DNA from: a virus
Virus record (IMG/VR): IMGVR_UViG_3300027762_000009
Span: 1-64,000 of that record
Direction: 5' to 3' (one strand)
DNA length: 64,000 nt
Positions 1-64,000 of the stretch are shown here, one piece after another (position 1 is the first letter of the stretch; each line of letters starts with the position of its first letter). The notes beneath the pieces are model-generated. The model saw only the letters and a list, made by a program, of their open reading frames with translations. It made no database searches and was not told the DNA's origin. The translations under genes were made by a program, and so were the position numbers.

Positions 1-96
1 AAAGGATATTGGTATAAGGTCTTGCAAGGAGAAATTCCGCCAAAACCTGAATACTTACAAATCTTATTTGGTCGTATGGTATCCAAAATAGGCTAA
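1..96 (+). CDS. 3' end of a gene cut by the window start (possibly the amidase gene)
   Basis: An open frame enters from the left edge and stops with TAA at 94-96, giving 31 residues that end in FGRMVSKIG. It lies just before tail and lysis-type genes. The window ends inside an amidase gene that still lacks its C-terminal part, so these residues could be that gene's end if the source molecule is circular. That link is inference; 31 residues are too few to name a family. Confidence 0.5.
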   Translation, partial: KGYWYKVLQGEIPPKPEYLQILFGRMVSKIG

Positions 97-119
97 TAAA
101 AAAAAAAGGGGTGTAATTT

Positions 120-758
120 ATGATAGCATCAAATCAAAGGTATTCTTTACAAGAAATTCGTGAATTATTGGACTTAGTGTTAGACCCAATTAACGGGGCG
201 CTAAAAACAGCTACAACCGTTAATGGAGGTACTATAAGTATAGAAGCAGGAACTAATCATATTGGTAAAACAGGATACACACTTAAAAAAATAGCTACGT
301 CTATTACAAGACCTGCGGACACCCAGGCTTATACAGTAGGTGACGCTATTACCAACAGCACTTCTGCACCTACTGTTTTTCAACTAGATTTATCAAGTGT
401 CGGAGCTGTCGCAGGGCAATCATTTGAAATAAGAAAAATAGCTATAGTAAGTTCTGTTAAGCAATCTACATTGCCATTGATTAATACTTATCTATCAGCT
501 ACTACATTTACATCAACTAATGATAATGCCGCTTTAGCCATTGACGATACAACAATGGAAGCTGGCGGATGTTGGGTTAATTTAGACGAGCAAAATTCTA
601 CAGCTAGTAATAGTAGAGTAGCAAAAAGTAATCTTAATGCTCCAATGATTTTAGCTGCTAACGACACTAAATTGTATGGGACATTACAAGCAGCCAATGC
701 TTATACTCCAGTAAGTGGAGAAAAATTTACAATAATAATTTGGGTTGCCTTATTGTAG
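120..758 (+). CDS. Phage structural protein, unknown role
   Basis: A 212-residue protein with ATG preceded by an A-rich GGGGTG site. Residues 80-110 contain SITRPADTQAYTVGDAI, a signature I associate with small beta-rich structural proteins of many tailed phages. The rest is Thr/Ser/Ala-rich and beta-predicted, with no enzyme motif. It stands in the late + strand block between the lysis-type gene end and a large tail protein, with 15 bases to the next gene. It is probably a virion appendage or decoration protein; the exact role is unknown. Confidence 0.55.
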   Translation: MIASNQRYSLQEIRELLDLVLDPINGALKTATTVNGGTISIEAGTNHIGKTGYTLKKIATSITRPADTQAYTVGDAITNSTSAPTVFQLDLSSVGAVAGQSFEIRKIAIVSSVKQSTLPLINTYLSATTFTSTNDNAALAIDDTTMEAGGCWVNLDEQNSTASNSRVAKSNLNAPMILAANDTKLYGTLQAANAYTPVSGEKFTIIIWVALL

Positions 759-773
759 AAGGAGGACACAAAA

Positions 774-2819
774 ATGTATTTCTTTTTTAATAGCGTACGT
801 GAGCGAAAATTAATTTTAGATGATGTATCTGTATCTTCTAGTGTAGCATATAGTTTGCGTAAACTAAAAAATAACTATGCGGGCAGTGCCATTAAGGTGA
901 GAAGGTCAAGCGACAATGCCGAACTAGACATAGGTTTTGTAAATGGAGAATTAGACACACAAGCTATAACTAATTTTTTAGAAAGTAATGTAATTACAAG
1001 TCCATTAGGTGTAGACGTAAATACAAATGGTGTGTCTGATAATTGGGGGAGTTATGCGGGAGCAACCACCACAACTTTTCAAGTTGCAAATAGTGAACAG
1101 ATAATTTCTATTGAAAATGCAAGTAATAAAAATGGTTCGGTAGTTGAAACACCTTATATTAGTATGACAGCAGGTGTTGGTTTAAAACTTAGTATTACAT
1201 TTAGAAAAACAGGAGATGTAAAAGGTGGTATTTATGTTAACTGTTTTAATTCCTCGAATGGATATTTAAGTACGATTGCTTATACCGAGTCTACATCGGA
1301 AACAGATACAATATTAATTGAAACAGGTACTACACCAGTAGATACAGCAAAAATACAAGTTGGAATGGGAATAAATGCACTTCAAATAGGAAATAGTGGT
1401 AGCGTTTATTTTTCAAATGTAGTATTATCACAAACTAATGTTAGTGCTTATGTAAGAACTTGGTACGATCAAAGTGGCAATGACAAAAATGCTATTCAAA
1501 CAGAAGTAGAATTTCAACCGAGAATAGTTAATGAAGGAACTATTGAAACGGGATTAAACTTTTTACAAGCTTCAAATTGTGCTATGACAATTACTGGATT
1601 TACTAGTTTACCAAATAACGATGATTTTACAACATACATTAAAGCAAAAGCTGTAACGGGAGAAGGTCACATACTATATTTTGGTGATAAATGGTTTAAT
1701 AAGAATATGTTTTTGATTGGTTACGACCAAGATAATACTAGGTTTGTATTTGATTTTAATACTGAAGGTGGAATGGTAAAAAGCAAACCATCAGGTGATA
1801 TTATTATTAAAAGTGGATTGAACAAAAATCTTGCTAACAATAAATATATAGAAGTTAATAATAATATTAACGAAACAACAACAGAAGAAACTATGGACAA
1901 TATAACCTCTAGTTATATAGGTAGGGCAAGTTGGGGCAATGATGAAAACTTTGGTGGCATATTAACTGATATTATTATATTTAATAGTTCTTTATCTGAA
2001 AGGGATGATGAATTAGTAAAAAATAATTTAGAATTAGTTGAAAATCCACCACTACTACTAGATATTGTAAGTGATTCTGTTTTAGCTTATGGATTGAAAA
2101 AATTTAGAACTGCCTATACCGGTAACTGTATACAAGTAAGAAGGTCGAGTGACAATAGCTTACTAGATATAGGCTTTGACTCCAACGGCAATTTAGATAC
2201 AACAGCGTTAAGTTCTTTTGTAGGTGAAGGGTCTGGATTTGTAAGAACTATATACGACCAAAGTGGTAATGGTACGAACGCAGTACAAACGGCAGCTAAC
2301 AACCAAGCCTTAATAGTAGATGCAGGAACTTACCTTGAAACAATGTATTTTTGGCCTTCTGCAAATCCAAGTTTTTATACAATTGGGGAAATAGCAAAAA
2401 TAATAAAAGAAACCGATTATACAATATATAACACATACCCTGCAATTTACGATACAAGTGCTAGAGGTATGAATGTATATCTAAATAATGCTACACAAGT
2501 TTGTATATTGAGGACATCGGGTACTAATTTTGAATTTAGAACACAAGACACTACATCAAGAACCTTTAGCTATGAAACATTAACAAAAGTAAAAGCAGGG
2601 CTAAATAGTGGACAAAGAGTATTAGAATTAAACGGAAGTTCAGTAACAGCAGGTTCTTCTGTTCCTCAAATGTCACAGTTAACAGAAGGATATGTAGGCA
2701 GACCTTCTTATGGGGCTTTATCTGAAAATGGGAAGTTTAAACTAGATAATTTAATTATCTTTAATAAATATTTATCAAGTGGTGACGACACAATAGTTAA
2801 AAACAAACTAGGTTGGTAG
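774..2819 (+). CDS. Tail/appendage protein with two arabinofuranosidase-B-like modules
   Basis: A 681-residue protein behind a GAAGGAGG site. Two related segments are visible. The first starts near residue 15 (AYSLRKL...VRRSSDN...DIGF) but is interrupted by about 140 residues of beta-rich, CBM-like sequence before its second half (VRTWYDQSGN, from about residue 226). The second runs from about 430 to 520 uninterrupted (AYGLKKF...VRRSSDN...VRTIYDQSGN). This pattern matches the alpha-L-arabinofuranosidase B catalytic-like fold seen in phage tail proteins. Each module is followed by a LamG-like jelly-roll segment ending in NLIIFNK-type strands. Likely role: cell-surface glycan binding or degradation. 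Catalysis is not shown. Confidence 0.6.
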   Translation: MYFFFNSVRERKLILDDVSVSSSVAYSLRKLKNNYAGSAIKVRRSSDNAELDIGFVNGELDTQAITNFLESNVITSPLGVDVNTNGVSDNWGSYAGATTTTFQVANSEQIISIENASNKNGSVVETPYISMTAGVGLKLSITFRKTGDVKGGIYVNCFNSSNGYLSTIAYTESTSETDTILIETGTTPVDTAKIQVGMGINALQIGNSGSVYFSNVVLSQTNVSAYVRTWYDQSGNDKNAIQTEVEFQPRIVNEGTIETGLNFLQASNCAMTITGFTSLPNNDDFTTYIKAKAVTGEGHILYFGDKWFNKNMFLIGYDQDNTRFVFDFNTEGGMVKSKPSGDIIIKSGLNKNLANNKYIEVNNNINETTTEETMDNITSSYIGRASWGNDENFGGILTDIIIFNSSLSERDDELVKNNLELVENPPLLLDIVSDSVLAYGLKKFRTAYTGNCIQVRRSSDNSLLDIGFDSNGNLDTTALSSFVGEGSGFVRTIYDQSGNGTNAVQTAANNQALIVDAGTYLETMYFWPSANPSFYTIGEIAKIIKETDYTIYNTYPAIYDTSARGMNVYLNNATQVCILRTSGTNFEFRTQDTTSRTFSYETLTKVKAGLNSGQRVLELNGSSVTAGSSVPQMSQLTEGYVGRPSYGALSENGKFKLDNLIIFNKYLSSGDDTIVKNKLGW

Positions 2820-2842
2820 AAATCAAAGTAAGGTGGTAAGCT

Positions 2843-2917
2843 ATGTTGTTTAAAATTTTTGCTTACTTTGTATTCATAGTAGGCATGTTGTACGAAAAGT
2901 TTTTCCAAAAAAATTAA
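2843..2917 (+). CDS. 24-residue hydrophobic peptide
   Basis: A short frame, ATG at 2843 to TAA at 2915-2917, preceded by AAGGTGGTAAG at good spacing. The peptide is mostly one hydrophobic helix (IFAYFVFIVGMLY) with a short basic tail (EKFFQKN), so it would be a single-pass membrane peptide. It fills the gap between the tail protein and the secreted protease gene. No family recognised; existence rests on the ribosome site, the fit between neighbours and the membrane character. Confidence 0.5.
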   Translation: MLFKIFAYFVFIVGMLYEKFFQKN

Positions 2918-2932
2918 AGAGGAGTGGTACAA

Positions 2933-3739
2933 ATGAAAACATTGAAATTTGTAATTGCAACAATGTTATGCATTACACTTTGTTTCTCAGTTTTTACACT
3001 CGCAACTGCACAAGAGGTTAGAAGAACAGGGTTAGATATTACCAAAGCCCCATCTGTTAGGGTATCATCACAAGATATAAGTTTAAGTGATGATGGGCGA
3101 GCATTGCCGCGCAGACATGATTGGAGAGAACTAGATGGTGTGACTCCTGTTAGAGACCAAGGTGATGCGGGTACTTGTTGGGCATTTGCTACCACGGGAC
3201 CTTTGGAACATGCAATTAAAATTAAAGATAGGGTAGATGTTGATTTATCAGAACAGTTTCTTGTAGCTTACAATGAAGAGGGATATGGCGTAGATGGTGG
3301 TTGGTTCGCACATGATTATCATAAAAAACCTGGGGCTGTTTTAGAATTTGATTTCCCTTATACGGCTAATGAAATACCTGTATGGAATAATCCAGAATAT
3401 AATCACCCATATAAGATTAAAAAATGGAGTTACAACTCCTTTTATACTATGTCTGTAGCTACTTCGCGTAGTATGAAGAAAGCAATTTACAAACATGGTT
3501 CTGTTGCCGCTGCTGTATATGCTGATAATACATTCATAAGATACAAGGGCGGAATATATAAAGGAGTTAAAAACAGTGAGCAAATTAATCATGCCGTAAT
3601 GTTAGTTGGTTGGGATGATTTACAAGGTGTGTGGATCCTTAAAAACTCATGGAGTACTGATTGGGGCGAAAAGGGTTATATGAGAATTAAATATGGTGCT
3701 AATAAGATTGGGTTCGCCGCGAACTACGTTGTGTACTAA
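2933..3739 (+). CDS. Secreted papain-like cysteine protease (peptidase C1 family)
   Basis: I start at ATG 2933 because AGAGGAG lies 8 bases upstream; an in-frame GTG at 2924 sits inside that site. The 268-residue product has a signal peptide (MKTLKFVIATMLC..., cleavage near ATAQ), a short pro-segment of about 30 residues, and a complete C1 catalytic set: oxyanion Gln76 (VRDQG), nucleophile Cys82 (GTCWAFA), His220 (NHAVMLVGW) and Asn238 (KNSWSTDWGEKGY). Such proteases are rare in phage. It sits with tail and lysis genes and may act on host surface or spore-coat proteins, or be cargo. Activity is predicted from motifs; the target is unknown. Confidence 0.85.
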   Translation: MKTLKFVIATMLCITLCFSVFTLATAQEVRRTGLDITKAPSVRVSSQDISLSDDGRALPRRHDWRELDGVTPVRDQGDAGTCWAFATTGPLEHAIKIKDRVDVDLSEQFLVAYNEEGYGVDGGWFAHDYHKKPGAVLEFDFPYTANEIPVWNNPEYNHPYKIKKWSYNSFYTMSVATSRSMKKAIYKHGSVAAAVYADNTFIRYKGGIYKGVKNSEQINHAVMLVGWDDLQGVWILKNSWSTDWGEKGYMRIKYGANKIGFAANYVVY

Positions 3740-3786
3740 TTGTTTAGCCGATAAAAAAAAAATCAAATTAAGGGAGGTAATTTAAT

Positions 3787-3978
3787 ATGCAAAAAACCTT
3801 AACTATGAAAAAATGGTACAGCTCTAAAACACTTTGGGCAAATGGTCTTGCTTTCGCTGCTATTGTTTTTCAGTTAATTTTAGACCAGGAAGTTATAGGT
3901 GCTGAGGCACAAGTAGCAATACTTAGTTTACTTAATGTTATACTACGTATAATAACAAAAGAATCTATTGAGTGGTAA
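3787..3978 (+). CDS. Small membrane protein, holin-like
   Basis: A 63-residue protein behind a strong AGGGAGGTAATTTAAT ribosome site. It has one clear hydrophobic segment (ANGLAFAAIVFQLIL) and a second amphipathic one (QVAILSLLNVILRIITK). The SSKTLWAN...ILRIITKE pattern is common in small phage proteins encoded near lysins. It is the last gene of the late block before a terminator. Possibly a holin or holin accessory; an in-frame ATG seven codons in is an alternative start. Confidence 0.55.
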   Translation: MQKTLTMKKWYSSKTLWANGLAFAAIVFQLILDQEVIGAEAQVAILSLLNVILRIITKESIEW

Positions 3979-3994
3979 TTAATCACTTAATTGT

Positions 3995-4025
3995 AAACCC
4001 TCTATTATAGAGGGTTTCTTTTTTA
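3995..4025 (+). terminator. Rho-independent terminator of the late operon
   Basis: A perfect 10-bp stem AAACCCTCTA / TAGAGGGTTT with a 3-nt loop (3995-4017) is followed by CTTTTTTTA. It closes the rightward late transcript after the small membrane protein. Confidence 0.85.
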
Positions 4026-4117
4026 TGGTTTTTAGAGATAGGCGATAGATCGCCCGCCTGTTTGTTCCTTATAAAGTTAGTTCATTTGGATGACAAGATA
4101 CAAAATAGGGTTTCTTG

Positions 4118-4147
4118 GAATAATTTGAGCGCATTTGGGAAATAATA
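4118..4147 (+). promoter_or_regulatory. Candidate forespore (sigma-G/F type) promoter of the SASP gene
   Basis: GAATA (4118-4122), an 18-base spacer, then AATAATA (4141-4147). The sigma-G consensus is GNATR-N18-CATNNTA, so only the first base of the -10 deviates. It lies about 50 bases upstream of a spore-protein gene, where such a promoter is expected. In AT-rich DNA chance matches occur, so this is a candidate only. Confidence 0.4.
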
Positions 4148-4194
4148 ATAATAGATGATAAATTCATCAATCTTATTATCAGGAGGATATAAAT

Positions 4195-4503
4195 ATGCCA
4201 AGACGTGGAGGAAGACATTACGTATTAGTTAAAGGAGCGGAACAAGCTTTAGATAAGTTTAAGATGGAAATTGCAGCAGACCTAGGATTAGATCATAAAG
4301 TAGATGCTGATGGAACATTTAAAAACTTCTCAACTATTGAAGTAGGTAAAATAGGTGGAGAAATGGTAAGAAGAATACAAGCAGCAGGTGAATATGCTAT
4401 TATGGAAAGATATCGTAAGGGTGAATTAAGATTAATGCCTGAGGATGTATTACCCGATCCAAAGAACGTACGTGAAGTATCTAACAATGGTAATAAAGTA
4501 TAA
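4195..4503 (+). CDS. Alpha/beta-type small acid-soluble spore protein (SASP)
   Basis: A 102-residue protein preceded by AGGAGGATATAAAT. It carries both SASP signatures: an N-terminal helix with a GPR-protease-type site (ALDKFKMEIAADLGL, residues 18-32) and the DNA-binding helix GKIGGEMVRRI (51-61). Alpha/beta SASPs coat DNA in dormant spores, push it toward an A-like form and protect it from UV and heat. The basic start MPRRGG resembles SASPs of Clostridia. It stands alone between two terminators with its own forespore-type promoter candidate, so it is an independent transcription unit. Known precedent: sspC lies in the SP-beta prophage of Bacillus subtilis. The role here, protecting phage or host DNA in spores, is inference. 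Confidence 0.85.
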   Translation: MPRRGGRHYVLVKGAEQALDKFKMEIAADLGLDHKVDADGTFKNFSTIEVGKIGGEMVRRIQAAGEYAIMERYRKGELRLMPEDVLPDPKNVREVSNNGNKV

Positions 4504-4510
4504 AAAAAAA

Positions 4511-4549
4511 AAGACACTGGAAATTAATCCGGTGTCTTCTTTTTTTTTT
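4511..4549. terminator. Bidirectional terminator between SASP and reductase genes
   Basis: AAGACACTGG (4511-4520) pairs with CCGGTGTCTT (4529-4538) with one G-T wobble. A T-tract follows on the + strand, and an A-tract before it gives a U-tract on the - strand. It serves both convergent genes. Confidence 0.85.
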
Positions 4550-4559
4550 ACGCAAAACA

Positions 4560-7500
4560 CTAACATTTACTAAAACCACAATTATAACAAACAACACAAC
4601 CCTCAGCTCTTATAATTGACTCTTTACACTCAGGACACACCGTTCCCATTTCAATAAACTCGTCGGATTCTTCCATAGGAATAATAGAATCTAATTCTAC
4701 AGAGTCTCTCGATAATTGAGTTAAACACTCTAAACCATCAGTAGTTTCTTCTGTTATATCCTCACTAAGCAGATTAACTACATCTTTTAATACACGCCCT
4801 ATTACATCTGGACATGATTTACCCTTTAATGTTGAATCCTTCCCAGCCTGATGTCTAAAATTATCACAACGTACAGAATTAAGCTGATCTATGATCTCCT
4901 CTGCAGGAACTCCATAGCGCAATGCAATAGAAATCAATCGTGCCATACCATCAGCATATCCGGCACACCCACCACCTGATAATCTTAATAGAGTCTCATA
5001 CGGACGATCACCTACAGTATTCACAGTAATCAACATCTTACCACAGCCTGTAGATACCTGTTTTGTAATCCCAGTTAATTCCTCAGGTCTTTTAAGTGGC
5101 TTAATTTCCTTTTGAGGCTCCATCAAAGCGGATTGGCGGTATTCACAATCACCACACACTGGTACGTCCGCAGATTCAGACGTATCTGCTTTTTCTTTGT
5201 TATTTTCACCCTTAGAAAGAGGTTGACTATTTCTTGAACCATCTCTATATACTGTAATACCTTTACAACCTAATTTATAGGCAAAGAGAAAAGATTCTTG
5301 TATTTCTTCAGGCGACACGCCATTATCAAAGTTGATGGTCTTTGATACTGCATTATCTGTATATTCTTGAAAAGCTGCTTGCATACGAATATGTTCAAAC
5401 GGATGTATTTCATTAGATATCTTAAATACCTCAACTAATTCAGGCATAATAGCATTAGCTCTTTGTACAGAGCCTGTTTCTTTAACTAAATCTAATATAT
5501 GCTGTTTCACATCGGTACCTAAATTAAAATTCTCTAATGCTTGTAAGAAACAGCTATCATACATAGTCATCGTATCTCCATCGGCAAGAGTTTTAGTTGT
5601 TAATAAGCCAAACAACGGTTCAATACCGCTTGATACACCCGCAATAATGCTTAACGTACCAGTGGGTGCGATTGTTGTCGTAGTAGCATTCCGAATTGAC
5701 ACACCCTCAGATGCCCATACTGAGTATTCCCAATTAGGAAATACCCCTTTAGTTTGTGCTAATAGCATAGAAGTTTCTTTAGATACGTCGTCTATAAAAT
5801 GCATTATTCTTTCCGCCAATAAAAGAGCTTCTGCGGAATCATAAGGGATGCCTAATTTGAATAACATATTAGCCCAACCCATTACACCTAAACCAATTTT
5901 TCTATTCTTTTTAACTTGTATTTCTATTTGGGGTAGTGGATATTTATTGATGTCAATTACGTTGTCTAGAAAACGCACAGCTATTTGAGTAACCGTTTTC
6001 AAGCGACTCCAATTAATACTTAAATCTGCTTCTCCTTTTACGACATAATCTAAAACCATATTTGATAAATTAATTGACCCTAAGTTACAAGCCTCATAAG
6101 GTAATAAAGGTTGTTCGCCGCAATTATGAATTAAAACATAATTAGCAAAGAAATTATGGCACTCTTCTACTTCCATATCATAAACATCTTCAGTATAGTC
6201 TAAGGGTACCACAGAAAGAAGACGCATATTAGCTCCTACAGGATGTACTCCCAATTTATTAGACCAATTTTTATCTTCTTTTATATTGGGTAGCCATCTA
6301 CCTGTAGAGGGATCATGTTGCATCCAATCAATATGACCCTTATTGCTTAAAACAGAATGATCTCCATGATTTAACACTTCTAAATTACTAAAGGCATTGT
6401 TTTTTCTATTATTGTCTTTATGATGTACATCCTTACCAGCCATATCTCCATAATAATGCTGAGCAATAAAAATATGTTCAGCAGGTACACTAGACCCAGT
6501 TCCAGTTAAATACACTTTAGTATATCTTTGATTTTTGGGTGCTACATTTAAAGCTACTAATTTATCAGTAGGTAGTAAATATTGAGCTTCTATATAACCT
6601 CTATTACGTGTATAAAATTTATGATCCGGTGTACAAATAACATTACCTTTAGTTGTAGATACTTTTAGCAATTTAGCATTCATCTTAGTTAGACGAATAT
6701 TTTTTGCTTTACGTATAGTCAATTGATATTTATCATTTACGCAATAAACATCAATCTCCTTTCCAACTAAATCTTTAATAGCAATCATACCCTCAACTGT
6801 TTTAATTAATGTATCACCAACTACGCAAGGATTAGTACTTTCTATATCTCCTAATGCAGGAAGTGTATTGTGTTTATTTATTTCATCTATGAAAATAACT
6901 CCAGGTTCTCCTGTGGTCCAGGCGCGTGTACTTATTTTATCCCATATTAATTTAGGATCTATTTTAGCATAGTCAATATTACCAAATTTTAAAGTAAAAG
7001 GGGTGTTATTTGAGAGGCATTGCATAAATTCTTCAGTTATAGCTACAGACATATTAAAATTAGTGAGTTGCTCTAAGTCTGCCTTAGCATCTATAAATTC
7101 CAATATATCAGGATGATCTATACGCATAACAGCCATATTAGCTCCACGACGGGCTCCTCCTTGTTTTACTTCTTCAGTTGCGGCGTTGAATACTCGCATA
7201 AAGCTTAATGGACCACTTGCCTCACCCACTGTACTTGTAACTGGATCTTCCTTAGGACGCAATCTACTAAAGTTAAATCCAGTTCCTCCCCCTGTTTTCT
7301 GAATAAGGGCCATATCTTTGATTGCTTGAAAGATACCTTCCATTGAATCCTCTACAGGTACAACAAAACATGCAGCCAATTGTCCTAGAGGTCTTCCTGC
7401 ATTCATTAATGTAGGTGAATTGGGTAAAAAATCTAATGAAGCCATGATATTGTAGAATTGTTTGGTTAATTTGTCTACAGCTTTATCTATTTCTTCTCGA

Positions 7501-7667
7501 TTATATTTAGCTTCCTGTAAATAAACTATCTCCGCTTTGGCAACACACTCAGCAACACGTAAAAACATTTCTTCCGGTGTCTCACCTCTTAAATATCTCT
7601 TCTTTAATACACGAAATGCATTTTCAGTTAACGCTTTTACTGGTTGAAATTGTATTTCTGAATACAT
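4560..7667 (-). CDS. nrdJ: Adenosylcobalamin-dependent (class II) ribonucleoside reductase with intein
   Basis: A 1035-residue precursor, start ATG at 7667 behind AAGGAGGAG. The extein (about 800 residues after splicing) matches class II Nrd[23 protein letters not shown], the radical-site stretch [20 protein letters not shown], and [21 protein letters not shown]-type C-terminal domain (about 850-950) and a Cys-rich tail (CPECKES...[12 protein letters not shown]) follow, the tail probably relaying reducing equivalents. An intein occupies residues 281-515, immediately before the thiyl-radical cysteine, so the enzyme is inactive until splicing. It makes deoxynucleotides from ribonucleotides without oxygen, which suits an anaerobic host that has or imports B12. 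It is the last gene of the leftward early operon. Confidence 0.93.
6123..6827 (-). mobile_element. Intein with HNH homing endonuclease inside nrdJ
   Basis: 235 residues begin with Cys ([10 protein letters not shown]) and end in VLIHN before extein Cys516. Splicing blocks are visible: block A CVVGDTLI, block B TPDHKFYT (TxxH), block [16 protein letters not shown] and block G VLIHN/C. Between B and F lies an HNH-type segment ([19 protein letters not shown]). All residues needed for protein splicing (Cys1, TxxH, terminal HN, Cys+1) are present, so it should be active. The +1 residue is the catalytic radical cysteine, a highly conserved insertion site. Confidence 0.9.
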
Positions 7668-7679
7668 TTTAACTCCTCC

Positions 7680-8243
7680 TTAGTTATTTATATTTTCACG
7701 ATATTTCAATAAAATCTGCTGGTATTTCTCTGTTTTGAAATATCCGCAGGAATTAAACTCAAAACACCATCCACGATAGACACATTCCGGGACACATACA
7801 CTAACTAATTCAGGTTCAAAATCCTTGATAGAAGATAAAAAAGCAGTCCAAGTGACAACTGTCTCAGGTGCTGCGCAGCCAGTGCACAATCTTCTACGCG
7901 AAATGTTAATAATTGCCTGTGCATTTACTTCGATTTCATGTTCGACAAAATTACTTTGAGGTAAATCATCACGAGCAATTCCAGTACGATCAGATCTTTG
8001 TGTACGAACAAAATGCAGGATACCTACCCAATGTCTTACTAAATGGACAGAAATCCATGATTTAAGTTCATACCATTTAGCTTTGAAGATAAGTTGACGT
8101 ATAGGTGAATGTTCACACAGCAATACCTGTTTTTTCCATCTAGGAGAGGGCTCTCGCTTGCCCTCAGCCTTGTTTACGGTAGTTCTCGCGGAATTAAGAA
8201 CCTCTTTCCACGTTCCTTTACTTCCCAAGAATCTTATAAACAT
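7680..8243 (-). CDS. ThyX-like (FAD-dependent thymidylate synthase superfamily) protein
   Basis: 187 residues, ATG behind AGGAGGTTACT. The layout EHSPIRQL...SVHLVRHWVGILHFVRTQRSDR...NAQAIINISRRRLC resembles a phage/Firmicute branch usually placed near ThyX. The classic RHRxxS signature is altered to RHWVGI, and a Cys-rich tail (VPECVYRGWCFEFNSCGYF) is extra. Its position next to the reductase supports a dTMP-making role. Whether it is a true thymidylate synthase or makes another pyrimidine change cannot be decided here. Confidence 0.55.
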   Translation of the reverse strand: MFIRFLGSKGTWKEVLNSARTTVNKAEGKREPSPRWKKQVLLCEHSPIRQLIFKAKWYELKSWISVHLVRHWVGILHFVRTQRSDRTGIARDDLPQSNFVEHEIEVNAQAIINISRRRLCTGCAAPETVVTWTAFLSSIKDFEPELVSVCVPECVYRGWCFEFNSCGYFKTEKYQQILLKYRENINN

Positions 8244-8252
8244 AGTAACCTC

Positions 8253-8573
8253 CTATTTGAATTCAAATTCAAGAGCCAGTTCGGTTTTAACCCATTTCTT
8301 CATATCGTTAATAGTTACTAAACCTTCTTTCGCGCAAATCAAATCATTTTGTACACGTTTAACTACATCATTTATCTTCGTCTTGTCTAGTTGTGCCACG
8401 TCATGCAGTGATATGCAGAAGAGATAAGACATCCTTTCAATCACTTCTTTTTTAAGTATTTCCTTTTGTGCTTCTATTGCTGCTCTTAATAGATGTTCAA
8501 ACTGTGGTTCAGTTATAGTTACCTTCTTTGATACAACACCATTCTTTCTTCTATCAGCCCTATTCATCGACAT
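8253..8573 (-). CDS. Unknown phage protein
   Basis: I start at ATG 8573 (MSMNRADRRKNG) because GGAGGG lies upstream and NRADRR openings are typical of small phage proteins; a longer frame exists but has no ribosome site. The 106-residue product is helical and charged, without a recognised motif. It lies between the ThyX-like gene and a small putative zinc protein whose 3' end it overlaps by 14 bases. Function unknown. Confidence 0.55.
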   Translation of the reverse strand: MSMNRADRRKNGVVSKKVTITEPQFEHLLRAAIEAQKEILKKEVIERMSYLFCISLHDVAQLDKTKINDVVKRVQNDLICAKEGLVTINDMKKWVKTELALEFEFK

Positions 8574-8871
8574 GCATAACCCTCCCTGTACGTATATAGT
8601 TCGAAGACATAAAATCACACATCCTATTTTCTTTTGCCCAAAATTCGAAAGTATTCTCTTTATGTTCAATCCGAAGATATAACATATAAAGATAGACTAA
8701 AATTGGTATTCTTTTCTTTTCACCATTTTCGTAATACTTAAAATGTAAATTAGAATGCTTTGTTACGCAATAATGACACCAATTTTTCTTTAGGGGAAAT
8801 AACTTAATAAAACGAATTAAATTTACTCTCTGTAAATACTTCGGTGGTTCAACACTAGTCATATCATCCAT
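8560..8871 (-). CDS. Unknown small protein with CxxC...H motif
   Basis: A 103-residue frame between the polymerase gene and the preceding entry. It contains WCHYCVTKHSNLHFKYYENG near residues 31-50, a possible metal site (CxxC...H). An AAGGAG site lies about 15 bases before ATG 8871, longer than usual, so the start is uncertain. The lack of other frames here and the tight fit between neighbours support it as a gene. Function unknown. Confidence 0.5.
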   Translation of the reverse strand: MDDMTSVEPPKYLQRVNLIRFIKLFPLKKNWCHYCVTKHSNLHFKYYENGEKKRIPILVYLYMLYLRIEHKENTFEFWAKENRMCDFMSSNYIRTGRVMHVDE

Positions 8872-8890
8872 ATCAACTATATTAATCTCC

Positions 8891-11362
8891 TTATAAGTTA
8901 GCTTGATACCATTCGTAGAATTCTACAGTAGTATCATTTTCTTCTTTATATACTGTTCCTGTATCATAATTAAATGTAATTAATTCACCCCAACTTAAAC
9001 CTATTTCAAAGTCAGTTTTAAAAGGCACTGGACAATCAAATCTTTCAACTGGCTCAGTTACCATTATATTGTTTGCATAACTACCTACAGCCATAATAGT
9101 TTCTACTTTTGCAGGTATTTCCAATAATAATGAATCATGCACAAGATTCAAGATACGTGTATCGTACTCATCTAATAAATGTTTTTCCATCTTCATAGCA
9201 CTTACCAATAGCAAATCGGATGAGGAAGATTGTATAGGAAAGTTTCTTGCTTCATTTTGAAGAGCATGTAAAGATTCAGGCGTTACTAATCCAAATCTAC
9301 GTCTCCTACCAAATGGAGTTTCAAGAAAGTTTCCAGCAACCACTTGATCAGCGCACCATTTCAGGTAGTCTCGCGCACCAGGGTATTTGTTAAGCCATCC
9401 GCTTATCATTTCGGAAGCTTCTTCTTTGCCAATTTGGTACTCATCTACGAATGATTGTGCCTCTCGCCCATAAGGTATACCAAAATTAACCGCTTTAGCC
9501 CGCATCTTTTGTTGTTTAGTGTAATTTTCACCAAATAAGGCTTTAGCAGTCTCATCATGTAAGTTTCTTCCTTTAATAAAAACATCCATAAGTACCGGAC
9601 ACTTACTGAGAAATGCAAGCCATCTAAGTTCTGCGCCCGAATAATCGATTTCAGCCAATACATATCCGGGTCTTGCTACAAATGCTTTTCGGATATTTCC
9701 AATTCCATTTGCACTAGGTTGATTTTGAACATTTGGCTCTTTTGAACTAAGTCTTCCCGTGGCTGTAACATGTAGATTGAATGTTGTTCTAACTCTACCG
9801 TCTTCATCTTGGGCATCCAATAAACCAACAACATAGGTCGACTTTTCTTTCTGTACTGTCCTGTACTCTAGTACCTTACTTATTAGTTGTGGTTTAGGTG
9901 CAATCGAATTAAGAATTGTTTTATCTGTACTACGCCCCTTTTTAATTCGGGGTTTTAATTTCATTCTATCGAACACTAGCCAAGCCATCTGTTGGGGCGA
10001 ACCCGGATTAAATATCTTAGGAGCTGACTTAGCACCCGATTCAGCCACATATATCTCTGTATCCCAAATTGGTGCCGCAAGTTCTTGTATTTCATCCATT
10101 ATCTGTGCTAAAAGAATCTCATACTTAACATTCAGCTCTTCTAAATATTCAGGATTAATTAAGATACCATTCTGTTCTACTCTCGATAAGAAGTTCGCAG
10201 CAGGAATTAAAAGTTCCTCATATAGGCTCCTCAATCGCGGATCCTTATCAAGTTCCTCTCCAATAGCACCCACCAACTGGTACGTGTAGTCGCAGTCAAC
10301 TGCAACACGCTCACATAAGGCTTCAAAGAAAGCTCTATATGAATCTAAGTTAACTGCTTTCCAATTTTGATTCATTTTATACTTATATTCTTCCGCTTGT
10401 AAAAATACTTTGGAAAGATACCCTAAATTATGTTCAGATGTTTCATCTAACACATAGTGCATATACATAGTATCGCCACCGATATCAACTGTGGCAAGTT
10501 TTCTACGCCATAATACTTTTTTATCATACTTCCCGTGTTGTAAGATACATTTCCAAGGAACCTCATCAGTGAAGTTATGAAATTGTTCTTTCATCTCACG
10601 AGGAACAACGTACACTTTGTTTTTTGCATAACACATACCACCAACTAAAAATTCTGCCTCACGATAATCTAATGAAGTTGTCTCTACATCATATGCTACA
10701 TAAGGTAATTGTCCCTGGTTATGCAAAGTCATTAAGTCTTGCAAAGCAACATGACACTTTTCTTTGGTGTCTAAAATAGTCCATTGAGTTTCTCCAGTAT
10801 CATTATTCCCTTTACCCCCGTATAGACTAGACACGAATTGTAACATAGTTAGAAATGGTTTATAATCATTAGGTGCCCGTAGGATTAAGCCGGGATTCAT
10901 TATAGGAATAACAAGGGCATCACCACAATAACTATATTCTCGAGCACGGCCGTATTCTGCTGTGACTTTAATGTTGTGTTCTCCTGTAAGGGTTTGCATT
11001 GCGACTTTTCCACAAACAAGTATAAATTTAGGTTTAATAGCTTGAATTTCTTTGAGTAATCTGTCTCTGCAATTATTAATAGCATCCTTAGGAAAAGTAT
11101 TATTACCCTTGCGTTTAGGTATAGCACATGCAACAGCTGTTGTAAATGCTATTGATTTAGCGTCGATCGGTAATCCTACTTTCTGCATTGTTTGTTTTAA
11201 TATGTTTGCTCCTGGACCAGTCATTATTTCACCCTTTTTAGCTTCAATGGCTGTAGGTGTTTCCCCAATGACTAATATAGGCCGATGACTTACATCAACC
11301 GGCCTACTTAGTTGTGGGTATAAACTGCAAGAACATCCTTTACAATTTATACATATATTCAT
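8891..11362 (-). CDS. DNA polymerase I family protein with N-terminal uracil-DNA-glycosylase domain
   Basis: 823 residues, ATG behind AAGGAGGGTTAA. Residues 1-185 resemble family 4/5 uracil-DNA glycosylase: N-terminal Cys cluster (C4, C7, C10), GETPTAIEAKKGEIMTGPG (33-51), further cysteines near 79 and 98, and NPGLILR (156-162) where active enzymes have an HPS-type motif. A DnaQ-like 3'-5' exonuclease follows (DVE at 225-227, YxVDCDYT near 354-360). The polymerase domain has motif A DYSGAELR (573-580), motif B KAVNFGIPYG (623-632) and motif C VHDSLLLE (741-748). This is the replicative polymerase. The same fusion is known for SPO1-like phages. The glycosylase part may only be structural or uracil-sensing because the HPS motif is changed. 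Confidence 0.9.
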   Translation of the reverse strand: MNICINCKGCSCSLYPQLSRPVDVSHRPILVIGETPTAIEAKKGEIMTGPGANILKQTMQKVGLPIDAKSIAFTTAVACAIPKRKGNNTFPKDAINNCRDRLLKEIQAIKPKFILVCGKVAMQTLTGEHNIKVTAEYGRAREYSYCGDALVIPIMNPGLILRAPNDYKPFLTMLQFVSSLYGGKGNNDTGETQWTILDTKEKCHVALQDLMTLHNQGQLPYVAYDVETTSLDYREAEFLVGGMCYAKNKVYVVPREMKEQFHNFTDEVPWKCILQHGKYDKKVLWRRKLATVDIGGDTMYMHYVLDETSEHNLGYLSKVFLQAEEYKYKMNQNWKAVNLDSYRAFFEALCERVAVDCDYTYQLVGAIGEELDKDPRLRSLYEELLIPAANFLSRVEQNGILINPEYLEELNVKYEILLAQIMDEIQELAAPIWDTEIYVAESGAKSAPKIFNPGSPQQMAWLVFDRMKLKPRIKKGRSTDKTILNSIAPKPQLISKVLEYRTVQKEKSTYVVGLLDAQDEDGRVRTTFNLHVTATGRLSSKEPNVQNQPSANGIGNIRKAFVARPGYVLAEIDYSGAELRWLAFLSKCPVLMDVFIKGRNLHDETAKALFGENYTKQQKMRAKAVNFGIPYGREAQSFVDEYQIGKEEASEMISGWLNKYPGARDYLKWCADQVVAGNFLETPFGRRRRFGLVTPESLHALQNEARNFPIQSSSSDLLLVSAMKMEKHLLDEYDTRILNLVHDSLLLEIPAKVETIMAVGSYANNIMVTEPVERFDCPVPFKTDFEIGLSWGELITFNYDTGTVYKEENDTTVEFYEWYQANL

Positions 11363-11554
11363 TTAACCCTCCTTATTTAATATTTCACGATTCCTTCTCA
11401 TTACTTCATTTAACCTGTCTATTAATTTAATGCCCTTTACTTTTTGATTATAATAATATTCTTCAAATAAATTCTCTTGCTCTTCAGATACTTTCCTAGA
11501 CTTATTTAGTATATTAATAACCCTTTCTAAGTCTTCTAATGTTATTTCTTTCAT
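11363..11554 (-). CDS. Small coiled-coil-type protein, unknown
   Basis: A 63-residue protein from ATG 11554 (MKEITLEDLERV) behind GGAGGAATAAA. It is highly charged and fully helical, with heptad-like spacing. Its stop directly abuts the polymerase start, so the two are probably translationally coupled. No family recognised. Confidence 0.6.
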   Translation of the reverse strand: MKEITLEDLERVINILNKSRKVSEEQENLFEEYYYNQKVKGIKLIDRLNEVMRRNREILNKEG

Positions 11555-11555
11555 T

Positions 11556-12326
11556 TTATTCCTCCATAGGTAAATCAGAGTATTTCGGTACTGCGCAAGC
11601 ATCTTTCCATTTACAAATATTAGTTGCCAATAGTAAATGATTTACCACTGTTTCATCAAAAGTAAATTTAAGATCTGGTCGATCATCTGAATCTACCTTA
11701 ATACCTGCTTTAGAATATACGTATGCTATAGCACTATCAATACCACGTACTTTTGGAATAATCTCATCCCTTACAGCACATTCAATGAGGGTAGCTTCTA
11801 AAGGAGTTTTCCAACAACCCAACATATGAATATCCAAGCCTCTTAATCTATTACCCAATATTTCTAATACTTCAATTCGTGCATCACGTCCCCCAATATC
11901 TGTTAACACTTTAGGAACACCTATGACGTCAATATCCATCATAATCATAGTTTCTGCGCATTGAATCCATTCATCAATAGTTTCACCTTGCGGTACCCCC
12001 ATTAATTTAAAAGGGAAATTTCCTTTAACATAACGAATAGCTTCATATGTTTTTTCTAAAGTAGCTAACATATTTTTATATACATCCGGAAGAACAATTT
12101 CATTAGCCTTTATCATTAATGCTTTTTTCACTATTTCTTCAATTGGTCTAGGATCTCCCTCAATCACACCATTATCCATGATAACATAACGTCCTTTTTG
12201 TGCCATCTTAGAATAAAAGCGTGTGTAAGTATCATCCTTCCCTATTAGATGGGCTAAACACATATGATACTCTTCATCTTCTATTATAGGAAGAAATTTT
12301 GTTGGTAAAATCGTTGCAGCTAACAT
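11556..12326 (-). CDS. DpdA-like DNA-guanine transglycosylase (TGT fold)
   Basis: 256 residues, ATG behind AGGGAGGTTACCTA. TGT-superfamily features appear in order: MDNG (D51; compare the DSGGFQ aspartate), LPD (D81), GVPQGE (110-115; compare the IVQGG motif), GVPKV and a GIDSAIAY segment (D197; candidate nucleophile). The C-terminal zinc site of tRNA-guanine transglycosylases is missing. Short TGT-like proteins without zinc, encoded with preQ0 genes in phages, are DpdA enzymes that exchange guanine in DNA for a 7-deazaguanine. It sits directly next to queC, with folE, queE and queD upstream. Assignment is from motifs plus context. Confidence 0.75.
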   Translation of the reverse strand: MLAATILPTKFLPIIEDEEYHMCLAHLIGKDDTYTRFYSKMAQKGRYVIMDNGVIEGDPRPIEEIVKKALMIKANEIVLPDVYKNMLATLEKTYEAIRYVKGNFPFKLMGVPQGETIDEWIQCAETMIMMDIDVIGVPKVLTDIGGRDARIEVLEILGNRLRGLDIHMLGCWKTPLEATLIECAVRDEIIPKVRGIDSAIAYVYSKAGIKVDSDDRPDLKFTFDETVVNHLLLATNICKWKDACAVPKYSDLPMEE

Positions 12327-12341
12327 TAGGTAACCTCCCTA

Positions 12342-13037
12342 TTATTTATAATATTCTAAAGGATCATTTATTCCGTTGGCAAGGAAAGCAGCTTTCCTAT
12401 CAATACAGGTAGCACAAATACCACAAGCCTTTAATCCACCTTCATAACAACTCCATGTTTTTGTGAAATCTACATCTAATGATATACCTTCAGCTACTAT
12501 CTCACTTTTTATCTTATACATAAAGGGTGCTATCAAATGTACTAAGCCTCCAGTGCCTAAATGTATAGCCTCTTGCATAGACGCAATAAAATAGGAAGTA
12601 CAATCAGGATAAGCATTACCAGCTGCATCGTCAGCATGAGCCCCGTAATAAATAGTATCTGCATCTTTCTGTAATGCTATTGCTGTAGCATAGGATAAAA
12701 ATAAACCATTTCTAAAAGGTACATAGGTTTTAACTGTACCTGTACCACCTATCTTATCTAATTGCTCTTTATAAGATTCGTGTGGAATATCTTCATCACT
12801 ACCATGTAATAAGGGGCAACTCGTATCAAACTTAAATACATCAGCTAGATCTGCTTGTATTAGTTCTACATTACAGTGTTCTACTTGCTTAACAGCACAA
12901 AATTGTTCTTTTTGATGTTTTTGACCATAAAATAAATTTAAAGCAATAACATTTTCCGCACCATATTTAGCTACGATATCAGCTAATAAAACAGAACTAT
13001 CTAAGCCACCACTAACTAATACTAATTTTTTATTCAT
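12342..13037 (-). CDS. queC: 7-cyano-7-deazaguanine (preQ0) synthase
   Basis: 231 residues, ATG behind TAGGAGGTAGGGAGT. It has the ATP pyrophosphatase loop SGGLDSS (9-15) and the zinc-binding cysteines C197, C205, C208 and C211 (CYEGGLKACGICATC). QueC converts 7-carboxy-7-deazaguanine to preQ0 using ATP and ammonia, the last step of the pathway present here. Normal length. Transcribed just before the DpdA-like gene. Confidence 0.95.
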   Translation of the reverse strand: MNKKLVLVSGGLDSSVLLADIVAKYGAENVIALNLFYGQKHQKEQFCAVKQVEHCNVELIQADLADVFKFDTSCPLLHGSDEDIPHESYKEQLDKIGGTGTVKTYVPFRNGLFLSYATAIALQKDADTIYYGAHADDAAGNAYPDCTSYFIASMQEAIHLGTGGLVHLIAPFMYKIKSEIVAEGISLDVDFTKTWSCYEGGLKACGICATCIDRKAAFLANGINDPLEYYK

Positions 13038-13049
13038 ACTCCCTACCTC

Positions 13050-13268
13050 CTATAATGTTGTATCTTGCTTTTCTTTGATTAAACGATCTAAATACCAACG
13101 AGCCTTTTTCAAATCTTCTAGACCATTCTTAGCTTGATATCTACAAACATATTTAATTACATTGCCTGCGCGAAAATCAAGTTTTTGATCTTCGATGAAA
13201 TCAATTACCTCTATCTTACCTTGATTATAATGTCCAGGATTATTCACCATATCATTGGGAACAGTCAT
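13050..13268 (-). CDS. DUF3310 family protein
   Basis: I choose ATG 13268 (MTVPNDMVNNPGHYNQG) because GGAGGGGGAAG lies just upstream; the longer frame runs into the preceding gene without a ribosome site. The 72-residue product shows the DUF3310 pattern NPGHY...IEVIDFIEDQ...GNVIKYVCRY...EDLKKARWYLDRL. The family is widespread in phages near nucleotide-metabolism genes. The start overlaps the end of the MazG-like gene by 17 bases. Biochemical role not established. Confidence 0.8.
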   Translation of the reverse strand: MTVPNDMVNNPGHYNQGKIEVIDFIEDQKLDFRAGNVIKYVCRYQAKNGLEDLKKARWYLDRLIKEKQDTTL

Positions 13269-13677
13269 CAGATTCTTCCCCCTCCATAATAGCTTTTTTG
13301 AGAACTTGATACAATTCTGTATTTTCGAAACATTTTTCTTTTGTATGCCGTGAAGCACTATCTGTTGTATTGAAAGTTTTATTATTATACCTATGTCTTA
13401 ATTTGCTAATATTAAGAGCCAATATCGTATCCATATTAATACGATTCGTTTTAGCTATGGCACTTATATACCACAACACATCTCCTAATTCTTTAGCTAA
13501 CTTCATTTTATCCAACTGTTCTTCATGAAATATATGATGTTTAAGTAATTCACATACTTCACCAGCTTCACCGGCTAAACCCAAAGCCCAATCCAACAAT
13601 TCAGCTTGCTTTGTGGTTAATTCCTTATGATCTTTAAATGTCCTACAGGCCTCTTTCTGGTATTCATTTGGGTGCAT
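13252..13677 (-). CDS. MazG-like nucleotide pyrophosphohydrolase
   Basis: 141 residues, ATG behind AAGGAGGTTTATT. The N-terminal 75 residues carry the all-alpha NTP-PPase signature: GLAGEAGEVCELLKHH then KELGDVLWYISAI, supplying the paired ExxE and ExxD metal ligands. These enzymes hydrolyse (d)NTPs to monophosphates; in phages they cleanse nucleotide pools or act on (p)ppGpp-related signals. The C-terminal 60 residues are charged and not recognised. It belongs to the nucleotide/modification cluster. Confidence 0.8.
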   Translation of the reverse strand: MHPNEYQKEACRTFKDHKELTTKQAELLDWALGLAGEAGEVCELLKHHIFHEEQLDKMKLAKELGDVLWYISAIAKTNRINMDTILALNISKLRHRYNNKTFNTTDSASRHTKEKCFENTELYQVLKKAIMEGEESDDCSQ

Positions 13678-13706
13678 AATAAACCTCCTTGGTTATAAAT
13701 GGAAAA

Positions 13707-13737
13707 GGAAGATGAACCACGGTGCCAGTTATCCCCC
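13707..13737 (-). promoter_or_regulatory. Leader hairpin upstream of the MazG-like gene
   Basis: On the - strand GGGGGATAAC pairs with GTTCATCTTCC, leaving one bulged C and a 10-nt loop. It fills the only gap in this part of the operon and resembles two other - strand hairpins at 16525-16559 and 21438-21481. It could be an mRNA-stabilising or processing element. No U-tract follows, so it is not a terminator. Confidence 0.4.
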
Positions 13738-13748
13738 TCTCCATAAGA

Positions 13749-13931
13749 CTAATTATTTAACTTTAAATCCATACGAATCACAGGGTTATTACCACCCATA
13801 TGATATACTTTCACTGTTCCTACCCTAACCTGAATTTCTGCTGAATACTTCATATTATCTTTTTTGTGATCAATACCACACTCCAATAGATGTTGAATTC
13901 TAACTAATTCTTCCTGACTAAACAAATCCAC
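13749..13931 (-). CDS. Unknown 60-residue protein
   Basis: GTG start at 13931 with GGGGG seven bases upstream. The N-terminal 25 residues are helical (SQEELVRIQHLLECG) and the rest forms likely beta strands (AEIQVRVGTVKVY). It lies between folE and the MazG-like gene. No family recognised; coding status is supported by position and ribosome site. Confidence 0.5.
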   Translation of the reverse strand: MDLFSQEELVRIQHLLECGIDHKKDNMKYSAEIQVRVGTVKVYHMGGNNPVIRMDLKLNN

Positions 13932-13949
13932 CTTAGTACCCCCTACTAG

Positions 13950-14579
13950 CTATTTTATTAAATTCATCAACTCAGTTCGTGCATTATTATGCTGTTCTAA
14001 AAAAACTCCCCTCATAGCGGATGTAACTGTTTTCGCCCCAAATTTTTGTACCCCACGCATAGTCATACAAAGATGTTCAGCTTCAATAATTACAGCAACC
14101 CCTCTAGGATTCAACACCTGTTCAATAGTATCTGCTATTTGTGAAGTCATCCTTTCTTGTATTTGTAATCGCTTTGCAAAACAGTCTACTAAGCGTGCTA
14201 ACTTACTGATACCCACTACTTTGCCATTTGGTATATAAGCCACATGAGCTATACCATGAAAAGTTACCATATGATGCTCACAATGACTATAAAACGGAAT
14301 ATCTTTTACAAGTACTAATTCTTGATGTTTTTCATCTTCAAATGTAATACCTAAAATATCTTTAGGAACTTGACTATAACCAGCAAAAATCTCATCGTAT
14401 AGGCTGGTTACTCTTTCTGGTGTTTCTAATAACCCCTCACGATGAGAATTTTCTCCAATACTTTCAAGCATTAAATTTACAGCTAACATTCTCTTAGCCA
14501 AATTACTTAACTCTTTTGTCCTTTGTAGATTTTCATGTATGGTAAGTGCTTCTTCTTTACTTATCTTGGCTTTAGCCAT
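13950..14579 (-). CDS. folE: GTP cyclohydrolase I
   Basis: 209 residues, ATG behind GGAGGGGTTAAG. Key segments are [11 protein letters not shown] (48-57), zinc ligands Cys100, His103 (SHCEHHM) and Cys171 ([10 protein letters not shown]), [24 protein letters not shown], and SAMRGVF at the end. It converts GTP to 7,8-dihydroneopterin triphosphate, the entry step to preQ0 when queD, queE and queC are present, as here. Normal length, no defects. Confidence 0.95.
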
Positions 14580-14594
14580 CTTAACCCCTCCACA

Positions 14595-15221
14595 TTATTT
14601 TAGATTGAATATCTTATGCATCTGTACTCCTAAACGAAGTATCCCTGCATGTTTATTACCTTCTGCCATTATGAAAGTATACGCCCTCATCGCGGAAGTC
14701 TGCATATCAAATCCATCTGGCTGCAACCACACTGGTACGATAAGACCTGTATTTAATAAAGTAATAATGTGTTTATCAAAATCTAACTCTTCTGTTACTA
14801 CATATTTTAGTTCATCAAATCTACATCTTGGATGTATTACATAATGAGGAGGCTTTGGTGAAGCTACAACCCAGTCTACATCCTCTGGTGTAGGCATAGT
14901 CGCATTTGTTTCTAAACAAACAATAAAATCATTTTGCCTAAGCTCTCGTACCAGTTGGGGTAAAAAAGGACTGACACATGGTTCCCCACCAGTAATTGTA
15001 ACCATATCGATATTTGCCGCTTTACATATACCAATTATTTCAGTTGTGGTCATCCTTGTGCCACCACTATGTCCCCATGATTCTTTTGTATCACACCAAG
15101 GGCAAGCTAAATTACAACCTCCTAGACGTATAAATGTTGTAGGTTGTCCTAGCATAGATCCTTCACCCTGAATGCTGGAAAAAATTTCTATTATATAAGG
15201 TCCTGTATTATTTTGATTCAT
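14595..15221 (-). CDS. queE: 7-carboxy-7-deazaguanine synthase (radical SAM)
   Basis: 208 residues. It starts with the QueE hallmark IFSSIQGEG and carries the radical-SAM cluster cysteines C36, C40 and C43 (CNLACPWC), then TITGGEPC. It converts carboxytetrahydropterin to 7-carboxy-7-deazaguanine using SAM and Mg2+. Its ATG overlaps the queD stop by four bases (ATGA), indicating translational coupling. Adjacent to folE. Confidence 0.95.
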   Translation of the reverse strand: MNQNNTGPYIIEIFSSIQGEGSMLGQPTTFIRLGGCNLACPWCDTKESWGHSGGTRMTTTEIIGICKAANIDMVTITGGEPCVSPFLPQLVRELRQNDFIVCLETNATMPTPEDVDWVVASPKPPHYVIHPRCRFDELKYVVTEELDFDKHIITLLNTGLIVPVWLQPDGFDMQTSAMRAYTFIMAEGNKHAGILRLGVQMHKIFNLK

Positions 15222-15661
15222 CTTATTACCTCCGCAAATGAACTAGGAGTTTCCCATAATCGTAAAACACTAATACGAAAAGGATAAGTGTGTTGTTTAA
15301 GATACTTGTTTAACTTTTCAATAAAATATTCTGCCATGCGCTCCGCTGTCGGTTTATAAGGAAAAGCATATGTCTTACGCCCATTTGATTTCAAAATATT
15401 TGCTATTTCATATTCGACTACATCTGTTGTTTGCGCCCAATACATAAAAGCATGATCAAGAGGGGCCACTACAACTTGATTTACTACCTCTTTTAACTGT
15501 TTAAAATCTACAACCATATCCATATCATCTAATATGGTGTTATACCTCGCTGCAGTTACTGTCATTTTGTAAGTATGTCCATGAATGTTAATACACAAAC
15601 CTTTATGGTCTGCTAACATGTGGGCCATATCCCATGTAAATTCTTTCGTAATAGTAATCAT
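15218..15661 (-). CDS. queD: 6-carboxy-5,6,7,8-tetrahydropterin synthase
   Basis: 147 residues, ATG behind GGGAGGAAGGTT. The catalytic and zinc motif GLCINIHGHTYK contains Cys23, His27 and His29; the family's other zinc His is in MAHML (H14). Residues near 63-75 (VVAPLDHAFM) hold the conserved LDH. It makes carboxytetrahydropterin from dihydroneopterin triphosphate, the second step to preQ0. First gene of the queD-queE-folE run after a terminator-like hairpin. Confidence 0.93.
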   Translation of the reverse strand: MITITKEFTWDMAHMLADHKGLCINIHGHTYKMTVTAARYNTILDDMDMVVDFKQLKEVVNQVVVAPLDHAFMYWAQTTDVVEYEIANILKSNGRKTYAFPYKPTAERMAEYFIEKLNKYLKQHTYPFRISVLRLWETPSSFAEVIR

Positions 15662-15689
15662 AACCTTCCTCCCTTTCTCTCCATATTTG

Positions 15690-15723
15690 CTTAAAAATTA
15701 AGGTGCCCTTGCGAGCACCTTAA
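15690..15723 (-). terminator. Terminator/attenuator between the DUF669 gene and queD
   Basis: TTAAGGTGC (15698-15706) pairs with GCACCTTAA (15715-15723), a perfect 9-bp stem with an 8-nt loop. On the - strand it is followed by TTAATTTTTAA-like U-rich sequence. Only about 35 bases separate it from queD, with no clear promoter between, so it probably attenuates rather than fully stops transcription. Confidence 0.7.
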
Positions 15724-15749
15724 ATTATACGAGGGAACATGAGAATCTC

Positions 15750-16232
15750 TTAAAGAAATGCTCCATTATTTTCAGGTGATAATATATCAGCCACATTATT
15801 ACGCTTTTCGCCCTTATATTCCCCAGCTTTCTGTGTTTGAATCTTAACCATTACTCTACATTCTCTTCCAATCGCATGCCCTTCATCCGAGAAAGCCTGT
15901 GGATTAAAGTTTGATAAATCAACATCTGGACATACCCTTACTAAGAACTTCTTAAGCTTTGTTAAACCAAATTCCGCTCCGTCACCTTTAAGAACCATCC
16001 AGTCAAATAACTTTCTGTTTTCGTACTCGGCATCAGTAATGGTATAACATACAGTGATCATTGGGTTTCCTTTCTTTGAATCACCGAAGTTAAATGTATC
16101 AACAACCGCGTTGTACGTGCCTTTTGGTAATAGCTCAAAAGACATTTCTTTTTCTTCGACGTTGTTCAAATTAAAAACCATACCACCTTCATCCTGTGAC
16201 GCCCCAACACTACCTAAATTAAATTCTGTCAT
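15750..16232 (-). CDS. DUF669 family protein (putative ssDNA-binding/recombination partner)
   Basis: I start at ATG 16232 (MTEFNLGSVG) because GGAGG lies six bases upstream. The 160-residue protein has the DUF669 pattern: an early LLPKGTYNAVV strand, GNPMITVCYTITDAEYENRKLFDWM, and GRECRVMVKIQTQ...NNVADILSP near the end. Such proteins are encoded beside Sak4/RecA-like ATPases and are thought to bind ssDNA. Here the Sak4-like gene is the next one upstream. It follows a long structured leader. Confidence 0.75.
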   Translation of the reverse strand: MTEFNLGSVGASQDEGGMVFNLNNVEEKEMSFELLPKGTYNAVVDTFNFGDSKKGNPMITVCYTITDAEYENRKLFDWMVLKGDGAEFGLTKLKKFLVRVCPDVDLSNFNPQAFSDEGHAIGRECRVMVKIQTQKAGEYKGEKRNNVADILSPENNGAFL

Positions 16233-16256
16233 ATTAACCTCCAACTCCATCCATTC

Positions 16257-16612
16257 GCGCCGTCCTCCACCCTCATAATATTTATATCATGCTTTCGCTT
16301 GATACCCTGAAACAATCCAATAATGTCCTTGCGGACCCTATTGTTATTATTGGATTGTATCTCAGCATCGTTCTATTCCGATGAGTCACCTGCATTACTA
16401 TTTAATAAGAGTCAAGCATGCAGTAAAATCAAGACTCTAATGGTCACGAGAATAGGACTCCCACCTACAATTCTTGCCCGGCCTAGGCTCAACCTTATAA
16501 ATTCAGTCATCTCGTGATAATTAGGGGATGAGTTACAGCCGTGGAGCTCCACTCATCCCAATTATAAATTCCATAGAAGGTCACGCACCTATGTGACATA
16601 TAAGAAAATGAT
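16257..16612 (-). ncRNA. Candidate large structured RNA or leader
   Basis: No plausible gene occupies this stretch, but a phage promoter lies just upstream on the - strand. In transcript order I see: GUCAC/GUGAC; a long hairpin around GGGATGAGT/ACTCATCCC (16525-16559) extended by AATTA/TAATT pairs; CACGAG/CTCGTG enclosing GCCTAGGC; interleaved GAGTC/GACTC and CTGCAT/ATGCAG pairs (pseudoknot-capable); CATCG/CGATG; a perfect 13-bp stem ACAATCCAATAAT/ATTATTGGATTGT capped by GTCC-GCAA-GGAC; and ATCAAGC-GAAA-GCATGAT. Two GNRA tetraloops and a pseudoknot suggest a folded RNA. It could be a stand-alone RNA or a 5' leader of the DUF669 gene. No known family recognised. Confidence 0.6.
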
Positions 16613-16619
16613 TTTTCTT

Positions 16620-16660
16620 ATATTAATATAATATTAAAATAAAAAATATTTTTAACGAGG
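16620..16660 (-). promoter_or_regulatory. Phage extended promoter copy
   Basis: On the - strand it reads CGTTAAAAATATTTTTTAT, then TTTAATATTATATTAATAT. It matches five other copies in the window. It drives the structured leader and the DUF669 gene. Confidence 0.7.
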
Positions 16661-16700
16661 AATTAAAATTTATTTTTTACCAAATATATTGCTTCCATGA

Positions 16701-17612
16701 TTAAGCATTATCTAATGCATAAAGGGTAGTCATGGTAGGATTATCAATCCATAAACCCTTTAAGGCACTTCCAAATCTATGTTTAGCTGCAATATGCGCT
16801 CCTCCGTAAAAACCTCCTTCAAGATATAAACGACGAATAATAGTACCGCCATCCTGAGGTATTTTATCTAAATAACCAACTACGTCAACTAAACCCCGCA
16901 CATCTCCTGAAAGTTTACCAGGTAACATAGGTTCATAGTGAAATTGCTTTCTAGCATCCTGTTCAAAATCTCTACCGCAGATAAATAAACTATTTACAGG
17001 AAGATCACGATACCTTCTTACTAAGAATTGAATCATCTCTCTAGATTTACCCCACTCTGAAAATTGTGCTGCATCTGGCTCCGCATCTAATTTCTGTTTC
17101 AACGGATCAATACCTAATAATTGATACATACAATATTTTTGTGCTTCTGTAAGGGAATCAGTAATAACAGTTCTAAATTTCTTAGGCTCGGGAATTAGCG
17201 CGGCCATTTTCTTTTCATCTTGCAAATCACCTGGTGCGAAACCCTTAATTTGTCCTTCTAATTTACGTAAACTAACTAAATCATTACTGTCTCTAAATTG
17301 TACATGAAGTTTCATAAATTCATAGATATAACTATATTGCTTGTAGTTTTGTACTGGAATAACTAAAATATGCTTATTAGGGTTAATATCCATCTTTTTA
17401 CATAACTTAGCAATCTCGCGCAAACTTTTTTCTCCCCCTTCAAGGGATATATACAATATGTCGCGCATTTCTTCAGCTAATACAGCAGAACCAGCTAACC
17501 AAGTCTTACCTACTCCAAAATCGCCATAAAATAAAGCATTCATCCAACTAAAAGATTCTTCAATATCTCTACCTAAAATTAAAGGTATTGCTGTTGGTGT
17601 TGTCATATTCAT
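16701..17612 (-). CDS. RecA-like AAA ATPase (Sak4-type single-strand annealing/recombination protein)
   Basis: 303 residues, ATG behind AGGAGGAAACAGT, overlapping the upstream gene's stop (ATGA). It has Walker A GDFGVGKT (30-37), LYISLEGGEKSLREI, a Walker-B-like TVITDSLTEA, and a late sensor-type LFICGRD. This matches the AAA_24/Sak4 group of phage recombinases, small RecA-fold ATPases working with a DUF669 or SSB-like partner encoded nearby, as here. Likely roles are strand annealing and repair during replication. Confidence 0.82.
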   Translation of the reverse strand: MNMTTPTAIPLILGRDIEESFSWMNALFYGDFGVGKTWLAGSAVLAEEMRDILYISLEGGEKSLREIAKLCKKMDINPNKHILVIPVQNYKQYSYIYEFMKLHVQFRDSNDLVSLRKLEGQIKGFAPGDLQDEKKMAALIPEPKKFRTVITDSLTEAQKYCMYQLLGIDPLKQKLDAEPDAAQFSEWGKSREMIQFLVRRYRDLPVNSLFICGRDFEQDARKQFHYEPMLPGKLSGDVRGLVDVVGYLDKIPQDGGTIIRRLYLEGGFYGGAHIAAKHRFGSALKGLWIDNPTMTTLYALDNA

Positions 17613-18016
17613 ACTGTTTCCTCCTGTTTGTTATTTTTGTGTATGGTAATACATTTTTGTATCCAATCTTGATACACATCCTTCGCTCTCTTACCCGATC
17701 TGAGATCTAGTATGAATCCCGCGATTTCATTATGAAATTCATAAATAAATTCTTTATATGGATCCAATAACACAGTAGGTTTAGTCATTAGCTTTGTTTC
17801 AGATACCATAGTGGGGTGTATTATTTGTCCATCACATAAAGATACACGTAATCCTTTAGTAATATCTTCCAAAAACCCAAGTAATGCATTACTATCATCT
17901 ATTAATGCATTGTGCATAGTTACTAAAGAATTATATGCTTTAACTTCTTTTCCATATTTACCTCTTACCTCACATACAGCACATGCGGGAATACTTCCCA
18001 TAACTTCTTTTTCCAT
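17609..18016 (-). CDS. Unknown protein with CxxC near the start
   Basis: 135 residues, ATG behind GAGGAGGAATAGATA. One CAVC pair near residue 12 could be half of a metal site. The remainder is mixed helix and strand without a recognisable signature. Its stop overlaps the Sak4-like start, so the two are co-translated, hinting at a recombination-related role. No firm function. Confidence 0.6.
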   Translation of the reverse strand: MEKEVMGSIPACAVCEVRGKYGKEVKAYNSLVTMHNALIDDSNALLGFLEDITKGLRVSLCDGQIIHPTMVSETKLMTKPTVLLDPYKEFIYEFHNEIAGFILDLRSGKRAKDVYQDWIQKCITIHKNNKQEETV

Positions 18017-18019
18017 TAT

Positions 18020-18160
18020 CTATTCCTCCTCTACATTATTTTCTTTTATGTTTTCACTTTCACATATCACACAAGTTGGTATTTCATGTTCCCCAAAATA
18101 TTCAAACCATTCTTGTTTACACTCTTTACATATCCATCCATTACTTGGTAAATATAACAT
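18020..18160 (-). CDS. 46-residue zinc-ribbon protein
   Basis: A small frame with ATG at 18160 preceded by AAGGAGGAGTAGTT. The product starts MLYLPSNGW and has two CxxC knuckles: ICKEC (residues 10-14) and CVIC (30-33), about 16 residues apart, a classic zinc ribbon. It fits exactly between the nuclease gene and the preceding unknown gene. Probably a small nucleic-acid- or protein-binding factor. Confidence 0.7.
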   Translation of the reverse strand: MLYLPSNGWICKECKQEWFEYFGEHEIPTCVICESENIKENNVEEE

Positions 18161-18162
18161 AA

Positions 18163-19524
18163 CTACTCCTCCTTAGTCTTATTATCATCAGGTAATATAA
18201 TATTTATACCGTCAAAATCAATATCAAAATCATCTTCTATTACTACGCCCTCTTTTATCATTTCATTGATTTTCATTCGCCACTCTTCTTTTTGCCCATC
18301 TTCTTGTCTTGGTCTTGCTTCGTATTCATTATCAAGAATTAAAGCTACTTCACTATTACGACCATCATCAATAGCTAAACAAACGTGACGTAAAGGACAG
18401 TCCCAAATACAATCTCTGGTAGGATTCGGATATAAATATAAATCAGAATTAAGCATTAATTGAAGTTCTCCCATTATATGTCTATATGTGGCTTCTAATT
18501 GTTCTTTATTACGTTGAATAAAATCCCATCTAATAAATCTATCACCCTCAGGAGTTTCCTGCTCAGCTAGATGGTTTAAAAAATCTATATATTTCATAGG
18601 GGCTTTCTGCACAGAACCAAATTCATTAATTAATTCTTGTCTAACAAGATAATGTGTAGTCTTTTGTTTCTTATCCACACTTAATTCACCGCTTTTTAGC
18701 CGTTTAGGTTTTTTAGCAATATCTTTAGTTAGTTGCAAATAAACAAAGCCATATATAGGATGCCCAAACCATTTTTCCGCTGCCCATAAATAAGCACTAA
18801 TCTGGTCATCTGTGTCTAATTTATTTGTATCTGCTCCTTTAGCGGTCTTATAGTCAAGAATCCACCAGCGTCCATAACGATCTATTACAAGTCTATCCAT
18901 AGTACCATGATAATAAATAGGTACTATCTTAATAGGTATTTCTTTTCCTTTATGCATATAAGTATATTCTGGTTCCTGATCAGCAAGCCTAAACATATCA
19001 AAGGCATTCTGGTTTATTAACTGTGGATCTCCTTCCTTATATTCACAGATAATTTCTTCTGTCTTAGCATTTACTATTACTTTAATATCCAGGTCAATAA
19101 AAAAACGTTGCTCTACTGCAGGCTTAGCTCCTTCACTGAAAGGAACACAAGGTTTATTATTTTCGTTTAACCATAGTGTTTGGAAATCCCATTGTTTGTT
19201 ATATCGTGGATACCAATCTAAGAAGTATGTTAACATTGCTATTCCCAAATCATATGCGTCTTCCGCTCCATCAGGTAATGTATCCTTATCAAATGCATTG
19301 TAATATGCCTTGAATGCTTTTCTTGGATCACCAAAATAATTATAACTAAAATAGTCTTCCATAGCGAAATGTATCGCGGAACCGAACCAAAAATGTATAT
19401 TCTGTTCAGTCCCTTTTCTTTGTAAGTTTCCTTTAAGAGACGATTGCCATCCCCATTTACGTAAACAACGTCTAAAAACACGTCTATCTGAAGTTCTTAT
19501 AGTAAATTTACTTAAATTGTCCAT
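18163..19524 (-). CDS. PD-(D/E)XK nuclease of the RecB/Cas4 type
   Basis: 453 residues, ATG behind GGGGAGGGAAAATT. The nuclease core is visible around residues 208-245: HGTMDRLVID, then WWILDYKTAKG and DDQISAYLWAA (motifs D, DxK and QxxxY). An early cysteine (RRCLRKW, near 20) and a late set (CIWDCPLRHVC, near 380-390) could hold a 4Fe-4S cluster as in AddB/Cas4 nucleases. It likely resects DNA ends for the adjacent Sak4-like recombinase and SNF2 helicase. A dedicated phage promoter lies directly upstream. Confidence 0.8.
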   Translation of the reverse strand: MDNLSKFTIRTSDRRVFRRCLRKWGWQSSLKGNLQRKGTEQNIHFWFGSAIHFAMEDYFSYNYFGDPRKAFKAYYNAFDKDTLPDGAEDAYDLGIAMLTYFLDWYPRYNKQWDFQTLWLNENNKPCVPFSEGAKPAVEQRFFIDLDIKVIVNAKTEEIICEYKEGDPQLINQNAFDMFRLADQEPEYTYMHKGKEIPIKIVPIYYHGTMDRLVIDRYGRWWILDYKTAKGADTNKLDTDDQISAYLWAAEKWFGHPIYGFVYLQLTKDIAKKPKRLKSGELSVDKKQKTTHYLVRQELINEFGSVQKAPMKYIDFLNHLAEQETPEGDRFIRWDFIQRNKEQLEATYRHIMGELQLMLNSDLYLYPNPTRDCIWDCPLRHVCLAIDDGRNSEVALILDNEYEARPRQEDGQKEEWRMKINEMIKEGVVIEDDFDIDFDGINIILPDDNKTKEE

Positions 19525-19560
19525 AAATAATTTTCCCTCCCCTAATTTGATTTGTATTCA

Positions 19561-19600
19561 TATTATTATAATATTGAAATAAAAAAGATTTTTAACGAGG
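19561..19600 (-). promoter_or_regulatory. Phage extended promoter copy
   Basis: On the - strand it reads CGTTAAAAATCTTTTTTAT, then TTCAATATTATAATAATAT. The nuclease gene starts about 35 bases downstream with its ribosome site between. Confidence 0.7.
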
Positions 19601-19604
19601 TTAA

Positions 19605-21011
19605 TCATTTTAATTTTAGTTCCTGCCTGCGATTTATTTTAAAACGATTCAATAGCATTGTATATTGTTCCTCATTACCTATAGCCCAGTTACTAGCATC
19701 TTGTTTGTCATTTAATCTCTGCGCCACATCTTCATCAACAGTATTTCTATGCATGAAATAATAAATATTGACAAAATGTTTTTGTCCAAAACGATGAAGT
19801 CTATCTTCAGATTGTACATTTTGATTAAAGTCCCATTCATATCCTAAGAAAAAGGCATGCGATGCCTCCGTAGCATGAAAAGATGCACCACTCTTAATAA
19901 CACATATAAGTATTTTTTTGTTACTTTTATTCTTTTGAAATTCCTGCCACTCATCAGCAAATTTTTGTGCCGTCATACCACCCGATATTGTATATACTTT
20001 AATATCTTTCATACTCTTATGGATAGCTTCTTGGATATGTGGTATTACTTTCCTAAAAGGCGTAAATACTACAAATGATTGACCAGATTCAATTAAATCC
20101 TTACCCATGATAATTAATTGTTCCAAAGCAGCTCCGGTCGATTTTAAACCCAACATAGCAGGACAAGTAAGCAATTGACGTAGTCTTAAAATTAAAGACA
20201 TCATATTGGGTGTAATTAAAGCGGAATCCTCTAACTCTAAATACATATTTGTAACTAAATTGTTATATGCTTTTTCTTGTTCTTCATCCATGTCAACATA
20301 TATAATCTGCCTTTGCTTTCCGGGTAAATCTTTAAGTACTTCATCTTTTGTTCTACGCAACATGTATTCTTTAAGCATATTACGAAAAGACTCTATATTC
20401 TTTGGTCTTCTTTCAATACTCTTACCAAAAGGAGTATCAATCGTAATACAATATTTATTAACAAACTGCCAGTAACTTTTAAAATTAGCCTTATCAATCA
20501 TGGACAAAGGTGCATATAAATCAATCACACCTTGACGGATTGGCGTACCAGTGAGTAGATAAACATAAGGAATATTCCGCGCGAATTTTTCGAACGCCGT
20601 GTAAGTTTGCGATTTATGGTTAAGCAAACCGGATACGTGTATTTCATCTGCCACTAACCCATGTATATTTGGATCAAGCTTTACAATTTCGTCGAGCATA
20701 CCATACGTTGTAATTAAATAACCACCCTGGTACGATTCCCAAAGCTTTGCTCTTTTGGCTAATGTTCCAGAATAAACAATACTGTCTTTTCCAAACCATT
20801 TCATAATTTCTTCTTTCCATACATATAAAGCAAACTTAGGACAGAAAATTACACAATTAAAGTCTTTATCTTCCCATATTATTTCTAAAGCGGTTAAAGT
20901 TGTTACGGTTTTACCTAAGCCCATTTCATCATATACAAGACATTTTTGTTTATTACGTAAAAAATGAACCCCATCAATTTGATAGGGCCTAAGTTTATCA
21001 GATATTACCAT
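19605..21011 (-). CDS. SNF2-family DNA helicase/translocase
   Basis: 468 residues. Motif I DEMGLGKT (28-35) follows the Q-motif-like LRPYQIDGV. Motif II is the unusual DEIH (122-125), then LLTGTPIR (motif III), and the C-terminal helicase half carries SEDRLHRFGQKHFVNIYYF. Length is standard for phage SNF2 proteins. It probably remodels or unwinds DNA in replication or recombination. Its start overlaps the preceding gene by seven bases. Confidence 0.88.
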   Translation of the reverse strand: MVISDKLRPYQIDGVHFLRNKQKCLVYDEMGLGKTVTTLTALEIIWEDKDFNCVIFCPKFALYVWKEEIMKWFGKDSIVYSGTLAKRAKLWESYQGGYLITTYGMLDEIVKLDPNIHGLVADEIHVSGLLNHKSQTYTAFEKFARNIPYVYLLTGTPIRQGVIDLYAPLSMIDKANFKSYWQFVNKYCITIDTPFGKSIERRPKNIESFRNMLKEYMLRRTKDEVLKDLPGKQRQIIYVDMDEEQEKAYNNLVTNMYLELEDSALITPNMMSLILRLRQLLTCPAMLGLKSTGAALEQLIIMGKDLIESGQSFVVFTPFRKVIPHIQEAIHKSMKDIKVYTISGGMTAQKFADEWQEFQKNKSNKKILICVIKSGASFHATEASHAFFLGYEWDFNQNVQSEDRLHRFGQKHFVNIYYFMHRNTVDEDVAQRLNDKQDASNWAIGNEEQYTMLLNRFKINRRQELKLK

Positions 21012-21361
21012 CTTTTACCTCCTTTTACCTCCATATAATTCATAAGGAACTTAATTATATCTTTTCTATCAGTACACAATTGCATTGTGGTACCATCTTT
21101 AAAATAAATATCGCAATCCAATTCTATTGATTTACGATTCATGAGTGCCATAGTAATAGCTCCTCCCACACCTGCAACAACAGCACCTACTAAGGATGAA
21201 GAACATGAACTATAGAAACTGGATCCATTACTACTAACTTTTATTATCTTTACTCCGACAATCTTATCATTAAGATCGTCATACTTAAATAAACCAGTAA
21301 CGCCTATTAAATCTCCTCCCATTAACATTACTTTACTGTATTTACCTTTTACGTCTAACAC
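21005..21361 (-). CDS. Unknown protein with glycine-rich hydrophobic segment
   Basis: GTG start at 21361 with AAGGAG eight bases upstream; 118 residues. Residues 54-76 (SSLVGAVVAGVGGAITMAL) form a Gly-rich hydrophobic stretch resembling a glycine zipper or membrane helix. The flanks look like small beta domains, the last with cysteines. Coupled to the SNF2 gene by overlap. No family recognised. Confidence 0.6.
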   Translation of the reverse strand: MLDVKGKYSKVMLMGGDLIGVTGLFKYDDLNDKIVGVKIIKVSSNGSSFYSSCSSSLVGAVVAGVGGAITMALMNRKSIELDCDIYFKDGTTMQLCTDRKDIIKFLMNYMEVKGGKRW

Positions 21362-21437
21362 AGCAACAGCTCCTTCCTATTTTGAAATGTCCTCTGTATT
21401 TCCTCGGGCTTGGAACCGACCTCGGCTACATTACATA

Positions 21438-21481
21438 GAGGAATGAGTTTGATGATAGGAAGCCGCGCGAACTCATCCCTC
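21438..21481 (-). promoter_or_regulatory. Leader hairpin downstream of spoVG
   Basis: On the - strand GAGGGATGAGTT (21481-21470) pairs with AACTCATTCCTC (21449-21438), 12 bp with one G-U, around a 20-nt loop rich in CGCGCGG. A second smaller fold follows near 21385-21425 (TCGG...CCGA). It lies in the 131-base gap between spoVG and the next gene and resembles the hairpins at 13707-13737 and 16525-16559. Possible mRNA processing or stability element. Confidence 0.5.
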
Positions 21482-21492
21482 TCTCTATTATC

Positions 21493-21750
21493 CTAATCTA
21501 TTGAAACGATATACTTCTCTAAAATTATCTTTTCAATTCTTTGTCTAACTGCACTGTTGATAGGATGTGCTACATCTCTATATTCTCCTTCTGGCGTTTG
21601 TCTGTTAGGCATTGATATAAATAACTCTCCATTATTTTCAATTATCTTAATATCACGTACTACAAATTCATTATCAATTGAAATAGATACCACTGCCTTC
21701 ATTTTATGCCCATTTTCTATTTTCCTGATTCGTACATCTGTAATTTCCAT
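21493..21750 (-). CDS. spoVG: SpoVG regulatory protein
   Basis: 85 residues. The sequence follows host SpoVG almost end to end: [57 protein letters not shown] and [18 protein letters not shown]. SpoVG is a small site-specific DNA/RNA-binding regulator affecting sporulation, capsule and virulence genes in Firmicutes. The gene sits in the early operon close to a phage sigma factor. A phage copy may adjust host sporulation or act on phage transcripts; that role is inference. Confidence 0.93.
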
Positions 21751-21751
21751 T

Positions 21752-21988
21752 TTATTGACCTCCTCTACGTATTTGGTATGCTCGCTTTACTGCTTTGAAT
21801 TCTGGATCATTTAACTTTAAATCACATACGCAAGTCAATGCAAATGCAAGACCCTTCATTTCATATTGGAGCGACATAAATCTTTCTGACTTCCTTGTAG
21901 GATCTAAACTCCTTTGTATCTCTATCAGGACATTCAGTCGTTCATGAATACGCTCTTTTGCATTTTGACCCGCTACATATTTTCTCAC
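21752..21988 (-). CDS. Unknown 78-residue protein
   Basis: ATG at 21988 behind AAGGAGGAAGAC. Helical and basic ([20 protein letters not shown]), with no recognised domain. Its 5' end overlaps the upstream gene by 47 bases in another frame; both have good ribosome sites, so overlapping genes are likely. It ends just before spoVG. Confidence 0.55.
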
Positions 21989-22163
21989 GCATGTCTTCCT
22001 CCTTTGCCTGTTTCGTTAAAGTATCAACGAGTACTTGAGCGGTAGCCATACGGGCTATAGCATAGTCTATTAAATGCTCTTCTGCAATACTAAAGTACGA
22101 TTGTGCTTGTTGTAATTCTTTAATAGCTTCTTGTAATCCTTCTTTAATGCTTACTTTACGCAC
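21942..22163 (-). CDS. Unknown 73-residue helical protein
   Basis: GTG start at 22163 with GGGGAGG seven bases upstream. The first 55 residues look like one or two long helices (LQEAIKELQQAQSYFSIAEE). The tail is cysteine/lysine-rich. It overlaps the next gene. No family recognised. Confidence 0.5.
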   Translation of the reverse strand: MRKVSIKEGLQEAIKELQQAQSYFSIAEEHLIDYAIARMATAQVLVDTLTKQAKEEDMREKICSGSKCKRAYS

Positions 22164-22385
22164 CTAAATTCCTCCCCTCTTGTTCCAATATTCTATTTCG
22201 ACATATAAAATTAAAAGTAATACTATACTTAATATAGGTATCCATAAAAAAGAGAATACCCATAACCAAGTCCAGGTAATAATATTACCCAATTTTAAGC
22301 CTATAAAAACTATTTGTAATAAACCAAGCAAAAGACATAGTATAGCGCCACAACCCCTTCTTGGATTATCATCATTATCATACAT
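22164..22385 (-). CDS. Small membrane protein with two transmembrane helices
   Basis: 73 residues. Two hydrophobic helices are plain: GAILCLLLGLLQIVFIGLKL (about 13-32) and WVFSFLWIPILSIVLLLILY (about 42-61), with a charged N-terminus. It is one of few membrane proteins in the early block. Function unknown; membrane modification or superinfection control are possibilities. Confidence 0.6.
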   Translation of the reverse strand: MYDNDDNPRRGCGAILCLLLGLLQIVFIGLKLGNIITWTWLWVFSFLWIPILSIVLLLILYVEIEYWNKRGGI

Positions 22386-22387
22386 AT

Positions 22388-22657
22388 TTATTCCTCCAAC
22401 ATCTTTAATAAATTAAAAATACCTCTACCTTTTTGTTTAGTACTCGGATAACCCTTCCCCAAACACCAATATCCTGTACTTGGCCAGAAATGATAATTTA
22501 TTCCTGTTTTAGAATAGACACGTACAAAACCATTTACACCTTCTTCAAAACGTATATCATTCTGTATTAACTTTTGTATGGATGCATCATAATTACGTTT
22601 TTTCTTGTCCCTAGAATATTCACGCATAACTTTAAAAGTTTCAGATGAGCTACTCAT
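22388..22657 (-). CDS. Unknown phage protein
   Basis: 89 residues, starting four bases inside the end of the RuvC-like gene (ATGA-type overlap). The C-terminal half has NGFVRVYSKTGINYHFWPSTGYW, a pattern I have seen in small phage proteins of unknown function. The N-terminal half is basic and helical. Co-translated with the resolvase. Confidence 0.55.
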   Translation of the reverse strand: MSSSSETFKVMREYSRDKKKRNYDASIQKLIQNDIRFEEGVNGFVRVYSKTGINYHFWPSTGYWCLGKGYPSTKQKGRGIFNLLKMLEE

Positions 22658-23145
22658 AAGATATCTTCACCTCTTTTGTAAAATAACAAAAAATATAGTC
22701 CATGCCTTATAGCATCACGTGAATGCTTCATACCCTCTTTCCAAAAACCCCATTCTTTTAATTTTCGATCAGTTACGAATGCTTTTGCTTGAGAAGCCAT
22801 TTGATATTGCACTGGCCTATGATGCTTCCAACAATGATAATCTATAGCACCAATTAATCTTAAAGTAGGTATTGCACTAAAACTATGTCTATCTAATTTA
22901 TGTTGGTATACTCTGTAATTTTCACATACTACGAAGTCATGTTCTTGACTCATTAATATTTCTTCTAAGTTATTCCAAAGTAAATCATCTTTGTTTACGG
23001 TCGCAGTCTGTCCCCAACTAGTTAATTTAGACCCATGAAAAATAGCATATCCAGTTGTTTCACCTGGATCTAAACATAATAAACTAACTGGTACCTTATC
23101 ATCTTTACGTGAGAGATTAAATAATTCTTCCCATTTAATCGACAT
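22654..23145 (-). CDS. RuvC-like (RNase H fold) Holliday-junction resolvase
   Basis: I start at ATG 23145 (MSIKWEEL); an upstream in-frame GTG lies within the ribosome-site region. 163 residues. The fold signature is LLCLDPGETTGYAIF (first Asp), DFVVCENYRVYQHK (Glu), PTLRLIGAIDYHC and a C-terminal HSRDAIRHGLYFL (Asp). This is the usual layout of phage RuvC-like resolvases, which cut branched DNA before packaging. It overlaps the end of the sigma-factor gene. Confidence 0.75.
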   Translation of the reverse strand: MSIKWEELFNLSRKDDKVPVSLLCLDPGETTGYAIFHGSKLTSWGQTATVNKDDLLWNNLEEILMSQEHDFVVCENYRVYQHKLDRHSFSAIPTLRLIGAIDYHCWKHHRPVQYQMASQAKAFVTDRKLKEWGFWKEGMKHSRDAIRHGLYFLLFYKRGEDIL

Positions 23146-23839
23146 AATATCCCATCTCCTCACACTTTTCTTTAATTTTTTGTATTACCCTTTGATGTCT
23201 TGTTCTTACATTTTGTATAGACATTCCTAAAATATCCGCCATTTGACTCATATTAAAGCGGGTTTTTTGTGATACTTCTCTAGCAGACTCAGACAAATAA
23301 CGTAATTCAAGCAAAGTCCATTTCTCTAAATCAATCTTAGTATTTTGTCCCTTAGTTGCATTAGCTATCTCCTTTATGCAAGGTTGAATTACCACATCAA
23401 ATAAACTAACCAAATCATTCTCTTCAATAATATTATTGAACTGTTCTTCGGAAAGTAAATCAGCAACAAGATCTGCATTACTAATTTCATGGCCATCTAC
23501 TAATATAAATGCATTAAGATATACCATCTTATCATTCAATATATTTTCGATCAATGTAGATGCATATCTATGTTGCCTATGCAATTCCCGTTCAATACAA
23601 AAACATGCGTAGGATGCAAAAGGCACCCCACGCTCTTCTTTGAATGTATCAACCGCAACTATTAACCCCATACAGCCTGCTTGATACTGATCATCAGAAT
23701 AAGGTCTCCATTTCTTTAACACATGGGAAACTAACTTCAAATTTTCTTCAACTATCGTATTACGATATAACAGTGCCTTTTCTTCTTCAGCCTTCATCCT
23801 TCTAAATAAATTCAATGTTCTTTCCTGGTGCAAATTCAT
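23135..23839 (-). CDS. Sigma-70 family RNA polymerase sigma factor
   Basis: I start at ATG 23839 (MNLHQERTL) because GGAGGAGG is upstream; a TTG 45 bases earlier is an alternative. 234 residues. Region 2 is clear: ENLKLVSHVLKKW, YQAGCMGLIVAVDTF and FASYACFCIERELHRQHR. Region 4 is a C-terminal HTH (MSQMADILGMSIQNVRTRHQ). The region 2 style resembles sporulation/flagellar-type sigma factors more than housekeeping ones. It may direct host polymerase to the phage's extended promoters, or interfere with sporulation; both are inference. Confidence 0.8.
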   Translation of the reverse strand: MNLHQERTLNLFRRMKAEEEKALLYRNTIVEENLKLVSHVLKKWRPYSDDQYQAGCMGLIVAVDTFKEERGVPFASYACFCIERELHRQHRYASTLIENILNDKMVYLNAFILVDGHEISNADLVADLLSEEQFNNIIEENDLVSLFDVVIQPCIKEIANATKGQNTKIDLEKWTLLELRYLSESAREVSQKTRFNMSQMADILGMSIQNVRTRHQRVIQKIKEKCEEMGYYVD

Positions 23840-23865
23840 AATAGATTCCCGCCTCCTCCGTATAA

Positions 23866-24102
23866 TTACTTGTGCCGTATCCAAATTAAAGATATTTCTG
23901 CCAATAATGCCATTAAATCATTATCAATCGAATCTGCAAATTGATCCGCAATCAAATCCAGTTGATTGGATAAAGCTGCTAAACGATTTATCTGTACCTC
24001 CTTAAGATAAATTAAATGAAATTCATTTAAACAAAAATCATCTAACATATCCGCCAATTTTGTTGCCTCTTGCCATGATAGTTTCGCTTTAGTATTTTCC
24101 AT
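23866..24102 (-). CDS. Unknown 78-residue helical protein
   Basis: ATG at 24102 behind GGAAGGGGGTTCTTT. All-helical and acidic (LSWQEATKLADMLDDFCL), ending in WIRHK. First gene after a promoter candidate and just ahead of the sigma gene, so it might regulate it. No family recognised. Confidence 0.55.
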   Translation of the reverse strand: MENTKAKLSWQEATKLADMLDDFCLNEFHLIYLKEVQINRLAALSNQLDLIADQFADSIDNDLMALLAEISLIWIRHK

Positions 24103-24151
24103 AAAGAACCCCCTTCCTAAGGAACTAAAATTTAAAAAGTTATCTATTAAT

Positions 24152-24180
24152 ATTATATCATAAAAATATAAAAAATAACA
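24152..24180 (-). promoter_or_regulatory. Candidate promoter for the sigma-factor gene group
   Basis: On the - strand TATAAT (24157-24152) is preceded by a 17-base spacer and TGTTAT (24180-24175). The -10 is perfect and the -35 weak. It lies about 50 bases before the first gene of the group. Confidence 0.45.
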
Positions 24181-24198
24181 GCTATTTTGAAAAAAATA

Positions 24199-24945
24199 TT
24201 AAGAAAAAAGTTCTGGATGACTATCAACATATTTCTCAGCCTTTTTTATTACTTCTTCAACTTGTTGCGCAGATAAATTTCGTGCATCTTTCTCTTTACG
24301 TAAATTACAAAGGGTGTGTGTGCACGCAATATTGGTAAAACAATCGCTTCCGCCCAACACCACTGGTACGACATGGTCTAATTGTAAATTCTTTAGTACT
24401 GTAATTGATTCACCACAAAGATAACATATAGGATGTTCACCTACTCTATCCCTATCAATAACCCAATCTCTTTCATATTTGATTCCTTTATTAGTAGCTA
24501 ATAATTGTCGTCTTTTTTTGTGTGCCTTTCTCATTACTTTTTTACCTACTTTAGAATTATTATACTTTTTTTGTTTTTCCAATATAGTTTCTTTATTTTT
24601 CTGATAGTATTGTCGTCCTACTTCTTGCTTTCTTTCCTTATTTTGTTCATAATACTGCTTATAATCACGTTTATGTTTAGTTCTTTCATAAGATAATTGT
24701 GCCGTATTCTTTTGACACTGTTTGCAATTACCTGTACATTTATTCTTGGCATTGTTATTAACATTAAATAGGTAAAATTTCAATATTTGATGACAGCGTC
24801 CACATCTTTTGTAGCCCTCAGGAATTTCTGCATTTTCTGTTAATTCTAGAAAATCAGGGGACTGTAAATAAGCATCATTGTTGAGTACAATTTCCGCAAT
24901 TTCAAGTCGCTTTAATTGTTTTGCTTGTTCTTCTGTATAATGCAC
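24199..24945 (-). CDS. Free-standing HNH endonuclease with zinc-binding ends
   Basis: 248 residues, with AGGAGG upstream of ATG 24945. N-terminal zinc-type cysteines (RCGRCHQ...CTGNCKQC, about 42-75), a long charged coiled region with Lys/Glu repeats (about 85-140), then the HNH core: CYLCGESI, LQLDHVVPVVLGGSD and CTHTLCNLRKEKDARN. Such genes are usually homing endonucleases; in some phages an HNH protein aids packaging, but this one is in the early block. No intron is seen around it. It lies outside the tight gene coupling of the operon, flanked by a terminator and a promoter, which suggests insertion. Confidence 0.82.
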   Translation of the reverse strand: MHYTEEQAKQLKRLEIAEIVLNNDAYLQSPDFLELTENAEIPEGYKRCGRCHQILKFYLFNVNNNAKNKCTGNCKQCQKNTAQLSYERTKHKRDYKQYYEQNKERKQEVGRQYYQKNKETILEKQKKYNNSKVGKKVMRKAHKKRRQLLATNKGIKYERDWVIDRDRVGEHPICYLCGESITVLKNLQLDHVVPVVLGGSDCFTNIACTHTLCNLRKEKDARNLSAQQVEEVIKKAEKYVDSHPELFS

Positions 24946-24990
24946 ATGCTTATCCTCCTATACTATTATTCTCTCCGCATATACGTCAAA

Positions 24991-25024
24991 ATATAGCTGG
25001 CCCTTATGAACCAGCTATATTTAA
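24991..25024 (-). terminator. Terminator after the tandem-HTH gene
   Basis: ATATAGCTGG (24991-25000) pairs with CCAGCTATAT (25011-25020), perfect over 10 bp with a 10-nt loop. On the - strand a TTTTG tract follows. It ends the first leftward transcript. Confidence 0.7.
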
Positions 25025-25056
25025 AAGAAACAATATTATAAAAATTAATTTATTAT

Positions 25057-25902
25057 TTATTCTGTAACTTCTGTTTCTGTTATCTTGTCGGCTTCATCTG
25101 ATTTAATTTGCATACCCTCAAGAACTTTAAGCGCATTAGTAAGTAAATCAGGATTTTCCACAGCATCAATGAATTTTTCAAGTGCTTTAACGGCGTCAAC
25201 AAATTTTTCTTCTATTGTTTTCATCTTCTTAGTTGCTTGCCATACTACTGAATATTCAACACCAAGTTCTTTAGCAATGTCTCCTTTGGTAACACCTTCA
25301 GCAACTCTTTTACGAATATATTCACTTCTTGAAATTTTTGTACCATCTACAAGTTCAACTTCATATTTTTGTCTTGTACCATCAGCATCTTTAGTTAATC
25401 CATAAACAACTCCATAAGAAAGGTCAAGCATTTTTGCTATATCCCCACGACTAAGGCCTGCTTCAATTTGTCTCTTGATCCATTCATTTCTATCACTTTC
25501 CATAGTATCAGGAACTCCGGCTCCCTCAGGTTGTTCTTCTCCATTAATAAAAACTTTACCATCTTTAACGAAAAGAACTTTGTCTTCTTCCGTAATTTGG
25601 ATTTTACTAAAAGTAACTCCTCTTCCTCTTGAAGTAGGTTCCGCTTCATTTTCCATGTTTACAGTTGCACCATAAACAGTTCTATAAGGAATTGCATAAT
25701 CTTCAGAAATCTGTTTTCGGCTTTTATTAAATGAAGAAAATTGTTCTCTGATGAAAGCACTTTTGGAACATAGAGTTCCATCTGCTAATCTCCACTCCTG
25801 TTCTTGTGTATCTTCTTCAACTGTAGGTACTTCTGTGTCTAATATCTCGTTGTTGTTCATTTCGTCCATTGTTTCTTCCTCCTGATTAAAATATTCGTTC
25901 AT
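25057..25902 (-). CDS. DNA-binding protein with three tandem HTH repeats
   Basis: 281 residues. Three similar helix-turn-helix units are visible: KSAFIREQF...KQISEDYAIPYRTVYGAT (about 47-80), NEWIKRQIEAGLSRGDIAKM...GVVYGLT (about 138-170) and SEYIRKRVAEGVTKGDIAKE...SVVWQAT (about 190-225). The repeat pattern is R..I...G....DIA..L...Y..V. An acidic N-terminus precedes them and a helical acidic tail follows. Proteins at 33477-33917 and 36239-36619 are built from the same unit. It is the first gene leftward from the divergent control region, so it is probably expressed immediately and may bind repeated phage sites. Confidence 0.7.
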   Translation of the reverse strand: MNEYFNQEEETMDEMNNNEILDTEVPTVEEDTQEQEWRLADGTLCSKSAFIREQFSSFNKSRKQISEDYAIPYRTVYGATVNMENEAEPTSRGRGVTFSKIQITEEDKVLFVKDGKVFINGEEQPEGAGVPDTMESDRNEWIKRQIEAGLSRGDIAKMLDLSYGVVYGLTKDADGTRQKYEVELVDGTKISRSEYIRKRVAEGVTKGDIAKELGVEYSVVWQATKKMKTIEEKFVDAVKALEKFIDAVENPDLLTNALKVLEGMQIKSDEADKITETEVTE

Positions 25903-25943
25903 GATTCTTCCTCCTTCTAGATTGTAATTAATTTATAATTGTT

Positions 25944-25983
25944 ATATTAATATAATATTAAAATAAAAAAGATTATTAACGAC
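25944..25983 (-). promoter_or_regulatory. Phage extended promoter copy (leftward early)
   Basis: On the - strand it reads CGTTAATAATCTTTTTTAT, then TTTAATATTATATTAATAT. It drives the tandem-HTH gene and diverges from the copy at 26157-26197. Confidence 0.75.
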
Positions 25984-26041
25984 GAAAATCAAAAAAAATT
26001 TAAAAGACCCCTATTTGAAATTTAACCATAAATGTGTGTAG

Positions 26042-26116
26042 CCTGAAAGAAGGACGCCGGTAGCATCTTATGCCCTTCTCTTATAAACCTTTTGTATAAA
26101 TTATGCTTCCTTCAGG
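26042..26116. other. Foldable element in the divergent control region
   Basis: Within the 355-base gene-free stretch between the leftward and rightward operons, CCTGAA (26042-26047) pairs with TTCAGG (26111-26116). Inside are GAAGG/CCTTC (26049-26053, 26074-26078) enclosing GCATcttATGC, and TTATA/TATAA (26081-26085, 26095-26099). Together they form a three-way junction or cruciform. It could be an operator, a replication element or a leader RNA. It sits between, not within, the two promoters, so a protein-binding or DNA-structural role is likelier than an RNA role. Confidence 0.5.
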
Positions 26117-26156
26117 TATTAATTAATTGTGGAGCCTTATTTTGAAGAAATTTCCC

Positions 26157-26197
26157 CGTTAATAATCTTTTTATTTTTAATATTATAATAATATAAA
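26157..26197 (+). promoter_or_regulatory. Phage extended promoter copy (rightward early)
   Basis: It reads CGTTAATAATCTTTTTATT, then TTTAATATTATAATAATAT. It lies about 60 bases upstream of the ribbon-helix-helix gene and diverges from the 25944-25983 copy. Confidence 0.75.
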
Positions 26198-26257
26198 AAT
26201 ATTTATCGTAATAATACTTTAAGTGAAGGGAAAATATTCATTAGAGGAGGTAAGTAC

Positions 26258-26437
26258 ATGTCACAAAATGATAAAAAACAGGGAAACAAAAAGAAAATGC
26301 TTGGCGGTTTCGTACCGGCGGAAATTTATTGGGCATTTAAAGAAATGGCTGCTATTAGAAAAGAATCAATGACTGAAGCTTTAACTAATGCCATATTAAT
26401 GTATATTGATGTAGAAGAAGAAAAAACACAAGAATAG
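26258..26437 (+). CDS. Small ribbon-helix-helix-type DNA-binding protein
   Basis: 59 residues from ATG 26258 behind AGAGGAGGTAAGTAC. The basic start (KKQGNKKKML) is followed by GGFVPAEIYWAFKEMAAIRK and SMTEALTNAILMYID, the strand-helix-helix layout of CopG/Arc-type repressors. As first gene of the rightward early operon next to divergent promoters, it may be their repressor. The fold call is from pattern only. Confidence 0.65.
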   Translation: MSQNDKKQGNKKKMLGGFVPAEIYWAFKEMAAIRKESMTEALTNAILMYIDVEEEKTQE

Positions 26438-26446
26438 GAGAAATTT

Positions 26447-27481
26447 ATGGATATTACACAAGAAACTTTGTATGGTTTGGTTTCAAAATTAGCTGTAATG
26501 AAACCTTTCTCTGTTAAGGAGGATAATACGAAACAGAAAATTAAATTAAATGAATTTTTTGCATCTAATGAGTATATTGCTGAAGATAAAATAGATGGTT
26601 GTCATTATCTAATGGTAGCCTGTCGTTTCTTTAGTACAGAACATGTAGAAAAAACAAATAATTTCCCACATCTTAGAGATTTCTTTATTAAATTGGCGAT
26701 GCCTAATCTTATTCTAGATGGAGAAATAAATTATCCTGGAAAGACTAGTCAATACTGCACTAGAGTAACCGGCGCAGATGCTTCTACGGCAGTATCTTTT
26801 CAAAATACTAACGGTCCTATTAATTATACTATTTGGGATATCTTAAGAACTCCTAAGGGTACTTGGTTAGTTAATGAACCTTTATATAAGAGAAGACAAA
26901 TACTTGAATATTGGTATGAACATTATGTCAAAGGTACTGTACTAGAATCCTATATAAAACTAACTAAATGGGTTGAATCAGATAAAATGTCTTTTAAAGA
27001 GGAAATCATTAATGGTGGTGGAGAAGGTATCATTTTAAAGAAAAAAAATAGCCTATACGTAATGGGTAAAAAACCCGCCTGGATGTGGATAAAAATTAAA
27101 ATACATGATACGGCCGATTTATTTATTACCGGATTTGAAAAACCTAAAGTAGAATATACTGGAAAGGACTATGATGGATGGTCTTATTGGATGGATATTA
27201 ATGGAATTACAACTCCCGTAACAAAATATCATTATTTGAATTGGATAGGTGCCATTGAATTATCTGCCTATGTTAATAACCAAATACACAAAGTTTGTAC
27301 ATGTTCAGGGATTACAGAAGAAGTAAGGAAAAATATTTCTGAAAATCCTGAAGCCTTTCTAAATAAGGTAGTTAAGATTTCTTATATGGAAAAAACAGAA
27401 GCAGGCATACCAAGACATCCAAGATTCGAAGAATTTCATGAGAGTAAAACAGCCCAAGAATGTACTTGGAATTTTGATTAA
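26447..27481 (+). CDS. ATP-dependent DNA ligase
   Basis: 344 residues. Nucleotidyltransferase motifs are in order: I EDKIDG (AMP-binding Lys48), III LILDGEI, IV EGIILKKKNSLY and V WMWIKIKI. A C-terminal OB-type domain follows, with GIPRHPRFEEFHESKTAQEC. It seals nicks during replication and repair. Nine bases after the ribbon-helix-helix gene and 16 before the primase-helicase gene, so one operon. Confidence 0.88.
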   Translation: MDITQETLYGLVSKLAVMKPFSVKEDNTKQKIKLNEFFASNEYIAEDKIDGCHYLMVACRFFSTEHVEKTNNFPHLRDFFIKLAMPNLILDGEINYPGKTSQYCTRVTGADASTAVSFQNTNGPINYTIWDILRTPKGTWLVNEPLYKRRQILEYWYEHYVKGTVLESYIKLTKWVESDKMSFKEEIINGGGEGIILKKKNSLYVMGKKPAWMWIKIKIHDTADLFITGFEKPKVEYTGKDYDGWSYWMDINGITTPVTKYHYLNWIGAIELSAYVNNQIHKVCTCSGITEEVRKNISENPEAFLNKVVKISYMEKTEAGIPRHPRFEEFHESKTAQECTWNFD

Positions 27482-27497
27482 ATAAGGAGGGAGCAAA

Positions 27498-29876
27498 ATG
27501 TTAAAAACAGCTAAAAAGTTAATACAATTAGGTCTCCCTATAATTCCATTATGTTCTCATAATCATGCTTATGCAACACCTAAACACATACAAATGTGTA
27601 AATGCGCTGGTAAATTACCTCTTATAAAAAACTGGACCTTAAAAACTATTACAACAGAAGAGGATTTAGATAATTGGCATAAACAATTTAAAGAATTTAA
27701 CATAGGCTTGCCATTAGGAAATGCGTCAGGGTATTGCGGTATTGATATAGATGGAGAACAAGGGGAATTATACCTGCAACAGATGAGTGCTGGAGAGATC
27801 CCAGATACGTGGGAATTTTCAACAGGTGCAGGCAGGCGGCTACTTTATTTAATACCCACTGGTACGAAAACGAAGAAATTTAAAAAAGCTGATAAAGATG
27901 GAGGACACCAAGAGTGTGCTTTATTGTGTGAGGGGCAACAAACAGTATTACCACCATCGATACATTATACAGGAAAGAATTACGAATGGGTTGATGATCA
28001 TAGTCCATGGGATATAGATTGTGCTGAAGCTCCTAAATGGTTAGTTGATTTAATTAAAATAGACGAACGTACCAGTGGGGTGGTTGACTTTAATTCAAAT
28101 GAGTCCGCGTATGTTGACCCTCTTTCGGATTTAGATGCTGAATTTGAACAGGATTTAGACTTTGAAGATACTACACCTCCTGGACTCATCTTAAGTGAGA
28201 CCACTGTAAAGGGGCAGAAAGGTAAAACTGGTCATTCTATTACAGTTACCGAAGAGTTATTGACATCGCCTATACAGGAGGGGCAGCGCGACAATACCAT
28301 GACAGCTATAGTAGGTCATTATTGTGCTAATCGTGATTTACGTCGTTTGGGTAAGGATATGATCTTGCAAGTGTGTCAAAATCATAATCTTAAATATTGT
28401 AATCCTCCCTTAGAGGCTATATCTATTGAACAAAAAGTAAATTATTTCTTTGAAATGGAACAAATGAAAGAAGCTAAGTTCAAAGATAATAAAAAAGATA
28501 AACCTCAATTTGAACCTTCAAGGATGGCTGAAGTAGTATATGCCCGCTTAAAAGAAGAAAAGTTATTATTACATTTTGATCAACATTCAAAAATGTATTA
28601 TTTTACCAAGCCTGAAAAAGGTCCTTGGCAATATTGTAGAAATATTACAATAATTAATAAACTAATACGTAAGTATATAATTAATCCTCAATATGGTCAT
28701 TCTTCTTGGGATAAGCAAAGTTACATCGATGAAACACGTAAAGCTCTTGAAGAAATGTTTACGGATCCTTTTAGTATACATGATTTATTTGATATTGGAG
28801 CATATGCTAATAAATTGTGTCAGTATATAGTAGTTAATAATGGTATGTTAGATTGGAAAGAAGGGCAGATAATTCCATGGGATTCAAATTATCATACCAC
28901 AGTTTCCTTTGATGTAAATTATAATCCTACGGCGGATTGTCCGAGATTTGAAAAGTATTTAAAGGAATGGTTGCCTGATCCTAAGACACGTGCACTAATT
29001 CAAGAATATCTAGGTTATTGTCTAATCCCTAATACCAAGTTTAGGAAAGCTTTATTCTTATATGGTAAGGGAAAAAATGGTAAGTCTATGTTATTAGAAT
29101 TTCTACAGCACTTCTTCGGTGAAAATAAGTCAGCTCTTTCATATGATGGGTTATTTACACGATTTGGTCCTGCTAATTTAAAAGGGAAGTTAATTAACAT
29201 CTTTGACGATACAACAGTTTCTTTTGCTAAAGATACGGGAATAGCTAAGAATCTTATTGCCGGAGGTACGATCTCAGCCGAATTTAAGGGTAGAGATCAT
29301 TTTGAATTTACCAATGTAGCAAGATTTATCTATAGTGCTCAGGAAACTCCTAGAACAGCAGATCATTCAGATGCTTGGTATGATAGGTGGTTTTTTATAC
29401 AATTTCCTAATAAGTTTAGACCATCTAATCAAATGAAGATTGCTATAGAAACTGCTATGGAAGAGGAAAAAGAAGGTATCTTTAATTGGATGGTAAAGGG
29501 ATTGAAACGATTAATGGAAAATGATAGCTTTACTGATAGTGTAGAAGTTGTAGATTCCTCAGTCCACTACAGACAATCAAACGATGTGGTTGCTTCATTT
29601 ATTGGTAACATGTGTTGCAATGATGTTAATCGTAAACCAACACCTATTAATACTTTATATAAATTGTATACTGTATGGGCAGAAAAAGAGGGTAATAGGT
29701 CTGTCAGTAAGAAAACTTTCATTGAAAGAACATTAAATCTAGGCTATGTTAAAAAGTCTATCATTATGGATAAACAAGGAACTAAGGCTTGTTTCGAAGG
29801 ATTATCTATTGATACGACTAGTGCCGCTTATACAGAAGATACCTTAGACTATGTACTTGCAATGCAGAGCTTATAA
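27498..29876 (+). CDS. Primase-polymerase fused to D5/SF3-type replicative helicase
   Basis: 792 residues, ATG behind AAGGAGGGAGCAAA. The N-terminal 190 residues form a bifunctional primase/polymerase (AEP) domain: GIDIDGEQG near 81-89 carries the metal-binding acidic pair, then TGAGRRLLYLIP and TVLPPSIHYTGKNYEW. A linker leads to the C-terminal D5-N/SF3 helicase with Walker A YGKGKNGKS (near 519), INIFDDTTVS (Walker B region) and SAQETPR/DRWFFIQFPNKF. It primes and unwinds phage DNA, pairing with the polymerase A fusion on the other strand. Typical size. Confidence 0.92.
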   Translation: MLKTAKKLIQLGLPIIPLCSHNHAYATPKHIQMCKCAGKLPLIKNWTLKTITTEEDLDNWHKQFKEFNIGLPLGNASGYCGIDIDGEQGELYLQQMSAGEIPDTWEFSTGAGRRLLYLIPTGTKTKKFKKADKDGGHQECALLCEGQQTVLPPSIHYTGKNYEWVDDHSPWDIDCAEAPKWLVDLIKIDERTSGVVDFNSNESAYVDPLSDLDAEFEQDLDFEDTTPPGLILSETTVKGQKGKTGHSITVTEELLTSPIQEGQRDNTMTAIVGHYCANRDLRRLGKDMILQVCQNHNLKYCNPPLEAISIEQKVNYFFEMEQMKEAKFKDNKKDKPQFEPSRMAEVVYARLKEEKLLLHFDQHSKMYYFTKPEKGPWQYCRNITIINKLIRKYIINPQYGHSSWDKQSYIDETRKALEEMFTDPFSIHDLFDIGAYANKLCQYIVVNNGMLDWKEGQIIPWDSNYHTTVSFDVNYNPTADCPRFEKYLKEWLPDPKTRALIQEYLGYCLIPNTKFRKALFLYGKGKNGKSMLLEFLQHFFGENKSALSYDGLFTRFGPANLKGKLINIFDDTTVSFAKDTGIAKNLIAGGTISAEFKGRDHFEFTNVARFIYSAQETPRTADHSDAWYDRWFFIQFPNKFRPSNQMKIAIETAMEEEKEGIFNWMVKGLKRLMENDSFTDSVEVVDSSVHYRQSNDVVASFIGNMCCNDVNRKPTPINTLYKLYTVWAEKEGNRSVSKKTFIERTLNLGYVKKSIIMDKQGTKACFEGLSIDTTSAAYTEDTLDYVLAMQSL

Positions 29877-29892
29877 AGGGATTATTTCTCTC

Positions 29893-29921
29893 TTGAAATT
29901 TTTTCATATTTGTTATATAAT
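29893..29921 (+). promoter_or_regulatory. Sigma-A-type promoter
   Basis: TTGAAA (29893-29898), 17-base spacer, TATAAT (29916-29921). Near-consensus and correctly placed before the gene at 29966. Confidence 0.75.
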
Positions 29922-29965
29922 ATTAGTATAAATAAACAAATAAAATTATTATAGGAGGTACCACT

Positions 29966-30349
29966 ATGACTAAGAATGAGCAAATGGACAAAATATTCAA
30001 TACTGTTGGATTATCATATTTATCTAATCTTTATGAAGAAGCTAAACAAAATATCGAAGAAATGGATGAAGCTACGGTAAATCAATATGCGGAAAAAATT
30101 ACTTTAGAAGAATTGATTAAGGTATCTTTCAATAAAGCCAAGAAAATTGTTGAAGGTATGACATTAAAAAGAAGAATAAAAATGTTAAGTGAATTAGATG
30201 AACATCTTTTATACTTGTATCAAGAGACTAAAGGATATAATGATGCATTATTTGGCAAAGCTAGGTATGGTCCTAAAGAATTTCAAAAGATAATGGGTAA
30301 GATTAAACATTTAGAAATATTGCAAAATTGGTTATACGGAATAGATTAA
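29966..30349 (+). CDS. Unknown helical protein
   Basis: 127 residues, ATG behind AGGAGGTACCACT. Fully helical and charged (YEEAKQNIEEMDEATVNQYA), without a recognised domain. It has its own consensus promoter and is followed by another small gene. Probably an early accessory protein. Confidence 0.6.
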   Translation: MTKNEQMDKIFNTVGLSYLSNLYEEAKQNIEEMDEATVNQYAEKITLEELIKVSFNKAKKIVEGMTLKRRIKMLSELDEHLLYLYQETKGYNDALFGKARYGPKEFQKIMGKIKHLEILQNWLYGID

Positions 30350-30373
30350 ATGTAAATATAAAGGAGGATAACA

Positions 30374-30661
30374 ATGTCTAAGTTAGATTGGGAACAATTA
30401 TATTTCGGTAGATTAAGTCGCCAGGAAATACAACGGGCAGTTGTAGAAGAAGAATGGCAAATAGTTAGGATTAAGATGAAGGGTGTTGCCTTACAGATGA
30501 AGTATGACATGTTAAGACACTGGTTGATTAAAAATAAGTACTCAAGAAAAGCTAAGGTACAAGTAACAAATTATGTAACAGCATTGAGTAGAGGGGGTTT
30601 GATTAAACCGGAACAGTATTTAGTAAAAACAAACGTACCAGTGGTGGGGCAAGACGCATAG
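30374..30661 (+). CDS. Unknown basic protein
   Basis: 95 residues, ATG behind AAGGAGGATAACA. Helical, rich in Arg/Lys (IVRIKMKGVALQMKYDML), perhaps a small winged-helix fold (SRKAKVQVTNYVTALSRGG). One copy of the dispersed ACTGGTACG motif lies in its last codons (30634-30643, inverted). Function unknown. Confidence 0.55.
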   Translation: MSKLDWEQLYFGRLSRQEIQRAVVEEEWQIVRIKMKGVALQMKYDMLRHWLIKNKYSRKAKVQVTNYVTALSRGGLIKPEQYLVKTNVPVVGQDA

Positions 30662-30662
30662 C

Positions 30663-30760
30663 CGTTTAGAAAGCCCTATTTGGAATTACACCCAACTGGT
30701 ACGATGCCAAGAGCTCGCCTCAAACGATAGGGGTGGGCTTTCTTAGGCGATATTGTCGGG
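30663..30760 (+). other. Foldable intergenic element containing a dispersed-motif copy
   Basis: AGAAAG-CCCTAT (30668-30679) pairs with ATAGGG-gtggg-CTTTCT (30727-30743), a 12-bp stem with a 5-nt bulge; TTGG/CCAA lies inside. TCGCCT (30715-30720) can alternatively pair with AGGCGA (30745-30750), interleaved with the first stem (pseudoknot-capable). The loop holds AACTGGTACG (30694-30703). There is no U-tract after it. It may be a small RNA, a processing site or a protein-binding element. Confidence 0.45.
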
Positions 30761-30800
30761 ATACTTGATTTAAAATATTTTGATTTCCCGAAGAAAAAGT

Positions 30801-30842
30801 CGTTAAAAATCTTTCAGAGACAACTATTATAATAATATAAGC
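30801..30842 (+). promoter_or_regulatory. Phage extended promoter copy
   Basis: It reads CGTTAAAAATCTTTCAGAG, then ACAACTATTATAATAATAT. It precedes the gene at 30867 with AGGAGG between. Confidence 0.7.
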
Positions 30843-30866
30843 AAAACTAAAAGGAGGAATTGATTT

Positions 30867-31958
30867 ATGGAATGTGTATTTAAAAAGGAAGAAGAGTTAA
30901 AGGTAAGAAAAAAGTGTATTGATTGGTTTGATAAAACCTTTACCAACGATATGGTGCAAATTCATAATAGTTTGTCTTTGGATTCAATATGGGAAACTTA
31001 TGAAAGATTGCGTAAGTCTGGTTTATCTCTTGAAGAGTTTAGACAGATACTTTATTGGAGCGGGAGGATTAATGGTGGGTTAAGTAATTCCGGATACATT
31101 GTGGATAAAGTAGCAGTAAGTAGCAAGTCAATAGAAGAGATGGAAATACTAATGTCTATATGTCCAATGGAGATGCGTGGAACTATTCAAAAAATGATTA
31201 CACGTAAAGCGAACAAGATTGCAACCCCGAATTATGTTGAACAAGAGATTCAATGTTTTGGTTATTCCCATTTAGAACTGTTCTTTCATATGTGGTGTAT
31301 TAACGCGACATCAGAAAAGGGTAAGAAATTTGTGGAGTCATGTGGATTAACAAGAAAACAAACTGGTACATCATTGAAGGCCCTGAAAAGTGCTTATACT
31401 TGTTTCTGTGAAACGTTTACTGTTCCTATGAGATTTAATGCTTCCCAATTAAAACATTATTTTGAACAAAAGGGATTCGAAATTAAGAAGGGTTATGTTT
31501 GCGGAGTAGCAGGACAGACATACTTTGATAATCTTATTGTGCCTGGATGGCTTTCACAAGATGCATTCGATCTACCTATCAGCATTACGTGTAAGAATGG
31601 AATAATCTTCAAAGCAGGGGTCTATTGGGATATCACTTTAGGACAAAGCTTTATAGACTCAGACTTATGTACAAGATTTTCTACGTTACAATCTGCAGCG
31701 GATTACTATTTACAATTTATACATCCTAAGGAAGAGGCTAAGATAACATTATTAGCTAATCAACAAGGGTTGGATAAACATTGTGGAGTTGAGCGTACCA
31801 GTGTGGGTTTGACAAATAGAACCGCGCCATCTGCGCCATCTGCTCCATCTACGCCATCTGTACCCGTTGAATCTCCATCTGTTGAATTAGACTTATGTAA
31901 AGATTGCGATAAGGAGGCTGACAATTGTATGTCTTGTCCTCATGGTTTGTCGGTTTGA
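30867..31958 (+). CDS. Unknown protein with Pro/Ser/Ala linker and Cys-rich tail
   Basis: 363 residues, ATG behind AAAAGGAGGAATTGATTT. The main body (1-300) has no motif I recognise. Residues about 322-336 are a low-complexity linker of APS/TPS triplets, encoded by near-identical ccatctgcg-type repeats. The tail has DLCKDCDKEADNCMSCPHG, a possible zinc knuckle. The gene end overlaps a 22-bp duplication that places a second TGA 22 bases downstream. It has its own phage promoter. It carries one dispersed motif (31794-31803). Function unknown. Confidence 0.65.
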   Translation: MECVFKKEEELKVRKKCIDWFDKTFTNDMVQIHNSLSLDSIWETYERLRKSGLSLEEFRQILYWSGRINGGLSNSGYIVDKVAVSSKSIEEMEILMSICPMEMRGTIQKMITRKANKIATPNYVEQEIQCFGYSHLELFFHMWCINATSEKGKKFVESCGLTRKQTGTSLKALKSAYTCFCETFTVPMRFNASQLKHYFEQKGFEIKKGYVCGVAGQTYFDNLIVPGWLSQDAFDLPISITCKNGIIFKAGVYWDITLGQSFIDSDLCTRFSTLQSAADYYLQFIHPKEEAKITLLANQQGLDKHCGVERTSVGLTNRTAPSAPSAPSTPSVPVESPSVELDLCKDCDKEADNCMSCPHGLSV

Positions 31959-31980
31959 TCCTCATGGTTTGTCGGTTTGA
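31937..31980. repeat. 22-bp tandem duplication across a stop codon
   Basis: The 22-mer starting TCCTCATGGTTTGTCGGTTT occurs at 31937-31958 and again immediately at 31959-31980. The first copy contains the stop codon of the preceding gene. A recent slippage event is likely. Confidence 0.95.
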
Positions 31981-31992
31981 TGTTGATGTTTT

Positions 31993-32027
31993 ACCCAGTA
32001 GATTTATTTGGTCTATTGGGTTTTTTA
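31993..32027 (+). terminator. Rho-independent terminator
   Basis: ACCCAGTAGA (31993-32002) pairs with TCTATTGGGT with one G-T, followed by a TTTTTT tract. It ends the rightward early operon. Confidence 0.85.
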
Positions 32028-32159
32028 TTGCCTAAAAAATGGGTTTCCGAGTGCAATTTTTCTGATCCTTGTTGATTACGATTTTTTCTGTCGGGATTTA
32101 GGGAAATCTTATCTCATCATTCTAATAAGTGGTTTTCGTGGATAGGTTATAAAAGTACT

Positions 32160-32280
32160 ATTTTTTCTTAATATTCTATATGAAAAATAAAATATATTAT
32201 ATATATTATATGGGGATATATATGGGGATATAATATATAATATATAATATATAATATATAATATATATATATATAAGGTA
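32160..32280. repeat. Very AT-rich low-complexity tract
   Basis: Dozens of bases consist of ATATA/TATAAT units, mainly 32187-32273, including five tandem ATAATATAT units. It lies about 150 bases before an iteron-like array, as a DNA-unwinding region would. The surrounding 31959-33024 has no credible gene. Confidence 0.7.
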
Positions 32281-32420
32281 ACCAAGTTGGTTGCACAAAA
32301 ATAAACGGATCTCAAAACATTGATTTTAGTAATGGAGATAAATTAACCCAGTGTCTCGAGAAAAAAAAACTAAAAAGACAAGGTTCAGATTTTTTCACAC
32401 GGGATCCCTAACTATTCAAA

Positions 32421-32521
32421 ATTTTATGTGGTTAACTGGTTTTTTATGTGGTTTGTAGGGATTTTATGTGGGTTGTGGGGGATTTTATGTGGTTAACTGG
32501 TTTTTTATATGGGTTGTAGGG
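32421..32521. repeat. Iteron-like direct repeats, possible replication origin
   Basis: Five units of about 20 bp share the core TTTTATGTGG or a close variant. Two 40-bp blocks (32421-32460 and 32482-32521), each starting ATTTTATGTGGTTAACTGG, differ at only a few bases, and a third unit lies between them. Together with the AT-rich tract upstream this looks like a replication origin, but no initiator protein has been identified. The origin role is inference. Confidence 0.55.
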
Positions 32522-32629
32522 GATTTAATCGATATAAATATGTTTCCCGGACTTCTTATTGGGTTATTCTCGAAACTGAGGAGATCGATACGAGATTTAG
32601 GGATTCTCTGGACTTAAACAAATTTGCCG

Positions 32630-32910
32630 GACGTTTTAAGGGCTGCAGTGATTGTTTTACTTAAACTGTGGAATATCCAGTAAGGGATTCAATCTTACGG
32701 ACTTGCTCAAACGGTGTTAGTTTTAATAGGTTCTATGGAGACGGGCCGGGGAGGCCACCGATGACCTTCTTCCGCAAGTTTGATCCTCTTGCAGGTTGCC
32801 AGGTTCCGGCCCGACCAGTTAAAGTCGTGCGACCAAGCGGCCCACTGGCCCATCTCCTACTATACATTTATTTTATTACCCACCCATCTCCTACTATATA
32901 TTTATTTTTA
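32630..32910. repeat. GC-rich noncoding island 1 with short direct repeats
   Basis: It contains GACGTTTTA (32630-32638), GGAGACGGGCC (32737-32747) and a 28-bp near-duplicate beginning CCCATCTCCTACTATA at 32849 and 32883. Base composition is clearly richer in G and C than nearby genes. The same elements recur near 34.1-34.4 and 35.7-35.9 kb. The frame covering it reads as unlikely protein. Confidence 0.6.
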
Positions 32911-32941
32911 TCGCCCGTCTATTAGGTCCTCTTATAAGTAG

Positions 32942-32976
32942 AAAAAAAGAAGCCTTTATTTGGCTTCCTTTTTCCT
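32942..32976. terminator. Bidirectional terminator
   Basis: GAAGCC (32949-32954) pairs with GGCTTC (32962-32967), with an A-tract before and CTTTTT after. It can end the leftward genes from 33917 to 33025. Confidence 0.65.
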
Positions 32977-33024
32977 ATAGTAAGTTATTCAAGAAAGGAG
33001 TTATTAGGCTCCTGCGCAACGAGT

Positions 33025-33177
33025 CTAACTAGTTAAGATACGCCATCCTTCTTTGTTCCACTTCCTATTTTTTCGTAACATGGCTTCGTCTGAATCTACA
33101 TGACATAAGGCACATATTTCGGGATCCGTGTTCTTGCATCCTGCGCAAGTGTTGATCCACTGGAATTGTTCAACCAT
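33025..33177 (-). CDS. 50-residue zinc-finger-type protein
   Basis: ATG at 33177 overlaps the end of the preceding gene; the ribosome site is weak (GAGGATGAAG). The product has NTCAGCKN (CxxC) and CALCHVDSDE (CxxC-H), then a basic tail KNRKWNKEGW. The paired CxxC layout supports a zinc-binding small protein. No family name can be given. Confidence 0.6.
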   Translation of the reverse strand: MVEQFQWINTCAGCKNTDPEICALCHVDSDEAMLRKNRKWNKEGWRILTS

Positions 33178-33451
33178 CTTTTTGATCTTCTTCATCCTCA
33201 CTTACCACCCTTCCTTCGTAATCATGAAATGTACCGCCAATTAGAATCATTGTTCTCGCAGTTCCATCATTGTGTACGTAACTTTGGATCCAGTATCCAG
33301 ACCCCTTAACATCTGCCACATGTGTTTTTCCTAAGAACATAAATTTTATAGTCATACTTTGAAACTGGTCTTCCTTCAGATGTTTTCTTGCCACTAACAT
33401 AGTATTCCTAATAAGTAGCTGTTTTACTGCTCCAGTACTCATAAAATGCAT
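33170..33451 (-). CDS. Unknown protein
   Basis: 93 residues, ATG behind AAGGGGTTAACAATT. Probably beta-rich in the middle (SMTIKFMFLGKTHVADVKG), with a Gly/Trp segment and an acidic tail. It lies between the tandem-HTH gene and the zinc protein on the same strand. No family recognised. Confidence 0.55.
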   Translation of the reverse strand: MHFMSTGAVKQLLIRNTMLVARKHLKEDQFQSMTIKFMFLGKTHVADVKGSGYWIQSYVHNDGTARTMILIGGTFHDYEGRVVSEDEEDQKDG

Positions 33452-33476
33452 AATTGTTAACCCCTTTCGGGCTCCA

Positions 33477-33917
33477 TTATTTGGAGCCCTTTGTTGTTTT
33501 AGTCTTTTTAGCCACTGCTTCGATCACTTCCACAGCTTCTTGAACTTCTTCCGCAGTGACCACCGGGTTCATTTCCTTTTTAACCTTCCACACTTGACTA
33601 TAGTCACATTTTAGTTCTCTTTGTATGTCGATGATTTTCATCCCGTCGGCTAACATCGCCTTAATCTGATTCTTTCTTTCGTTGTTGCCGTGAGACCTGA
33701 TTGATTTTTCAATTTCGATTCCGTTTTTGATCACGTAATTACTGATCACATTATATGCATGATTATAAATTACGCCTACCATCTGATGAATGTCCTTCAC
33801 TTCGTATCCTGCATCGAATAATGTTTGGATCCTTTTGCTCTTGGACAATGTTTCATCCTTTGCTACCGCCATTGCCTCTTCCGTAGTCATTGTTACTTGT
33901 TTGTTAACTATTTTCAT
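33477..33917 (-). CDS. DNA-binding protein with two tandem HTH repeats
   Basis: 146 residues. Two units of the same family as in the 25057-25902 protein: SKSKRIQTLFDAGYEVKDIH followed by NHAYNVISNYV (about 24-60), and ERKNQIKAMLADGMKIIDIQ followed by YSQVWKVKKEM (about 80-115). The tail is Lys/Thr/Ala-rich. It stands in the repeat-rich accessory region and may bind those repeats. A hairpin (GGGCTCC/GGAGCCC, about 33470-33489) spans its stop. Confidence 0.7.
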   Translation of the reverse strand: MKIVNKQVTMTTEEAMAVAKDETLSKSKRIQTLFDAGYEVKDIHQMVGVIYNHAYNVISNYVIKNGIEIEKSIRSHGNNERKNQIKAMLADGMKIIDIQRELKCDYSQVWKVKKEMNPVVTAEEVQEAVEVIEAVAKKTKTTKGSK

Positions 33918-34002
33918 AATAGTCCACCTTTCTGCCCTTACTGCCGGGCCAGCTAAAATGTTATTGGTAGAAATTAAATGTTTGTTTAATTTCTATATTA
34001 TT

Positions 34003-34031
34003 ATTATATCATATATTATAAAAAATATCAC
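34003..34031 (-). promoter_or_regulatory. Promoter for the 33917 leftward gene group
   Basis: On the - strand TATAAT (34008-34003) is preceded by a 17-base spacer and GTGATA. The AT-rich stretch around it resembles the other phage promoters. Confidence 0.5.
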
Positions 34032-34128
34032 GTTATTTTTAAAATAAATTTTCCCTTGCCCCATTAGACCATGAATCAGGTAAACGCCCTCCAGGTTCGT
34101 ATCCTACAGTGTGTCGTTGTGTAAACGG

Positions 34129-34373
34129 TTACTCGGGCGCGGCAAATGTGTTTAGGGGTTTAAAACACCACACTGGTACGCGGGGAATCCTGGAACAGGT
34201 TAATCCGGGAAACGGGTAACTGGGGAACGTTTTAAAGGGTGGGCGGAGACGGGCCAATGTGCGCACGGCAGAACGTTTTAAACGTTGGGCAAGGACAACC
34301 CAGCCGGGCGATCGCTGGCCCCTCTCCCTCATACCATTTAATTGATAGCTCCCTCTCCGTCATACCATTTAAT
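34129..34373. repeat. GC-rich noncoding island 2 with direct repeat
   Basis: It contains GGAGACGGGCC (34245-34255), AACGTTTTA twice (near 34226 and 34274), a dispersed-motif copy CACTGGTACG (34171-34180), and a 22-bp near-duplicate beginning CCTCTCCCTCATACC at 34321 and 34352. No credible gene; the frame on the - strand is Arg/Pro-rich and lacks a ribosome site. The gene-free stretch runs from 33918 to 34503. Confidence 0.6.
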
Positions 34374-34419
34374 AACTTTTGTAACAGGAGTAAGGAACTT
34401 AAAAGTTTTTAAAAAGGAG

Positions 34420-34448
34420 TTGAAAAGGATACAATTTTAATATATAAT
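34420..34448 (+). promoter_or_regulatory. Sigma-A-type promoter with leader hairpin
   Basis: TTGAAA (34420-34425), 17-base spacer, TATAAT (34443-34448). The leader then contains GTACCatccGGTAC (near 34472-34485) just before the ribosome site. The gene group at 35208 has a similar arrangement. Confidence 0.75.
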
Positions 34449-34503
34449 ATAAATATAAAAATTTATTTTAAGTACCATCCGGTACAGAAAGGGGATATTA
34501 ATA

Positions 34504-34839
34504 ATGAAACAGGATAAAGTAATGAAGTATTTAAAAAAGAAGGGAGTGGAGGATAAAATATTTGAAATCTTGTTTGTAACGTGTTCTAAGGACTATATAC
34601 ATCCGAAGGAACAGTTGGAATGGGGGAAAGAGCATGTAACTAATAAAATGAATGAGATGGATGATATTATATGTGCATACTATGATGAACTAATAAACTT
34701 ACCTTGTACTATGGAACTTATTCAAAGAGATTTAATAAAGGTTAAGGAAATTAGGGATATATACTTTGAGGCAAAAAAAAGGGCTCTTGCAAATGGAGTT
34801 AATTTTACAGATGAGGGAGGTAAAATAAATGGAATCTAA
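34504..34839 (+). CDS. Unknown helical protein
   Basis: 111 residues behind AAAGGGGATATTA. Charged helices (MKQDKVMKYLKKKGVEDKIF), one internal Cys. It overlaps the next gene by 11 bases, so they form a pair. No family recognised. Confidence 0.6.
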   Translation: MKQDKVMKYLKKKGVEDKIFEILFVTCSKDYIHPKEQLEWGKEHVTNKMNEMDDIICAYYDELINLPCTMELIQRDLIKVKEIRDIYFEAKKRALANGVNFTDEGGKINGI

Positions 34840-35077
34840 TAATGTTTTAAAGATGAGTGATTGTGACTTTGATTGTAGTTGGGAAGATAGGATAAGGATT
34901 ACGAAGGATGATGTATCGATAATAGATGTGGAACTGAGTGAATTAACTACTATTATGTTGAAGGAAGATGTAGTACAGTTACATCTATTTGGTGTTACGT
35001 ACTTGGAAATAACTCATGAGGATGCGAAGGGGATGTTGGAATCCCATGCTGAGAATTGGGTAGAGAAAGAAAATTAA
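34829..35077 (+). CDS. Unknown acidic protein
   Basis: 82 residues, ATG behind GAGGGAGGTAAAATA inside the previous gene's end. Acidic, mostly beta-predicted (DVSIIDVELSELTTIMLK). The pair ends at a strong hairpin. No family recognised. Confidence 0.6.
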   Translation: MESNNVLKMSDCDFDCSWEDRIRITKDDVSIIDVELSELTTIMLKEDVVQLHLFGVTYLEITHEDAKGMLESHAENWVEKEN

Positions 35078-35089
35078 TAGGTTAGATGG

Positions 35090-35126
35090 AGAGTGGGATT
35101 ATTTAATTATAATCCCACTCTTGATT
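35090..35126 (+). terminator. Terminator
   Basis: AGAGTGGGATTAT (35090-35102) pairs perfectly with ATAATCCCACTCT (35109-35121), 13 bp with a 6-nt loop, followed by a short T-rich stretch (TGATTT). Confidence 0.7.
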
Positions 35127-35150
35127 TCCATACGGACCTTATTATATAAT
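35121..35150 (+). promoter_or_regulatory. Promoter with leader hairpin
   Basis: TTGATT (35121-35126), 18-base spacer, TATAAT (35145-35150). The leader carries GTACCctctgaGGTAC (near 35178-35193) before the ribosome site, as in the 34420 unit. Confidence 0.6.
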
Positions 35151-35207
35151 ATTATTATAATAAAAATATATTTGATGTACCCTCTGAGGTACAGGAAGGA
35201 GTAAGTT

Positions 35208-35633
35208 ATGAAAAAGATGGAGTTAAATGTAGGAGGTACTAAGTTAGTGGAGAGTGTGGTATATTATGGGATGAGTCAGATGGATTGGACTATAAGATGG
35301 TTTTATGGGGATGATCTTAGAGAAAGGGAGTTAAGTGAGACGAGGAAGACGATGTTCTTAGAAGTAGGTTTTACGGAAGATTATGTGGAGAAGATAACGG
35401 AAATGAGAGTTGGTAAATTTTATGATACATTGAAGATGATGAAGGAATTGGAAGAGAAATTAAGGAATATTGCGGGAACAGGTCAAGGGGATCTGGAAGA
35501 TTTATATTGTATCGTAACGGAATTATTAAGATCTCAGGAGGGATTAGTGGAGATGATGAACTGGTGTGAGGATGAGGAAGAGTTGGACCTATTAATAGAT
35601 TTGATCGAAGGACTAGGGTGGGAAGTCGCGTAG
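35208..35633 (+). CDS. Unknown acidic protein
   Basis: 141 residues, ATG behind AGGAAGGAGTAAGTT. Strongly acidic and helical, with many Glu and Met and an acidic end (MNWCEDEEELDLLIDLIEG). The acidity could suit a DNA-mimic or inhibitor role, but that is speculation. Monocistronic, ended by a terminator. Confidence 0.6.
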   Translation: MKKMELNVGGTKLVESVVYYGMSQMDWTIRWFYGDDLRERELSETRKTMFLEVGFTEDYVEKITEMRVGKFYDTLKMMKELEEKLRNIAGTGQGDLEDLYCIVTELLRSQEGLVEMMNWCEDEEELDLLIDLIEGLGWEVA

Positions 35634-35640
35634 TTTTAAG

Positions 35641-35666
35641 AAGGAGTCCGAAAGGACTCTTTTTTA
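35641..35666 (+). terminator. Rho-independent terminator
   Basis: GAGTCC-GAAA-GGACTC directly after the stop codon of the preceding gene, followed by TTTTTTA. Confidence 0.85.
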
Positions 35667-35679
35667 TGGGGTTTTATGG

Positions 35680-35880
35680 GCAGGGGGCGACGGAGATGGG
35701 CCGGCGAGGCTTCTGGCTTTTAGGTCTTTGAGGACGGGCCGGCATGAAGTAATAAATTAAAAATATAGACGTTTTAGGGACGTTTTAGACGGAATGACGA
35801 CGTTTTATGGGCGTTTTATGGGCCGACGGAGACGGGCCAAGGATGCTCGTGGGGTGACGTGCCGGCCACCTCCATTGACA
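35680..35880. repeat. GC-rich noncoding island 3
   Basis: It contains GGAGATGGGCC (35692), AGGACGGGCC (35731), GGAGACGGGCC (35828-35838), three GACGTTTTA and a GGGCGTTTTA near 35768-35818. It shares its words with the islands near 32.7 and 34.2 kb, here in the highest density. The frame across it is not a plausible protein. Confidence 0.6.
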
Positions 35881-35939
35881 AAGGTTTTTTACAAAAAATT
35901 GCCCGAGGGTTTTACGGTATTTTTGGGGGGAACAACACG

Positions 35940-36025
35940 TTACCACGTTACCCTACTAAACACTTTACCACTTTACCCTACTAAACACCTTACCACGTTA
36001 CCACTTTACCACTTTACCCGACTAA
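35940..36025. repeat. Tandem TTACCAC repeats
   Basis: A 24-mer beginning TTACCACGTTACCCTAC at 35940 recurs at 35965 with one change, followed by further TTACCAC units to about 36025. Strand-asymmetric C-rich composition. No gene in 35667-36238. Confidence 0.8.
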
Positions 36026-36158
36026 CCCATTAAATCACTAACCCCCCTAAAATAATTATATATTATAAAATTATAATATTATTCGATATAAAAAAAGTTG
36101 TTCGTGGTATTATAATAAAAGGTAATAAAAAAATAATTAAAATAATTAATAAAAAGTA

Positions 36159-36187
36159 TTGACCTTATATATAATATATGTTATAAT
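36159..36187 (+). promoter_or_regulatory. Strong sigma-A-type promoter
   Basis: TTGACC (36159-36164), 17-base spacer, TATAAT (36182-36187). The best housekeeping-type promoter in the window; it drives the third tandem-HTH gene. Confidence 0.8.
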
Positions 36188-36238
36188 ATAAATATAGTAA
36201 GTAATTAAAAAATAAATTAAAGAAAGGAAGTATTTACT

Positions 36239-36619
36239 ATGATTATTAAAAAAGAGTTTATTAAAAAAATAAATGAAAAGGAGGAAAATATTTTATTAGA
36301 AAATTATTTTAATAATAAAATTAGTAAAAAAGATATTATAATTAAATTATTTTATAATGGTTATAATATAAAAGAAATTAGTAATAAATTAAATATTATA
36401 TATAATATGGTATATAATTATATTAAAGAAAATAGTTTAAAATTAGGTTTTTATAACGATATCGATTTTAGTAAAAATAATAATAATAATGGTAAAAGTA
36501 ATTTAATAAAAAAATTATTTTTAGAAGGTAAAAATGTTATCGAAATTTGTATCGAATTAAAAATAGGTAGTAATTATTGTAACAAAGTTATTAAAGAAAT
36601 TAAAGAAGGTAAAAGGTAA
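36239..36619 (+). CDS. DNA-binding protein with two tandem HTH repeats, extremely AT-rich gene
   Basis: 126 residues behind AGAAAGGAAGTATTTACT. Two units: SKKDIIIKLFYNGYNIKEIS...YNMVYNYIKENS (about 27-62) and SNLIKKLFLEGKNVIEICIE...GSNYCNKVIKEI (about 82-122). It is the same repeat family as in the proteins at 25057 and 33477. The gene is far poorer in G and C than its neighbours, with almost every Asn/Lys/Ile codon AAT/AAA/ATT/ATA, which suggests a separate origin. Consensus promoter upstream, triple terminator downstream. Confidence 0.7.
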   Translation: MIIKKEFIKKINEKEENILLENYFNNKISKKDIIIKLFYNGYNIKEISNKLNIIYNMVYNYIKENSLKLGFYNDIDFSKNNNNNGKSNLIKKLFLEGKNVIEICIELKIGSNYCNKVIKEIKEGKR

Positions 36620-36630
36620 AATTAATATAA

Positions 36631-36722
36631 AAGTTATTATATAGAAATATATAATAACTTTTTTTTTGTAAAATTTTGGAAATTTTCCTTCGGAAAATTT
36701 CTTTTTAACCCTAAAGGGTTTT
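36631..36722 (+). terminator. Three consecutive hairpins ending the HTH unit
   Basis: First: AAGTTATTATAT/ATATAATAACTT (36631-36642, 36649-36660) with a T-tract. Second: GAAATTTTCC/GGAAAATTTC (about 36679-36701) followed by TTTTT. Third: AACCCT/AGGGTT (about 36707-36722). At least the first two look like terminators. Confidence 0.8.
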
Positions 36723-36804
36723 CATTGTTTTATCCTTTTTTAGTTTTAAGTCTACTCGTTTTATAAAGCATCCAGTTCTCCCACACCGGTACTTTTTCCT
36801 CTAG

Positions 36805-36883
36805 TGGCATGGCAATCTGGAGGGCATGGCAATCTGGAATCTGGAATCTGTATGGCAATCTGGATGGCAATCTGACAATCTAA
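36805..36883. repeat. Degenerate tandem repeat ATGGCAATCTGGA
   Basis: Four full ATGGCAATCTG units plus partial units (AATCTGGA, CAATCT) follow each other irregularly. The rest of 36723-37147 holds a promoter, AAAT arrays and no gene. It lies shortly before the terminase genes, so a packaging-site role is possible but unproven. Confidence 0.8.
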
Positions 36884-36995
36884 AAAATACACACACAGGG
36901 AAAATTTGAAACATGGGTCAAACGTAATTCCAGAAGGCTCTACAGGGCGGCAAGACTGAAGGCCTTAAAAAATTTAAAAATTTATTTGTCTCCCT

Positions 36996-37036
36996 CGTGC
37001 AAAATCTTTATAAAAATACTATTATATTAATATAAG
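36996..37036 (+). promoter_or_regulatory. Phage extended promoter copy upstream of the late module
   Basis: It reads CGTGCAAAATCTTTATAAA, then AATACTATTATATTAATAT, deviating from the other copies mainly in TGC for TTA near its start. It is the only promoter candidate before the terminase genes. Confidence 0.6.
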
Positions 37037-37060
37037 ACTAATTAAACCATAATCATAAGC

Positions 37061-37132
37061 AAATAAATAAATAAATAAATAAATAAATAAACAGGATGAT
37101 AAATAAATAAATAAATAAATAAATAAACAGGA
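37061..37132. repeat. Two AAAT tandem arrays, each ending AACAGGA
   Basis: About seven AAAT units end in AAACAGGA, then about seven more end in AAACAGGA, just before the AGGGAGG ribosome site of the terminase small subunit gene. Slippage-prone; could affect translation or mark a packaging region. Confidence 0.9.
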
Positions 37133-37147
37133 AGGGAGGAAACACGT

Positions 37148-38164
37148 ATGCAGCCAACACAAGCAACAACAACTACAGCTATAGCGGCCCTAGACTGGGA
37201 TGCTAAAGGAATAACTTGTTATCAGAAGAAACTGGGAGATTTTGTACAAACATTACAACAAGATTGCGAAGTAAATAATATTGGGATGCCCTTAACTTAC
37301 GTGGATCCAACCGTCATTGCGGAAACCACCCACTGGTGCGCAAGTCCTGACGATATACCGGATGACAAATTTAATGCTTCAATTGTCCCTATAGAATTTG
37401 AAGACGGTCTGCCCACCGTAAATGGGTTACCCTTTTGGGAACGGCTAGATGGCGAAACGCTCCCGTACTATAATGTGTTCAAGCAATATAGGGACATGAA
37501 GTATTACAACAATACACATCTTAACACTCGTTCCATTGCGCGTTTAGGTGAGGAAATAGGAGTTCCTGGGAGATTTCTTTCAATCCTCGGAAGGATCTAT
37601 CATTGGTCACCGAGATGCAAGGCATTCGACATGTATCGAGAAAGAGAACTTCAACTTAGAAGACAAAGGGATATGGAACAATTAGAAAATAAGCACTCTA
37701 AATATGCAATGGATCTCTTAGAACAGGCAATCGCCTATTTGAAAGATAATCCAAAGCAGCTGAATCCTAAGACGGCTTTGGATATGGTAGAGTTAGGAAT
37801 GAAATATGGGCGTGTTTCAGCAGGCCTACTAGGTGATAAGCCTGGGCAAACAGCAGCTTCTTCCGTTCATCAAACAAACATTGCAATTCAGTCCAATTCA
37901 AACACCCAAATGGATCATTCCCAAAATGGGGTTGTGCTGAATAACGGAACTGGTTCCAATAGTCCTGCTGGGCGGAAGTTAGCTGATAATTTAAAAGACA
38001 ATGGTACTTTGGCAAGTATCTTACATGTCCTGAATAGATCTGGTGCCCTCTCCACAGCGGCACCAGAAACCCCTATTGAAACTACTATGGATGAGACTCC
38101 AATCGTCGATGTTATAGATATAACACCAATTGAAACAAATAGCAAAGAAGGTGAAAATGTATGA
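37148..38164 (+). CDS. Terminase small subunit-like protein
   Basis: 338 residues, ATG behind AGGAAGGGAGGAAACACGT. The part around residues 97-165 (PFWERLDGETLPYYNVFKQY, TRSIARLGEEIGV and IYHWSPRCKAFDMY) has the layout of DNA-recognising small-subunit terminases with an early HTH. A coiled segment follows (RRQRDMEQLENKH), then a Ser/Asn/Thr-rich tail. It overlaps the large subunit start by four bases. The assignment rests on pattern and position. Confidence 0.75.
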   Translation: MQPTQATTTTAIAALDWDAKGITCYQKKLGDFVQTLQQDCEVNNIGMPLTYVDPTVIAETTHWCASPDDIPDDKFNASIVPIEFEDGLPTVNGLPFWERLDGETLPYYNVFKQYRDMKYYNNTHLNTRSIARLGEEIGVPGRFLSILGRIYHWSPRCKAFDMYRERELQLRRQRDMEQLENKHSKYAMDLLEQAIAYLKDNPKQLNPKTALDMVELGMKYGRVSAGLLGDKPGQTAASSVHQTNIAIQSNSNTQMDHSQNGVVLNNGTGSNSPAGRKLADNLKDNGTLASILHVLNRSGALSTAAPETPIETTMDETPIVDVIDITPIETNSKEGENV

Positions 38165-38715
38165 GTACATTCTTACGCAGTAATTCGCAAAAGGCTCCAA
38201 ATCGTAGCGAAGAGAAACCTTCGGCAATAAACCCACCTGGTACGTTAAACGATTTGCTAAATAGTTTAAATGTTGCCAATATTGATTTTAATGCCTTGCC
38301 CAGATCTGAATTAGCAGTCCTCCAACAGCTGCTTACGCCTAAAATGACTCAGTATATCCCACATGTGCCAACACCTAAACAAGCAGCCTTCCTCCTTTTG
38401 GACTGCAAAGAGGCTTTTTATGGCGGAGCCGCTGGTGGGGGTAAGAGTGATGCTCTACTTATGGGAGGTTTGCAGTATGTAGATACTAAGGGATATGCTG
38501 GAATCATTTTTCGTAAATCGTATGCAGATTTAACAAAGCCTGGTGCTTTGATAGATAGAAGTAAAGAATGGTTATTTAAGTTTAATGATGTACGATGGGT
38601 TGAAAAAGATAAGAAATTTGAATTCTTTAAAAAATATGGACCCCATACAGAAGTGTGGTCAATCCTTCAATTCGGATATTTGGAAACAGCTAATGACAAG
38701 TACAACTATCAGGGT
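38161..38715 (+). CDS. terL: Terminase large subunit, exon 1
   Basis: 185 codons up to the predicted 5' splice site. The ATPase domain begins here with Walker A GGAAGGGKSD (88-97) and GIIFRKSYADL. Read without splicing, the frame stops at 38742 after QLIHCPPE, before the Walker B motif. Joining 38715 to 39601 keeps the frame and creates YQGGEYQFVGFDELTH, the expected terminase stretch. The spliced protein is 519 residues. It is the motor and nuclease that packages phage DNA. Confidence 0.9.
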
Positions 38716-39600
38716 CAACTTATTCACTGCCCTCCAGAGTAGTTGTATTACATAACCGGTATATGAGACGGTATCTGGTATTGCGTGAACGCATGTAAAA
38801 GCGGTGTGCAAAAGACAAGAAGAGTAAACGGAGGTTGAAGAGTATGTCTTTTAAAGTAAATGAAATCCTAGGTGATATGCAAATTCTAAAAATTGATACA
38901 AAAAACAAAGCCCGACCTAAAGTCGTATTAAAATGTCAGATTTGTGGTTATGTAAGAACAATTGGCCAATCTGCTTTATATAGGGGTGTAGGTAGAACAC
39001 ATCAAGCCTGTATCCAGGCAATTCAAAAGAATTGTGTTCCCGAAGATAAAGATAAACTAGAACGTTTTAGACTAGTTTATCATCAGGCAGAACAACGTTG
39101 TAATAACCCAAACATAAGTAATTATATGAATTATGGTGGGCGGGGTATAAAAATGTTATTTAAAGATTATGCACATTTTTATTGTGTTATGTGGTCCTCT
39201 TACAGAGAAGGTTTAACACTAGAAAGAAAAGACAATGAGGGACATTATACACCAGAGAATTGCTGTTGGGTAACACGTAAAGAACAGGCTGTTAATAGGC
39301 GTACTAGTATAAAAATAATAGCTACTAAAGTAGCTACAGGTTATACTAAATACTATGCCACCATCACTGATTTTTTACAGGAAAACCAAATGTCTTTAAA
39401 TATAGGTGGAAATATTAAAAATTGTATCGATAAACCAAATAGAACCTATCTAGGATGGAAATTTATAAGTGCTAACGGGGAACCCCCAAAGATGGAATCC
39501 CGTGCCAAGCCTATATAATAGGAAGGTGTAGAGACTAATTGTACACTAGGGATTAACACTAGTGGAAGTGCGCAAAGTAAAAAGAGATAGTCCGTACTAG
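38716..39600 (+). mobile_element. Group I intron in terL
   Basis: 885 bases. The 5' exon end AGGGT (38711-38715) pairs with GCCCT (38729-38733) to form P1 with the U-G wobble at the splice site. The 3' end has P7 GACTA (39533-39537) / TAGTC (39588-39592), a P8-type stem CACTAG/CTAGTG between, and the typical AGATAGTCC. The intron ends in G (39600). Splicing restores the terminase frame exactly. It contains an HNH endonuclease gene. Confidence 0.88.
38844..39518 (+). CDS. Intron-encoded HNH homing endonuclease
   Basis: ATG at 38844 behind GGAGGTTGAAGAGT; 224 residues. A zinc-type CQIC lies near residue 32. The core (about 85-155) reads RCNNPN...[11 protein letters not shown], then [19 protein letters not shown] and [11 protein letters not shown], the HNH/NUMOD-type pattern common in phage introns. 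The C-terminal 70 residues probably bind DNA. It should cut intronless terL alleles and spread the intron. Confidence 0.88.
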
Positions 39601-40605
39601 GGTGAATATCAATTTGTAGGCTTTGATGAGTTAACACATATTGATATGAGTAATTATTTATATATGTTTTCTCGTATGAGAAGACTCAAGGGATCTAATG
39701 TACCATTGCGTGTTAGAGGGGGAAGTAATCCTCCTGACGATGATCAAGGTATTTGGGTTTATAATCGTTTTGTTAATCCAGAAACAAAGAAAGATGGTTT
39801 AATTTTTATTCCGGCAGGTATGGATGACAATCCATATCTTGATTCAGAAGAATATGAAAAGTCTCTTGAAGAATTAGATCCCGTAACAAGGGCGCGTCTT
39901 CGCGACGGTGACTGGACTATTACACGTAAAGGCAATATGTTTAAACGAGGTTGGTTTGAAATAGTGGATAGTGCTCCTACTTATAGACGTAAAGTGCGTT
40001 TTTGGGATATGGCCGCTTCTGATGAAGAAAAGGCTAAAAAACGCAATAAGTCAAATGAACCGGATTATACGGTTGGGTTACTGATGAGTGAAGCAGCTGG
40101 AATTTATTACATAGAAGATATTATTCGTGTAAGAAAAAGGCCGGCTGAAACAGAACAATTACAAAAGATTACTTCGGTAACTGATGGGCATAATGTAGCT
40201 ATTAGAGAAGAACAGGAGCCTGGTTCTTCTGGAATAACTACTATTGATATGAAGGCAAGAAATATTTTTGTTGGTTTCAACTATCAAGGAATTCGTTCTA
40301 CAGGATCCAAGATTCTTAGAGCACAAGGATTTAGTGCCGCGGCAGAAAGAGGACAAGTTAAAATAGTAAGAGGCTGTAGACACATTGAGGAATTTTTTAA
40401 TGAATTAGAAAGCTTCCCAGGCGGACTGCACGATGATATGGTTGATTCGGCCAGTGGAAGTTTTTCCGAATTAAAATTTATCCCTCAGGATACCGCTCCT
40501 TTGACTATAGAAAATTATGAAGGTTCTTATTGGGCTGATGAAGACACATTGGGCTCTGGTTATTTTAGAGATATAAAATCTTTTGTTAGAAGGGAGGTTA
40601 GTTGA
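39601..40605 (+). CDS. terL: Terminase large subunit, exon 2
   Basis: 335 codons including stop, starting at the 3' splice site with GEYQFVGFDELTH (Walker B). The RNase H-like nuclease domain has acidic residues in VRFWDMAASD, IREEQEPGSSG and LHDDMVDSASG. An internal ATG at 39646 lies within the exon and is not a start. It overlaps the portal gene by four bases. Confidence 0.9.
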   Translation, partial: GEYQFVGFDELTHIDMSNYLYMFSRMRRLKGSNVPLRVRGGSNPPDDDQGIWVYNRFVNPETKKDGLIFIPAGMDDNPYLDSEEYEKSLEELDPVTRARLRDGDWTITRKGNMFKRGWFEIVDSAPTYRRKVRFWDMAASDEEKAKKRNKSNEPDYTVGLLMSEAAGIYYIEDIIRVRKRPAETEQLQKITSVTDGHNVAIREEQEPGSSGITTIDMKARNIFVGFNYQGIRSTGSKILRAQGFSAAAERGQVKIVRGCRHIEEFFNELESFPGGLHDDMVDSASGSFSELKFIPQDTAPLTIENYEGSYWADEDTLGSGYFRDIKSFVRREVS

Positions 40606-41999
40606 TGGAAAATAAAATAAATAATGAAAAGGATATAAAACAAGCTCTCCCTAAAAAAGATTCTACTACATTTGCTGAATTCGGTACAACCGGTTTAAAT
40701 AAATGGGGCGGCGATGTTTATGAAGAATTTCTTACTAATTTGCGCTGGCCACGAGCTGCTAAAGTATATAAAGAAATGAGCAGCAATGATCCAGTTGTAA
40801 CGGCTATCTTATTATGTGCACGACAACTTATCAGAAAAGTTACTTGGACTGTTAAACCAGCATCCGATAAGAGAGCTGATAAGAAAGCGGCAGAGTTTTT
40901 AGATAGTTGTCGTTTGGACATGTCAATGACTTGGGAAGACTTAGTAGATGAAATAATTTCTTACTTTGAGTACGGATGGTCTTTTCATGAAATAGTTTAT
41001 AAAAAAAGAATGGGCTATCAAAAAGAAACCTCTAAAAATAGTAAATTTGATGATGGTTATATTGGTTGGCGTAAAATTGCCGGAAGATCACAAGAATCAT
41101 GGGCCAAATGGTCTTTTAGTGCTGATGATGGTAATGTTGATGGATTATATCAAGATGTAGATAATAGACAGATATTTATCCCAATTGAAAAAGGACTTTT
41201 ATTCAGAACTACAGCCGCCAGAGGTAATCCTGAAGGAAAATCTTTTCTACGTGGAGCTTATCGTCCCTGGTATTTTAAAAAACATATAGAAGAAATTGAA
41301 GGTATAGGTATTGAAAGAGATTTAGCTGGGTTACCTGTACTGAAAACACCTGAAAATGTTGATATCTGGGATACAGAAAATCCAAAAGCACGTCAAGCTA
41401 AGATAGCATCCGAGACCTTAGTACGAAGTATCCGAAGGGACAAAAATGAAGGAGTCGTTTTGCCATTCGGATGGGAATTACAATTATTAGCTTCTGGTAG
41501 TAGCAGACAATTTGATACGAGTACAATTATAAATAGATATGATCAACGTATTGCAATTACATTACTTGCTGATATTGTTATGTTAGGGGCAGATAAAGTA
41601 GGAAGTTTTGCTTTAGCTAATGTTAAGAAGAGTCTATTAGCAGCTGCTTTAGATGCTCAAGTGCAAAGTACTGTAAGTATATTTAATCGTTATGCAATTC
41701 CAAGATTATTTGCATTAAATCCTTTTGTAGGTTTATCAGGATTACCTGAATTACAAGCTTCTTCAGTTGAATCACCTGACTTAAAAGATCTTGGAGATTA
41801 TATCCAAAAATTATCCGGATCTAAAATGCCATTATTTCCAAATGTTAATCTTGAAGATTATCTTCTTACTGTGGCTAATTTACCTAAACCCACTGAGGAA
41901 GAAAGAGTTAAACAAGATAAATTAAGAGAAGCGGGTTTAGCCCCTAAAGAAGCAGACAAAGAAGAAGATAATAATTCTAAGAAGGAGGATGATAAATAA
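40602..41999 (+). CDS. Portal protein (DUF935/Mu gp29-like)
   Basis: 465 residues, start overlapping the terminase stop with GGGAGG upstream. Characteristic are NLRWPRAAKVYKEMSSNDPV, LCARQLIRKVTWTVKP, YFEYGWSFHEIVY and a late IQKLSGSKMPLFP. Length and place between terminase and head genes fit a portal. It forms the dodecameric DNA gate of the capsid. Confidence 0.85.
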   Translation: MMENKINNEKDIKQALPKKDSTTFAEFGTTGLNKWGGDVYEEFLTNLRWPRAAKVYKEMSSNDPVVTAILLCARQLIRKVTWTVKPASDKRADKKAAEFLDSCRLDMSMTWEDLVDEIISYFEYGWSFHEIVYKKRMGYQKETSKNSKFDDGYIGWRKIAGRSQESWAKWSFSADDGNVDGLYQDVDNRQIFIPIEKGLLFRTTAARGNPEGKSFLRGAYRPWYFKKHIEEIEGIGIERDLAGLPVLKTPENVDIWDTENPKARQAKIASETLVRSIRRDKNEGVVLPFGWELQLLASGSSRQFDTSTIINRYDQRIAITLLADIVMLGADKVGSFALANVKKSLLAAALDAQVQSTVSIFNRYAIPRLFALNPFVGLSGLPELQASSVESPDLKDLGDYIQKLSGSKMPLFPNVNLEDYLLTVANLPKPTEEERVKQDKLREAGLAPKEADKEEDNNSKKEDDK

Positions 42000-43378
42000 T
42001 GACTGATAAATATGTACGACAGATATTAAGATATTTAGTAGGCGATGGTGGTCCATCGGTAACGGCTAATGCTACGGGTAATTTATTTCAAAGACTAGAA
42101 GCCGTATTATCAGGCGATGGAACAGAAAGTGCCAAATTAGATGCAATAAAAGTAGTAGCAGACCTTATTTCTAGTAAAATAGGTATTCCTACTGGATCTA
42201 GTTTAGCGGCGGATTTAGGTAATGCATTAGCTAATATCTTAGGAACACCCACATCAGGGACATTAGCAGATGGCATTGAAGCGCTACAAACAAACTTGGA
42301 TGTAATTGAAGGTGATGTGTCTCTTGGGAATATAGCTACTAGTGGTACTACTTCTACGATAGTAAATTCAACTGCCCCTTGGGTACCTAATGAGCATGTA
42401 GGTAAAATGTTAAAGTTTAGTGTTATGGATCAAATTGCTGATGTTCCTTTTACCAGAACGGTTCTTAGTAATACAGCAGATACCATTACGTTTGCCCCAA
42501 GACTTCCCGGATCTGTTGCTACAGCAGTAGTAGGTGAAATATTAGCAGGTCAAGTAACAATAGCTACAGTAGCTGAATCTTTTGCGGCTAATGATTATGT
42601 TGTAGAATTCGTTGCTGGTGTTGGAAACAATATACCTTTATCAGCTGCTTTTGCAAATGATGTATTGACTGTTACTTTAGCTACTGACGGAGCTGGAGCA
42701 CTTGATGCTGGAGTTAATACGGCTACAGCAATAGCAGCTGCTATTGATCTTTTGCCCGAATTTAGTGCAACCATGACTGGCGCTGGAGGTCCAATGATAG
42801 CCACTGTGGTGCCAATAGAGTTTAGTGGTGGTGTAGATACAATGGTAGTTGCTGGGGCAACTAGTTTTACTATTGTAAAAACTCCAGACTATTATTTCCT
42901 AAATACTATAAAAACTATATTAGGGGCAACTAATGATTTTGCTGTAGATAAAACCGTTTTAGGATATTTTAATAGTCTTTATCAACACGTACACAATAAG
43001 GCAATAGTTTTCCCAACTTTGGCAGCTGGAAAAGTTGTAACAGGCGGAGTTGCCGCATGGGCGGAAGGTGCGGCAGTTGAAATAATTGGAACTGCCACAG
43101 CGCCCTTTGCGACGAATGCATTTGATATTCATTGGATTAATTTTGAAGCGGCTTCGGCAAATGATACATATGAATTATCTTTGTATTCTGGCGCCGATGC
43201 TTCAGTTGAAATCGGAAGAGTTAGAACCACTAAATATTCAAACACAGATGGCGTTGTAAGTGTACCAATTCAGATTCCAGCGCAAGCAGCAGGAACTAAA
43301 ATATCCGCAAAAGTAGCTTCTGCTGGTGGCGGAGAAGATACTGTTACTATTTCTGTTTATGCTCATTTATATAGTTAA
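41999..43378 (+). CDS. Virion structural protein, possibly head decoration/spike
   Basis: 459 residues, ATG overlapping the portal stop. Rich in Ala, Thr, Gly and Val, beta-predicted, no enzymatic motif. A short helical N-terminus (RQILRYLVG, residues 6-14) precedes beta repeats. The last 130 residues (from HVHNKAIVF) look like a separate beta-sandwich. Placed between portal and prohead protease. Most likely a head surface protein. Confidence 0.55.
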   Translation: MTDKYVRQILRYLVGDGGPSVTANATGNLFQRLEAVLSGDGTESAKLDAIKVVADLISSKIGIPTGSSLAADLGNALANILGTPTSGTLADGIEALQTNLDVIEGDVSLGNIATSGTTSTIVNSTAPWVPNEHVGKMLKFSVMDQIADVPFTRTVLSNTADTITFAPRLPGSVATAVVGEILAGQVTIATVAESFAANDYVVEFVAGVGNNIPLSAAFANDVLTVTLATDGAGALDAGVNTATAIAAAIDLLPEFSATMTGAGGPMIATVVPIEFSGGVDTMVVAGATSFTIVKTPDYYFLNTIKTILGATNDFAVDKTVLGYFNSLYQHVHNKAIVFPTLAAGKVVTGGVAAWAEGAAVEIIGTATAPFATNAFDIHWINFEAASANDTYELSLYSGADASVEIGRVRTTKYSNTDGVVSVPIQIPAQAAGTKISAKVASAGGGEDTVTISVYAHLYS

Positions 43379-43391
43379 GGAGGTGAATTAA

Positions 43392-44723
43392 TTGGCTAAA
43401 AAAGTAAAGATTAAAGGGGTCATCATTTCAAATGAATGGAAAGGTATATATGATTGGTTCGGTTATGATTCTACATGTCCAAAAGATATAGAAGATGCAT
43501 TAGATATCGCGCAAGGAGCTGATATCGAAATGGATATTAACTCTGGTGGAGGGGATGTTTATGCCGGATCTGAGATATATTCCTTACTTAAAAGCTATAA
43601 AGGTAACATCACCGGTAGAATAGTTGGAATTGCTGCTAGTGCAGCAAGTGTTATAGGTATGGGATGTACTAAATTAGTTATGGCTCCTACAGCACAAATT
43701 ATGATTCACAATGTATCCTCCGGGGCATATGGAGATTATAGAAATTTACAACATAATGCGGATGTTCTTAAAGGCTGGAATACAAGTATCGCCAATGCCT
43801 ATCAGTTAAAAACGGGGATGGAACAAAAAGATCTTCTAAAGCTTATGGATAAAGAAACATGGATGACTGCCCAACAAGCTTTAGAGAGTAAGTTCATTGA
43901 TGAAGTAATGTTTGATCAAAGTAATCGATTAGCTGCCTCTTTTGGTTCAGCAGCTTATGATGAAATGATTCCTACTAAAATTTTAGATAAGCTACGTAAT
44001 AGTGGCTTACTGAAAGATAAAATGCAATTCATTTTAGAAAATAATGTACAGGAAGGAGTGAAAGGTGTGAATTTTGAGGATATTTTGGCAAAATTGTCGG
44101 ATGAAGAAAAACAATTTCTTCAAGATCATATTGCAACGACTGTAAGTAATACTGTTACCACAAGTACAGCTACATTACAAGAGGAAAAGACAACTTTAGA
44201 AAATTCAAATGCTGAACTTCAAGCTAAGTTAGAAGCTATTCCTCAGCCGGAACCAACACAAGATGATGTTCTTGCAAATGCTTCCCCAGAAATAAAAGCA
44301 TTGTTAGACGATGCTAATAGGAAAGCAATGGAAGCTGAAGCAAATCTTCAGCAAATGCAGGATGAAAAAGAACTTAGTACATTCGTGGCAGAGGCTCAGG
44401 CATATGACAAACTTCCCATTAATGCTACAGAATTTGGGCCAGTACTTAGAAATTTTGCTAAGGCTGATTCAGAGGGATTTGAAAAATTACGTGCGTTACT
44501 AACAGCTGTAAATAACGCTACAGAAACAGGTGCTATATTTAGTAATAAAGGAAGTAACAAACCTGTTGAAGGTAATAATGCTTGGGAAAAAATTCAATCG
44601 TTAGTTAAAACAGCTATGGAAAATAATTCTAAAATAAGTCAACCAGATGCAATGCTAAACGTAATCAAAGAAAATCCTGAGCTATATCAGGAATATTTAA
44701 AAGAAATGGAGGGTGATGAATAA
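43392..44723 (+). CDS. ClpP-type prohead protease with C-terminal scaffold-like region
   Basis: TTG start with AGGAGGTG upstream; 443 residues. The protease part (1-190) shows MDINSGGGDVYAGSEIY, nucleophile Ser83 in GIAASAASVIGMG, and His106 in IMIHNVSSG. From about 215 the protein is helical with coiled-coil content (LQEEKTTLENSNAELQAKLE), as in protease-scaffold fusions. It would mature the capsid. No separate scaffold gene is seen, which supports the fusion. Confidence 0.88.
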   Translation: MAKKVKIKGVIISNEWKGIYDWFGYDSTCPKDIEDALDIAQGADIEMDINSGGGDVYAGSEIYSLLKSYKGNITGRIVGIAASAASVIGMGCTKLVMAPTAQIMIHNVSSGAYGDYRNLQHNADVLKGWNTSIANAYQLKTGMEQKDLLKLMDKETWMTAQQALESKFIDEVMFDQSNRLAASFGSAAYDEMIPTKILDKLRNSGLLKDKMQFILENNVQEGVKGVNFEDILAKLSDEEKQFLQDHIATTVSNTVTTSTATLQEEKTTLENSNAELQAKLEAIPQPEPTQDDVLANASPEIKALLDDANRKAMEAEANLQQMQDEKELSTFVAEAQAYDKLPINATEFGPVLRNFAKADSEGFEKLRALLTAVNNATETGAIFSNKGSNKPVEGNNAWEKIQSLVKTAMENNSKISQPDAMLNVIKENPELYQEYLKEMEGDE

Positions 44724-45490
44724 TGAAAGGTGATATGCCTGTACAAAACATTACATTGTTAGCTGATGCTAATTGCTCAGCTAAAAGATATTACGCTGTT
44801 AAAGTTGCAGCTGATGGGCAATTTGAGGTAGCCGGAGCTGGTGACAATGCTATAGGTATCCTACAGAATACACCAGAAGCAGGCCAAGCAGGACAAATTA
44901 TGTGCTTAGGTGTTTCTTATGCAGTTTATGGTGGTATCGTAACTGCGGGACAAAATCTAAAAGCAGATGCGGCTGGAAAATTAGTTACAGCAGGTGGCAC
45001 TGATGCTGTTGTTGCCGTAGCTCTTGAATCTGGTGTAGAAAATGATATACATCCAGTAGTTCTTGTTACAAGAACAGCTTGTGGTGTAGCGGGAATTTCC
45101 GCTGGTTATACTACATTAGCTTTCCCTGTAACTCTCAGTGAAATGGATAATGTGGCAATTGTTACAAATTACGTACCAGGGTTTGCAGGCCAAATTGTAA
45201 AAACTGCTTACGTAGCTAATGTACCTACAACTGATGCAGCTGATAGTAATTTTACAATTACTCCGTCCGTTGTAGGAGTTGGTAACGTAACAGGGGGTGT
45301 TGTTACTCTTGACGTAGGTGCAGCTGGAACAGACCCTGACACTAAAGGTAAAGTTATTAACGGGACAGCTATTACAGCTACTAATACCTTTACAAATGTA
45401 CAAGGTATTACATTAACTGTTAATAACACATCTAATGCATTTGCTGATGGTACTGGTACAGTACTAGTTACTTTAAAAGTAACCGCTTAA
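44723..45490 (+). CDS. Head decoration protein, DUF2190-like with extra C-terminal domain
   Basis: 255 residues. The first 115 residues follow the DUF2190 pattern (AKRYYAVKVA, NAIGILQNTPEAGQ, GGIVTAGQNLKADAAGKL). The rest is a Thr/Val/Asn-rich beta domain with TVTLSEM- and LTVNNTSN-type strands. Located just before the major capsid gene, as usual for capsid stabilising proteins. Confidence 0.75.
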   Translation: MKGDMPVQNITLLADANCSAKRYYAVKVAADGQFEVAGAGDNAIGILQNTPEAGQAGQIMCLGVSYAVYGGIVTAGQNLKADAAGKLVTAGGTDAVVAVALESGVENDIHPVVLVTRTACGVAGISAGYTTLAFPVTLSEMDNVAIVTNYVPGFAGQIVKTAYVANVPTTDAADSNFTITPSVVGVGNVTGGVVTLDVGAAGTDPDTKGKVINGTAITATNTFTNVQGITLTVNNTSNAFADGTGTVLVTLKVTA

Positions 45491-45520
45491 TAAATAATAA
45501 TTGAGAGGAGAGTGAAGGAT

Positions 45521-46498
45521 ATGCCAACTAGGCAACAAACACATATTGATAGAGCGTTAACAAATATCAGTATTAAATATATGAATGAACCTTCAGCATA
45601 TATTGCAGATAAGGTATTTCCGGTAGTACCTGTTAATAAACAGTCAGATAGATACTTCATGTATAAGAAAGAGGATTGGTTCAGAGATGATGCAGAAGAA
45701 AGAGCATTAGGAACTGAATCAGCTGGCGGCGACTATGATATCGATAATACACCTACTTATTTTTGTAGGAAGTATGCATATCATAAAGATGTGTTCGAAG
45801 AAGATAGAACAAATTCAGATGATCCATTAACTCCTGATACAGATGCAACTGAGTTTGTATCCGACAAATTGTTACTAAGAAGAGAAATCCACTGGGCTTC
45901 TAGATTCTTTGTAACTGGTGTTTGGGGAAATGAATTCACTGGTGTTTCAGCCGGACCTAACGCATCACAAGTTCTTCAATGGAATGATGCAAATTCAACT
46001 CCAATTGAAGATATCACAAATAAAGCAACTTTAATCCAGTCAACAACAGGAAAAAGACCTAACAAATTGGTTATTAGCCAATATGTATTTGACCAATTGA
46101 AAAATCACCCTGATATACTTGATAGAATCAAGTATACACAAAAAGGTGTGGTAACTTTAGATCTTTTAGCTATGTTGTTCGAAGTAGAACAAGTTCTCGT
46201 TGCTGGAGCAATTAAAAATTCAGCTAACAAAGGACAAAATGCGTCTATGGATTTCATCATGGGTAAACATGCATTACTTTGCTATACTGTAGCTAGTCCA
46301 TCATTAAAGAAAGCAACGGCAGGATATACATTCGCATGGAAAGGCTTACTGGGAGCCAATGCTGTGGGTGGAAGAATCCTTAGAATTCCTGTGCCTCTAT
46401 TAGGTGAAGGAACAGAAAGAATCGAAGGCGAAATGGCTTGGGACATGAAAATTGTTGCAGCTGACCTTGGTACTTTCTTTAAGGATGTTGTAGCTTAA
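45521..46498 (+). CDS. Major capsid protein
   Basis: I start at ATG 45521 (MPTRQQTHIDRAL) after GAGAGGAG; a GTG at 45512 is less likely. 325 residues. The layout ALTNISIKYMNEPSAYIADK...FPVVPVNKQSDRYF, NKLVISQYVFDQLKNHPDI and a C-terminal GGRILRIPVPLLGEGTER is typical of HK97-fold major capsid proteins. Position after protease and decoration genes fits. Confidence 0.88.
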   Translation: MPTRQQTHIDRALTNISIKYMNEPSAYIADKVFPVVPVNKQSDRYFMYKKEDWFRDDAEERALGTESAGGDYDIDNTPTYFCRKYAYHKDVFEEDRTNSDDPLTPDTDATEFVSDKLLLRREIHWASRFFVTGVWGNEFTGVSAGPNASQVLQWNDANSTPIEDITNKATLIQSTTGKRPNKLVISQYVFDQLKNHPDILDRIKYTQKGVVTLDLLAMLFEVEQVLVAGAIKNSANKGQNASMDFIMGKHALLCYTVASPSLKKATAGYTFAWKGLLGANAVGGRILRIPVPLLGEGTERIEGEMAWDMKIVAADLGTFFKDVVA

Positions 46499-46812
46499 TG
46501 CCGCAACGTTATCAAGTAGCAAGAAAATACGTCAGACATAAAGGTAAGATATATTCCGAAGGAGATCTCCTTCCTGAGAATTTTACAGAAAGAGATCGAA
46601 TGAGGAATCTATATTCAAGAAGGCTCACTCTAATAGAAATATTAGATGGGCCTTTAGGCTTACCTAATATTGTATCAGAATTAAATACAGAAGATGTGCC
46701 CAATAAAGAAACAGCGGTAGATAGTTCCGAAATTCAAAGCGAAAAGACTTCTGTATTAAAAAACCCAACTGGTACGAAGGGCGTAGCTAGTAGATTCCCA
46801 GTAAAAAAATAG
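46498..46812 (+). CDS. Small head protein, unknown
   Basis: 104 residues; its ATG overlaps the capsid stop. A basic N-terminal half (YVRHKGKIYSEGDLLPE) and a polar tail that includes NPTGTKG, encoded by a dispersed-motif copy (46767-46776). Likely a head-completion or minor capsid protein by position. Confidence 0.55.
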   Translation: MPQRYQVARKYVRHKGKIYSEGDLLPENFTERDRMRNLYSRRLTLIEILDGPLGLPNIVSELNTEDVPNKETAVDSSEIQSEKTSVLKNPTGTKGVASRFPVKK

Positions 46813-46824
46813 GAGGTGATATTC

Positions 46825-47214
46825 ATGGCTTGGACATACGTTCCAGCACAGCTAAGTACTAGTCAGTTATATCAAGTAAGATTTCTGATTGGCGACACTG
46901 ATACTAATGATCAACTTTTACAAGATGAAGAGATTAATTTTCAAATTAGTCAAATAGGTTCGGTTAATGGAGCAGCTGTTGCATGCTGTGAGAATATTGC
47001 TTCTAAATTTGCACGACAAGCTGATTATTCATTAGGGCCTTATGCAATTAAAGCTAGTCAGAAAGCAATGAGATATTTAGAACTTTGTGACAAATTAAAA
47101 AGAAATAGTATTGCATGTAACAGTCCTTATTTTTATGATCCAAGTAGAATAATCTTCGATGTAGATATGATGAATTATGATGGAGTGGATGAACATGATG
47201 ATGGGGAGGTATAA
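46825..47214 (+). CDS. Head-tail connector (adaptor) protein
   Basis: I start at ATG 46825 (MAWTYVPAQL) behind AGGAGGTGATATTC. 129 residues, helical. LYQVRFLIGDTDTNDQLLQD followed by a paired-helix region is typical of adaptor proteins that bind the portal. Confidence 0.75.
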   Translation: MAWTYVPAQLSTSQLYQVRFLIGDTDTNDQLLQDEEINFQISQIGSVNGAAVACCENIASKFARQADYSLGPYAIKASQKAMRYLELCDKLKRNSIACNSPYFYDPSRIIFDVDMMNYDGVDEHDDGEV

Positions 47215-47216
47215 GT

Positions 47217-47546
47217 ATGGATGCTCAAGTTAGACGAAGCATGTTACGATTCCCTATCCAATGGCAATCACTTACAAGTGTAAATGGGGCAGGCGAGAAG
47301 ACATATGCGACAGCTGTAACATTGAATAGTTATCCAGTAGGAAAAATAGTTATGTTAACTAATCGATTCGGTGATAAGGTCGTATCAACCAAACACTTTT
47401 ACATTGATGCTTCAAATGTGTCTCAAATTAAAGTTGATGATTTAATTCAAGCTAGTGATTCATCATTAAAATATCCTATTTTAGCTATAGAATTATTTTA
47501 CAAAGAAAATAATATGCTAGATTATGGGGTGGTGTATTTAAAATGA
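47217..47546 (+). CDS. Head closure/head-tail joining protein
   Basis: 109 residues, beta-rich: SMLRFPIQWQSLTSVNGAG, then VGKIVMLTNRFGDKVV. Size, fold tendency and position between the adaptor and the gp10-like gene match head-closure (stopper) proteins. It ends four bases inside the next start. Confidence 0.6.
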   Translation: MDAQVRRSMLRFPIQWQSLTSVNGAGEKTYATAVTLNSYPVGKIVMLTNRFGDKVVSTKHFYIDASNVSQIKVDDLIQASDSSLKYPILAIELFYKENNMLDYGVVYLK

Positions 47547-48184
47547 AAGCAATGGATCTTAGGTTTGAATGGAGTCCTAAAATGACCCAAGATATGATGA
47601 AAAATATCTTGGCTACACGTGAATTGGCTTTATTAGGGGCATATGTAGGTATTGATTATTTGATGGAAGATGTTTATCTTAAAGCTAAAATGAGTTGTCC
47701 TATAGATACAGGAGCATTGTTGGCTAGTTTGTATAAAGAAATTGAGGTAGATGGTTTTGTTGCAAATGCTCATGTAGGGCATGGAGGAAAATATGATCAG
47801 CGAAATCCTGATACGGGTATGCTAACAGATGCTTATGCGATAGAAAGACATGAATTTCTTGGAACATCTGCCAAAGCTCGTAGGAGTGGGGGTACTTCTA
47901 AATGGCTAGAAAAAGCTTTTAATAACATCAAGCCTTATGGTATGATGGTATTAAAAGAACATATAGCAGCTGCTTTAGAAGGTAAAAGTAATGATACATT
48001 AACAGGAAACATTAGAATAGGATTGCGGTCTATAGCAAAGCGTAAAATAGCTAAATCTTATAGACAACCAAGATTTAATAATGCAGGAAAAAGTGGGATA
48101 GAAAAAGCCAATGCTAAAACTCTTAATACCTTAAAAAAGATTGAACGTAGAATGAAAGATTATTATGGGAAGAAAGGGAGGTAA
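47543..48184 (+). CDS. HK97 gp10-like tail-completion protein
   Basis: 213 residues. A central motif AKMSCPIDTGALLASLYKEI is the HK97-gp10 family signature, with AHVGHGGKYDQ and FNNIKPYGMMVLKEHI downstream. The basic C-terminal 50 residues are longer than usual. Acts at the head-tail junction. Confidence 0.8.
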   Translation: MKAMDLRFEWSPKMTQDMMKNILATRELALLGAYVGIDYLMEDVYLKAKMSCPIDTGALLASLYKEIEVDGFVANAHVGHGGKYDQRNPDTGMLTDAYAIERHEFLGTSAKARRSGGTSKWLEKAFNNIKPYGMMVLKEHIAAALEGKSNDTLTGNIRIGLRSIAKRKIAKSYRQPRFNNAGKSGIEKANAKTLNTLKKIERRMKDYYGKKGR

Positions 48185-48189
48185 TATCT

Positions 48190-48582
48190 ATGGGATTATT
48201 ACAAGACATACAAACTTATATAATAGCAGCACATTATGCTACGGCTGATGGGACTGATATTTTTAGAGATTATACTCCTGATGAACCTGATAATATAATC
48301 ATTCTTAATGAGTATGATTCAGTTCCTTCTTTTTATCGTGGTGTAATGATGGGAATTAGGTATGTACAAATTGTAGTACGCAATACTTCAGCAACTACTG
48401 CTAAAACAAAGGCAGATGCTCTGTATCATTTATTCAATGATTCAGAGGAAAATATATTAAATATTACTGCTAGTAGACCAGCAGTAATTACACCAAAGCA
48501 AATGCCTTTTAAGATAACAGTAGATGAACGACAAAGAGTTTTATATGGTTTTAATTTAGCAATAATGACAAAAATAGATTGA
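48190..48582 (+). CDS. Tail terminator/minor capsid-like protein
   Basis: 130 residues behind GGGAGGTAATATCT. DIFRDYTPDEPDNIIILNEY then RYVQIVVRNTSATTAKTKAD, ending FKITVDERQRVLYGFNLAIM, the layout of tail-terminator proteins placed before the major tail protein. Confidence 0.7.
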   Translation: MGLLQDIQTYIIAAHYATADGTDIFRDYTPDEPDNIIILNEYDSVPSFYRGVMMGIRYVQIVVRNTSATTAKTKADALYHLFNDSEENILNITASRPAVITPKQMPFKITVDERQRVLYGFNLAIMTKID

Positions 48583-48595
48583 GAGGAGTGTTTAT

Positions 48596-49483
48596 ATGGC
48601 GGTACAAGTAGGTTTAAAAGATTTATATTATGCACTATTAAATACTGACCCTGTTGGAGGTACGCCTACCTATGCAGCACCAGTAAGAATAGTAGGTGCA
48701 ATTAAAGCAAGCATAAACCCAAATACATCATCTGAAACTTTATATGCTGATGATGGTCCATCAGAAACAGCAACTACATTAGGTAAAATTGATTTAGAGT
48801 TAAATGTTGTTGATGTAGATTTAGATACACAAGCAACTCTTTTAGGACATACTCTTGCAGGAGGAGTGCTTATCAGAAAATCAGCTGATACACCTCCTTA
48901 TGTAGCAATAGGTTTTAGAACATTAAAATCTAATGGAAAATACAGATACACTTGGTTAGCTAAAGGTAAGTTTGAACTTTCTGAACAAGCTAACGAAACA
49001 AAAGGTGAATCAGTTAATTTCCAAACACCAACATTAAAGGGATCTTTTGTTAAAAGAGATGCGGATGATGAATGGGAAAGACATATTGATGAAGATCATG
49101 TAGATTATATCGCAGCTATGGGAAGCGCTTGGTTCACTAGTCCATTACAATCAGGTGATACTACACCACCTACAATTTCTTCTTACTTACCTATAGATGG
49201 AGCAGTAGGACAAGCCGTTGATGTAAATATGGTTATCACTTTCAGTGAAGCTATGGCTCTTTCTACACTAACTACAGATAATATCTTCATCACCAAGGTA
49301 TCTGATGGAGCTCCTGTGGCAGCCGCATTAACAGTTAATGCAGGTAGAACAGAAGTAACAGTTAACCCAACTAATAATTTAAGTGGCGGTACAGAATATC
49401 GTGTTAATATCACCACAGCGGTTAAAGATGTTTATGGTAATAAATTGGCAGCACATGCACATAGTGAATTTACTACTACTTAG
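48596..49483 (+). CDS. Major tail protein with C-terminal Ig-like domain
   Basis: 295 residues behind GAGAGGAGTGTTTAT. The tube domain (1-195) has GLKDLYYALL at the start and a long beta core. From about 197 a bacterial Ig-like (Big_5-type) domain begins at DTTPPTISSYLPIDGAVGQA and ends AHAHSEFTTT. Such domains decorate tail tubes and can bind cell-surface sugars. Confidence 0.85.
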   Translation: MAVQVGLKDLYYALLNTDPVGGTPTYAAPVRIVGAIKASINPNTSSETLYADDGPSETATTLGKIDLELNVVDVDLDTQATLLGHTLAGGVLIRKSADTPPYVAIGFRTLKSNGKYRYTWLAKGKFELSEQANETKGESVNFQTPTLKGSFVKRDADDEWERHIDEDHVDYIAAMGSAWFTSPLQSGDTTPPTISSYLPIDGAVGQAVDVNMVITFSEAMALSTLTTDNIFITKVSDGAPVAAALTVNAGRTEVTVNPTNNLSGGTEYRVNITTAVKDVYGNKLAAHAHSEFTTT

Positions 49484-49523
49484 TAGTTAGCAATACTTTA
49501 AAAAATAAAAGGAGGAAGGCTGT

Positions 49524-49985
49524 ATGGCACATTTAAAGGATATAAGACCAGAACCAGTTAAAATTGAATTAGGCGGAAAAGAAAGGATCATTAAGTATGA
49601 CCTTAACGCCTTTGCTGAATTAGAAAAAAGATTTGGCTCAGTTGAAATAGCTATGACTGATCTGCAAAAGGGTAGCTTAGCCAGTATTAAAATGATTTTA
49701 TGGGTAGGTTTAATACATGAAGAAGCTACTATAGATGAATTCACAGGAGATGTAATTAGTTATGGCATCACTCCGTACCAGGTGGGTGGTTGGATTACCC
49801 CTTCTATGTTACCTATGGTGTCAGAAAAATTAGGTGAAGCTATTACAGATGGTTCTCCAGAAGTAAAAACGGTAATGGGTGTAGAAAATAATGATAGTCC
49901 AGATATTGATACATCAAAAATGGCTAAAGTAGTGTTAACAGAAGAAGAAAAGAAAAAGGAAGCTGAAGAATTAAAAAACGATTAG
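49524..49985 (+). CDS. Tail assembly chaperone G-type
   Basis: 153 residues. A short beta start (EPVKIELGGKERIIKYDLNA) and FAELEKRFGSVEIAM are typical of tail chaperones. The frame ends two codons after a slippery heptamer (49973-49979), where a fraction of ribosomes should shift to the next frame. Chaperone for the tape measure. Confidence 0.78.
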   Translation: MAHLKDIRPEPVKIELGGKERIIKYDLNAFAELEKRFGSVEIAMTDLQKGSLASIKMILWVGLIHEEATIDEFTGDVISYGITPYQVGGWITPSMLPMVSEKLGEAITDGSPEVKTVMGVENNDSPDIDTSKMAKVVLTEEEKKKEAEELKND

Positions 49986-50026
49986 ACCACGTTGTTAATG
50001 AGGCAATGCCTCATGATGATGCGTGG
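49973..50026 (+). promoter_or_regulatory. Programmed -1 ribosomal frameshift site
   Basis: Slippery A-AAA-AAC (49973-49979) in the zero frame, a 7-base spacer, then CCACG (49987-49991) pairing with CGTGG (50022-50026) around an inner ATGAGG/CCTCAT hairpin. A -1 shift continues through an open frame into the 50006-50209 region. Confidence 0.8.
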
Positions 50027-50209
50027 GATTGGGTTTTATTATATTATACAGGCACTATTATTTTAAAAATGCCTATGATACAATTTTGGAAATGCACACC
50101 AAGAAAATTACAGAAGTTAGTTGATATGTATATATACATTAACTCAAGTAATAATAAAGATAAAAGTAAGCAAAGTAAGCCAGGATATATTGACCAAGTT
50201 TGGAAATAG
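49980..50209 (+). CDS. Tail assembly chaperone T-part, made by -1 frameshift
   Basis: After slippage the frame runs from the heptamer through RLDHVVNEAMPHDDAWDWVL to LYYTGTIILKMPMIQFWKCT and on to 50209 without a stop. It has its own ATG at 50006 but no good ribosome site. The G-GT fusion is the classic tail chaperone pair just before the tape measure gene. The fusion would be about 228 residues. Confidence 0.78.
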
Positions 50210-50222
50210 GGGGTGAGGAAAC

Positions 50223-53200
50223 ATGTCATTAAATGTGGGTAGTTTATGGGGTAATCTAACATTAAATGTTACTGGTTTCGTTACAGGACTAACACAGGCA
50301 GTTTCCGCCGCCAATACAGCCAGTTCACAAATAACACAAGCCGGCAATAGAATGCAGGGGGCCTTCAAAGGAGGCTCTCTTACTGGTTTAAACCAAATGT
50401 CGACTCAGATGAACCAGGCTGCTCGGGCGGCAAGAACAGCTACAAAACAAGTAAGTAACAGTACTAAAGAAATGGGAGACAATTTTAATACAGCACAAAA
50501 CAAGATACGAGAGAGTTCCCAGAATACACAAAAGGCAGTAGGTGGTCTTACAGGGGCTTTTGGTAAGTTAGGCAGAGAAACGGGTAATATAGTTAGAGGT
50601 ATATTGATTGCACAAACCTTCTACGAAATAACAAATCGTATACAGCAAACAATAAGGGACGTAATAACATTTCAAACCCAAATAGAACAAGCTGAAATAT
50701 CGTTAAAAGCTTTTTTGGGTAGTCAAGCGGCGTCACAAGCTTTTATAGCTAATGTAAAAGATTTTGCCGCTTACACACCTTTCACATTTCAATCAGCTTT
50801 AAGTCAATATCGTAAACTAGCCGCTGTTGGATTTGATCCACGTGAAGTTAATTCTATAATGGAAATAGTAACTGATGCTGGTATAGCTTATGGGTTACAA
50901 GCAGATGAAATAGATAGAGTTATTATTGCTTTAGGGCAAATGCGTAATTCTAGTAAAATATCAGCCCAAGAAATAAGACAGTTAATAAATGCGAATATTC
51001 CTGCAGCTCGAATTTTAAGTGAACAATTGGGTTTAACAGCAGATCAAATACAAAATATAGGTGAGTTAGCTATTCCAGGTGAAAAGGGTGTAGCAGCTCT
51101 TATAAAAGGATTTGCCAGATTTAAGGGGCTTTCTAAAGAAATGGCTAATACCTTACCAGGTATCTTGTCTACGATATCAGATTCCTTTAAATTTATAGGA
51201 GAACAGATATTTAATGCCCCTTATGAGGGATTGAAAAACTTTTTACAACGTATCAGAGATACTATGGAAAAAGTTCGAGCTGCTTTGGATAAAGGTGGTC
51301 TACGAGCGGCTTTCCAAGCTTTAATTCCGCCAGAATTACAAGGACCTATTTTACGTATTATGACAGCTTTTAATATGTTGGGTAAAGCTATAGGAAATAT
51401 AATTAAAGCCATAGGACCTACAGTTATAACATTCTTTACTGGGCTAATTCAAATATTAGGAACAGTATTACCTCCTATTACTTCCTTGATCTTCTGGTTA
51501 AGTGAATTATTCAGAATTATTATGTTAACCGTACCGGGAATACAATACTTAGTAACAGCTATTTTAACTTTATTATTTGTAGAGAAGGTATCGGCGTTGC
51601 TTGCTACATTTTGGGGTGTAATGAGAGGGGCATCGTTGGCGCTGTATGCTGCCAAAGCGGTTAACACCTTAAAAAATGCTATCTTAACTTTAACGGCAGC
51701 GACCAAGAAAAACCCTATAGGAGCTCTTGTCACTATGATGCTAGCTTTAGCATTGACCTCTAATGCAGCACAAAGTGCCATTGGTGGAGTAATGGATAGA
51801 TTAGGCAAACTTATGGGTTTTAAGGGTGTAGATATATTACCTGATGGCGGAATCGATGAACAAACAAAAAAATTACAGGAAGAATTACAGAAACCTTTTG
51901 CCGGATTAAATGAAAATTTAAAAGATATCGGAAAAGGCTTCGGTGATGCGGCTGATAAAGGTAAAAAAGCGGGCAAAAAAATCAAAGATACCTTCTTAGC
52001 CTCTTTTGACGAAGTTTTTCAAGTGCCGGATAATTTAGATAAAGCTGGTGATAGTGCCGAAGATATGGCAGATAAACTTAAGGGTATTTCAGATATTTCT
52101 ATACCAGATGTAAAGTTTAAGCCAGGTGAACTCATAGATACTACAGGAGACATAGATAATTTTAATCCTTTCGAAGACATGTTCCCATTTGGGGCTGAAA
52201 ATAAAGAAGGGTTTAAATTTCCGCCAATCGATTTCGGTACTGCAGTAGCAACAGTTACAGATGCCTTTGCGTTAATTGCCGATAGTATTCTTAAGAGTCT
52301 GGACAGAGTGTCTAAAGAATTACAAAGGCAGGTAAAAGATTGGTTAGATAAACTTAGGGATTTGGGCCAACCATGGAGTATACCAGTAGGCATTCCGTTA
52401 GGACAGGTAGTTACAGATTGGTTAAGGGATACTTGGGAGCGCTTAAAAGATTTAGCGCGAGACTGGACAATAACTATTAGAGTAAGTATTCCAGATTTTG
52501 CACCCGCTTTCCAAACAGTTAGTGATTTTTTTGCAATAACTATGCCCGAAACGTTTATGAATTTTGTTTATTGGTTACAAGAGAATTGGCAACCCGTTCT
52601 GCTCGGTACTTTAGCAGCAACAGCAGCGGTAGTTATAGCAATATTTGGAGGACAAATAGTAGGGGCTATTGGAGCGGCTGTTGGTGTTGTAGCAGAATTC
52701 TTAGCAGGTTTAGGATTATCTGGAACTGCTGTAGCCGCGGCTGCCGGAAGTATTCAAGCGGGTTTGGCAGTAGCATTAGGTGCTATAGGTGTATTTAGTT
52801 TAGGTGCTTGGGGGATCTTCCAACAATTTGGATTAGATGTAGGCAGGGTGTTTGGTGACTTAGGAACTAATATTTTAACTTGGAGTACTAGTACCTGGAG
52901 CACTATTACTACATGGGCAACCAACACCACCACCAGTATTGGAACCTGGGCAACTAATACCGGAAATATTATAAATAATTGGGTTACTAGTGGATGGAAT
53001 TCTGTTACGGCTTTCACAACCAATACAGCAAATAACATAACTAGCTGGATCGGTACTACATCTAGTAATTTTAATACCTGGGCAGTTAATACAGGAACAA
53101 CTGTTAGAAATTGGGCCATGGGTGTATCCAAAGGGATATATCAATGGGCAGTGAATACTAGTACCAATATAGGTAATTGGATAACCACAACAACTAATAA

Positions 53201-53969
53201 TTTTGGTACTTGGAGTAAAAATACAGCGGGTACTTTTAGTAACTGGTTAAACGGAGTAGCAGGGGGAGTTAAAAACTGGGTAAATAGTACAAGTAGTATG
53301 TTTGCCCAATGGTGTAATAATGCAACACAAAATATTAGTGCCTGGGCTAGATCTTCTTGGTCCTCATTTGGCAATTGGATTAGTGGTACTTCTAGTGGTA
53401 TTTATAGATGGGCTAAAAGCACATTAAGTACTATAGGGGATTGGGCACGGAGTGCCTGGGGAGCCATTTCTAATTTAGCCAAAGCAGCTGGAGAAGCTTT
53501 GGGAGGTACATTTAACGGAATTAATAGATCTATTACAAATGCTAGTTCCAGTATTGGTAGTTGGTATGATAGTAATAAATCATGGGCCGTACCAGTTGCG
53601 GCGGGTGTAGCAGCACTGGGTGTTGCAGCGGCAATATATTTTTCAGGAGGTGTAGCAGCTCCAGCACTAGCTCCCTTATTAGCCCTAGAAAGAGGCGGAA
53701 TAGTTGATCGAGAACAATTAGCTCTCGTAGGTGAAGGAAATAAACGAGAGGTTATGATCCCTCTACAAAATCCGACCTATATGAGACCATATGCCCAAGC
53801 TGTCGCGGAAGAACTAAAAGCGTTGCAAGGAAACACCACCACTGGTACGCAGCAACCTGTATATTTACAGATAGGAACATTAATAGGTGATGAGCGTAGT
53901 ATAACCGAACTTGAAAGAAGATTAAATGCGGTAAGACTTAAAGAAAATTTAAGGAGGGGGTTGGTATAG
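50223..53969 (+). CDS. Tape measure protein
   Basis: 1248 residues. An N-terminal tape-measure domain (to about 330; TFQSALSQYRKLAAVGFDPR), hydrophobic segments near 395-450 and 780-870, then a long run of about 11-residue repeats with Trp (about 880-1120, for example TSIGTWATNTGNIINNW). It ends with a coil-like stretch (ELERRLNAVRLKENLRRG). Length sets tail length; by the usual 0.15 nm per residue it implies roughly 185 nm. Confidence 0.93.
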   Translation: MSLNVGSLWGNLTLNVTGFVTGLTQAVSAANTASSQITQAGNRMQGAFKGGSLTGLNQMSTQMNQAARAARTATKQVSNSTKEMGDNFNTAQNKIRESSQNTQKAVGGLTGAFGKLGRETGNIVRGILIAQTFYEITNRIQQTIRDVITFQTQIEQAEISLKAFLGSQAASQAFIANVKDFAAYTPFTFQSALSQYRKLAAVGFDPREVNSIMEIVTDAGIAYGLQADEIDRVIIALGQMRNSSKISAQEIRQLINANIPAARILSEQLGLTADQIQNIGELAIPGEKGVAALIKGFARFKGLSKEMANTLPGILSTISDSFKFIGEQIFNAPYEGLKNFLQRIRDTMEKVRAALDKGGLRAAFQALIPPELQGPILRIMTAFNMLGKAIGNIIKAIGPTVITFFTGLIQILGTVLPPITSLIFWLSELFRIIMLTVPGIQYLVTAILTLLFVEKVSALLATFWGVMRGASLALYAAKAVNTLKNAILTLTAATKKNPIGALVTMMLALALTSNAAQSAIGGVMDRLGKLMGFKGVDILPDGGIDEQTKKLQEELQKPFAGLNENLKDIGKGFGDAADKGKKAGKKIKDTFLASFDEVFQVPDNLDKAGDSAEDMADKLKGISDISIPDVKFKPGELIDTTGDIDNFNPFEDMFPFGAENKEGFKFPPIDFGTAVATVTDAFALIADSILKSLDRVSKELQRQVKDWLDKLRDLGQPWSIPVGIPLGQVVTDWLRDTWERLKDLARDWTITIRVSIPDFAPAFQTVSDFFAITMPETFMNFVYWLQENWQPVLLGTLAATAAVVIAIFGGQIVGAIGAAVGVVAEFLAGLGLSGTAVAAAAGSIQAGLAVALGAIGVFSLGAWGIFQQFGLDVGRVFGDLGTNILTWSTSTWSTITTWATNTTTSIGTWATNTGNIINNWVTSGWNSVTAFTTNTANNITSWIGTTSSNFNTWAVNTGTTVRNWAMGVSKGIYQWAVNTSTNIGNWITTTTNNFGTWSKNTAGTFSNWLNGVAGGVKNWVNSTSSMFAQWCNNATQNISAWARSSWSSFGNWISGTSSGIYRWAKSTLSTIGDWARSAWGAISNLAKAAGEALGGTFNGINRSITNASSSIGSWYDSNKSWAVPVAAGVAALGVAAAIYFSGGVAAPALAPLLALERGGIVDREQLALVGEGNKREVMIPLQNPTYMRPYAQAVAEELKALQGNTTTGTQQPVYLQIGTLIGDERSITELERRLNAVRLKENLRRGLV

Positions 53970-54338
53970 TTGGCTTCAAATTATCCGATAACAATTAATG
54001 GGGTTGTTATCAAAACCCCTTCAACATTTAAAATTAGTCATTATAATCTGACAAAAAGTGGTCGTGTTGCGTCAGGTAAAATGACTATGGAATTAGTAGC
54101 CAAAAAGAAGAAACTTTTCTTAACTTATTCTGCCTTATCTGGGGCAGACCTAAAAAATATATTAGATTTAATCGATGGTACTGAAATGTTTTTTACTGTA
54201 GGTTTTTATGATGTAACTAATCAATACAGAACAATTACAGCTTATGTAGGGGAAATACCAATGCCACTACATAGAAGAACTTCAATAGAGGATAATACAG
54301 TATGGAAGGATATAGATTTTAATTTAATTGAACAATAG
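53970..54338 (+). CDS. Distal tail-region protein, DUF6711-like
   Basis: TTG start directly after the tape measure stop, with GGAGGGGG upstream; 122 residues. YPITINGVVIKTPSTFKISH, then a SGRVASGKMTMELVAKKKKL strand pair, resembles small tail proteins placed after tape measures in Firmicute phages. Likely part of the tail tip. Confidence 0.6.
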   Translation: MASNYPITINGVVIKTPSTFKISHYNLTKSGRVASGKMTMELVAKKKKLFLTYSALSGADLKNILDLIDGTEMFFTVGFYDVTNQYRTITAYVGEIPMPLHRRTSIEDNTVWKDIDFNLIEQ

Positions 54339-54348
54339 GAGGTGACCT

Positions 54349-57300
54349 ATGTTAGATACCAGTTCAGCTTATAGAGAAGCCATTAAAGGAAAAGTACGTA
54401 AGACAATGGGATTTGCATATCTTAACTTCTTGACTGAAATTGATGTACCTTTAGCTACCGTGACGGCTTCTGGTACTAATAAAGAGCAACTCGTAGATGG
54501 GCGTTATAAAGAAACAGCATTGTATTTAGATTCTTTAGAAGCCTTTCCCGAAGTTTGGAAAACTCCTTCTATTGGCTGGGTAGGAGATACTACTTCAGAT
54601 GGAGCAGGAGTATTAAATACAGCAGAGATAATTACGTTAGATTATGGTCAATTGGTAAGAACATCTAATATTTGGCTAGTCGGTAAAGAAACTAATTTTC
54701 CAACAGATTTTGTAATAGAAATTTATGTTGATGAAGCTTGGATTACCTTAACTACTAATACAAATAACACTGATTATTTATATGTATACAAATCCTCATA
54801 TATTATGACTTTTGATAAGGTGCGTATTACTATTAATAAGATTTCAACTCCCGGAGCACACCCATCTTTATATGAAGCAGGAGCTATACTAGGAATTATG
54901 TTGGATGAAGAAGATTTAGAAAGCATTGATATTTTAGAAGAAATCTCTGCTGAAGATGCTAACCCATTTGGATTAGTATCGGCTAATGCATGTAATATTA
55001 GTGTAAAGAATAGAAACGCTCTATTCACACCAATTAATAAAGATGGTATATTTTTTAATTTATTCAAACCACGCATGCGTTTTAAACCTTATCTAGGTGT
55101 TTATCGTAAAATAACCGGATATAATTTATCTCTAGATGACGGTGATTTTACTATGGAATGTTGGGTTAAAACAACACAAGTAGTGACCTCAAAGAGATTA
55201 GGTATTATGGGGCAATTCCATAGTACTTCTTTACGTGCATGGGCTCTTTGTATTGGTAGTACTTTACCTGCCCATGATGGTATGTTAGGTTTTGTTGTGT
55301 GGAATCCCTATATTAGTAAATATGTTTCTTGGTATAATGAAGACACTGTAATTAATGATGGGGTTTGGCATCATATTGCAGTATGCAGAAGTGGTACTAG
55401 TATTAAATTGTTTATTGATGGGATTGATAAAACAATAGTTAAATATCATGATGCTGTGGCACAAGCAGATATAATCTTCTTAAAATCTTTATATGTAGGT
55501 ACTACTACTGAATTATATATAGGAAAACATGGGAATTATTCAACTAGTTCTTTTGCTAAATTTGAAGGTCTTATTGATGAGATACGTATTACAAGAGGAG
55601 TACCTTTATATAGAATTAATTTTACTCCATCTACTGAAGCTTTAATACCTGATGTTAATACCATAGTATTATTACATTTTGAGAATTGGTTTGATAACAG
55701 CTCCTATAAAAGTAATAATATGGCACAAAGATATAATAGTTTGGAGGGTTTACCCGCTATACCATATAATATAACAACTTCTTCTATGTATAAAAAATAT
55801 GGTACATATAGTGGAGACTATACTAGTGGCTTGAATAGAAGTCTAGGATATCCCTTTACAGATGAACTTAAATTAGGTGCCGATGATTTTACTTTTGAAT
55901 GCTGGCATTATAGCACATACACATCAGTTGGAACAAGTTTTTTTCTTTGCTATACTGCTGATAATTCTACTAATAGAAATTTATCATTAGGTTATCAATA
56001 TGGAGGGTTTACAAATATAAATGGAGTTAACACAAATTACTATAGATTAAATGTTACAGTAAATAATCCAGCATATAACCACTTTGTATTTAGTCAAGCA
56101 GGCGATCCTAGGTTTTATCCTGATCAATGGTATCATTTCGCTTTTGTACGTGAAGGAAATAGAGTATACGGTTATATTAATGGTATTAAATCCGTTTCCT
56201 ATGCCGATCTTACAGGATTTGATTTACCAGTAACTAATTATCCTGTATACTTAGGCGCGGCTACTGCAGGGGGAGCCAATTGTCTAAAAGGTTATTTAGA
56301 TAGTGTACAATTAAGTAAAGGTATTGCAAGATATCTAAATTCTTTTTCACCTCCTACTATTGAACCTATACAAGATAATTATTCAGTTTTAACAGTTACT
56401 TTCGAAAATCATGGGTTACATGATCATATAATACCTATTAATTTTAATACTCTATATTCTAGTGATTCTAAGTTTGGAATACAATCCTTGCAATCTACCA
56501 GTACAGGTTACGGAATAATAAACCTAACTGCGGAACGTTATCTAGATCCTGATTTAGATTTAATTGAACTTTATGAAATGTTACCACAAGGAGATTATTG
56601 GACAGAAGATTGGAAAGTACCTTCTACGGGACTAGTTTTTAATATTACAGGATACGACCGTTTAGTTACTTTAGGAGAAACATTATTACCTATGTTAAGA
56701 ATACCTTTAAATACTACGTTAGACAACTTAATAGTTAAAGTATTCAATAAATTAGCTATTCCGAGTAATACTTATGAGACAGATATAATAACACCTCTTA
56801 GTATAGATTATGGTTATTTACCCCAAGGGACATTGAAAAATTTCTTAAAATATATTACACAAACTGGTAATTGTTCAGTATATATGTCTAAAAAGAATAT
56901 ACTTAAAATTAAAGATGATAAAACTGCTGTAACAGGTGTACTTTGGACTGATGATGATATGATTATTGATATGGATAATCCTTTTACCTTTAATAAAATA
57001 TATTCTAAAATACAAGCCAAGTTGTACAATACATCGGTAAGTAGTATAACAGAAGTATTGTCTGCAAATAAAATGAATATTACTGCGGGGTTAAATGCAG
57101 TAGAAAATCTTGCTTTTACTAAAGCTCCTGTTTATTTCGTAAGTAGTATAAGTATATTGGATTCAAAAGATGTGCAGATTATGGGTATGTCCTATGGAAT
57201 GAACAATATATCAATATCTTTATACAATAGTGGAGCAGCAACCACTATCGACATCGTGGTCAAAGGAGTGCTTATTGATTTTATTGATCAGGACGTGGAG

Positions 57301-58098
57301 ATAGCGAATGTTAATACAGATTTTGATAAAGTACTGAAGGTAGATAACAAATTATTTCAAAATAGTGTAGAAATGACATCCCAATTACAAAATATTTTAG
57401 CCATATTGCAGCGTCCTAATAGAGAAGCATTTGGATCCTTCCGTGGAGATCCTAGTTTAGAATTAATGGATAAGGTAGGTTTGGATGATGCTACAGATAA
57501 AATTAAAACATTAGGCCACATCATAAGAAATCAATTAATTTGGGATGGTACTTTAACAGCACAAATGGCCTTTTTAGGACAACCTTATTATCTGGTATAT
57601 ATGTCTTTTGATAAAGACATAATAGATGATATGGGTAATCCAACTACTTATTCTGGGGCCATTGCACAAACAAATGCCTTTTATTATAGTGGTGGAGGTA
57701 GCGCGCATATTACAGACAATTGCCAAGTCTTCATAACTGGTGATTTTACTGTAGGTACAGGTAACTATTGTTTTGATATATGGTTTTATCCTGAAAGTAC
57801 TTTAGGCCATCCACAGGCATTGTTTAAAATAGGTAACTTTTTCTGGCATATTACTACAGGTGGTTATATTTCCTATACAGGGGCAGATCTAAATGTATCC
57901 AGTACAACCCCTATGGTACTAAACAAATGGCAACATCTTGTTTGGGAAAAACAAGATGGTATACTAAGTGCTTATGTTGATGATGTGTTGCACTGGACTC
58001 GATCTACAAATGATTACGTACAGGGTGATTGGATTAAATTAGGTGATGGAGGACATATTTTAGGTTACGTAGATGAACTAAAATTTGAAATTTTATAG
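54349..58098 (+). CDS. Tail tip/baseplate protein with LamG domains
   Basis: 1249 residues. After an N-terminal region with DISS-type beta repeats, LamG (concanavalin-like) domains appear near 250-430 (DGDFTMECWVKTT, GLIDEIRITRG), 500-667 (GADDFTFECWHYS, GYLDSVQLSKGIARY) and 1100-1249 (GNYCFDIWFYPES, GYVDELKF). The stretch between 700 and 1090 looks like a tail-associated hub domain. Likely binds host surface polysaccharide. Confidence 0.75.
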   Translation: MLDTSSAYREAIKGKVRKTMGFAYLNFLTEIDVPLATVTASGTNKEQLVDGRYKETALYLDSLEAFPEVWKTPSIGWVGDTTSDGAGVLNTAEIITLDYGQLVRTSNIWLVGKETNFPTDFVIEIYVDEAWITLTTNTNNTDYLYVYKSSYIMTFDKVRITINKISTPGAHPSLYEAGAILGIMLDEEDLESIDILEEISAEDANPFGLVSANACNISVKNRNALFTPINKDGIFFNLFKPRMRFKPYLGVYRKITGYNLSLDDGDFTMECWVKTTQVVTSKRLGIMGQFHSTSLRAWALCIGSTLPAHDGMLGFVVWNPYISKYVSWYNEDTVINDGVWHHIAVCRSGTSIKLFIDGIDKTIVKYHDAVAQADIIFLKSLYVGTTTELYIGKHGNYSTSSFAKFEGLIDEIRITRGVPLYRINFTPSTEALIPDVNTIVLLHFENWFDNSSYKSNNMAQRYNSLEGLPAIPYNITTSSMYKKYGTYSGDYTSGLNRSLGYPFTDELKLGADDFTFECWHYSTYTSVGTSFFLCYTADNSTNRNLSLGYQYGGFTNINGVNTNYYRLNVTVNNPAYNHFVFSQAGDPRFYPDQWYHFAFVREGNRVYGYINGIKSVSYADLTGFDLPVTNYPVYLGAATAGGANCLKGYLDSVQLSKGIARYLNSFSPPTIEPIQDNYSVLTVTFENHGLHDHIIPINFNTLYSSDSKFGIQSLQSTSTGYGIINLTAERYLDPDLDLIELYEMLPQGDYWTEDWKVPSTGLVFNITGYDRLVTLGETLLPMLRIPLNTTLDNLIVKVFNKLAIPSNTYETDIITPLSIDYGYLPQGTLKNFLKYITQTGNCSVYMSKKNILKIKDDKTAVTGVLWTDDDMIIDMDNPFTFNKIYSKIQAKLYNTSVSSITEVLSANKMNITAGLNAVENLAFTKAPVYFVSSISILDSKDVQIMGMSYGMNNISISLYNSGAATTIDIVVKGVLIDFIDQDVEIANVNTDFDKVLKVDNKLFQNSVEMTSQLQNILAILQRPNREAFGSFRGDPSLELMDKVGLDDATDKIKTLGHIIRNQLIWDGTLTAQMAFLGQPYYLVYMSFDKDIIDDMGNPTTYSGAIAQTNAFYYSGGGSAHITDNCQVFITGDFTVGTGNYCFDIWFYPESTLGHPQALFKIGNFFWHITTGGYISYTGADLNVSSTTPMVLNKWQHLVWEKQDGILSAYVDDVLHWTRSTNDYVQGDWIKLGDGGHILGYVDELKFEIL

Positions 58099-58109
58099 GA
58101 GGTGAAATT

Positions 58110-61100
58110 ATGCCTAACTACAGATATACAGATAATAAGGTGTTTAATGGGGACGCTTCCATGGAATTAGACTGGTGGAATGATATTGGTGATGTTGAGG
58201 TAGTTGATGGAGGAATAAGTGGGAGTAATGGGCGTTTATTTAGAATAGGGCCCAATTCCTCTATGTGGCAAACCTTTGATGATCCTAATTTTACTCCATC
58301 TGATATTCGTGTAAGTGGTTATGTGTATTTAAATAATAATGAACAGGAACTTGTAGAAGCTTTGATTAAATATACTATCTACTACTTAGACGGTACTAAA
58401 GGAAGATATGCTGTACCTTTAAGAATCAATTTAGCAAACACAGTACAGGGTACAATTGAAGGTACTTCAGTAACATTTTATTATTTTGAAGATACCTTAG
58501 CATGTGATGAAGATAAAAAGATAGATTACTTACGTATTGATATAGAAGTTGGTGATATGTCTAATGGAGATGAAATTGATGATCCGTATACAGTGTTATT
58601 ATTACACATGAATGGAGCCCAAGACTCAACAGATTTTATTGATTCTAGTCTATCTGAACATATTTTTACACCAAATGGTGCTGTTAAGATAGATACTTCC
58701 TTTTATCGTTTTGGAGGTGCCAGCGGATCCTTTGGCACTAGTAAAAATATTTCAACTCCTGACAGTGATGCTTTTCATTTAGGAGCAGATGATTTTACTA
58801 TCGAATGTTTTTTATTTCCTACATCACTGGGAGGCTATCAGGGAATAATGAGTCATAGAACATCAGCTTCTAGTAATCATGGATGGGCAGTTGGCTTATA
58901 TAATAGCAAATTATTTTTTAGTTATACTACAGATGGAACAACTAACAAAGAATATACTTTTGATACAGTATTGTTAACCAACCAATGGTACCATTTGGCT
59001 TGGGTGCGTAGAGGCGATACCTTATATGGCTATGTAAACGGATTACAACAATTAACCACAGTAAATATAGGAACAGACACAATTTTTAATTCTTCCGAAG
59101 ATTTTTATGTAGGAAAATTTAATGGAGGAAATCAACCTATTACGGGATATTTAGATGAAATTCGCCTTTCCAAGGGAATAGCAAGATGGGGTGAAGATTT
59201 CATTCCTCCTGTGCGAGAATACAATACTAAGATAACAGACCCCATAACCAATACCAATTATATGTTTCTAGACGACATAGCTGTCAATTTTAATTTAGGA
59301 ACAACTAAGTCTTATGGTAAAAATAGTGAAGCATTAATTATAGATGAATATGGTTTAAATACCAACTATTTGAAGAACTTTAAAAATATGGTACACAATT
59401 CGCAATTTGAAGCATATGATGCAGATACCTTACAGCCATTTTATTGGACTTGTTCTGATGCTCTTGTTAAAACAACAGCAAGCGCAGCTTTCTTTGCAAC
59501 ACGTAGTTTACAAATACCAGCTGGTCAGCACGCTATTTACGATGGCACAGGGGTTATAGACCCACACTGGTACGATTCACAACTCACAAGAGTATCTTTC
59601 TATGCACGTTCTGGAACAGTTCGTGTAGAGTTGTGGGATTATTCAAATCCAGGTACTCCTGTTCGTTTTACTTTAACAGATGAGGCAGGTTATACAGGCT
59701 TGTATAAAGATTATACATTTGCTGATTGGCATGCAGGTACGGGTAATAGTGCTTCGAGAGCTACTGTTAGTTTTAATCCGGGTTCTTCTACAGATGTACG
59801 TATCAAATTTAGTAATGTAGGCGTAGCAATGTCTTATATAGATGGTGTAATACTTGAGCCAGATTTTACTAAAGCTTGGCCTTCTATGTATACTGATGGA
59901 CCTTATAGTTTATCAGCTGCTGGTATAGGAATTTATGTTCAAGATGATGAACCTACTGGATATATCATTAAAAAAGGAACATTATGGCTTAAAACAAGTA
60001 CTAAAAGGTGGTATTTCTGGGACGGCAGTGGCTGGCAAATAACAGCGGGTGGTGGGGGGGAGGGTGTTCCTGGATTATATTCAGGTGAACCTTGCGTTGT
60101 TTCAGAAGTTGTAGATTATTCTGATATGGATACTAGTGTAATAACAACAAATGATTTGGTAGATACTGCAGTAGTTTCTGCAATATCTTTGAATAACTTA
60201 ATAGTTTTACTATTACATTTTAACGGAAATAATTTTACACAATTCTTTACAGATAGTAGTACCTATCCTAAGAACATACAGGGAATCTCTAATCCTTATA
60301 CTATGGGTAATCTAAGCAAATATGGAGCGGGTAGTATTTACTTAGACGGGACGGGAGATTATATTACTACACCGGATCATGCTGATTTTGACTTTGGTGC
60401 AGGAGATTTTACGATAGAGACTTGGATCTATCCTTGGACCAATTTACTTAGTAGTAGGCATTTATATAATCAATATGGGGCTTCTGGCACCTATTGTTGC
60501 TACTGGACTATAGATGAAACTTCTGGAGTATATACTATGCTCTTTCGATTATCTACAAGTGGCGCTAACGCAACATCTTATTCTTGCACTATTCCAGTAT
60601 TATTGCCTAACACTTGGTATCATTTAGCCGTAGTACGTAAAAGCAACTTCTTATATTTCTTTGTAGATGGTAATTTATATGGCTACTCCAATATAGGGGC
60701 GGTTACACTATTTAATTCATCTCAAACAATTGTTATAGGGGCAAATACGGGAGGTACGGAAGCTTTTGGTGGGTGGCTAGATGATTATCGTGTAACTAAA
60801 GGCTTAGCCAGATATTTTCCTAATGCACCTTCTAGTACTGAAGATTTCGAAGATACAGATTATACTCCATGGAGCATTACAGGTGACTGGGATAGAACCA
60901 CGGTAGATAAGTATGCAGGAACCTATTCTTTTGCCAGCACCAACCAGGGACAACATAATACCTCTAGTTCGGCCTATTTTGCCATAACACTAACTACAAC
61001 TAAGTGGATATCATTATGGTATAAAGTAAGTTCAGAAACGGCAGACAAATTATATATCTATTTAGATGGTGTGGTAGTAGTTAACGGTGTTGGAGGAGCA

Positions 61101-61940
61101 GGTAGCTGGGCACAAGTATACATGCAATTATCCACAGGGGATCATACGATTGAGTGTAGGTATACTAAAGATGGTAGCATAAACACTGCAGCAGATACTG
61201 CTTATATAGATAATATAGAAGTGTATGATGCCTCGTTTACACCAGCAAGTGAATTAACATCGGATGCTAATACATCTTTATTGCTATCAGGTAATGGTAC
61301 ACATGGTAGTAATACAATCAGTGATTCAAGTGGTACAACAAAAACTATGACATCTGTAGGAAATACTATTAATTGGAATAGTCCACAAAAATTTGGTACT
61401 GGCTGCTTATGGTTAACTGCTGGAGCTTATTTGCAAATAGCACATACTACTGACATGGATTTTGCCGCCAACAACTTTACTATCCACTGCTGGATTACTC
61501 CAAGTGCATTACCTGCTGCTAGTGCATATATGACCATTTTAGGTAAATGTTACACCACAACCGCTGGCCTATCCTGGTTAATAGAGATATATAATAATGC
61601 CGGTACTTACCGCTTTAGTATAAGATGGTCATATAATGGAACTACCACACAGCAACAAATTACAAACTATGCCTTCACCATAGGAACTAGATATCATATA
61701 GCAGTAGTAAGAAACGGAACTAATCTAGTAAGTTATGTTAATGGAGTTACATTAGCTACTACCGCTATAGGAACTAATGCCATATTTAGCCAAACAGACG
61801 CCAGACCATTACTTATTGGTGCTTTTTTTAATGGAACTAGTGCACCTAACCAAAAATTTGCCGGTTGGCTAGATGAATTAATTATTGAACGAAGTGCTTT
61901 ATGGACAGCCGACTTTACGCCACCTGTGGCCGAATATTAA
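58110..61940 (+). CDS. Tail fibre-like protein with LamG and carbohydrate-binding-type domains
   Basis: 1276 residues behind AGGAGGTGAAATT. LamG domains near 210-370 (GADDFTIECFLFP, GYLDEIRLSKGIARW), 693-907 (GAGDFTIETWIYP, GWLDDYRVTKGLARY) and 1053-1276 (AANNFTIHCWITP, GWLDELIIERSA). Between them are a CBM-like beta-sandwich (about 430-585), a KGTLWLKTSTKRWYFWDGSG segment and a MAM/CBM-like segment (911-1045). The three LamG units are related, showing duplication. A receptor-binding role is likely. Confidence 0.75.
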   Translation: MPNYRYTDNKVFNGDASMELDWWNDIGDVEVVDGGISGSNGRLFRIGPNSSMWQTFDDPNFTPSDIRVSGYVYLNNNEQELVEALIKYTIYYLDGTKGRYAVPLRINLANTVQGTIEGTSVTFYYFEDTLACDEDKKIDYLRIDIEVGDMSNGDEIDDPYTVLLLHMNGAQDSTDFIDSSLSEHIFTPNGAVKIDTSFYRFGGASGSFGTSKNISTPDSDAFHLGADDFTIECFLFPTSLGGYQGIMSHRTSASSNHGWAVGLYNSKLFFSYTTDGTTNKEYTFDTVLLTNQWYHLAWVRRGDTLYGYVNGLQQLTTVNIGTDTIFNSSEDFYVGKFNGGNQPITGYLDEIRLSKGIARWGEDFIPPVREYNTKITDPITNTNYMFLDDIAVNFNLGTTKSYGKNSEALIIDEYGLNTNYLKNFKNMVHNSQFEAYDADTLQPFYWTCSDALVKTTASAAFFATRSLQIPAGQHAIYDGTGVIDPHWYDSQLTRVSFYARSGTVRVELWDYSNPGTPVRFTLTDEAGYTGLYKDYTFADWHAGTGNSASRATVSFNPGSSTDVRIKFSNVGVAMSYIDGVILEPDFTKAWPSMYTDGPYSLSAAGIGIYVQDDEPTGYIIKKGTLWLKTSTKRWYFWDGSGWQITAGGGGEGVPGLYSGEPCVVSEVVDYSDMDTSVITTNDLVDTAVVSAISLNNLIVLLLHFNGNNFTQFFTDSSTYPKNIQGISNPYTMGNLSKYGAGSIYLDGTGDYITTPDHADFDFGAGDFTIETWIYPWTNLLSSRHLYNQYGASGTYCCYWTIDETSGVYTMLFRLSTSGANATSYSCTIPVLLPNTWYHLAVVRKSNFLYFFVDGNLYGYSNIGAVTLFNSSQTIVIGANTGGTEAFGGWLDDYRVTKGLARYFPNAPSSTEDFEDTDYTPWSITGDWDRTTVDKYAGTYSFASTNQGQHNTSSSAYFAITLTTTKWISLWYKVSSETADKLYIYLDGVVVVNGVGGAGSWAQVYMQLSTGDHTIECRYTKDGSINTAADTAYIDNIEVYDASFTPASELTSDANTSLLLSGNGTHGSNTISDSSGTTKTMTSVGNTINWNSPQKFGTGCLWLTAGAYLQIAHTTDMDFAANNFTIHCWITPSALPAASAYMTILGKCYTTTAGLSWLIEIYNNAGTYRFSIRWSYNGTTTQQQITNYAFTIGTRYHIAVVRNGTNLVSYVNGVTLATTAIGTNAIFSQTDARPLLIGAFFNGTSAPNQKFAGWLDELIIERSALWTADFTPPVAEY

Positions 61941-61951
61941 AGGAGGATATC

Positions 61952-63337
61952 ATGCCGAGAGAGATTATTAGAACAGATACTATACATTCTAAAAATGAAA
62001 TTACTTTATTTGGACATAAAAATAAGCCGAAGCAATTAATGAAAAATAAATATACAGTGCAGCTAATTGATGCCCTTACAGGAAAAATACAAGAACAGAT
62101 GGAAGCAGAAAATATGATAAGTAGTCACCATAATCTAATGTCAATTCAAGATCAATTTTTTCGCCCCCCATTTAGTAACAGTACTGGAAGAGTACCCGAT
62201 GTTAAAGGGTGGAATCATATTATATTAACTGACTGGACTGGGCCAGAAGATACTAATCTTAGCTACATGAAAGGGGATATAATAGGATATGCTTGGCGGG
62301 ATAAGTCGCATGCAGGCCTAAGTATATGGGAAGGTACTATAAACGACGCTGAATGTACCAAAGATGGACACTTTAATGTCACCCTAGTATTTGATTGGCC
62401 TACTCATGCAGCCAATGGTTCTTTTCAATCTATTTTTTGGTATCCTGCACAAACGGGCATTATAGATAATTATCAATATTTACCCACAGGGGCAAAAGGT
62501 ACTTATATTGCTCAAAGTGTACCTAACAGCCCCGGGAGTGATGGGGGCACCATTCATTTTGATGGAGATTGGATGTATTATACAAAAGGAGGTTATGTAT
62601 ATCGTTCCAAGAATACTACAGTTACTTCCTTTCAGCGTAGTATTACCGACTATGTAGAAACTTTAGCAAATTTAACTGCTACGGATAATACCCTCAAGGG
62701 TATCGGTAAAAGTGGCGATTATTGGTATGTATATGGTGATCAAAATGATAAAATATATAAATTTGACGCTAATTGGACCTTAATTACTTCTTGGAGTTTA
62801 TCCAATACTTATTTAAACTCTAGTTATCGTCCCTGGATTATGTTTAATGACAAAATACACACAATTAAATATAACTCAGCTACTGACTATACACTACATC
62901 GTTTTGCCTTAGATGGCACTCTTGAAAAATCAACTAATCTTTACAGAGCCGCAGGAGGTTTTTATAATTGGGGAGGTAAAGGTGACACACAGATAGGCTT
63001 AGTGGCTGATAGTACTAATTTAATAGTAGCAACTACACAGGCTGCTCCTACGAACTACACCTCCTACAGCCAAACAAAACAAATATTAGTGGTCGACCCT
63101 ACTACACATAATGTAATTTCGGATATGCCCGCCACTCTTGAAGGCGAAGCATACCCTTATGGTTTTACCTGGAATCCGAAACTAAAAATGTTCGAAGGAC
63201 CCCGACATGTAAGCTACCCCCAATTGTGGCCACAATCACACATAGTACTCCCATCAGCAATAACTAAAAATAATACACAGCTACTTAAAATAAGCTATAA
63301 TATTACATTGGATCCCACAGATTTACCAACAATATAA
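61952..63337 (+). CDS. Tail/appendage protein, possible receptor-binding
   Basis: ATG at 61952 behind AAAGGAGGATATC; an earlier in-frame start lies in the previous gene and is unlikely. 461 residues. Beta-rich with a propeller-like C-terminal half (WYVYGDQNDKIYKFDANWTL, repeated beta hairpins). No named family. Position among tail fibres suggests a receptor-binding or glycan-binding part. Confidence 0.65.
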   Translation: MPREIIRTDTIHSKNEITLFGHKNKPKQLMKNKYTVQLIDALTGKIQEQMEAENMISSHHNLMSIQDQFFRPPFSNSTGRVPDVKGWNHIILTDWTGPEDTNLSYMKGDIIGYAWRDKSHAGLSIWEGTINDAECTKDGHFNVTLVFDWPTHAANGSFQSIFWYPAQTGIIDNYQYLPTGAKGTYIAQSVPNSPGSDGGTIHFDGDWMYYTKGGYVYRSKNTTVTSFQRSITDYVETLANLTATDNTLKGIGKSGDYWYVYGDQNDKIYKFDANWTLITSWSLSNTYLNSSYRPWIMFNDKIHTIKYNSATDYTLHRFALDGTLEKSTNLYRAAGGFYNWGGKGDTQIGLVADSTNLIVATTQAAPTNYTSYSQTKQILVVDPTTHNVISDMPATLEGEAYPYGFTWNPKLKMFEGPRHVSYPQLWPQSHIVLPSAITKNNTQLLKISYNITLDPTDLPTI

Positions 63338-63359
63338 ATTAATCAAAGGGAGGGAGCAT

Positions 63360-63725
63360 ATGCAAGAAACGGGAGCGCAGTCGATAAATGAATTAATTAA
63401 CAAAACCAATAGTGAAATTATCTTGTTCTTTATCATTATTGCCATACTATTTCTTATTCTAGCAATTCCATTATCAAGAATCTTAATGGATAATAAAAGA
63501 AAAGGCAAAGAACAAGATATAAAAGCACAAAAATTACTTATTGATGTTATCAAAGGTAACTCTGATGTGATGAGTCAATTGAAAACTGTTCTAGAATCAA
63601 CAAATTCTAATTGTGCTAAATGTAAGGCAGAACAACTTATGTGCTTTAAAAGAATAGAGGATAAACAGAATGCGAACATGATTATACTAACTAAAATAGA
63701 AAATAGATTAGAACCAAAATTATGA
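63360..63725 (+). CDS. Membrane protein of holin/XhlA type
   Basis: 121 residues behind AAAGGGAGGGAGCAT. One strong membrane helix (IILFFIIIAILFLILAIPL, about 20-38), then a coiled, basic stretch and a CAKCKAEQLMC segment. Its position directly before the amidase fits a lysis-module membrane protein. Confidence 0.65.
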   Translation: MQETGAQSINELINKTNSEIILFFIIIAILFLILAIPLSRILMDNKRKGKEQDIKAQKLLIDVIKGNSDVMSQLKTVLESTNSNCAKCKAEQLMCFKRIEDKQNANMIILTKIENRLEPKL

Positions 63726-63739
63726 AAGGAGGTAATAAC

Positions 63740-64000
63740 ATGAAACATCGAGTGTACATTGCCGCATCGACTCAAAAGGAAAATGTTGGTGTAGGACAAT
63801 ACGGTAATGAGCAGGATAGGATGCAATTTCTAGCTAATAGAATTGTTTATTGGCTGAGTACACAAACAGGAAAATTTACAACCTTTAGAAATCAACCAGG
63901 TTGGTCTTTACAACAAACTATTAATGATTGCAATAAATTGGCTTGTCAGATCTTTATTGACAATCATACAAATGCGGGTCCATCAGGAGCGGACGGAACT
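63740..64000 (+). CDS. N-acetylmuramoyl-L-alanine amidase, cut by the window end
   Basis: ATG at 63740 behind GAAAGGAGGTAATAAC; 87 residues are present. MKHRVYIAASTQKENVG, EQDRMQFLANRI and FRNQPGWSLQQTINDCN followed by IFIDNHTNAG (a zinc-site His) are typical of the amidase_3 group used as phage endolysins. The remainder of the catalytic domain lies outside the window. Confidence 0.85.
   Translation, partial: MKHRVYIAASTQKENVGVGQYGNEQDRMQFLANRIVYWLSTQTGKFTTFRNQPGWSLQQTINDCNKLACQIFIDNHTNAGPSGADGT

Follow-up and report, generated by a model that had tools for sequence, protein, structure and literature searches.

We describe a diverged subfamily of alpha/beta-type SASPs that appears to be new: it lacks a close match among 84,980 bacterial and archaeal species and, together with a conserved forespore-type promoter, moves from one phage lineage to another; no integrase is detectable in the phages concerned. 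The comparisons suggest that a phage endowed with its own SASP gene and such a promoter is adapted to ride in dormant spores, and carriage in spores with self-supplied protection is our best-supported inference. The window, i.e. the whole stretch of viral DNA analysed, spans positions 1 to 64,000 of the IMG/VR record IMGVR_UViG_3300027762_000009.

SASPs coat DNA inside bacterial spores; those of the alpha/beta type bind DNA non-specifically and are degraded by GPR at germination. Phage SASPs are already known from SP-beta, the SPO1 group and CampHawk, and the CampHawk genome paper proposed that such a protein protects phage DNA (PMC3868849). The literature searched, with most subscription papers outside its coverage, holds no prior report of the present subfamily or of its conserved promoter. 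SASP genes are absent from Table 1 of a paper that surveyed gut phages for sporulation genes (PMC10294663), and the main text of a comparison of 61 B. subtilis-group phages, BSP7 included, mentions neither spores nor SASPs (PMC9756591).

The SASP gene and its expression unit

The features on which the analysis draws are listed below.

3995..4017, plus strand: intrinsic terminator (stem-loop with T run) at the end of the preceding operon, insulating the SASP unit
4117..4147, plus strand: predicted forespore-type (sigma-F/sigma-G) promoter element, GNNATAA-N13-GGNN[A/C]ATAATA, conserved upstream of the SASP gene in relatives
4182..4187 (approximate), plus strand: ribosome-binding site AGGAGG, read from the sequence
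4195..4503, plus strand: alpha/beta-type SASP gene, 102 amino acids, with the SASP domain at residues 10-61 followed by a C-terminal extension
4511..4538, plus strand: intrinsic terminator (stem-loop with T run) 3' of the SASP gene
23135-23884, minus strand: phage sigma factor with a region 2 similar to that of sporulation sigma factors, and with relatives in records G002 and G005
L007:20001-20366: SASP gene of phage BSP7 with re-set start; the annotated gene begins at an ATG 18 codons further in, and L007:20001 is taken as the start on the evidence of homology, a TTG codon and a good ribosome site

The 102-residue product matches the Pfam family PF00269 with an E-value of 7.7e-14 (51.8 bits, for a cut-off of 22), and its gene is the sole SASP gene in the 64,473-base virus record. 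The initial annotation had recognised an alpha/beta SASP with both signature helices, which the Pfam match and the presence of E25-I-A, G51 and G54-G55 confirm. Its description of a gene isolated between terminators also holds, both flanking stem-loops (3995-4017 and 4511-4538) carrying a T run; five terminators were detected in the SASP region versus 1.1 expected. On the opposite strand, a ribonucleotide reductase (RNR) gene faces the SASP gene.

The RNR large chain (4560-7667, minus strand) is split by an intein bearing an HNH endonuclease domain. On the other side of the SASP gene, a papain-type (C1) cysteine protease with an apparent signal peptide (2924-3739, plus strand) adjoins a small holin-like membrane protein (3787-3978); such a protease is unusual next to a phage lysis module. 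Stem-loops in the 5'-UTR of the SASP genes were considered as a possible feature and set aside: suggestive by eye, they were clearly unusual in only one of six cases.

A separate branch of the SASP family

Relatives of the window SASP, 61-77% identical over about 100 residues with the C-terminal extension included, were found in six IMG/VR records (G001/L002; G002/L003; G003/L004, close to G002; L005; L006/G004, with a protein identical to that of L005; and G005/L013) and in the five B. subtilis phages of the BSP7/BSTP group (BSP7, BSTP5, BSTP8, BSTP10 and BSTP12). A scan of 84,980 bacterial and archaeal species for short peptide patterns, which may miss a distant member, recovered no full-length close relative; its two weaker matches came from clostridial MAGs, the stronger being an ordinary SASP (93.8 bits). 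Further viral scans returned no additional lineages of the subfamily.

By its Pfam match, the phage protein is a diverged member of the alpha/beta SASP family. Residues E25, A27, G51, G54 and G55 are kept in all seven subfamily sequences and all 30 cellular SASPs compared, and every subfamily member retains the G-x-x-G-G turn of the second helix as well as the E-I/V-A GPR site, which C. difficile SASPs possess in the same 'EIA' form (PMC8452069). Residue 29, four after the cleaved Glu, is D in the seven phage sequences and in none of the 30 cellular ones, where E is near-invariant; residue 48, before the glycine turn, is I, V, L or A in the phage proteins (I in the window) versus R in 29 cellular proteins and K in one, the near-invariance of E29 and R48 being a regularity of the compared set rather than a proven requirement. 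SPO1-type and gut-phage SASPs retain E and R at these two positions, which indicates that the subfamily is a separate branch. The C-terminal extension, shorter in the window copy than in its relatives, is common to the subfamily and absent from the canonical SASPs compared. Given the extension and the change of two near-invariant positions, DNA binding by the phage SASP cannot be assumed.

The AlphaFold2 model of the window SASP comprises two helices, residues 15-29 and 47-74 (pTM 0.63). A foldseek search with this model yielded no SASP or SspC match and is uninformative, since the protein is small and the known structure is DNA-bound. A profile restricted to the subfamily matched SspC on DNA (2z3x) weakly, with an E-value of 0.022; an apparent match at 8e-11 was discarded because it was inflated by an SPO1-type row, the lower significance being obtained once that row was removed.

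Movement of the SASP unit between phage lineages

The window phage, G002, G003 and G005 have in common terminase, portal and major capsid proteins that are about 52-63% identical. The partial G001 and BSTP10 (39 of 55 kb compared) have about nine to twelve proteins in common with the window or with each other, mostly encoded by replication and 7-deazaguanine genes. The window SASP is nearer to that of G001 (77% identity; 61% for BSTP10) than to those of its own phage lineage, and the DNA polymerases of the SASP-carrying phages are 29-55% identical to the window's. The location of the SASP gene varies: its neighbours are lysis-type and RNR genes in the window and the small terminase in G002, G003 and G005, while it follows RNR in G001 and lies close to the terminase of BSP7. 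It opposes its neighbours in G002, G003, G004 and G005, and also in Goe9 and SP-beta; in BSP7, with 70 annotated genes, no other gene lies on the same strand. These comparisons show that the SASP unit moves between phage lineages.

Other observations concern the genomes that carry it. The window contains QueC, FolE, QueE and QueD genes of the 7-deazaguanine pathway (12342-15661, minus strand), and a 7-deazaguanine set is also found in G001, G002, G005 and BSP7/BSTP10, i.e. in every SASP lineage whose replication region was available, a small sample that possibly reflects shared inheritance. The large terminase gene (38161-40605, plus strand) consists of two ORFs that match a single intact protein in three relatives, with another ORF (38835-39518) in between; the split is likely due to an intron or homing-endonuclease insertion, and a search of Rfam found no known intron there. 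Finally, a similar sequence (CGTACCAGGGTGGTG...) lies downstream of the SASP gene in L003, L004 and L006.

A conserved forespore-type promoter element

The predicted promoter comprises a -35 box GAATA (4118-4122), an 18-nt spacer and a -10 box AATAATA (4141-4147). As first annotated, GAATA-N18-AATAATA lies one mismatch from the sigma-G consensus GHATR-N18-CATHHTA. The same DNA, with GGAAATAATA at 4138-4147 as its sigma-F-type -10, is also one mismatch from the sigma-F consensus GTATA-N15-GGNAANAMTR, which is that of B. subtilis as tabulated in PMC3416734. The lone sigma-G match was ruled out as evidence: sites with at most one mismatch occur 28 times in the window versus 32.1 +/- 6.3 in shuffles, so a single one proves nothing by itself. 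Nor would the cellular motif alone pick out this site, which ranks 29th of 128,000 positions when scored with a PWM derived from 17 cellular SASP promoter sites.

It is the comparison across relatives, not the single match, that settles the predicted promoter. One exact copy of the pattern given in the feature list is present in each of the eight phage sequences searched (BSP7 and BSTP10 being near-identical, and G002 and G003 close), always just upstream of the SASP gene, with 0 expected by chance; no copy precedes any other gene in all the sequence of these eight phages. This final pattern was drawn up from all lineages together and is descriptive, the published consensus being the fairer test; L013, recovered after the pattern was first noticed, also fits it. 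In an alignment of six lineages on the -10 box, the mean pairwise identity is 65% over the 30-nt element versus 34% in the 60 nt before it and 33% in the 45 nt after.

Within 160 nt upstream, a site with at most one mismatch to sigma-G was found for five of six SASP genes versus about 4.6% of the 429 other ORFs of the same six genomes, BSP7 being scored in this comparison from its longest ORF, whose start is upstream of the true start; scored separately, the BSP7 SASP promoter has two mismatches to sigma-G and one to sigma-F. Sites within one mismatch of sigma-F precede the SASP genes of the window, G002 and G003, and none of the 429 other ORFs. Since the lineages are related by descent, such counts are not independent draws, and the sharp drop in conservation outside the 30-nt element is the stronger argument.

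Two positive controls behaved similarly: at most one mismatch was found for 15 of 33 cellular and plasmid SASP genes (loci oriented, fixed consensus) versus 6.6% in shuffles and, where SASPs of other phages or prophages were grouped into 18 upstream clusters, for 10 of these versus 7.6% in shuffles. Two clusters of related prophages display GAATA-N17-AATAATA, with boxes identical to those of the window, and the tabulated forespore promoter of Epulopiscium dacF has GTATA/AATAATA (PMC3416734).

As sigma-F and sigma-G promoters overlap in C. difficile (PMC7438776; PMC3789822) and the window site fits both consensuses, the predicted promoter is best called forespore-type (sigma-F/sigma-G), a name that is well supported. 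The sigma-G promoter of the initial annotation is thus retained as a forespore-type promoter, on the strength of its conservation across phage lineages, while the choice of sigma-G alone was too specific. Overall, the SASP finding is real, the case for the promoter is stronger than first stated and that for sigma-G weaker, and the functional reading is plausible.

Comparison with known phage SASPs

Like the window gene, SP-beta sspC is an alpha/beta SASP gene borne by a phage and isolated on the strand opposite to its neighbours. Its promoter, GTATA-N17-CATAATA, matches both sigma-G boxes with a spacer of 17 instead of 18, and its expression is sigma-G dependent (PMC8270828). In contrast to the window phage, SP-beta is an integrating prophage, and its SspC is a canonical protein of 72 amino acids that keeps E and R where the window SASP differs and lacks an extension. 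The SASPs of BSP7 and BSTP5/8/10/12 belong to the same subfamily as the window's (61% identity over 98% of the query) and have the same promoter element, whereas the gene content of these phages sets them apart as a different lineage (the compared part has nine similar proteins, with a median identity of 31.5%) and they carry the SASP gene on the strand opposite to all others. In the SPO1 group (SPO1 gp34.25, CampHawk, Goe9), the SASP gene is found in virulent phages, with no other gene on its strand over the stretch examined; the protein is canonical, lacks the extension and is about 35% identical to that of the window, and its promoter is a weaker match with two mismatches to sigma-G.

Probable spore carriage and alternative explanations

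We consider it probable that the SASP gene forms a self-contained unit read by sigma-F/sigma-G in the forespore, whose product would coat the phage genome and allow the phage to survive in the spore. The proposed unit consists of a terminator, the forespore-type promoter, the SASP gene and a second terminator, in a carrier phage with no detectable integrase. Host RNA polymerase carrying sigma-F and/or sigma-G would read this unit during forespore formation in an infected cell, or in a cell with a trapped phage genome; the phage SASP would then join the host SASPs coating spore-core DNA, phage genome included, and the phage would persist as a 'virospore' and resume after germination. Neither integrase nor resolvase, sought as signs of lysogeny, was detected, so entry into the spore would need entrapment rather than lysogeny; entrapment of phage genomes in spores has been described (PMC9429907).

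Alternatively, the SASP could be made during vegetative infection and serve takeover by coating and silencing host DNA, the element then being a vegetative or phage-sigma promoter. SASPs are harmful when produced in growing cells, which engineered SASP phages reportedly exploit, and the 7-deazaguanine genes of all lineages with an available replication region imply that phage and host DNA may differ. A phage-encoded reader is conceivable in the window phage, G002 and G005, which encode the sigma factor listed above; its region 2 in the window best fits the SigK, SigG and SigF models, far below their cut-offs. However, no sigma-70 region 2 was found in BSP7 (complete genome), which has a region-4-like match only, or in G001 (partial), and the element precedes no other phage gene, so a general role for the phage sigma factor as reader of the element is unlikely; in the window phage, it might provide some additional transcription. 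The element is overlapped by a sigma-A-like site, TTGAGC-N16-AATAAT, but such sites are no commoner in the region than by chance (7 vs 9.3), and cellular SASP genes are preceded by the same type of element. We judge a vegetative role unlikely.

The phage SASP might instead act on the sporulation programme of the host, through spore DNA packing or maturation, and not on phage DNA protection. In C. difficile, cortex formation requires SASPs, and these proteins affect sporulation (PMC11392383; PMC8452069); in B. subtilis, sporulation is altered by sporulation sigma factors that phages encode (PMC9429907). The SASP effect was reported for C. difficile, whereas the cultured relatives considered here infect B. 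subtilis, and we hold this explanation to be quite unlikely. That the gene is a neutral host-derived passenger retaining its old promoter, as its likeness to sspC of SP-beta, a known phage-borne SASP gene, could suggest, is highly improbable: continued selection is indicated by a SASP identity of 61-77% where the DNA polymerases of the same phages show 29-55% identity to that of the window, and by 65% identity within the element versus 33% in its flanks, and no close cellular member was found among the 84,980 species.

Within spore carriage, a bolder variant, to which we give only a small chance, is that the protein is not a borrowed SASP but a phage-specialised spore chromatin protein. The changed GPR site, the loss of Arg and the conserved C-terminal tail might give it a preference for phage DNA, which is possibly 7-deazaguanine-modified, or keep it on the DNA past germination; the phage would then gain an advantage over its host when the spore revives.

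Evidence for phage adaptation to spore entrapment has so far been thin. A SASP gene with its own forespore-type promoter, exchanged between otherwise distinct phages and preceded by an element that no other phage gene uses, is a specific genomic sign of such an adaptation. As BSP7 and the BSTP phages infect B. subtilis, the idea is directly testable there.
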